The notes under the pieces are model-generated. The model saw nothing but the letters and a program-made list of their open reading frames with translations. It made no database searches and had not been told where the DNA came from. A stretch of 24,980 nucleotides of DNA, taken from positions 1 to 24,980 of IMG/VR virus record IMGVR_UViG_3300027733_000192. The stretch is one strand, 5' to 3'. The translations under genes and the position numbers were made by a program. This stretch comes from a virus. This document shows, piece after piece, positions 1 to 24,980 of the stretch. The stretch's first letter is position 1. Each line of letters opens with the position of its first letter.

Positions 1-6
1 AAAATT

Positions 7-23
7 GGGGGGGGGGGGGGGGG
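7..23. repeat. Run of 17 consecutive G at window start
   Basis: Seventeen uninterrupted G residues follow AAAATT at the very start of the window. No gene covers it. A run this long at a sequence end is often an assembly or two-colour sequencing artefact, but it could be a genuine homopolymer because the next 500 bases are also strongly G-rich. Confidence 0.9.
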
Positions 24-67
24 TCAGTATGAGTCGCCGGGGTCAACCCCCCTCGTTTTTGAAAAAT

Positions 68-104
68 CGAATCCTGTAATCATTAGTAATCTTATCAGGA
101 TTAC
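68..104. repeat. AT-rich inverted-repeat element, related to the one at 4255-4301
   Basis: CGAATCCTG is followed directly by TAATCATTAG (68-86), and AATCCTG (70-76) is matched by its inverse CAGGATT (96-102), giving a hairpin-capable element. The same two words, CGAATCCTG and TAATCATTAG, occur at 4255-4263 and 4274-4283 with a 10-base insertion between them, again followed by GGATT. The two copies flank the leftward small-gene module. Function unknown; it could be a protein-binding site or the relic of a recombination site. Confidence 0.5.
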
Positions 105-135
105 TGAATGATAGGTCGTAAACCTATGATTAAAA

Positions 136-163
136 GTGGGTTATGGGTGGGTTATGGGTGGGG
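136..163 (+). repeat. 11-bp G-rich tandem repeat with G-quadruplex pattern
   Basis: A unit close to GGTGGGTTATG is repeated about twice with a degenerate third copy. G runs at 138-140, 145-147, 149-151, 156-158 and 160-163 are separated by loops of 4, 1, 4 and 1 bases, which fits the canonical four-run G-quadruplex pattern on the plus strand. Confidence 0.7.
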
Positions 164-444
164 ATTAGGCCGGCGGCGGCGCGGCGGGGGTTGCCGCTGC
201 CGTTCCAAGGGCGGCGGGCGGACGGCATGGGGCAAGGCAAGGGCGGCACGGTCAAAGGGCGGCACAAGCGGCAGGCGGCGGGGCTTTGACTGATCAGGCA
301 AAGGGCGGCGGGGGCGGGGCTTGCCTTGCACCAGGCGGGCGGCGGCGGGGCGGAAAGGGGAAAGGGAAGGGCGGACGGTAAAGCGGCGGCAGCGGGGCAA
401 GGGCGGGGCTTGTGCGGCACGGTTCAACGGGGAAGCACTAAGGC
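164..444. other. Gene-free, G-rich low-complexity stretch
   Basis: About 280 bases built from recurring words such as GGGCGG, GGCGGC and GGGGCTTG, with far more G than C on the plus strand. Open frames exist on both strands only because stop codons are rare in such DNA. Their translations are low-complexity Pro, Arg, Ala and Gly, so I call no gene. It lies beyond the terminator of the leftward operon. Confidence 0.6.
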
Positions 445-473
445 AAAGAAAAGCCCCGCACGGGGCGGGGCTT
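445..473 (-). terminator. Rho-independent terminator of the leftward operon
   Basis: Read on the minus strand, AAGCCCCGC, a five-base loop and GCGGGGCTT form a perfect 9-bp stem, followed by TTTTCTTT (plus-strand 451-459 and 465-473 for the arms, 445-452 for the tract). It lies 22 bases past the stop of the last leftward gene at 496, exactly where the operon terminator is expected. Confidence 0.75.
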
Positions 474-495
474 GTAAGGGCGGACGGGCGGGGCT

Positions 496-1086
496 TCATG
501 CCTGGGGCGGCGGGGGCGGGGGCGGGGTATATGGGTAAAGGCTTACATTGATATAACGCTCTCCGCTTATGGGATCATGTAAGGCATAAAGCGCGGCCAA
601 TTTATCAAAGTAAACCGCTAGGCGCGGCAATAGCTCAAAGGGCAACCGCTTTAAAATCGCCCGCGCCTGGTAGCCACCTTGCTCCCATTCTCCGCAACCG
701 TACCAATTGCGGCAACCCCATGCAAGGGCGGCAGCATGATCAGCTGACCAGTCCCAAACATAACCAGGCGCGCCCCGTCCGTAAGCGGTTGCCTTTATCA
801 ATCTAAGAGCGGCAGCGGCAAGGCGGGGCTTGTGCCTGGTTAACGGGATAAAGAAATGATTGGCGCGACAACTATATGCCCCGAAACAAACCTTTCCTTC
901 CCTATCATGGTAAAGGGAACCGGCCACCGTCCGCCGCTTTCCGTCCGCCGTTACCTGCACGGCGGCAGGTAATGAAAAATAAGTGTCAGGTTGCCCCGTG
1001 ATCACGGCGGAACGGGTAACCCCGTCGCGGCAAATGGCTGGCAACCGCTTGCCGGGGTAATAACTATATGGTAAAGGGTTAAGCAT
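496..1086 (-). CDS. Hypothetical protein, Tyr- and Trp-rich, ending in polyproline
   Basis: A 196-residue protein I do not recognise. The ATG at 1086 is chosen because it overlaps the stop of the upstream gene (TAA at 1079-1081) and carries a CTTCCC-type leader 3 bases upstream, as its operon neighbours do; the longer open frame back to 1236 only shadows the upstream gene. The middle is rich in aromatic residues and has several Cys (residues 67-72, 124 and 129). There is no signal peptide or membrane segment. The C-terminus is seven consecutive prolines before QA, encoded in the G-rich repeat tract near 500-525, so it may have grown by repeat expansion. It is the last gene before the leftward terminator. 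Confidence 0.6.
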   Translation of the reverse strand: MLNPLPYSYYPGKRLPAICRDGVTRSAVITGQPDTYFSLPAAVQVTADGKRRTVAGSLYHDREGKVCFGAYSCRANHFFIPLTRHKPRLAAAALRLIKATAYGRGAPGYVWDWSADHAAALAWGCRNWYGCGEWEQGGYQARAILKRLPFELLPRLAVYFDKLAALYALHDPISGERYINVSLYPYTPPPPPPPQA

Positions 1087-1345
1087 GAAGGGAAGCGGGG
1101 GGAATGTCCGTTGCAATCCATGCCCCCTTGCGTAGCTTAGGCAAGGCGGCGTCAAACGTGATTTGAGAAGGAGACCAGCCCCACCTTGCAAAGCAAAAGG
1201 CGGAAAGGCGATTTGCGGATTTTTGCCCCATTGCAAGGCAAAGCTGCCCTTGCGAACTTACCCCGCCCCGGTGCGGTTCAATCCCTAGGCAATCCGCCGC
1301 CGATTGCATGAGTGCCAATTGATGGCGGATTGTTTCGTTTTCCAT
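1079..1345 (-). CDS. Hypothetical 88-residue protein
   Basis: The protein begins MENETIRHQLALMQSAADC and has ordinary amino-acid composition, unlike the low-complexity shadow frames around it. The ATG at 1345 follows the stop of the gp88-family gene (1347-1349) after one base, and its own stop overlaps the start of the next gene, so the three genes are probably translationally coupled. It has two Cys and three Trp; no known domain or membrane segment is visible. An in-frame TTG at 1381 would add 12 residues inside the upstream gene and is unlikely to be used. Function unknown. Confidence 0.55.
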   Translation of the reverse strand: MENETIRHQLALMQSAADCLGIEPHRGGVSSQGQLCLAMGQKSANRLSAFCFARWGWSPSQITFDAALPKLRKGAWIATDIPPASLHA

Positions 1346-1346
1346 G

Positions 1347-2264
1347 TTAAGCGGCGGTTGCGGCGGTTGCGCGGATAACAAACCCCGAAAGATCGGCGCG
1401 GGCTTTGCCTTTTGCTTTTAGGATTCCAATTCTTCCCCGCCCGTCCGCCGCTTTCCTATCTAGAAAGCGCAAATCATGGCGGTCAGCGGAAAAGGTGGGG
1501 CGGGCTTCAGTCATACCAGGCAAGGCAAACCGTTGCCCCGCTTTAATGCCGTCCGCAACGGCGGCAATATTTACCCCAGCGGCAAGGGCGATCCCAGCGG
1601 CGGCGGCGTTATTCTCCGCAAGGGAAAAGGTAATATGGTAACCCTTAGGCAATTCTCCCTTAGCATAGGCAAGAGCACGGCGTAAGCTTTTACTGTAGTC
1701 ATAAAAGCGGCAGGTGGGGAAATCAGTGAACAGCTCAGGGGCTAACTTTTCCCAAGGGAGATCGCTTGTACCGTTTAACCTAACAACGGGCTTTAAGCCC
1801 CGCCGCTTTGCCTTGCGTACTAGGGCGGCAATTTCCCCCTTTAGCGCGGCAATAAATCCAGCGCGGTTGTCATGTAGGAAACGGGTACGCATAACACGGG
1901 CGGCATTAACCGCTTCAAATATGCCCGCCCGCCCCGCCGTAAAGAGACAAGCGGCAAGGCAACCGGCGGACGCATGGGGGCAAAGGTTTCCCACCCCCGC
2001 AAGCTGACCAGGCGCAAGGTATAAAATCCCCGTAAGGTAACCGCTTGCCGTTCCCTTATCCGTTTTAGCGTCCGCTTCCACTGACAGCAAATAGGACGGC
2101 ATATAAAAGGGAAGCAAAGCGGCGGGGTGAATGATCGGCGCGGGGCGGCGGAAAAGCAGCGGGGCGGGGCTTGCGTAATCCCCGCGCAAGTTAAAGGCGG
2201 GGGCTTTTGTGGGGCATAGGTTTGCCGCTTTGACCGGCGGCACGGTTTGTTTTGTGGGTTTCAT
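1347..2264 (-). CDS. gp88-family phage protein
   Basis: A 305-residue member of the family named after mycobacteriophage gene product 88, which is widespread in phages and of unknown function. The family signature starts near residue 60: SVEADAKT, YLTGILYLAP (76-85), NLCPHASAGCLAAC (93-106), AARVMRTRF (121-129), VRLNGTSDLPWEKL (161-174), FYDYSKS (187-193) and YHITFSLAENN (209-219). The Cys at 95, 102 and 106 could bind metal, but this is inference. The ATG at 2264 has a TTCCC-N4 leader like its neighbours. The ATG at 2102 also fits and would remove a 54-residue proline-rich extension that relatives, as I recall them, usually lack. It is the one identifiable gene in the leftward operon and marks the operon as phage-derived. 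Confidence 0.85.
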   Translation of the reverse strand: MKPTKQTVPPVKAANLCPTKAPAFNLRGDYASPAPLLFRRPAPIIHPAALLPFYMPSYLLSVEADAKTDKGTASGYLTGILYLAPGQLAGVGNLCPHASAGCLAACLFTAGRAGIFEAVNAARVMRTRFLHDNRAGFIAALKGEIAALVRKAKRRGLKPVVRLNGTSDLPWEKLAPELFTDFPTCRFYDYSKSLRRALAYAKGELPKGYHITFSLAENNAAAAGIALAAGVNIAAVADGIKAGQRFALPGMTEARPTFSADRHDLRFLDRKAADGRGRIGILKAKGKARADLSGFVIRATAATAA

Positions 2265-2276
2265 GGATGGGAAAGA

Positions 2277-2564
2277 TTATGAGTTGCGGCGGATTTGAAT
2301 AACAAACAATTCCCCTTGCTCATTATTGGCTCGGGTAATCTTGACGGACTGATCGGCGCGAATTGCAAACCAGCGTGCAAACCAGGCCTTGCAGGCGGTT
2401 TCGTTTTCCGCATCTCCAGGGACGGCAATCAGATAACGGTCATCTTCTATAAGCCAAGCGAATGTTTGACCGTCAAAGCTTGCGGTTTGGATAAGCGCGG
2501 CACCGTCAAGCTGACCGAGTTTAATCAAATTGGTCGGCATCGTTTCTTGTATGGGTTGTTGCAT
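2277..2564 (-). CDS. Hypothetical 95-residue protein
   Basis: The sequence includes IKLGQLDGAALIQTASFDG and FAWLIEDDRYLIAV, suggesting a small alpha/beta fold with several beta strands; no family recognised. Two starts are possible: ATG at 2564, with TTCCC 10 bases upstream, and ATG at 2540 (MPTNLIKLG), which better fits the conserved-looking part. It lies 12 bases before the gp88-family gene and is cotranscribed with it. Its composition is that of a real protein, not of the surrounding low-complexity frames. Confidence 0.6.
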   Translation of the reverse strand: MQQPIQETMPTNLIKLGQLDGAALIQTASFDGQTFAWLIEDDRYLIAVPGDAENETACKAWFARWFAIRADQSVKITRANNEQGELFVIQIRRNS

Positions 2565-2583
2565 GGGTTGTTAGGGGAAAGGG

Positions 2584-2940
2584 TTAAGCGGCGGTTGCCG
2601 GGGCAATCCCCGCCGGCATATTTTGATCGGCCGAAACACAAGCGGCGGCGGCAACGTCCGCAAGGGCGGCGGCAAGGGCCGGAATCATAGGGAATCCGGC
2701 CGGAATCATGGCAACCCCTTCGGCACGTTTCCATGCCCCGGACGGTTCGCCGGGGCGATTAGGGCGAAACTCAATCCTGGCTTTTCCCCAAGCGGGGCCG
2801 ACCGTCCAATCAATTGCAACGGTTGCAAACCTGTTGCCGCCCTTCGGCGCGGCCGGCGTGAACGTCACCGGGCCGAAGTGCAACCCTTCGGCGGCGGCGG
2901 ATTGAATAGCGGCATTAACTTTATCTTGTGCGGTTTTCAT
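2584..2940 (-). CDS. Hypothetical 118-residue protein
   Basis: Starts MKTAQDKVNAAIQSAAAEG, probably helical, then an FATVAIDWTVGPAWGKARIEF stretch resembling beta strands, and ends in an Ala-rich helix finishing ATAA. The ATG at 2940 has the operon leader TTCCC-TAAT-ATG. The stop lies in the word GCTTAACCC, which recurs at gene ends in this operon. Codons for Lys, Gln and Asp near the start are AAA, CAA and GAT, unlike the G/C-ending choices of the structural block. Function not recognised. Confidence 0.6.
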   Translation of the reverse strand: MKTAQDKVNAAIQSAAAEGLHFGPVTFTPAAPKGGNRFATVAIDWTVGPAWGKARIEFRPNRPGEPSGAWKRAEGVAMIPAGFPMIPALAAALADVAAAACVSADQNMPAGIAPATAA

Positions 2941-2958
2941 ATTAGGGAAGTTAAAGGG

Positions 2959-3294
2959 TTAAGCGGCCCCGCTTCCGTTATCCGGCAGGGTTTGCCAATG
3001 GGCAATAAGGGAAGCAATCGTTTGCAACCGGCCGGCGTCTTCCCATCCAAGGGAGTCAGCGGGGAAGGTTTGACGGTAAGCACGGGCAACGGCGTTTAAC
3101 ATGGCCGGGGCTTGTTCTAGGTCTTTCCAAGTAAGGGCGGCGGCGACCGTATCCAGGTTATCCAGGCAAGCGGATGCGCTCATGTCCTTAAGTTTGCCGG
3201 CGGGGCTTTCGCAAACGGTTGCCGCAAGCTGATCGGCCATTGCCTCCACTTCGGCAAGGGCGGCGGAGATTGAGAGGGGGAGGGGTTGTTTCAT
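2959..3294 (-). CDS. Hypothetical 111-residue helical protein
   Basis: The protein starts MKQPLPLSISAALAEVEAMA and appears almost entirely helical, with Ala, Leu and acidic residues; no Cys pairs and no membrane segment. The ATG at 3294 carries the leader TTTCCCTAAC directly upstream, the same as for the gene at 3457, and this decides the start over the longer open frame to 3384. It ends GSGAA followed by TAACCC. No family recognised; perhaps a small adaptor or DNA-associated protein, but that is a guess. Confidence 0.55.
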   Translation of the reverse strand: MKQPLPLSISAALAEVEAMADQLAATVCESPAGKLKDMSASACLDNLDTVAAALTWKDLEQAPAMLNAVARAYRQTFPADSLGWEDAGRLQTIASLIAHWQTLPDNGSGAA

Positions 3295-3304
3295 GTTAGG
3301 GAAA

Positions 3305-3457
3305 TTATTTGCGCGCGGCGGCACAAGCGGCGGCGGCAGCTTGGATATTAACGTAAGCGGCAGCCTTTGCCTGCTTTGCTTCATATGGGATTAAACCGTA
3401 AACCTTTACGGCAGCGGCAAAGGCACGGCGGGCTTTTATTAGGGCGGGGGTTTTCAT
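3305..3457 (-). CDS. Small Ala-rich basic protein, 50 residues
   Basis: MKTPALIKARRAFAAAVKVY followed by an Ala-rich helix (IQAAAAACAAARK). Basic and Ala-rich, so it may be a single amphipathic helix. The ATG at 3457 has the exact leader TTTCCCTAAC found at the next gene, which is the main argument that this short frame is translated. Function unknown. Confidence 0.45.
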   Translation of the reverse strand: MKTPALIKARRAFAAAVKVYGLIPYEAKQAKAAAYVNIQAAAAACAAARK

Positions 3458-3467
3458 GTTAGGGAAA

Positions 3468-3551
3468 TTAAAGAGAGAGAATGGCAACGGCGGTAATCCA
3501 TGCCAGGAAAACAATAGCGGCGGCGGTGAATAGGTCAGAAAGAAAGCGCAT
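3468..3551 (-). CDS. 27-residue single-span membrane miniprotein
   Basis: Short protein starting MRFLSDLFTAAAIVFLAWIT, then AVAILSL. Residues 8-27 form one continuous hydrophobic span, with a single Arg near the N-terminus. The ATG at 3551 has the leader CTTCCC four bases upstream, as in the rest of the operon, and the next gene starts 11 bases after its stop. Small phage membrane peptides can be lysis inhibitors, membrane-acting toxins or anchors; nothing here decides between these. Confidence 0.4.
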   Translation of the reverse strand: MRFLSDLFTAAAIVFLAWITAVAILSL

Positions 3552-3564
3552 GGGAGGGAAGGGG

Positions 3565-3834
3565 TTAAAGGGAAAGGCAACGTTTGCTTTCAATGGAGAA
3601 AGCTTCACGGGCTTCCATGTAAGCGGCAAGGGCGGCACGGACGGCCGTTTCACCGGCGGCAGGTTTGCCGTCCGCTTCCCATTTGCCGCGCAAATCTATA
3701 AGGGCGCGGTGAAGCAATCCGCTTTTAACACAAGCGGCGACGGCGGCGGAATCTAGCCACGGGGCGACGTGCAAGCCTAGGGCCTTAGCGGCGGCACGGG
3801 CTTTGATTGAAACGGGGTCAGATTGAATTTTCAT
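3565..3834 (-). CDS. Hypothetical 89-residue protein, first gene of the leftward operon
   Basis: The protein starts MKIQSDPVSIKARAAAKALG; the rest is helical with conserved-looking WLDSAAVAACVKSG and HRALIDLRGKWEADGK segments. The ATG at 3834 is preceded by an AT-rich stretch and not by the TTCCC leader, consistent with its being the promoter-proximal gene. No known domain. The intergenic region upstream holds a 13-bp palindrome at 3897-3909 that could be its operator. Confidence 0.55.
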   Translation of the reverse strand: MKIQSDPVSIKARAAAKALGLHVAPWLDSAAVAACVKSGLLHRALIDLRGKWEADGKPAAGETAVRAALAAYMEAREAFSIESKRCLSL

Positions 3835-3896
3835 AATAATGTATTGGGTACGGGATAAGACAAAGGGAAGCACGGCCAGCCGTCAACGTCTATTTA

Positions 3897-3909
3897 TCAA
3901 AGCCTTTGA
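3897..3909. promoter_or_regulatory. 13-bp perfect palindrome, possible operator
   Basis: TCAAAGCCTTTGA is a perfect palindrome around a central C. It lies 63 bases upstream of the first leftward gene, inside the short AT-rich island that should hold the leftward promoter. A convincing -35/-10 pair could not be assigned; TTGACG on the minus strand just downstream of it has no good -10 at normal spacing. Confidence 0.4.
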
Positions 3910-3993
3910 CTCTTTTATATAGAAGGGCGGAAAGGCGGGGCGGAAGGGGTAGGGCGGCACGGCCGGCAACGGGGCTTGCCCGATCAGCCAAGC

Positions 3994-4018
3994 GGCACGG
4001 CACGGCACGGCACGGCAT
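3994..4018 (+). repeat. (GGCAC)4-GGCAT pentanucleotide tandem repeat
   Basis: Four perfect GGCAC units followed by GGCAT. GGCAC doublets recur nearby at about 4086-4096. It lies in the gene-free divergent region. Confidence 0.85.
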
Positions 4019-4216
4019 AGGGCGGACGGCAAGCCCCACCCCACCCCGTGCAACCCCACCCCATGCGCGGCAGCTTAATCCTAAGCGGCACGGCACGGGG
4101 CGGCGGCATGACACAAGCCCCACACCGGCACGGCAACCCCGCCGGCATAGGCACCCGCACGGGCGGCAACGTCAACCCCGGCACGGTGGGGCGGCCAATC
4201 GGCGGCCAGGCGTTTA

Positions 4217-4249
4217 GTGGGGCAACGGTGGGGCAACGGTGGGGCAAGG
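4217..4249 (+). repeat. Three 11-bp tandem repeats GTGGGGCAACG
   Basis: Two identical copies (4217-4227, 4228-4238) and a third with one change, GTGGGGCAAGG (4239-4249). Period 11, about one helical turn, so a protein could bind the repeats on one face. The 11-bp G-rich repeat at 136-156 at the other end of the small-gene module has the same period but a different unit. Confidence 0.85.
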
Positions 4250-4254
4250 TCGCC

Positions 4255-4301
4255 CGAATCCTGACCTATTCACTAATCATTAGCGCCCCACTAAGGATTC
4301 T
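4255..4301. repeat. Second copy of the CGAATCCTG / TAATCATTAG element
   Basis: CGAATCCTG (4255-4263), ten unrelated bases, TAATCATTAG (4274-4283, part of the palindrome CTAATCATTAG), then GGATTC (4295-4300), which is the inverse of GAATCC at 4256-4261. The copy at 68-104 lacks the ten bases. See that entry. Confidence 0.5.
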
Positions 4302-4384
4302 CTTTGGCGGCCAGGAAATGGGGGGGGCGAAGCCCCACCGACCCCGTCAAAAACATGGGGGTAAACCTGCAAAAACCATTCAAA

Positions 4385-4413
4385 TTGATATGTCCGGCTA
4401 TATGTGTTGTTAT
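4385..4413 (+). promoter_or_regulatory. Possible sigma70-type promoter for the rightward operon
   Basis: TTGATA (4385-4390), a 17-base spacer and TGTTAT (4408-4413) give 5/6 and 4/6 matches to the bacterial consensus, in an AT-rich island 140 bases upstream of the first rightward gene. The 12-bp direct repeats begin immediately after the -10, where a repressor would block transcription. The match is modest and the host sigma specificity is unknown. Confidence 0.35.
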
Positions 4414-4442
4414 AGCAACCACAGTAGCAACCACAGTAGCAA
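4414..4442 (+). repeat. 12-bp direct repeats (iteron or operator-like)
   Basis: AGCAACCACAGT occurs twice in tandem (4414-4425, 4426-4437) with a third partial copy AGCAA (4438-4442). The repeats are perfect and lie between the putative promoter and a series of palindromes. They could be binding sites for a regulator or initiator protein. Confidence 0.7.
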
Positions 4443-4458
4443 TGAATATAGACAATTC

Positions 4459-4501
4459 ATTTACTTTGTATCTACCTAAAGGTAGATAAGACAAAGTAAA
4501 T
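4459..4501. promoter_or_regulatory. Large near-perfect inverted repeat (43 bp)
   Basis: ATTTACTTTG and CAAAGTAAAT form the outer arms and TATCTACCT and AGGTAGATA the inner arms around a two-base AA centre. A three-base AGA bulge on the right side is the only interruption. It could be a hairpin in the leader RNA of the rightward operon, a tandem operator or an origin element. There is no T-tract after it, so it is not an obvious intrinsic terminator. Confidence 0.7.
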
Positions 4502-4517
4502 AATGGTCAGACCATTA
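4501..4517. promoter_or_regulatory. 17-bp perfect palindrome, probable operator
   Basis: TAATGGTC-A-GACCATTA is perfect over 17 bases. It shares one base with the end of the 43-bp inverted repeat. Its size and AT-ended symmetry are typical of sites for dimeric helix-turn-helix repressors. It lies 40 bases before the first rightward gene. Confidence 0.6.
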
Positions 4518-4519
4518 TT

Positions 4520-4543
4520 GGCTTTACGCTTGGAAGCGTAGCC
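4520..4543. promoter_or_regulatory. Third inverted repeat before the first rightward gene
   Basis: GGC, a TT bulge, TACGCTT, a GG loop, then AAGCGTA and GCC. The 7-bp inner and 3-bp outer stem lie 14 bases upstream of the ATG at 4558, close enough to affect ribosome access if transcribed. Confidence 0.55.
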
Positions 4544-4557
4544 ATAATGTCTTCCCA

Positions 4558-4929
4558 ATGAGCCAACCCTTCCGCCCCTTCCGCCGCCGCGCCGGCCAGC
4601 CGCCGATCACTAGGCGTCCCGAGTCGCCGTGGGCTAGGGCGTGGCGTCTGTCCCCCGAGCGGATGAGGCAGCACATTGGCCAACTGAACAACGCCCGGAC
4701 GGCCAAGTCGGAGGAAGCCGCCCAGCTCGTCCAGGCGGTCATCAACCTGATCCCCGCCGACAAGGGCTACCGCGCCCACGAACTCCGAGACCTGTTCGCC
4801 GGCGAGTGGGGACGGTGCTACGACGAGCCTCTGACCAAGAAGGACGCCTGGAACAAGATTCGCAAGGCCATGCGTCATGGGATGCTGGGTCGGGATGACA
4901 ACGGTTTGATATTTCCACGGCACGGGTAG
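4558..4929 (+). CDS. Hypothetical protein, possible winged-helix DNA-binding protein
   Basis: A 123-residue basic protein. The N-terminal 35 residues are Arg/Pro-rich. The C-terminal half (about residues 65-120: VINLIPADKGYRAHELRDL, then DAWNKIRKAMRHGMLGRDDNG) has the helix pattern and the short final hairpin typical of winged-helix domains. It is the first gene after three palindromes and the possible promoter, so it may be the regulator that binds them. No specific family recognised. ATG at 4558 is preceded by TTCCC but with only one base between. Confidence 0.55.
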   Translation: MSQPFRPFRRRAGQPPITRRPESPWARAWRLSPERMRQHIGQLNNARTAKSEEAAQLVQAVINLIPADKGYRAHELRDLFAGEWGRCYDEPLTKKDAWNKIRKAMRHGMLGRDDNGLIFPRHG

Positions 4930-4970
4930 GCGGGTTGACTTGTTCACAGGTTAGGCACATTGGTGGCTGT

Positions 4971-5207
4971 GTGGTCAACTTTGAAGAACAACCAGAGGAA
5001 CTAGAAACCTTCGTAGGCGAACTGGCGGAACTCCGTCGTATCGCTGGACTGAACATCGTCCGTGCCGCCGACATCCTTGATCGGCATCAAGACGAGGAGG
5101 TGGCCAAACTTTTAATTCACGAAGCAGCCGTTATGCTGACCGTGGTTAGCAAGGTTGAATACCTTCTGGGGGTAGACCCTCCAGAAAACACCGATGCCAA
5201 TCTATGA
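4971..5207 (+). CDS. Hypothetical acidic helical protein, 78 residues
   Basis: The residues after the chosen start (VNFEEQPEELETFVGELAEL and on to LLIHEAAVMLTVVSKVEYLL) form an all-helical acidic protein. GTG at 4971 is chosen because the 12 residues upstream in the same frame (from TTG at 4935) look unlike protein; TTG at 4935 is possible and has a G-rich AGGCGGG before it. It overlaps the next gene by 14 bases. No known domain; the small gene directly before the packaging genes could be any accessory function. Confidence 0.5.
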   Translation: MVNFEEQPEELETFVGELAELRRIAGLNIVRAADILDRHQDEEVAKLLIHEAAVMLTVVSKVEYLLGVDPPENTDANL

Positions 5208-5772
5208 CGAATACCAAAGGTTCTGGAAGCGGCTTTCCAAAGTGGAAAGGGCGGCGTTGGAAGCGGCTGGCTTCAATCCCCATCGACCCGAAGACGCTGG
5301 AGTCCCTTTCGCGCATCGGTATTTTTCTGGTGAACCCTCTGATGGTGGTGACGTCCTCGGAGGACCGGGTGGCGAAGAAAACTTTGTCCAAGGCGGTTGG
5401 GGTCAAGGCTACGATATCAACGAAGTGCAAGCGGCACAATGGCGGATGCGCGAAAGGGAGGAAATCCAAGTGAGCAATCGAACTTTCACGCAGGACGAGG
5501 TGCTGGACATTCTCCGCAAGGTGATTGCCGTCATTGACCTGTCGACCCATGCGGAAGTACGGCTGCACGGAACCTGCATCAAGCTTGCCCTTGGCATCCC
5601 CGATCAACCGACCATGACAGCCTTGGCCAATCAGCACAGCCTGACCCGAGCGGCGATATCGGCGCGGGTAAAGACCATCCAGCGTAACCTAAAGCTGCCT
5701 CCGTCGCTGTACATGAAGTCCGACGCAGCTTGCAAGAAGCTCTCCAACGCTCGGAGGAAGAAACTTAAGTGA
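5194..5772 (+). CDS. Phage protein with C-terminal helix-turn-helix
   Basis: A 192-residue protein. Residues 1-45 (WKRLSKVERAALEAAGFNPH) may be a small helical domain, followed by a Gly-rich linker (50-72). Residues about 95-190 look DNA-binding: a helical region with HAEVRLHGTCIKLALGI (119-135), then TALANQHSLTRAAISARVK (142-160), which fits a helix-turn-helix of the sigma-region-4 type, and a basic tail. It overlaps the small terminase gene by four bases (GTGA), so coexpression is likely. It may be a late-gene regulator or a packaging-related DNA-binding protein; undecided. Confidence 0.6.
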   Translation: MPIYDEYQRFWKRLSKVERAALEAAGFNPHRPEDAGVPFAHRYFSGEPSDGGDVLGGPGGEENFVQGGWGQGYDINEVQAAQWRMREREEIQVSNRTFTQDEVLDILRKVIAVIDLSTHAEVRLHGTCIKLALGIPDQPTMTALANQHSLTRAAISARVKTIQRNLKLPPSLYMKSDAACKKLSNARRKKLK

Positions 5773-6398
5773 GTTCCGATAAGCCTCGACCCATTGACCT
5801 TGCCGGCCGCTTCGGTGTCACCAAGCAGGCCATCAACAAGTTTATCCAAGCGGGGATGCCCATCGACTCAATCGAGTCCGCCGAAGCCTGGTACATGGCA
5901 AGGGGTGCCGGTCGCATGGGTTCCACTGTCCGACCCGATAAGGACTTCAATGAGACCGTGGAGCGTCAGCGCGAATTGAAGGCTCTGGCCTACCAGCAGT
6001 ACCTTGACGACCTAGGTAGTAACTCGCCAGACGCCAGCAAATCCTATGCGACCTACGACAAGTTGGTGAAGACGCTAGTAACGCTGGAAAAGGAACTCCA
6101 AGCCCGACAGATTGCCAGCCGTGAGTACATTCGTACTCAGACCGCCATCGAAAGGTTCGGGCGAGTGTTCGCGCAGGTTCGTGAGGAGGCTACTCAGCTC
6201 GGGACGAAACTGGCGTCGAGGGTCAACCCTGACAACCCAGGCCGTGCAATGAAAGCCATCGACGACGAAGTTAAGCGAATGCTTGAGCGTCTGTCCGCTG
6301 CCGCTGGCTACGCCGAGCAGGCGGTCGTGAAGGAAGCAGACACGGAAGACCCGACAGAGGTTGAGGGCGACGAGGATTCCGTCGACGAAGTCGAGTGA
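5769..6398 (+). CDS. Terminase small subunit (Nu1-like)
   Basis: A 209-residue protein, against about 180 for lambda Nu1. An N-terminal winged helix-turn-helix (residues 7-45, IDLAGRFGVTKQAINKFIQA with a following AWYMAR helix) should bind the packaging site. The middle (about 60-185) is a long charged helical region for oligomerisation, and the C-terminus is strongly acidic. GTG start at 5769 overlaps the previous stop as GTGA, and the end overlaps the large subunit in the same way. Small subunits are poorly conserved, so the call rests on the helix-turn-helix, the size and its place right before the large subunit. Confidence 0.75.
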   Translation: MSSDKPRPIDLAGRFGVTKQAINKFIQAGMPIDSIESAEAWYMARGAGRMGSTVRPDKDFNETVERQRELKALAYQQYLDDLGSNSPDASKSYATYDKLVKTLVTLEKELQARQIASREYIRTQTAIERFGRVFAQVREEATQLGTKLASRVNPDNPGRAMKAIDDEVKRMLERLSAAAGYAEQAVVKEADTEDPTEVEGDEDSVDEVE

Positions 6399-8260
6399 TC
6401 ATCGACCCTCATACAATCGATACTTTCGAGGCTCACATCCGTGCGATGATGACGCCCGACCCCGAAGGCGACATCGTGCAATGGCTGGAAGCCAACGTGC
6501 GTGAGGTGCCAGGCTCTCCGCAGCCCGGGCCGTTCCGAGTGGAGTCCACTCCGTTCCTTGCTCCCATCCTACGGGCGTTGACCGACCCAGAGATTACCAC
6601 CGTCGTCGTGCTTGGAGCGGTGCAGATGGGCAAATCATCTCTGCTGGAACTGTGGTCGACTTTTATCCCTGCCCGTTCGCCTGGGCCGACCCTGCTCTTG
6701 CAGGACGTCGACGACAACGCGCAGGACTGGCAGAAAGATCGCCTACGTCCAATGTGGGAAGCCACGCCGGCTACGCTGTCCAAGATGGAGGACTCCGAAC
6801 GCAACCAATGGAAGAAGACCCGTTTCGAGCGTAACACCGTCTGGGTGCTGGGTGCGAACAACAAGAAGAACCTTCAGCGTCGTTCCATCCGATTCCTCGG
6901 CGGTGACGAAGTCTGGCTTTGGCCCAAGGGTCACTTGAACGAAGCCCTTGCGCGTCGCACGGCGTTCATCTGGCAAGGCAAGTCGCTGCTTGTCTCGCAG
7001 GGCGGCGTCGAAGGCGACGACATTACCGACCTGTGGAACCAGTCCGACCGCCGGGAGTGGACGTTCAAGTGTACGCAATGCGGTACGCGCCAAGCCTACG
7101 AGTGGGAGCAACTGATCTACCCCGAAGACGCACGGGAGCCGAACGGCTGGAACCTCGACAAGGTCAAGGCCGGTTGCACCTACGAGTGCAAGTCGTGCAA
7201 ACACCGTTACAAGGACTCCTTTGAGGTTCGCGCCGAATTAAACTTGTCGGGCGAGTACACGCCCATGAATCAGAACGCTCCCAAGGGGGTTGTTGGATTC
7301 CATTGGAACTCACTCTGCGCTCAATGGGGTCTAGACTGGGGCAAGCTCGCCGAAATGGCAATCCGTGCCAAGCAGGCTTTCGAGGAACACGGTGACGATG
7401 TCGCCCGTCGTGAATTTAAGCAGAAACGTCTGGCCCTCTCTTGGTCTGATGATCCAGACGATGGCGGTGGAGAAGTCATGCCTCAGGGCTACAAGATGCT
7501 CGACGAATGGGATGCCGAAGCGTTCATGGTCGATAGCAAGCTCGCCGAACCGCCGTTCAAGGACGAGTACAAAAAAGCCAAACAGTACGCACGGCTCCGC
7601 TTCATGGCGGTCGACGTGCAGCGTAAAGGATTCTACTGGGTAGTCCGTGCCTGGGCATTGGACGGAAAGTCCCGCATGGTGCAGTGGGGCTACTGCGAGA
7701 CCGAAGATCAGTTGCGCGAAGCCCAACGCAAACTAGAGGTGGCCGACTTCTTTGTCTTTGTCGACTCCGGCGACGGACCCAACACCGACACCGTTTACCG
7801 TATGTGTGCAAAGTACGCATGGAACGCCACCAAAGGTTCTGGCCAGAATGAGTTCCCTTGGCGTATCCAGACGCCCTATGGCATCAAGGTGGCCTATCGC
7901 CCATACGCCCGTGCGAAGGTAATCCAAGTCGGCCAGACCTCCTGCAAACTTTACCTCTTCTCTAATTTGTACTTCAAGGACTCCATCTCCCGCTTACGCC
8001 GCGCCGGGCATCACACTTACCCAGAGGACGCCGGCGACGAGTACCGTAAGCAGATGCAGTCGGAGCATCGCACCCGCCAGGCGAACGGTCAGGCCATCTG
8101 GTTACCCATTGGCGACCGTGCTAACCACCTATGGGACGCCGAGATCATCGGGATGCTGCCGGCCCTTATGGCCAAGCTCATCGGGCGCGGCAAGAACCGC
8201 AACGGTAAGCCGGAAGACCGTAAGCCTGAGGAAAAACCAGTGGAGGAAGAAACCGCTTGA
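6395..8260 (+). CDS. Terminase large subunit (lambda gpA family)
   Basis: A 621-residue protein (lambda gpA is 641) that cuts concatemeric DNA and drives it into the prohead by ATP hydrolysis. The Walker A-like loop is GAVQMGKSS (74-82) and Walker B is FLGGDEVW (167-174; D171, E172). A zinc-ribbon-like set of Cys lies at 226, 229, 261, 265 and 268. The C-terminal nuclease domain starts near RFMAVDVQ, with candidate metal-binding acids D407, D457 and D581 (HLWDAE). The end is a Lys/Glu-rich tail that may contact the portal. GTG start at 6395 overlaps the small-subunit stop (GTGA). Confidence 0.95.
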   Translation: MIIDPHTIDTFEAHIRAMMTPDPEGDIVQWLEANVREVPGSPQPGPFRVESTPFLAPILRALTDPEITTVVVLGAVQMGKSSLLELWSTFIPARSPGPTLLLQDVDDNAQDWQKDRLRPMWEATPATLSKMEDSERNQWKKTRFERNTVWVLGANNKKNLQRRSIRFLGGDEVWLWPKGHLNEALARRTAFIWQGKSLLVSQGGVEGDDITDLWNQSDRREWTFKCTQCGTRQAYEWEQLIYPEDAREPNGWNLDKVKAGCTYECKSCKHRYKDSFEVRAELNLSGEYTPMNQNAPKGVVGFHWNSLCAQWGLDWGKLAEMAIRAKQAFEEHGDDVARREFKQKRLALSWSDDPDDGGGEVMPQGYKMLDEWDAEAFMVDSKLAEPPFKDEYKKAKQYARLRFMAVDVQRKGFYWVVRAWALDGKSRMVQWGYCETEDQLREAQRKLEVADFFVFVDSGDGPNTDTVYRMCAKYAWNATKGSGQNEFPWRIQTPYGIKVAYRPYARAKVIQVGQTSCKLYLFSNLYFKDSISRLRRAGHHTYPEDAGDEYRKQMQSEHRTRQANGQAIWLPIGDRANHLWDAEIIGMLPALMAKLIGRGKNRNGKPEDRKPEEKPVEEETA

Positions 8261-8379
8261 CGGACATCATACCAGCAGTAGAGTTAATCCAAGCCGTCTG
8301 GCCCTTCTGGAAAAACCACGGGTGGCTCTTGTGGATCGTACATGGGTTGGGTCAGACGGCCCCTTTTACACGGGGCTAA
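8257..8379 (+). CDS. Possible 40-residue hydrophobic protein
   Basis: A TTG start at 8257 overlaps the terminase stop as TTGA, the same overlap style as the GTGA junctions upstream. The peptide (MTDIIPAVELIQAVWPFWKN, then HGWLLWIVHGLG) has a Trp-rich hydrophobic stretch. Its stop codon TAA is formed by the GGCTAAA of the recurrent late element at 8365-8384. Evidence is only context and composition; it may be untranslated. Confidence 0.35.
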   Translation: MTDIIPAVELIQAVWPFWKNHGWLLWIVHGLGQTAPFTRG

Positions 8380-8384
8380 ACGCA
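8365..8384 (+). promoter_or_regulatory. Late element copy 1 (TTTACACGGGGCTAAACGCA)
   Basis: The most diverged of five copies of the element with consensus TTGACANNNGGCTAAACCCA; it matches the fixed positions except T for G at position 3 and G for C at position 18. The gpW-like gene starts one base after it (ATG at 8386). Its role is inferred from the set: a promoter or RNA start element. Confidence 0.5.
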
Positions 8385-8385
8385 A

Positions 8386-8652
8386 ATGGCACGACCCCAA
8401 GGTATCTTCCTTATTTTCGACATTTGCGACATTCTTGAGATTGTTGACAAGGCGAAGGAATTGCTGAAGCAGGGTAAGACCATGATGGAGTACTCCGATT
8501 CGGGTACCTCCGTGGTAAAGCAGTTCCCGATGGACATCTCCACCGTCTTGGTGGAATGCCGCTACGCGCTGATGGTTAAAGACCCCCAGACCTACGGTTC
8601 AGTCGACCGTGTCCGGGTAATCAATATGCTCAATAACTTCCGAGGATTCTGA
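8386..8652 (+). CDS. Small head-completion protein, possibly gpW-like
   Basis: An 88-residue protein between large terminase and portal, exactly where lambda carries W (68 residues, head-tail joining). Like gpW it has an N-terminal helix with KAKELLKQGK, a short beta hairpin around YSDSGTSVVKQFPMD, and a second helix (STVLVECRYALMV). The match is structural pattern and position, not sequence identity, so the call is moderate. The gene follows the late element at 8365 and overlaps the portal gene as TGATG. Confidence 0.5.
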   Translation: MARPQGIFLIFDICDILEIVDKAKELLKQGKTMMEYSDSGTSVVKQFPMDISTVLVECRYALMVKDPQTYGSVDRVRVINMLNNFRGF

Positions 8653-10247
8653 TGAAACCGAAAAAGCCGAGCAAGCCTGCCGTACCGCAGGTTAAGAAAC
8701 CCAAGACGCCGAGCGTAGCCCGTAACACGGCACCGCAGAAGCAGGCGTCGGGGGGAGGCTCTGGCCCGGGCATCTTCTCGAATTTCGAGTCCGCCAAGTT
8801 CAGCAACAAGCGTTCTTGGATTTGGTCGTCTTGGCCGCAGGACTTTAAGAAGACCATGACGGTCTTCGACCGCATGGAGACCACGCGCAAGATGCGCTGG
8901 CTGGAACTCAATGCGGGTCTTATCCGACAGGTGCTGGCCGACATGGCCTTGTACACAGTCGGCAACGGCATCAAGCCCCAGGCACAGTCTGGCGACGAGA
9001 TGTGGGATGACTCCGCCGAAGCCTACTTCAAGCAATGGGCAGCTCGCTCTTGTGACATTACGGGACGTTTCTCGTTCTTTGAACTCCAGCACATTTGCTG
9101 CCGACTGATGGATCGTGACGGAGAGTGCTTCATCATCAAGACCCGTGGACCCGGTGGCGAACCCCGCCTTCAGGTCATCGAGTCTCACCGTGTCGGCAAT
9201 TCGTCCAACAACGAAGTTCCGCCTGGCATGGTCGACGGTATCCTTTTTGGACCCTACGGTCAGCCTATCTCATACAACGTAATCCGCTCTGACGGCTCCA
9301 GCCGCCTAGTGCCAGCCAATGCGGTAATTCACTTGTTTGAGCCGGAACTCGCCTCGGGTGCGCGGGCTTATAGCCCCCTCCAGCACTCGATCAATAACTT
9401 GGTCGATATGCTGGAGATTCTTTCGCTGGAGAAACTGGCGGTCAAGACCTCGTCAGACATCACGCGCACAATCAGCCGTGAGAATCCGAACTTCGACGGT
9501 ACGCAGTCCGACTTTGAAGCCTTTGGCATGAAGCCGCAGGACTACGGCGACGGTATGACCGACCCGAGCGAGGCTTCGACATTCCTCGGAGGCAAGGTGC
9601 TGGCTCTGGCTCCCGGAGAAAAGCTGGAATCCTTTGAGTCGAACCGTCCGAACAAGACCTTCGACGGATTCATCGAACACCTTGAGCGCGACTCTCTGGC
9701 GGGTATGCTCCCGTATGAGTTCGTGGCCAATCCGACAAAGGCCGGCGGAGCTGTCATGCGGTTCGTGGTCGCCAAGGCTGATCGCAAGTTCTCGCACCGA
9801 CAGGCCATCATGGTGCAGCGTTTCCTGACGCCGGTCTGGGGCTACATCATTGGTTCCGCCATTAAGGACGGTTTCCTACGCTCCACCGAAGCCTGGACGA
9901 ATGTTTCTTGGACGACTCCTCGCAAGGTTACCGTAGACGCTGGACGTGACTCTCAGCAGAACCGTCAGGACATCGAGTCTGGCCTCAAAACCCTTACGCA
10001 AAACTATCTGGAAGAAGGCGAAGATCCGAAGGAACAGATGCGTTCCAACGCCGCCGAAAAGCGTTACCTTCTCGACCTCGCCAAGGAATTCGACGTTCCT
10101 CTCTCAATGCTCTACAAGCCGCAGAACGTGGCTCCAGCAGACATCAACGCATCGGTTGCAGACGAAGAGCCGGCCAAAATGGACGACGGCGCGAAGATTG
10201 TCGAAGACGACGTTGACCCCGACGACGAAGAAACCTTCAAAAAATAA
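8652..10247 (+). CDS. Portal protein (lambda gpB family)
   Basis: A 531-residue protein, essentially the length of lambda gpB (533). It forms the dodecameric ring at one capsid vertex through which DNA enters and to which the tail connects. Family-typical stretches include RLMDRDGECF (the aspartate/glycine turn near residue 150), the VIESHRVG and GQPISYNVI segments, and LPYEFVANPTKAGG. The N-terminal 40 residues are Lys/Pro-rich and disordered; the C-terminal 60 are acidic. One of the few starts with a visible Shine-Dalgarno-like GAGGA (8642-8646), five bases before the ATG. Confidence 0.93.
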   Translation: MKPKKPSKPAVPQVKKPKTPSVARNTAPQKQASGGGSGPGIFSNFESAKFSNKRSWIWSSWPQDFKKTMTVFDRMETTRKMRWLELNAGLIRQVLADMALYTVGNGIKPQAQSGDEMWDDSAEAYFKQWAARSCDITGRFSFFELQHICCRLMDRDGECFIIKTRGPGGEPRLQVIESHRVGNSSNNEVPPGMVDGILFGPYGQPISYNVIRSDGSSRLVPANAVIHLFEPELASGARAYSPLQHSINNLVDMLEILSLEKLAVKTSSDITRTISRENPNFDGTQSDFEAFGMKPQDYGDGMTDPSEASTFLGGKVLALAPGEKLESFESNRPNKTFDGFIEHLERDSLAGMLPYEFVANPTKAGGAVMRFVVAKADRKFSHRQAIMVQRFLTPVWGYIIGSAIKDGFLRSTEAWTNVSWTTPRKVTVDAGRDSQQNRQDIESGLKTLTQNYLEEGEDPKEQMRSNAAEKRYLLDLAKEFDVPLSMLYKPQNVAPADINASVADEEPAKMDDGAKIVEDDVDPDDEETFKK

Positions 10248-10250
10248 TCC

Positions 10251-11321
10251 ATGTATTCCCTTTCTAACGCATTCAAGACTTTCGCGCCGATGCTTATCGA
10301 GCCGGCGAAGGCCAAGGCTTACCTCGAAAAAGTGGCCAACCTTTCCCCGACCGAACTAAAGGCGGGCGACGATTTGGAAGACATGATGGAGATGCTCTTC
10401 GGCCCCAAGCCCTGCATGATCAAGTCGGGCGACCTTGCCATCATTCCCGTCAAAGGCGTGATTGGCTCTGGCCTCACCGAGCTGGAAAAGATGATGGGTG
10501 CCACGGACGTCGAAGACATCCAAGAGATGCTCGAAGAAGCCGAGCGTGACCCGGGCGTCGAAACCATCATTTTCGACTTTGATACGCCTGGCGGCACCGT
10601 CACTGGCGTCCCCGAAATGGCTGCTCGCATCCGCGCTTGCAAGAAGCGTACGGTTGGCTGGACCTGCAAGCAGTCCTGCTCCGCTGGGATGTGGCTGATG
10701 AGCCAGTGTGACGAGGTCTTCGTGTCCCCGTCATCGGTCGTCGGATCCATCGGGGTGTATATCCCAATCTACGACATGAAGGCGGCTTACGCCGAGGAAG
10801 GCATCACCGTTGACCTTATCAAGGCCGGCTGGGCAAAGGGGGCTGGCTACACCGGCACCTCGATGACCCCCGAGCAGCGGAAACTCTTCCAAGACGACGT
10901 CGACGAAATGCACAAGTGGTTCATCATGGACATCAAGTCCGTCCGTACCTACGCCGACGAAGCCGATATGCAAGGCCAGTGCTGGTCTGGCAAGAAGGGA
11001 GCGGAGAAGAATCTCGTCTCTGGCCTGATGAATACTTTCGACAATCTGCTCATGGCAATCGACCCCGAGGAATACGCCATTTACGAACGTGCCGAGAAGC
11101 AGGTTCCCGTTGGCGGTCCGTCCAATTACGCCCAGGCGGCTGATGTGTCCCCCGAGCAGGGCGACAAGGACGAAGCGGCCCCAATCTCCGACGACGACAA
11201 GAAAAAGAAGAAAAAGAAGAAGAAGAACCCGGACGGTACGGATTCCGAAGAAGATGAGGACGAAGAGATGCCCAATCAGGAATGCCCCCCTATCGATACC
11301 GACGGAAAGCCCAAGGCTTGA
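10251..11321 (+). CDS. S49-family prohead protease (lambda gpC-like)
   Basis: A 356-residue serine protease of the SppA/gpC type that processes head proteins during prohead maturation. FDFDTPGGTVTGV (108-120) and the nucleophile S144 in CSAGMW, with K196 in KAGWAKGAG, form the expected Ser-Lys dyad; their spacing of 52 residues equals that of single-domain bacterial SppA (S147 and K199 in the Bacillus enzyme). The C-terminal 80 residues are not part of the protease: an acidic tail with nine consecutive Lys (codons at 11199-11225) followed by a Glu/Asp run, perhaps a scaffold-like or disordered segment. It sits between portal and scaffold, as in lambda. Confidence 0.9.
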   Translation: MYSLSNAFKTFAPMLIEPAKAKAYLEKVANLSPTELKAGDDLEDMMEMLFGPKPCMIKSGDLAIIPVKGVIGSGLTELEKMMGATDVEDIQEMLEEAERDPGVETIIFDFDTPGGTVTGVPEMAARIRACKKRTVGWTCKQSCSAGMWLMSQCDEVFVSPSSVVGSIGVYIPIYDMKAAYAEEGITVDLIKAGWAKGAGYTGTSMTPEQRKLFQDDVDEMHKWFIMDIKSVRTYADEADMQGQCWSGKKGAEKNLVSGLMNTFDNLLMAIDPEEYAIYERAEKQVPVGGPSNYAQAADVSPEQGDKDEAAPISDDDKKKKKKKKKNPDGTDSEEDEDEEMPNQECPPIDTDGKPKA

Positions 11322-11337
11322 CACTTGGCTAAACCCA
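11318..11337 (+). promoter_or_regulatory. Late element copy 2 (TTGACACTTGGCTAAACCCA)
   Basis: A copy identical to that at 14591. It overlaps the stop codon of the protease gene (TGA at 11319-11321) and ends two bases before the ATG at 11340 of the scaffold gene. It should serve scaffold and capsid, two genes needed in high amounts. Confidence 0.6.
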
Positions 11338-11339
11338 AG

Positions 11340-11801
11340 ATGACGCTCGAAGAACGCCTTAACTCGCTGAAGGAAGCCTTTACTGGTAAGACCGCCGAGG
11401 TCGAAGCCAAGGCCAGCGAAGTTGCCTCCCTCACCGCCAAGGTTGACGAACTCACCGCTGCGATGTCCGCCAAGGACGCTTCGCTCGCCGAGTTCACCGC
11501 CAAGGTCGATGACCTTTCCGCCAAGCTCGCCGCCGCCGATGAACTTCGTGCGAAGGCCGAAGCCCAGGCTGCGACCATTACTGCCTCGCAGGAAACTGCT
11601 GGCAAGAAGGCCGCTCAGATTGCCGCTTCGGTCGGCGTCAGCCCCCTTGAAGTCACCCCCTCCGAGGTCGCCGCTACTTCCAAGAGCGACGCCGAGATCT
11701 CCGAGGAGTGGGTGGCTCTTAAGCAGAAGGACGGCAAAGCCGCTTCCGATTTCTACAGCAAGAACCGTCCGGCCATCCTCCGCGCCGCCGGCCTTCGCTG
11801 A
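11340..11801 (+). CDS. Coiled-coil protein, probable capsid scaffold
   Basis: A 153-residue Ala/Glu/Lys-rich protein with a predicted long coiled coil from about residue 10 to 85 (repeats such as LTAKVDEL and FTAKVDDL), then a short C-terminal domain with EISEEWVALKQKDGKAASDF and a basic end that could bind the capsid shell. Size, composition and position between protease and capsid fit a scaffolding protein. The frame is open from TTG at 11325, which would encode MAKPK from the late element itself; I prefer the ATG at 11340 because the element probably has a non-coding role. Confidence 0.7.
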   Translation: MTLEERLNSLKEAFTGKTAEVEAKASEVASLTAKVDELTAAMSAKDASLAEFTAKVDDLSAKLAAADELRAKAEAQAATITASQETAGKKAAQIAASVGVSPLEVTPSEVAATSKSDAEISEEWVALKQKDGKAASDFYSKNRPAILRAAGLR

Positions 11802-11832
11802 TTCCCCTCTCCCCCTAACCTAACTCCCTACT

Positions 11833-12747
11833 ATGTCTAACAGCATTGGTGGTTTGACCCTCCAGCTCGTCGCTGAAGAGTCCCTCCGCACCCTAGTCCC
11901 CGAACTCGTTCCCCTGACCGAGATCGCCGTTACCGATTTCGGTAACTACGTCGCCGAGCGCGGCACCACGGTCCACACCCGTTATGCCTCTGCTTTCTCC
12001 GCCACGACCTTCAACCCGGCTAACGGCTTCGTTCCTGCGGACGCCACCTCGACGGACGTCCCTGTGACGATTGCCGACCTGAAGTATGTCGACGTCGCTT
12101 TCACCGATTACGAAGCGTCCACCCTTAGCCTGGAACGCCTCCGTCGCCTCTTCTTCGCTCCGATTGCCAACGCCGTCCAGAAGTCCCTGTTCGACGAAGT
12201 GCTGTCCAAGGTGACCGCCGCTAACTTCAGCACGACCGCTTACTCGGGCCTCATGGCCGACTTTGACCGCAAGGCCGTTGCCTCTGCTGCCAAGAACCTG
12301 ACCAAGGCCAACCTGCCTCACCTCGGTCGTAAACTCCTCCTCAGCCCCGACGCCCTCGGTCAGCTCGTTCAGGATCCGTCCGTCGCCCAGACCTTCTCCT
12401 ACGGTAACAGCGATGTTATCCAGAAGAACGCCATCAGCAAGGAACTCCACGGCTTCAGCGTCTCCGAGTACAACGGTTTCCCTTCTTCGGGTACCGCTTT
12501 CGACGAAGGTCTCAACGGCGTCGCTTCCTGCAAGGAAGGTCTCGTCATCGTGACCCGTGTTCCTGCTACCCCCACCACGGGCGGTGGCGAACAGATGGTC
12601 GTTCAGGATCCGGACAGCAAGTTCTCCTTCGCTCTCCGCTACTGGTACAACTGGCAGGCCGGTAAGCACAATATGTCGGCTCTCTGGCTCGTTGGTTCGG
12701 CTGTCGGTAACCCGGCCGCTCTCCAGCGCATCAAGTTCACCGACTAA
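11833..12747 (+). CDS. Major capsid protein (HK97 fold)
   Basis: A 304-residue protein with the features of phage coat proteins: a short N-terminal helix (SLRTLVPELVP), an extended-loop-like region with GTTVHTRYASAF, a VDVAFTDYEASTL strand-helix segment, an Ala-rich spine helix region (KAVASAAKNLTKANLP), and C-terminal strands (FALRYWYNWQAG). It resembles the P22/HK97-like coat families in outline; the exact family is uncertain. It follows scaffold and precedes a strong terminator, as expected for the most abundant product. The leader TCCC-TACT-ATG resembles the TTCCC-N4-ATG leader of the leftward operon. Confidence 0.85.
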   Translation: MSNSIGGLTLQLVAEESLRTLVPELVPLTEIAVTDFGNYVAERGTTVHTRYASAFSATTFNPANGFVPADATSTDVPVTIADLKYVDVAFTDYEASTLSLERLRRLFFAPIANAVQKSLFDEVLSKVTAANFSTTAYSGLMADFDRKAVASAAKNLTKANLPHLGRKLLLSPDALGQLVQDPSVAQTFSYGNSDVIQKNAISKELHGFSVSEYNGFPSSGTAFDEGLNGVASCKEGLVIVTRVPATPTTGGGEQMVVQDPDSKFSFALRYWYNWQAGKHNMSALWLVGSAVGNPAALQRIKFTD

Positions 12748-12750
12748 TCA

Positions 12751-12779
12751 CTTTCGGGGGAGTTTAAAATCCCCCAAAG
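12751..12779 (+). terminator. First hairpin after the capsid gene
   Basis: GGGGGA (12756-12761), an eight-base AT loop and TCCCCC (12770-12775) pair perfectly, with flanking CTTT and AAAG adding to the stem across one bulged C. No T-tract follows, so it may stabilise the 3' end of the capsid messenger or assist the terminator just downstream. Confidence 0.55.
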
Positions 12780-12792
12780 CGACAATGCGAAG

Positions 12793-12830
12793 CCCACTCC
12801 CCGCGCCACGGGGGGTGGGTTTCTTATTTT
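12793..12830 (+). terminator. Rho-independent terminator after the capsid gene
   Basis: CCCACTCCCCG (12793-12803) and CGGGGGGTGGG (12809-12819) form an 11-bp stem with one G-U pair and a five-base loop, followed by TTTCTTATTTT (12820-12830). This is a textbook intrinsic terminator. Its last two T residues are the first two bases of the next late element. Confidence 0.9.
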
Positions 12831-12848
12831 GACAGTGGGCTAAACCCA
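12829..12848 (+). promoter_or_regulatory. Late element copy 3 (TTGACAGTGGGCTAAACCCA)
   Basis: It starts within the T-tract of the capsid terminator, and its last A is the A of the ATG of the next gene (12848). Transcription stopped by the terminator must restart here or nearby for the tail genes to be expressed at normal levels, which is the strongest contextual evidence that the element is a promoter. Confidence 0.65.
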
Positions 12849-13186
12849 TGTCGGGAATCACGGACGAATGGGCTTTAGACGCCTCGGAGATCCTTTCCGA
12901 GATACCTAAGGCTGTGACCGTTAAAAACGTCCCAGCAGGGACGCCAGTGGCCTTAAACGCCTTGATGTCGCAGCCAGCCATCATGCAGGACTTGGAAACG
13001 GGTGGTTTCTTAAACCATACGTCTTTCGACATGAAGTTCCTGCGGACGGACGCCGCTGCCAACCCGGGGCTGATTGCCTTCGGGAATGTGGTGGCCTATG
13101 GGGGTCAGGAGTTCCGCATTATGACGGTCACCGACCGTCTGCCCTCCGCCTGGGTCATCGTCAAAGTCCAGACGAAGGTTCAGTAA
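12848..13186 (+). CDS. Head-tail joining protein (lambda FII-like by position)
   Basis: A 112-residue protein, the size of lambda FII (117). Its second half is beta-rich (LIAFGNVVAYGGQEFRIMTV, then AWVIVKVQT), as in head-closure stoppers, and it lies directly after the capsid gene, where lambda-like phages carry the neck proteins. No strong sequence signature, so the call rests on size, fold pattern and order. The ATG begins at the last base of the late element, so its messenger could be almost leaderless. The stop overlaps the next start (TAATG). Confidence 0.6.
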   Translation: MSGITDEWALDASEILSEIPKAVTVKNVPAGTPVALNALMSQPAIMQDLETGGFLNHTSFDMKFLRTDAAANPGLIAFGNVVAYGGQEFRIMTVTDRLPSAWVIVKVQTKVQ

Positions 13187-14151
13187 TGGCCTTGGTGGTC
13201 ACAGTCCGAAAGGGCGTCAAGGTGGACTATACGGAGTTCGCCAAGCACATTGCTTTGTACATGATGGTAATGCGTAAAAGCATTACGGACGTCGTAAAGC
13301 AGCAGGCGCGGCTGTTTGCCAAGGATATGTGCGACTTTACTCCTCCGTTTTCGGGAGCGGTACCTGCCATTAGCAAGGGTGGCGAAGGCGGGTTTGGAAA
13401 CAAAGCTCGCAACAAAGGCCAAGCCGCTGTCAGCCGGGATGTCCGCAAGATTTTCGCTCCAATTGCCCAAGCCCCTGCCGCAGGGGTGGCCGCTGCCGGC
13501 AATGTCGGAGTCCTGAACGCCTGGGCAACCGCCAAGCTGAAACTGCCAGCCCCGCACCAGCCCGAATACATTTTCAAGATGATCGCCGAACGTGGCATCA
13601 TTGGCCAAGGTGAGTTTGACTACTTCAAGCGAATTGAGGAAAGGCAGGGTTCACCGCGCACCCGTTTCCTCATGGGTACGACCCAAGGCTCCATCAAGTC
13701 CATCCACGAACAGAGGCGCGGCAAGCCGTCCTACAAAGTCTACGAGACCGGCAAGACCGAAAAAGTCTATGTGGATGACTGGAAACCAGTAGAAAGATAT
13801 ATTAAGCGAGTCCAGCAGCGCGTTGGCAAACTGAAGTCTGGATGGTACTACGCCGGCCAAAAGCTCGGAAAGATGCCCACTTCCGCTTGGATTGCCAATC
13901 AGGGTGCAGGCACGATGGTCTATGCCCCTCGCCTAACTGGCCCTGATCCAATCGTAAAACTTGGTTCCACCGTAGGCCGTAACTACAGCCAAGGTTACCA
14001 CTTCATGCGTATGGCCATGAACCACCGGGCCTTTGCCATGCGTGTGGCCATGCTCAAGCATCTTCAGGCACCGCGCAACCACGGCAAACTTATCGACGTC
14101 ATCCGCCGGCTCCAAGGCGGCTTTGATCTATCTCTTACCAATACACCATAA
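13186..14151 (+). CDS. Neck or minor tail protein (lambda Z position)
   Basis: A 321-residue basic protein in the slot of lambda Z / HK97 gp10-type tail-completion proteins. The N-terminal half has a helix (IALYMMVMRKSITDVVKQQA) followed by DFTPPFSGAVP, which recalls the apPFSG-type turn seen in such proteins. The C-terminal half is longer than in those families (Z is 192 residues) and has many basic and aromatic residues. Overlaps both neighbours by TAATG junctions. The function is inferred from order. Confidence 0.5.
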   Translation: MALVVTVRKGVKVDYTEFAKHIALYMMVMRKSITDVVKQQARLFAKDMCDFTPPFSGAVPAISKGGEGGFGNKARNKGQAAVSRDVRKIFAPIAQAPAAGVAAAGNVGVLNAWATAKLKLPAPHQPEYIFKMIAERGIIGQGEFDYFKRIEERQGSPRTRFLMGTTQGSIKSIHEQRRGKPSYKVYETGKTEKVYVDDWKPVERYIKRVQQRVGKLKSGWYYAGQKLGKMPTSAWIANQGAGTMVYAPRLTGPDPIVKLGSTVGRNYSQGYHFMRMAMNHRAFAMRVAMLKHLQAPRNHGKLIDVIRRLQGGFDLSLTNTP

Positions 14152-14594
14152 TGCCCGCCCCTACCTTCTTCAGCTTTCGCACCGTCCTTGAGAACAAGGT
14201 GGCCGCTTACTTGACCCCGCTGTTCCCAGGCGTGACCGTCCACAAGGGCGTGACCGACGAGATTCGGGTCATCCCCATCATCATTGCTCACGCCGAGTCC
14301 AGCCAAGCCGTTGCCGACCTAGGTTCCAACACCCTTGGCAATTACACGGCGACCCTTAAACTGTACATCTACTCTTCAGCCGACGACGAGACCCTTGAAG
14401 CCCACCGGGCTAGGGTCGTCGAGGTGATCGGAGCCATGCGCGATGTGCTGGCCCTCCAGGCACTCTGGAACCCTACCACGGACGGGCAGCTCTACGACCT
14501 TTGGATTGCCAATGACGAGGAAGGCATGAGCCAGCGTCGTTACGGGAATGTCATCGAATACACCGTCTGGGGGGTCATGCCGACCGCCCCTTGA
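14151..14594 (+). CDS. Tail terminator protein (lambda gpU-like by position)
   Basis: A 147-residue protein (lambda U is 131). An N-terminal helix (RTVLENKVAAYLTPLFPG) is followed by strands (IRVIPIIIAHA, YTATLKLYIYSS), a helix (TLEAHRARVVEVIGAMRDVL) and C-terminal strands (NVIEYTVWGVMP), the alpha/beta plan of gpU-like terminators that cap the tail tube. It lies just before the probable tube gene. Its stop codon is inside late element copy 4. Confidence 0.65.
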   Translation: MPAPTFFSFRTVLENKVAAYLTPLFPGVTVHKGVTDEIRVIPIIIAHAESSQAVADLGSNTLGNYTATLKLYIYSSADDETLEAHRARVVEVIGAMRDVLALQALWNPTTDGQLYDLWIANDEEGMSQRRYGNVIEYTVWGVMPTAP

Positions 14595-14610
14595 CACTTG
14601 GCTAAACCCA
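14591..14610 (+). promoter_or_regulatory. Late element copy 4 (TTGACACTTGGCTAAACCCA)
   Basis: Identical over all 20 bases to copy 2 at 11318, although the flanking genes are unrelated. TTGA contains the stop of the tail-terminator gene; the tube gene ATG (14618) follows after seven bases. Confidence 0.6.
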
Positions 14611-14617
14611 TACGACT

Positions 14618-14959
14618 ATGCCTGGCACCTCTAAAGATTATGGCGTGGCTCACTTTTACGGGCTTCGTGACACTCGCACTTATATGACCGTGCAGTCAGA
14701 CTCGACTGCCCAGTCTTTTAAACTGGATGTTGAAGTTCCTGACGAGTCTGGCCGTGTTATCACCGACCGCCTAGACGACCTTTTTATTGAACTTTCTATC
14801 GAAGGAGTTTTGCTTGCCTCTGATCTGATTCCCCAAAACGGAGATACGTTCACTTATGGCGGTGTCACTTGGATCACGAAGTCTATTGAAGACAAGGGTA
14901 CCAACAAGGACTTCCGTAAAGTTTCCGTCAAGGGCGTCAAGTATCAGGAAATCCTCTAA
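14618..14959 (+). CDS. Probable major tail (tube) protein
   Basis: A 113-residue beta-rich protein: FKLDVEVPDESGRVITDRLDDL and then IELSIEGVLLASDLIP recall the strand-turn-strand pattern of tube proteins, and DTFTYGGVTW is followed by a lysine-rich end. It lies between tail terminator and the chaperone/tape-measure pair, where lambda has V. At 113 residues it is shorter than V (246), so it would be a compact single-domain tube protein; a small neck protein is the alternative. Its own late element suggests high expression, which favours a tube. Confidence 0.5.
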   Translation: MPGTSKDYGVAHFYGLRDTRTYMTVQSDSTAQSFKLDVEVPDESGRVITDRLDDLFIELSIEGVLLASDLIPQNGDTFTYGGVTWITKSIEDKGTNKDFRKVSVKGVKYQEIL

Positions 14960-14973
14960 TAGGCTGGCATCCG

Positions 14974-15570
14974 ATGGATGCTCGCTATCTAAAGGCTACG
15001 ACCGTCCTGTCCCACCAAAACATGGTGTGCGGCAGGACGCTTCGTGCTTTCTGTTTGCGGCATAGGGTTGCCTTGGAGGCAATCAAGTCTCCGTTCATTG
15101 ATCCTGTAAATAGCAAGTTTGACCCGGTGCAGGTTGTAATGGCTGCGCGAATTCTATCGACCTACGACAAGGAGGAGATGGCACGTCCTCTCTCCCTTAT
15201 CGAAAAATTGTACATGGCCCGTATGGCCATGAGCAAGAAGTACTACTCGCGCTGCATTGGAACCATTATAGGGTGCATCCAAGTCTCCCTTTCTTACCCG
15301 AAGTTCTGGGAAAAGGATGATAATAAAAAGGAAAACAAGAAGTTTGAATCTATTCCATTTCCCTTGTCTTGCGTTGCCAGCCTGTGCCGTAACGGCGTTA
15401 GCTTAGAAGAAGCCTGGACGATGCCGGAAGGCGAGGCCGTATGGATGTCGATTGCCAACGCCATTTACAACGGTGCTAAACTTGATGTCTTATCCACAGA
15501 AGAGGAAAAGGACTTGGAAAAGTTCAACGAGCAAATTGAATCCTACAAGAAGGCCAACAATCATAACTAA
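14974..15570 (+). CDS. Probable tail assembly chaperone
   Basis: A 198-residue mostly helical protein with seven Cys (for example CGRTLRAFCLRH near residue 19 and CIGTIIGC near 93). It precedes the tape measure by five bases, the place of lambda G/GT, which coats the tape measure during assembly. No second overlapping frame or slippery heptamer is present, so a frameshifted longer form is not indicated. The ATG at 14974 is the first in the frame. The call is positional; no family motif was recognised. Confidence 0.5.
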   Translation: MDARYLKATTVLSHQNMVCGRTLRAFCLRHRVALEAIKSPFIDPVNSKFDPVQVVMAARILSTYDKEEMARPLSLIEKLYMARMAMSKKYYSRCIGTIIGCIQVSLSYPKFWEKDDNKKENKKFESIPFPLSCVASLCRNGVSLEEAWTMPEGEAVWMSIANAIYNGAKLDVLSTEEEKDLEKFNEQIESYKKANNHN

Positions 15571-15575
15571 CGCAT

Positions 15576-16757
15576 ATGGCCGATCTATCAGTAACAATTG
15601 GGTTAGACCAGAAAGAGTTGGAGAAAGGTCTTGCCGACGCCGGTAAGTCCATCGGCGGTATGGGCGGCAAAGGCGATGCTGAAAATCCTTTCCAAAGTGC
15701 TGCCAACCAGCTCGGAACCGCGCAAGGTATTGGTAGCCTGGTGGCTGGCCCTATCGGTGGAATGATTGGCGGATTTATTGACGCCTTTGGTGCCATGATT
15801 TCTTCGGTCATGGCCAAGGTAAAAGAGCTGGCGGACTACGCACAACAAATTCGCAGAATCTCGCTTACGACGGGCATTAGCATTGATCAGGTTCGCCAGC
15901 TTGAGTCCATCGGCCAGGCGTTCGGCGTTAGCCTTGAATCCATGTCCCGGTCGGTTGTCGAGTTCACGCGCCGCATGGGTGAAGCCCGAATCAAGGGCGG
16001 AGAGGTGACCAACCTTCTTGCAAAGATGGGTGTTGGTATGAATGAGATTGCAGACGGAAGTTTTGATGCCACCAAGGCAATGAAGTCATTGGCTGACTCT
16101 TACGCAGCCGGAACTGACGAGGCGACATTGCTGTATTACGGCACCAAAATGTTTGGTGATTCGTTCAAGGAACTATTGCCCATCATCAAGGCTGGTTCCA
16201 AGGCTATTGATGACGCCGCTTCCACTTACCTAACCGCAAATGAAACGGCCACGGGGGCATTTGGCAGGTTTGGTCAAGATATGGATAATTTTGGTCGTTC
16301 CTTTAAGAATTTCTGGATCAACCTTGTTGGTTCTGTAGTCGAAGTTTTTGAAGTGGCCATTTCCCGCATCAACAACATGAACGATGCTGGATTTTGGAAT
16401 CCTTTTGAGTCACCTGAAGACAAGGCAAAGCGCGTCATTAAGAACGCTCCTAAGTACATGACCAACGAGGAAATCATCAAATTCGCCCTTAAAAATGATT
16501 ACAGCGAATCCGAACAAGAAGACGCTCGTAAGGAACTTGAAAAACAACTGAAGGGTGATGGCAAGAAACTAACCCCATTTGGACTTTCCGAGGCCGGCGC
16601 GGCGTCCCAGCTCCAGCAGATGGGCGGGGGCGACATCTTCGGGGCGGTGGCCTTTACGCCTATGGAACGGATTGCTACGGCAACCGAAGAGACAGCCAAA
16701 AACACCCGTCCCGATCTTACACCCGCCACGCGCACCCCTGACGAACTATCCCGATAA
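15576..16757 (+). CDS. Tail tape measure protein (short)
   Basis: A 393-residue protein with the hallmarks of tape measures: an N-terminal helical region starting LSVTIGLDQKELEKGLADAG, a Gly/Ala hydrophobic segment (residues about 48-82, with VAGPIGGMIGGFIDAFGAMI), then helices with the phage tail family pattern ISLTTGISIDQVRQLESIGQ. At about 1.5 angstrom per residue it would set a tail near 60 nm, short for a siphovirus. It follows the putative chaperone directly. Confidence 0.85.
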   Translation: MADLSVTIGLDQKELEKGLADAGKSIGGMGGKGDAENPFQSAANQLGTAQGIGSLVAGPIGGMIGGFIDAFGAMISSVMAKVKELADYAQQIRRISLTTGISIDQVRQLESIGQAFGVSLESMSRSVVEFTRRMGEARIKGGEVTNLLAKMGVGMNEIADGSFDATKAMKSLADSYAAGTDEATLLYYGTKMFGDSFKELLPIIKAGSKAIDDAASTYLTANETATGAFGRFGQDMDNFGRSFKNFWINLVGSVVEVFEVAISRINNMNDAGFWNPFESPEDKAKRVIKNAPKYMTNEEIIKFALKNDYSESEQEDARKELEKQLKGDGKKLTPFGLSEAGAASQLQQMGGGDIFGAVAFTPMERIATATEETAKNTRPDLTPATRTPDELSR

Positions 16758-16759
16758 CC

Positions 16760-17734
16760 ATGTCTTCAGCTTCTAACACAGTAATTAAATATGGGGATTT
16801 TCTAAATACTCCCGTCCCGCAACCCGGATGGCAGGTCGAGGCCGACGGCTTTGGGCTTCTCCAGGCACAATGTAAATTTAAGTGGGACATCAGTAAGCGA
16901 GGTTTATTCCCGACCACATTTAAAAAGGGTTTTAAACTTTCAAATTTTATTCCAGGCGTTGAATCACCCTATTCCAATATGGGTCTTTGGAGGGCTAACA
17001 TGACAACCGACAAGAGTAATGTCTTAACCATCACGGCGGATTTCTGCGGTATTGATCCTAGCGTAAACGGAGGATCAAAAACAGAAACCCAGATGGCTAT
17101 GACCGGGGCAACTGGCTCCGAACCTATCGAGCATCACCCTAATTTCTTAGTGCAGAACCTTGAGACTGGTGCTTACAGTATGAATGTTCTTGCTGGGTTT
17201 CCTCCTGCTTCTGGATGGAATCCATCGCTTACACCTGCAATCAATCCAAGTAGCGGCGTTGGAGGAAACCCCAATCGCGCACTCTGGACACCCAAAGTCG
17301 CCAATGGGGGTGCAACGCAAGGTCAACAGTTTGTGGGCTTCTTGCCCAACCAAGACCCGGCAGAGTATTCCGCTGGAAATATTAACATTAAAGCTGGCAT
17401 TAAGAATTACTATAAACCGTCAAACACGATGCGTTGCTTGTTTTATGTTGATACTGAATCTGCCGCACTGGCTTTTGCATCTTATGTTGGATGGACGACA
17501 AGCGGTGCGGTCTATCAAGTTCCTAGCGCATACCAACAACTTGCCACAGGTGGGTACGGGGGATGTCTTATTTATAAGGCCGTCTGGCAATCGCAAATTC
17601 GACGAGCATTCCTCATCACGAATTGCTCAGTTGAACAATTTGGAGGCATTTGGAAGCTGACCGCCGATCTGATGCTCTCTGGATTGGGTGGCTGGGATAG
17701 GGACATTTATCCTAACCTAGACGGGCCTACCTAA
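16760..17734 (+). CDS. Tail structural protein, unknown
   Basis: A 324-residue protein rich in Gly, Asn, Pro and aromatic residues, beta-dominated, with no signal or membrane segment. It directly follows the tape measure, where distal-tail or tail-tip proteins lie, and overlaps the next gene (TAATG). Stretches such as FVGFLPNQDPAEYSAG and WKLTADLMLSGLGGWDRD look like a conserved structural protein, but I recognise no family. Distal tail protein is the best positional guess. Confidence 0.5.
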   Translation: MSSASNTVIKYGDFLNTPVPQPGWQVEADGFGLLQAQCKFKWDISKRGLFPTTFKKGFKLSNFIPGVESPYSNMGLWRANMTTDKSNVLTITADFCGIDPSVNGGSKTETQMAMTGATGSEPIEHHPNFLVQNLETGAYSMNVLAGFPPASGWNPSLTPAINPSSGVGGNPNRALWTPKVANGGATQGQQFVGFLPNQDPAEYSAGNINIKAGIKNYYKPSNTMRCLFYVDTESAALAFASYVGWTTSGAVYQVPSAYQQLATGGYGGCLIYKAVWQSQIRRAFLITNCSVEQFGGIWKLTADLMLSGLGGWDRDIYPNLDGPT

Positions 17735-18327
17735 TGCGTTCTATAGCCGGATTTAACGGATCGTCCATCAATGGTTCCTTTGCAGCAGGGGAATCCATTT
17801 CTGCCTCCGCGCTGAACAAACTCGCCACGGGTATCGATGCTACCCGTACTATGCCGAGTAATGATATCCTCTTTCAGGCTAATACTAATGGTACTGCGTA
17901 CACGCTGCCACAGCAGGTATATTACGGCCCTACGGGTAGCCCACTAGACCCTAGATTAGACGACGACAAAGTCACCATTCAGCCTGGTACCGTCAACCGT
18001 TACATCCCGAAGATTGATGGGAATTATATTGATAAGGTTCCAGCTCCGAAAATCACTGTCAGTGCCGATGGCTATATTTTGGTTAAGGTGACTCACGAAC
18101 CTCAAAAGTATTTTCCACGGACGGCTGAAATCGTGTTTCTTCCCGTTGCAACTCCCCCGGTTGATGTTGATACGATTAGTTACTATCCTCTGGCCAAGGT
18201 TAATAAAAATGAAACGGGCGGAATAACTTCTTACTCTTTGCAATATTTCAGCAAAGGAAACCTAATTGTTAACCGACTAAAATCCGGCCAAGGCGCGGCG
18301 ACTTGGTGGTGGGACGTCATCAATTAA
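17734..18327 (+). CDS. Tail or tail-tip structural protein, unknown
   Basis: A 197-residue beta-rich protein. It begins with a Ser/Asn/Gly-rich segment (FNGSSINGSFAAGESIS) containing the ALNKLATGID motif often seen at the N-terminus of phage tail proteins, followed by strands and an ending rich in Trp (AATWWWDVIN). It overlaps the previous stop and abuts the next gene with no gap. Likely virion component; precise role not identifiable. Confidence 0.5.
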   Translation: MRSIAGFNGSSINGSFAAGESISASALNKLATGIDATRTMPSNDILFQANTNGTAYTLPQQVYYGPTGSPLDPRLDDDKVTIQPGTVNRYIPKIDGNYIDKVPAPKITVSADGYILVKVTHEPQKYFPRTAEIVFLPVATPPVDVDTISYYPLAKVNKNETGGITSYSLQYFSKGNLIVNRLKSGQGAATWWWDVIN

Positions 18328-19176
18328 ATGTTTGATCCTTGGGAGCCAGCCACGCCGTACTCCCCGGGGGCGTTAGTAAGTTATAACGGATTAGAATATT
18401 TCCGTTCTAATTTCCCCCTCACACAAACGATGGGTACTCCTCCAAATCAGGAAATGAGTACCGACCCTCAAGGAACCCCTATCAGAACTTGGAGTCTCTG
18501 GGGAGTACAACCAGAAGCCTACAACCCTAAAAGAAACAGGCTTGTCCCTCGTTACTTTAGGCTTGTCGAAGAAAACCCTCAAACGACTCCCAATACATAC
18601 CAAGGGATGACGGATTTCCAGCAGAGTGCTTACGACAATGAATTCAATAATCCCAGCCAGTTTGATTTGGATTTAACGAGAGGCTATGCCCTAGAGATGG
18701 ATCAGGACGGAGCTGGGTTCTTGCCGGTGCCGCAGGACAAGTGCGGAGTATGCTTGCAACAATGGCAAGAAATTGGAGACCCAAAAGTAATTTTTCCAGA
18801 AAGAGGGGTTGGTGCAGCATTATTCTATCGTATCAACCTTATACTAGTAAATGGGAAGTGGGTTCCAGATTCAAACGCGCAAAAGCCTTATGTATATTAT
18901 GTTTTTCTTATCTTTAACCATCCCCTTTATTTTCGTCGCTCGTTTGAATTGTCTTATCGTTATTCAAACAGATTAGGGATAGAATTTGAAGTAACTCATA
19001 CTTACACTCCTACGGACGATAATTACGGGAGGGCAGGCGGAAATACTTACATTTTCCCAAACAATGGGACTGAGACTTATTTTCAGCCTAGCAACGCCGC
19101 CTGGACGTTCCAATTAGCAACAGAATATGATAACTTGGTGTCTATTTGGATTAAAGAGATTGAGTCTAATGACTGA
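18328..19176 (+). CDS. Virion protein with N-terminal carbohydrate-binding-like segment
   Basis: A 282-residue protein. Residues 4-45 (WEPATPYSPGALVSYNGLEY, then a TxGTPPNQ-type loop and, after it, WSLWG) match the pattern of small chitin/polysaccharide-binding modules (CBM5/12 type: A-x-x-Y-x-x-G-x-x-V-x-Y-x-G-x-x-Y). The remainder is beta-rich with many aromatics and no known domain. In the tail-tip region such a segment would suit attachment to cell-surface polysaccharide. The function is inferred from this pattern and position. Confidence 0.55.
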   Translation: MFDPWEPATPYSPGALVSYNGLEYFRSNFPLTQTMGTPPNQEMSTDPQGTPIRTWSLWGVQPEAYNPKRNRLVPRYFRLVEENPQTTPNTYQGMTDFQQSAYDNEFNNPSQFDLDLTRGYALEMDQDGAGFLPVPQDKCGVCLQQWQEIGDPKVIFPERGVGAALFYRINLILVNGKWVPDSNAQKPYVYYVFLIFNHPLYFRRSFELSYRYSNRLGIEFEVTHTYTPTDDNYGRAGGNTYIFPNNGTETYFQPSNAAWTFQLATEYDNLVSIWIKEIESND

Positions 19177-19186
19177 TTTGGGCTTA

Positions 19187-19206
19187 TTGACATACGGCTA
19201 AACCCA
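19187..19206 (+). promoter_or_regulatory. Late element copy 5 (TTGACATACGGCTAAACCCA)
   Basis: It matches all fixed positions of the consensus, with only the three variable bases different. It lies in one of the few intergenic gaps (19177-19218); the next ATG (19219) is 12 bases downstream, the largest distance in the set. Confidence 0.6.
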
Positions 19207-19218
19207 AACGGCGAACCT

Positions 19219-19545
19219 ATGTCCTGTACCCATCATCAGTTTAAGCGTGGGGTCACCTTTAATGGGGTGGGAACCTATACCACGGAGCCAGGCTGGCCGG
19301 CAGACCTTACTGGGGTGACCATCGTCACCGCGCTGCTCGACGCCCGTAACCAGCTCCACTATCTGGATGTGGCCATTACCAGCCCTACCACCTTTACGGT
19401 TTCCTCCAACCTGACCCAAGAATGGCACCCCGGAACCGCTTACTGGGATATCAAGTTTTACGAAAATACGACTGAAATTTTCTATTCGGCTACCGTCCGA
19501 TTGGAAATTTTGCCCAACGTCACCCCTAACAAAGTTTCTAACTGA
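19219..19545 (+). CDS. Small beta-rich tail protein before the fibre gene
   Basis: A 108-residue protein, predicted all-beta: HHQFKRGVTFNGVGTY, DLTGVTIVTALLDARNQLHY, and a C-terminal WDIKFYENTTEIFYSATVRL. This strand-rich plan resembles small immunoglobulin-like or baseplate-attached domains preceding fibres in other phages. No family assigned with confidence. It overlaps the fibre start (TGATG), which suggests the two products act together, perhaps as adaptor and fibre. Confidence 0.55.
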   Translation: MSCTHHQFKRGVTFNGVGTYTTEPGWPADLTGVTIVTALLDARNQLHYLDVAITSPTTFTVSSNLTQEWHPGTAYWDIKFYENTTEIFYSATVRLEILPNVTPNKVSN

Positions 19546-21752
19546 TGTCCTTCACAATCAGCATTAACGACCAAGCCGCCTTTGAAGTCCAGTTTGCTGG
19601 CCCTGCCGGCCCGACCGGCCCTCAAGGCCCGCAGGGCATTCAAGGCATTCAAGGCATCCAAGGCGTCAAGGGTGATCAAGGCGACCAAGGCATTCAAGGT
19701 ATCCAAGGCATTCAGGGTATTCAGGGTGTCAAGGGCGACAAAGGTGATCAGGGAGACCAAGGCATTCAAGGCATTCAAGGTATCCAAGGTGACAAGGGCG
19801 ACCAAGGCGACCAAGGTGACAAGGGTGACCAAGGCGACCAAGGCCCCAAAGGCGATCAAGGAGATATTGGCCCCAAGGGCGACCAAGGTGATCCAGGCGT
19901 TGGCGTTCCTGCTGGCGGTACAACGGGTCAGTCTCTCGTCAAGTCCAGCAATTCCGATTACTCCACCGCCTGGGCCACGGTCTCCAGCAGCACAGCATGG
20001 GGCAGCATCACTGGCACCCTCTCTTCCCAGACCGACCTTCAGAACGCGCTGAACGCCAAGCAGTCGACGGCTGGGATGACGTCCTATTTGAGCAAGGCGG
20101 GGAACCTCTCTGGCCTTACCAGCCTTTCCACGGCCCGAGATAATCTTAACCTAGGTACGGCCAACACCCCCGCTTTTGCTGGCCTTGATGTCCTCGGCAG
20201 CGGAGGCAATCAAACACACCTGACGCCGACTAGCCTTACGCTGACGCAGACTGGCTCTGGCATCTTCACGATCCAGCCATCTCAGGGTATCGTCTTCCCA
20301 GACTCGACGGTGCAGACCACTGCCTACCCCGGCCCGGTCGGAGCTACGACTTGGGGAAGCATTATTGGTAGCATTGTCAATCAGACGGATCTCTACAACG
20401 CTCTGTATGCCAAGCTCGACACTGCGACTGCCGCTTCGACCTATTACCTTCAGACGAACCCGGCAGGTTTTATTACGTCCTCGGCTCTGACGGGCTACGC
20501 AACGGAGTCTTGGGTCACTGGGGAGCTTGGATCTTATCTACAGCTTTCAGGCGGAGCGATGACGGGTTCAATTACCAACTCAACCGCCACCTACGATACT
20601 GAGATGGCTGGCGACCTGTTCGGCGTCCAACTCTCTGCGGATCACACGAAGGGAACGACCGTTCAGTTTAACGGTTTAGACACTTACGACGGCGCAAGCC
20701 ACATGACTGTCACCCCGACCGGGCTGACTTTCCCTGACGCTACTGTCCAGACTACTGCTTACACGGGTGGTGGTGGCACTTGGGGTTCCATCACCGGGAC
20801 TCTCTCTAATCAGACGGATCTTCAAAGCGCGCTCGATGCGAAATACGACGTTACTAATCCGGCTGGGTTTATTACCTTTGGTGACCTGACTGGATACGCC
20901 ACCGAGTCTTGGGTGACCGGGCAGGGTTACATTACTTCTGGATATTTACCTAACATTCAAACCGATATTGGTTTTGATACGAGCATCGGAACGCCTCAGA
21001 CTCAACGCCTACTTATAGATGGCGTATGTGAATTGAGTCCGGGATCTGGCATCACTCAAGCTCGACTTAATTTCAGTTCAAACTCACAACCGAATTCTCC
21101 TGTAAACGGAGATATGTGGGTAAATCATACCTACGGTCTTAATGTGGTATGGGGTGGCATTACTAACCTGATGGCTACTCAGATTTGGGTCAATGGTAAC
21201 CTTAATCTGAAAGCGAGCTTATCTGGCGCTACTTTCACCGGGAAGGTCAACCTCGCAACGCTTGGCGTAGCCACCCCTAGCATCAACCTTGGAGGTCAAT
21301 GCGACTCGGCTCCAGCGTCAGCGGCTAACGGCGACATCTGGATTTCAAACGCCGCTGCTCCCAAGCTGACATATAAAATGGGAGGTGTTAACTACAACCT
21401 GCCCGTCCTAAATCAGTTTAACACCTTCACCAATCAAATGGTGATTGATACGACTTCTGCTACGACTGCCGCGCTGCGCGTCACTCAGCGTGGAGCTGGC
21501 AACGCAATCGAGGTCGAAGACTCTACGACCCCGGACGCCACAAAGTTTGTCGTGGATCAGTTTGGCAAGGTCGGAGTCGGAACTGCCCCGGACGCTACTG
21601 CGGCCATCAAGGTTGATGCCAACGGTATTTCGTTCAATGGCCTAGTCTTCAACCCTACGGCTACCTCTGCACATACTGGAGGCTCAGACACGCTCGACCT
21701 CCTAGTGACCATTAACGGAACCAACTACCGTCTCGGCCTTCGACCCGCTTAA
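19545..21752 (+). CDS. Collagen-like tail fibre protein
   Basis: A 735-residue receptor-binding candidate. After an 18-residue start, about 34 uninterrupted Gly-X-Y triplets (residues 19-118, such as GIQ, GDQ, GVK and GDK) should form a collagen-like triple helix. Then come repeated fibre modules: three WGSITGTLSxQTDLQxAL-type repeats (near 150, 270 and 410), two NPAGFIT...YATESWVTG units, and two FPDxTVQTTAY units. No C-terminal autocleaving chaperone is recognised. The 9-bp DNA repeats of the collagen part invite length change by recombination, a common way to adjust fibre length. Confidence 0.9.
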   Translation: MSFTISINDQAAFEVQFAGPAGPTGPQGPQGIQGIQGIQGVKGDQGDQGIQGIQGIQGIQGVKGDKGDQGDQGIQGIQGIQGDKGDQGDQGDKGDQGDQGPKGDQGDIGPKGDQGDPGVGVPAGGTTGQSLVKSSNSDYSTAWATVSSSTAWGSITGTLSSQTDLQNALNAKQSTAGMTSYLSKAGNLSGLTSLSTARDNLNLGTANTPAFAGLDVLGSGGNQTHLTPTSLTLTQTGSGIFTIQPSQGIVFPDSTVQTTAYPGPVGATTWGSIIGSIVNQTDLYNALYAKLDTATAASTYYLQTNPAGFITSSALTGYATESWVTGELGSYLQLSGGAMTGSITNSTATYDTEMAGDLFGVQLSADHTKGTTVQFNGLDTYDGASHMTVTPTGLTFPDATVQTTAYTGGGGTWGSITGTLSNQTDLQSALDAKYDVTNPAGFITFGDLTGYATESWVTGQGYITSGYLPNIQTDIGFDTSIGTPQTQRLLIDGVCELSPGSGITQARLNFSSNSQPNSPVNGDMWVNHTYGLNVVWGGITNLMATQIWVNGNLNLKASLSGATFTGKVNLATLGVATPSINLGGQCDSAPASAANGDIWISNAAAPKLTYKMGGVNYNLPVLNQFNTFTNQMVIDTTSATTAALRVTQRGAGNAIEVEDSTTPDATKFVVDQFGKVGVGTAPDATAAIKVDANGISFNGLVFNPTATSAHTGGSDTLDLLVTINGTNYRLGLRPA
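19605..19904 (+). repeat. Coding 9-bp-periodic repeat of the collagen-like region
   Basis: Tandem GGC/GGT-led nonanucleotides such as GGCATTCAA, GGTATCCAA and GGCGACCAA encode the Gly-X-Y array. Units vary at synonymous sites but remain close enough for slippage or recombination. Confidence 0.85.
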
Positions 21753-21753
21753 T

Positions 21754-21879
21754 ATGATTACCATCCTTGTCTGCACCCTCATCGGCTTCCTCGGCGGCTT
21801 CTACGCTGGCGTCAAGAACGCCAAGTCTGCCAAGGTCGAGAAGGCTAAGTCCATCCTCGACCAACTCAAGGGGAAGTAA
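21754..21879 (+). CDS. Small membrane protein, 41 residues
   Basis: MITILVCTLIGFLGGFYAGV is one membrane span (residues 2-20), followed by a Lys/Ala helix ending SILDQLKGK. The ATG at 21754 follows the fibre stop by one base; the next gene begins three bases after its TAA. A short N-terminal span plus charged helix in front of lysis-type genes suggests a small lysis or membrane accessory protein, but no family can be assigned. Confidence 0.55.
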   Translation: MITILVCTLIGFLGGFYAGVKNAKSAKVEKAKSILDQLKGK

Positions 21880-21882
21880 GTC

Positions 21883-22605
21883 GTGCGCGTCCTTCTGGCT
21901 GTCTCTGTTCTGATGGCTGGATGCTCCACGTCGTCCCAGGCTCCGCTGCCTAAGCAGCCGGACGCCCCGACCTCCGAGGCATTGGTCACGACCGTTGGCA
22001 AGCAGTGGGATACCGCTGATCAGAAAGTCGCTGCCTCGGTGACTATCGCCAAAGAGAACGCAGACAAACCAGAAGTTGTCCGAGGCGAAACCTCCGTGGC
22101 CCTGTCTTACCTCCCCTCCCCATCCCCGGAGGAATTGGCCCTTGCCCGTCAACGCGCAGCCAAGGCTGACCAAAAGGACTATGCCCAGGCGATAGACTTT
22201 GGCAAGAAGCTCCTAGCCACCATTGATATCAACTGGGCCAAGGTCGAGGCCGACAATAAGGAAGCCAAGCGGGTCTCAGACCTCAAGGATGCCCGTATCA
22301 AGGAACTCACCGGCGAGGTCGAGCAGGCCAAGAAGGACGCCGCCAAGAACATCTGGACTATCACGGGTGCCGCCCTTGCCGTCATCGGTGCCGTTGCCAC
22401 GGCCTTTACCGGCCCCAAGGTAGGCATCCCCCTCATTCTCTGCGGAGCCTTCTGCGGAGCCGTCCCCTTCATTATCGACTCCGAGTACTTTTCCTACATC
22501 GCCGGAACGACCCTTGCCGCCTGCGCGGGACTGGGAATCTGGTTCGTCTGGGATAAAGTCAGGGACTCCAATAAAGCATCTGACTATGAGCCGCCGAAAG
22601 TCTAA
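21883..22605 (+). CDS. Lipoprotein with coiled coil and C-terminal membrane region (spanin-like)
   Basis: A 240-residue protein. MRVLLAVSVLMAGCS is a lipoprotein signal peptide with lipobox LMAGC, so Cys14 would be lipidated. A Pro-rich linker is followed by a long charged helical part (about 60-155), then hydrophobic stretches near 160-180, 183-199 and 205-222. Lipid anchor at one end and membrane anchor at the other is the plan of a unimolecular spanin, which links outer and inner membrane at lysis, but the two or three C-terminal spans are more than the usual one. It uses GTG at 21883. Confidence 0.55.
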   Translation: MRVLLAVSVLMAGCSTSSQAPLPKQPDAPTSEALVTTVGKQWDTADQKVAASVTIAKENADKPEVVRGETSVALSYLPSPSPEELALARQRAAKADQKDYAQAIDFGKKLLATIDINWAKVEADNKEAKRVSDLKDARIKELTGEVEQAKKDAAKNIWTITGAALAVIGAVATAFTGPKVGIPLILCGAFCGAVPFIIDSEYFSYIAGTTLAACAGLGIWFVWDKVRDSNKASDYEPPKV

Positions 22606-22864
22606 AGTCGTCTGGGTGAAATTAGGCCGTCAGAAAGCCTGGGGCCAAGCGACTATCGGCGAAGGGCTGATTGAAATTGATCCGCGCTTGGGTGCCAAGC
22701 GGCAGTTGGAGGTTTTGTGCCATGAGCAGGGGCATCTAACTTTCCCAGAAAAATCAGAAGCAGAAATTGACCGATTGGGCAAAGACCTTGCTGCCGTTCT
22801 CTGGGATCAGAATTACCGCCGGGTGCTGCTCCAGCCAAACTCTAAGCCCCCCAAGATTTCGTGA
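22586..22864 (+). CDS. HEXXH mini-metallopeptidase
   Basis: A 92-residue protein. VLCHEQGHLTF carries HEQGH (H46, E47, H50), the zinc-binding core of gluzincin metallopeptidases; E58 or E60 in the SEAEIDRLGKDL helix is a plausible third ligand, as in IrrE/ImmA-like and SprT-like minidomains. The rest is a small beta sheet (VVWVKLGR, GEGLIEID) before the motif helix. It starts at 22586, inside the end of the lipoprotein gene, and overlaps the holin-like gene as GTGA. Its substrate is unknown. Confidence 0.65.
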   Translation: MSRRKSKVVWVKLGRQKAWGQATIGEGLIEIDPRLGAKRQLEVLCHEQGHLTFPEKSEAEIDRLGKDLAAVLWDQNYRRVLLQPNSKPPKIS

Positions 22865-23235
22865 GTCCCCCTCCACCCATTAACCCCGACGACATCTCTA
22901 GGGAAGTCAAAGACGGCGTCGTAGCTGGCGTCCTAGGGGGCTTGGCGATGGTTGCCCGACTCCTCCTATCAACCGAACCCGTATCCCCCGGCTGGGTGGT
23001 CCGCAGGGTGCTTGCCGCCGCTATTACCGCCGCCTTGGTCGGCTACGCCATCCAAGAGCATATCCAGTCGCCTGGCCTTCGCATGGGGGTCGTAGGTGCC
23101 AGCGGCTATGCCGCGCCCGAATGTCTCGACTACCTGATGAAGTACATCAAGGCCAAGGGGCAGGCCGAGGTAGCCAAAGTCACCAAAACCGCCAATGGCA
23201 AAAAGAAACCATCCAAGCGCGGCAGGGGGAAGTGA
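22861..23235 (+). CDS. Holin-like membrane protein
   Basis: A 124-residue protein. Three hydrophobic segments (about 19-37, 45-64 and 74-90) and a Lys-rich C-terminal tail (AKGQAEVAKVTK followed by GKKKPSKRGRGK) match the architecture of class I phage holins, which open the inner membrane at a set time. N-terminal residues DDISREVKDGVVAGVLGGLA are typical of phage holin families. GTG start at 22861 overlaps the metallopeptidase stop. No specific holin family is assigned; the basic tail is the usual regulatory/anchoring end. Confidence 0.7.
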   Translation: MSPPPPINPDDISREVKDGVVAGVLGGLAMVARLLLSTEPVSPGWVVRRVLAAAITAALVGYAIQEHIQSPGLRMGVVGASGYAAPECLDYLMKYIKAKGQAEVAKVTKTANGKKKPSKRGRGK

Positions 23236-23536
23236 AAGCAATCTGCTGATTGCCGTCATGGGGCTGGTAGTCGCTGCCGCCCTTGCTGCCATCATGTCGG
23301 CTTGGATTGCAGGGTTCGTCCTAGACCAGCTCCAGTCCACCGAGGCGATGGCCATGATTATCACCGACGGGGGCATCAAGTCCGACTCCAAGGATTTAGA
23401 GCGGAATATGAATGCGGCGACCCTAGCCCTTCAGTCTTGCCGAGACTTGGGCTGGGCTTTGGGCGTAGGCTGTTTGGGGGTCGGGTTGGCAGTAGTAGTC
23501 AGACTACGGAAGAAAAGCCTGCCACGGGCTTCCTAG
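23195..23536 (+). CDS. Small two-span membrane protein, last rightward gene
   Basis: A 113-residue protein with two hydrophobic segments (about 16-45 and 85-104) and a helical loop between (residues 46-84). The start overlaps the holin-like gene by 41 bases in another frame. It may be a second holin-type or antiholin protein, or an inner-membrane lysis factor; no family was recognised. Its stop is part of CTAG (23533-23536), which also provides the stop of the opposite gene. Confidence 0.55.
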   Translation: MAKRNHPSAAGGSESNLLIAVMGLVVAAALAAIMSAWIAGFVLDQLQSTEAMAMIITDGGIKSDSKDLERNMNAATLALQSCRDLGWALGVGCLGVGLAVVVRLRKKSLPRAS

Positions 23537-24198
23537 GCGGCTTTCTTGGGGTACGGAAGGACTGGGTACTTCAGCTTCTTCATCAGTTCCTTCTTACGAG
23601 TCTTGGAACAATTAAAATAGATATACCGATACTTCATGCTGCTGAAGTACTCTTCGACCATATCTGGGCCAAATTGATCTATAATGTCCTGCTTGGCCAT
23701 GCGTTCACGCCGGCGGTAGACCGTGCCGCCAGAGTTGCCCGAGGCGTTCTTTGGCCTGAAGTACTTCATCTTGGGGCTGATACCCGTATAAATCCAGTTC
23801 GTTGCTTGGTAGATGTACCCAATATGCCCCTGCTCGGAATCCGCAAATGACACGATAATTTCAAAGGGGCATTGCCTAATGGCTTGGCCGACAAAGAAGC
23901 TTTCCGTGTTCTTGGGCATCGAGTCCTCAACCCATAACCTATTGAACTCGACCACGTTCTTGCTTTCGTCGTCGCCGCAAATGCCGTTGCAAAGAGTGTA
24001 GGAAGACGGCTTGCCGAAGACAATCACGCCGACAAGCCTGCCTTGCTGAAAGAAGTCATCGTTGGTCGTCTCGTTGGTGAATAAGCCAAACGACGCTGAA
24101 CAGGAACATTCCCTGTGCAGGTAATGATTCTTAACGATGGTATCCATTGCCAACCTATATTCGATAGGTCTTACCGTGAGCGTAGACACGATGCTCAT
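23533..24198 (-). CDS. mom: Mom-family DNA modification protein
   Basis: A 221-residue protein (phage Mu Mom is about 240). Family features are LVGVIVFGKPSS (55-66), EFNRLWVEDSMPKNTESFFV (84-103), SFADSEQGHIGYIYQATNW (117-135) and YIYFNC near 192. Mu Mom is a GNAT-fold enzyme that converts adenines to N6-carbamoylmethyl-adenine-type bases and so protects phage DNA from restriction. The ATG at 24198 overlaps the upstream ATPase stop (ATGA). No Com-like zinc-finger activator is visible in the window. Ends convergently with the membrane protein at 23536. Confidence 0.85.
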   Translation of the reverse strand: MSIVSTLTVRPIEYRLAMDTIVKNHYLHRECSCSASFGLFTNETTNDDFFQQGRLVGVIVFGKPSSYTLCNGICGDDESKNVVEFNRLWVEDSMPKNTESFFVGQAIRQCPFEIIVSFADSEQGHIGYIYQATNWIYTGISPKMKYFRPKNASGNSGGTVYRRRERMAKQDIIDQFGPDMVEEYFSSMKYRYIYFNCSKTRKKELMKKLKYPVLPYPKKAA

Positions 24199-24980
24199 GT
24201 GTCGTATTTGGTGCCTTGGTAGTACAGCGCGGCACCCACCTTGCGGGGTTCGATGATGCCGTTCGTGACCATAGCCTTGATAAGGGCCTCCGCCTGGTCG
24301 CGCTGAAGTTTGTGGTCAGCCACCAATTCCTCCAGCAAAGCCCCCCGGCTGATGCGGGGCTTGGACTCAAAGTGACGGTACTGCTGCCCGACCTTCAGAA
24401 GTTCAAAGCCGCCGGCCAAAGGGGCGACCTCCCATAGCACCCGATCATCGGCGTGTTTCAGTTTTATGGACAGGGTAGGCTTGCCGTCCGGCGTCCGCAT
24501 CCCAGCGAGCTTCCCGCGCTTAGTCAGGTTGAACGAGAACACGGGCAGTTCCTTCGACTCCCGCCTGATGTTGATAATGGCCCTCGCCCAGTTCACTAAC
24601 TCGGAACTCCCAATACCGCTGTACATCTGGTCTGACACCGTCTGGCCGTCCTTGACCTCCTGCGGCTTCGGTTTCCCCTCATGGTGGATGAAGACCATGA
24701 TGCACCCCGTCTCCTGAAGCACGGGCTGGACGAGGTTACGCAGGAAGTGGGAACAGACCTCCTGCTTGGATAGGTCACCCCCCACATAGGAGAGCAGCGG
24801 GTCGGCGACCAGCACATCCAGTTTATGCCTTACGATAATCTTCCGGCACAGGTCGACAAAGTCCTTGCCCGTCTTGGACGCCTCGGTGAAGAACTTCAGG
24901 TTCGTCTTGCACAACGCCTTCTCTTCCGGGGACAGACGCATTCCAGAACTGACGCCCTGATAGGCTTCGGCAAGGTCTCC
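24195..24980 (-). CDS. RepA/AAA_25-type RecA-fold ATPase, 3' part
   Basis: At least 261 codons; the frame runs open to the window edge, so the start and Walker A lie outside. LDVLVADPLLSYVGG is the Walker B of RecA-type ATPases of the RepA/DnaB-like replicative helicase group, followed by VFIHHEGKP, a sensor-like strand end. The C-terminal 50 residues (RGALLEELVADHKLQRDQAE, then AMVTNGIIEPRKV) form a probable winged helix. It is translationally coupled to the mom gene. Likely replication initiator helicase of the phage, inferred from family. Confidence 0.8.
   Translation of the reverse strand, partial: GDLAEAYQGVSSGMRLSPEEKALCKTNLKFFTEASKTGKDFVDLCRKIIVRHKLDVLVADPLLSYVGGDLSKQEVCSHFLRNLVQPVLQETGCIMVFIHHEGKPKPQEVKDGQTVSDQMYSGIGSSELVNWARAIINIRRESKELPVFSFNLTKRGKLAGMRTPDGKPTLSIKLKHADDRVLWEVAPLAGGFELLKVGQQYRHFESKPRISRGALLEELVADHKLQRDQAEALIKAMVTNGIIEPRKVGAALYYQGTKYDT

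Follow-up and report, generated by a model that had tools for sequence, protein, structure and literature searches.

The left end of phage lambda provides the closest described parallel to the locus analyzed here, which lies in a 24,980-base stretch of DNA (positions 1-24,980 of IMG/VR virus record IMGVR_UViG_3300027733_000192; hereafter the window). In the lambda cos region (cosQ-cosN-I2-cosB; gpA/gpNu1), I2 spans bp 18-50, and the locus follows the same order of left-hand motif, nick site, A-tracts within about bp 18-50, repeats, and first late genes (PMC4856287). It also has a large terminase subunit (TerL) of the GpA type and probable 5' cohesive ends. Unlike lambda, it appears to have an overhang of about 15 nt rather than 12, it carries 12-bp tandem repeats plus an inverted copy where lambda has three spaced R sites, it contains an extra 100 bp of conserved hairpins, and its terminase genes are not the first rightward genes.

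These hairpins have parallels of their own. In the lambda N leader (nutL, RNase III hairpin, N gene), a small basic protein is encoded right behind a structured leader, as it is here; the operon at our locus, however, is late rather than early, and its first product is predicted to be winged-helix-like. The put RNA of HK022, a cis-acting antitermination leader, likewise has tandem bulged stem-loops leading a long phage operon, but put is ~70 nt long, has two stems, belongs to early operons (PMC9378689), and has no sequence link to our element.

We propose that the element serves a lambda-like 5'-cos phage as its left-end control region, with the cos region joined to the late operon's structured 5' leader; we assign this reading a probability of a little under 0.6. 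A 5'-cos left end is of a known kind; the structured leader is uncatalogued. The reading would define, from contig ends alone, the left genome end of a group of uncultivated phages. Hairpins that act as RNA would amount to an uncatalogued class of phage leader RNA; if they instead act as DNA, this would be a cos site of unusual build.

A tailed-phage fragment with divergent gene blocks

The window is a fragment of a tailed phage with a genome of ~36-37 kb. Relatives 36-37 kb long were found, three of them circular assemblies, as their end repeats of 123-127 bases show. The record opens with a 17-G run (window 1-30), and because it begins in this run, the left end of the window is probably an assembly break rather than a genome end.

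Gene content on both sides confirms that the element sits between divergent blocks. The rightward block encodes the small terminase subunit (TerS; 5769-6398, plus strand; phrog_57, E 6.7e-12), a lambda gpA-type TerL (6395-8260, plus strand), portal, head maturation protease, and capsid. TerL matches both GpA_ATPase (130 bits; cut-off 25.6) and GpA_nuclease (61 bits; cut-off 22.5) above the Pfam cut-offs. The leftward block, read in a complete relative, contains RecE, RecT, a Holliday-junction resolvase, a helicase, and a primase; in the window it includes a Gene product 88 family protein (1347-2264, minus strand; PF17338, E 9.2e-40). Elsewhere in the window are a probable tail fibre of 735 aa that carries a collagen-like GxQGxQG repeat (19545-21752, plus strand), and a Mom-like DNA modification protein (23533-24198, minus strand; phrog_1384, E 4.9e-52).

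None of the cultured phages is close, the best TerL matches having ~24% identity, and the stretch 3800-8300 gave no match by DNA similarity to 50,697 phage records. Verrucomicrobia phage P8625, at 24% identity, is among the top-scoring cultured phages by TerL; unlike here, all of its annotated genes are unidirectional, and such a region was not seen at the start of its record. The sole match in a host search of genome contigs, a Corynebacterium contig, reads like an ABC-transporter ATPase gene and was set aside as chance.

Repeats and hairpins upstream of the first late gene

The element, at 4381-4557, lies in an AT-rich island (GC 0.27-0.42) within DNA of GC 0.6-0.77. The repeats, palindrome and stem-loops listed there in an earlier note, made from the sequence alone, are all present, some of them larger than described. 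A 12-bp tandem repeat, TAGCAACCACAG, runs for 2.5 copies (2.4 in the earlier note) at 4413-4442. These copies occupy the loop of a long imperfect stem on the plus strand, P0 (4398-4451), laid out by hand in 21 sequences, and they form a candidate cosB-like array. The remaining helices are also given on the plus strand. P1 (4459-4501) is the bulged 43-nt inverted repeat, an 18-bp hairpin with arms of 11+7 bp around a TAAA loop that leaves AAG unpaired on the 3' arm at 4488-4490. P2 is a perfect palindrome that can form a local hairpin; its length had been underestimated at 17 bp (4501-4517) and is really 21 bp (4499-4519, centre 4509). The third stem-loop, P3 (4520-4543), carries a conserved unpaired UU on its 5' side and is extended by P4 to 4504-4557, up to the start codon, a form that is mutually exclusive with P2. 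The possible promoter placed among these structures was not supported, as the search returned a single weak minus-strand match against 0.9 expected.

The repeats and hairpins far exceed chance. The longest tandem match run is 18, compared to at most 11 in 1000 dinucleotide shuffles, and the plus strand folds with an energy of -57.3 kcal/mol, compared to -33.4 +/- 3.8 for shuffled sequences (z -6.3; 0 of 200 shuffles). The minus strand gives a z of -7.0. The longest perfect stem, 11 bp, was equalled by 3 of 1000 shuffles.

The element is real and deeply conserved, and its architecture outlasts nearly all of its sequence. It is single-copy, and about 50 contigs carry it ahead of their homologue of the 4558 gene, at the same position in all relatives read, down to ~31-34% protein identity (L050; G022 at 34%). 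When relatives with the same first rightward gene were checked for loss of the repeats, the opposite was found: they keep the element. Because the shape is kept across distant phages and the sequence hardly at all, we consider it a functional element and not an ordinary spacer. A lag of 12 nt gives the best autocorrelation in 9 of 11 lineages, a result reached by 0 of 2000 shuffles, and the repeat copies change in concert (CCACA/CCATT).

Checked for covariation, the inverted repeats show compensatory changes in relatives. In hand layouts of P0-P4, a procedure that favours pairing, P0 contains 260 Watson-Crick, 18 GU, 3 AC, and 12 other cells in 21 sequences; every P1 core pair is Watson-Crick (100%) across 20 sequences, and single columns show as many as four pair types; P2, found in every lineage laid out, has 133 of 133 pairs Watson-Crick in 19 sequences; and P3/P4 has 464 of 482 cells Watson-Crick. 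When the arms of P1 are swapped between lineages, pairing falls to 54%. RNAalifold, run on a sequence-only alignment, finds double changes in 12 of 36 pairs. The P1 bulge is 3 nt long (once 2) and always on the 3' arm, while its sequence varies (AAG, TAA, GAT, ATA, TAT, GAA, AAT). P3 is likewise kept, as is P4 in all lineages laid out except L050, and in nine sequences the P4 form is favoured over the P2 form by 5-13 kcal/mol.

A probable packaging cut beside the element

About 40 bp to the left of the repeats and hairpins is what looks like a cos cut, recognized from contig ends. The earlier note, whose listed structures were themselves borne out, had overlooked this adjoining feature. End repair fills 5' overhangs such that both ends carry the cohesive sequence, and assemblers put DNA ends at contig limits (PhageTerm, PMC5557969). 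The first late gene is present on 53 contigs, of which 21 have an end 195-260 nt upstream; the remaining ends are scattered. Seven right-hand contigs start exactly at CG(A/T)AGCC, and eight or so start 4-5 nt earlier, inside a G-run. On the left-hand side, three contigs, each from a different metagenome, run through the G-run and stop at one identical base, ...CGAAGCCC(C/A)(A/C)CCGAC, 15 nt further on. A 15-nt sequence common to both contig ends is the pattern expected of a 5' cohesive end that has been filled in. In one metagenome, contigs 3300044911_001203 and 3300044911_003050 meet at the candidate cut, and their sum, 37.1 kb, is one genome length. One further contig, 3300020044_007582 (G006/L096), opens with unrelated sequence fused to the leader (positions 1-60); the first 20 bases of this contig occur again, in inverted orientation, near position 31.1 kb on the reverse strand, and it is probably an assembly chimera.

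The overlapping contig ends place the putative cohesive end, CGAAGCCCCACCGAC, at 4328-4342. It would be 15 nt long, or 19-20 nt should the true ends lie at the earlier contig starts; the longest cohesive end described is 19 nt (PMC5557969). In the candidate cosN (4320-4346), a G-run precedes the putative cut on each strand, between GGGG and CGAAG on the top and between GGGG and TCGG on the bottom, an arrangement judged by eye in the window and in the L084-L098 group. A conserved motif 20-30 bp left of the cut (4289-4307; consensus ~RAGGAATCTATT) is cosQ-like by analogy of position only; it occupies the same place in all cos-crossing lineages examined (window, L084-L098, L177, L183, L185, L191, L200, L050, L221), where a AGGAATCTATT-like sequence is kept on the side that carries cosQ in lambda. 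On the right, A-tracts at +22, +36, and +44 from the putative left end (4349-4375) may form an I2-like bend segment; those at +36 and/or +44-46 are present in 10 of 10 lineages checked and that at +22-24 in most. From the contig ends, the A-tracts, and the left motif, we locate the element to the right of cosN and ahead of the first late gene.

It is quite improbable, in our judgment, that there is no cos here and that the contigs simply break for technical reasons at the G8 run and GC hairpin, leaving the element as only a leader or spacer. The G-run does sit at the break, the earlier right-hand starts fall within it, and several near-complete genomes assemble straight across the site. The three left-hand contigs, however, cross both the G-run and the hairpin to stop at an identical base 15 nt beyond, and the overlap of left and right contigs is exactly the putative overhang.

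Leftward of the cut, a low-complexity GC-rich stretch (GGCACGGCACGG...; 3960-4250) separates it from the first leftward gene. This stretch is highly variable between relatives and in the window contains GTGGGGCAACG three times at 4217-4249.

Possible roles of the repeats, hairpins and first late gene

In the arrangement we propose, terminase would make a staggered cut at about 4328-4342, so that 4328 would be the first base of virion DNA. Rightward from there, the A-tracts (+22 to +48) would lead to the 12-bp repeat array, itself set within an inverted repeat (+71 to +124), after which three to four hairpins (+132 to +230) would precede the first late gene. Like lambda cosB, the repeat array most likely anchors the packaging apparatus, either TerS or the winged-helix protein, beside the cut. 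For the hairpins, a role as RNA is most likely, with the late mRNA carrying them as its 5' leader. P1 and P3 would then be stems with unpaired bulges that face protein, ribosome, or polymerase. P2 and P4 would be alternative folds: P2 would form first, and in the window's group P4 would subsequently close the structure as far as the start codon.

The earlier note had offered three options for the region: a replication origin, a repressor-controlled switch, or a structured leader. The leader fits best, given the compensatory changes and the position directly 5' of the first late gene. An origin, with the repeats as iterons, the AT-rich island as an unwinding region, and the hairpins for priming, is very improbable; these three features do co-occur, and the leftward block has primase and helicase genes, but no initiator gene was recognised beside the element, and the skew check lends it no support. 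Among five near-complete relatives, cumulative GC skew, a measure confounded here by gene direction, is at or near its maximum at the element in three (G003, G004, G005), the opposite of the minimum of an origin; it is close to the maximum in a fourth (G002), and the fifth (G001) does not fit. We also consider it distinctly unlikely that the palindromes are operators through which the winged-helix product of the first gene controls divergent early and late promoters. The gene blocks are divergent, the product is predicted to be winged-helix-like, and the L191-L200 group has, past P3, a second palindrome (TTAGGGTGACCCTTA) that repeats P2. Against this, the promoter search found no promoter, and the window's group is without the second palindrome while the P4 pairing is kept (L177 GAAAAC:GTTTTC).

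For the hairpins, we favor an RNA leader role at slightly better than even odds. Their position and orientation 5' of the late operon, the conserved bulge, the internal loop, and the excess of GU suggest RNA; in P0 and P3/P4, GU outnumbers AC on the rightward strand by 34 to 4. These counts disagree with the other strand test, folding energy, which favours the minus strand in 16 of 23 leaders (mean 3.7 kcal/mol). The promoter search came back empty, so transcription of the leader is presumed. That the whole element instead works as DNA, the repeats and palindromes together making up a terminase-binding cosB in which the palindromes serve as double-stranded sites or cruciforms during packaging initiation, strikes us as unlikely. 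It would suit the adjoining candidate cut with its lambda-like spacing, the minus strand that folds at least equally well, and the cores of P1 and P2, which are Watson-Crick only, with neither GU nor AC; a complete lack of GU is unusual for RNA. Yet the inner stem of P1 ranges from 4 to 9 bp and its half-sites vary freely; what is conserved is the 3-nt bulge on one arm, not a fixed geometry for dimer binding. Lambda cosB, moreover, is described as three R sites plus an IHF bend, with hairpins unmentioned (PMC4856287). Within the RNA leader reading, we regard it as a tentative, rather unlikely extension that P0-P4 are a new class of phage structured RNA at the packaging end, which would either enable RNA polymerase, in cis, to transcribe the whole ~19-kb late operon or couple packaging to late expression by binding the winged-helix protein.

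Several specific forms of a leader were also considered. No conserved leader ORF was found, the longest ORFs lying in different frames and places among lineages, in contrast to a leader peptide attenuator; a small ORF over the repeats that looks coding in the window (MICPAICVVIATTVATTVAMNIDNSFTLYLPKGR) loses its frame among lineages. Rfam covariance models gave only sub-threshold matches in window positions 3800-5400 and none in five relatives, and a tRNA/tmRNA scan gave none. A packaging RNA like the pRNA of phi29 was dropped, the element being without a closing terminal helix or three-way junction.

The product of the first late gene (4558-4929, plus strand) is a small basic protein of 123 aa. 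An AF2 model (pLDDT 84) predicts a basic, Arg-rich N-terminal tail, a long helix, and the winged-helix-like C-terminal fold that had been suspected from the sequence. Comparisons to PDB and Pfam returned no family, and in structure comparison the model resembled other proteins only in the widespread winged-helix arrangement (VIA Z below 8). The predicted fold lends some support to the suggestion in the earlier note that this product is the binding protein; it could bind the repeats or the RNA.

Occlusion of the start codon by a hairpin was rejected as a universal function, because P4 adjoins the start codon in the window's group only and a gap of 20-30 nt lies between them in several other lineages; within the window's group alone, P4 could still close over the start codon. 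Most genes of the window have no Shine-Dalgarno sequence upstream, and C/A-rich text precedes many of their start codons, which hints at a host with SD-independent initiation.
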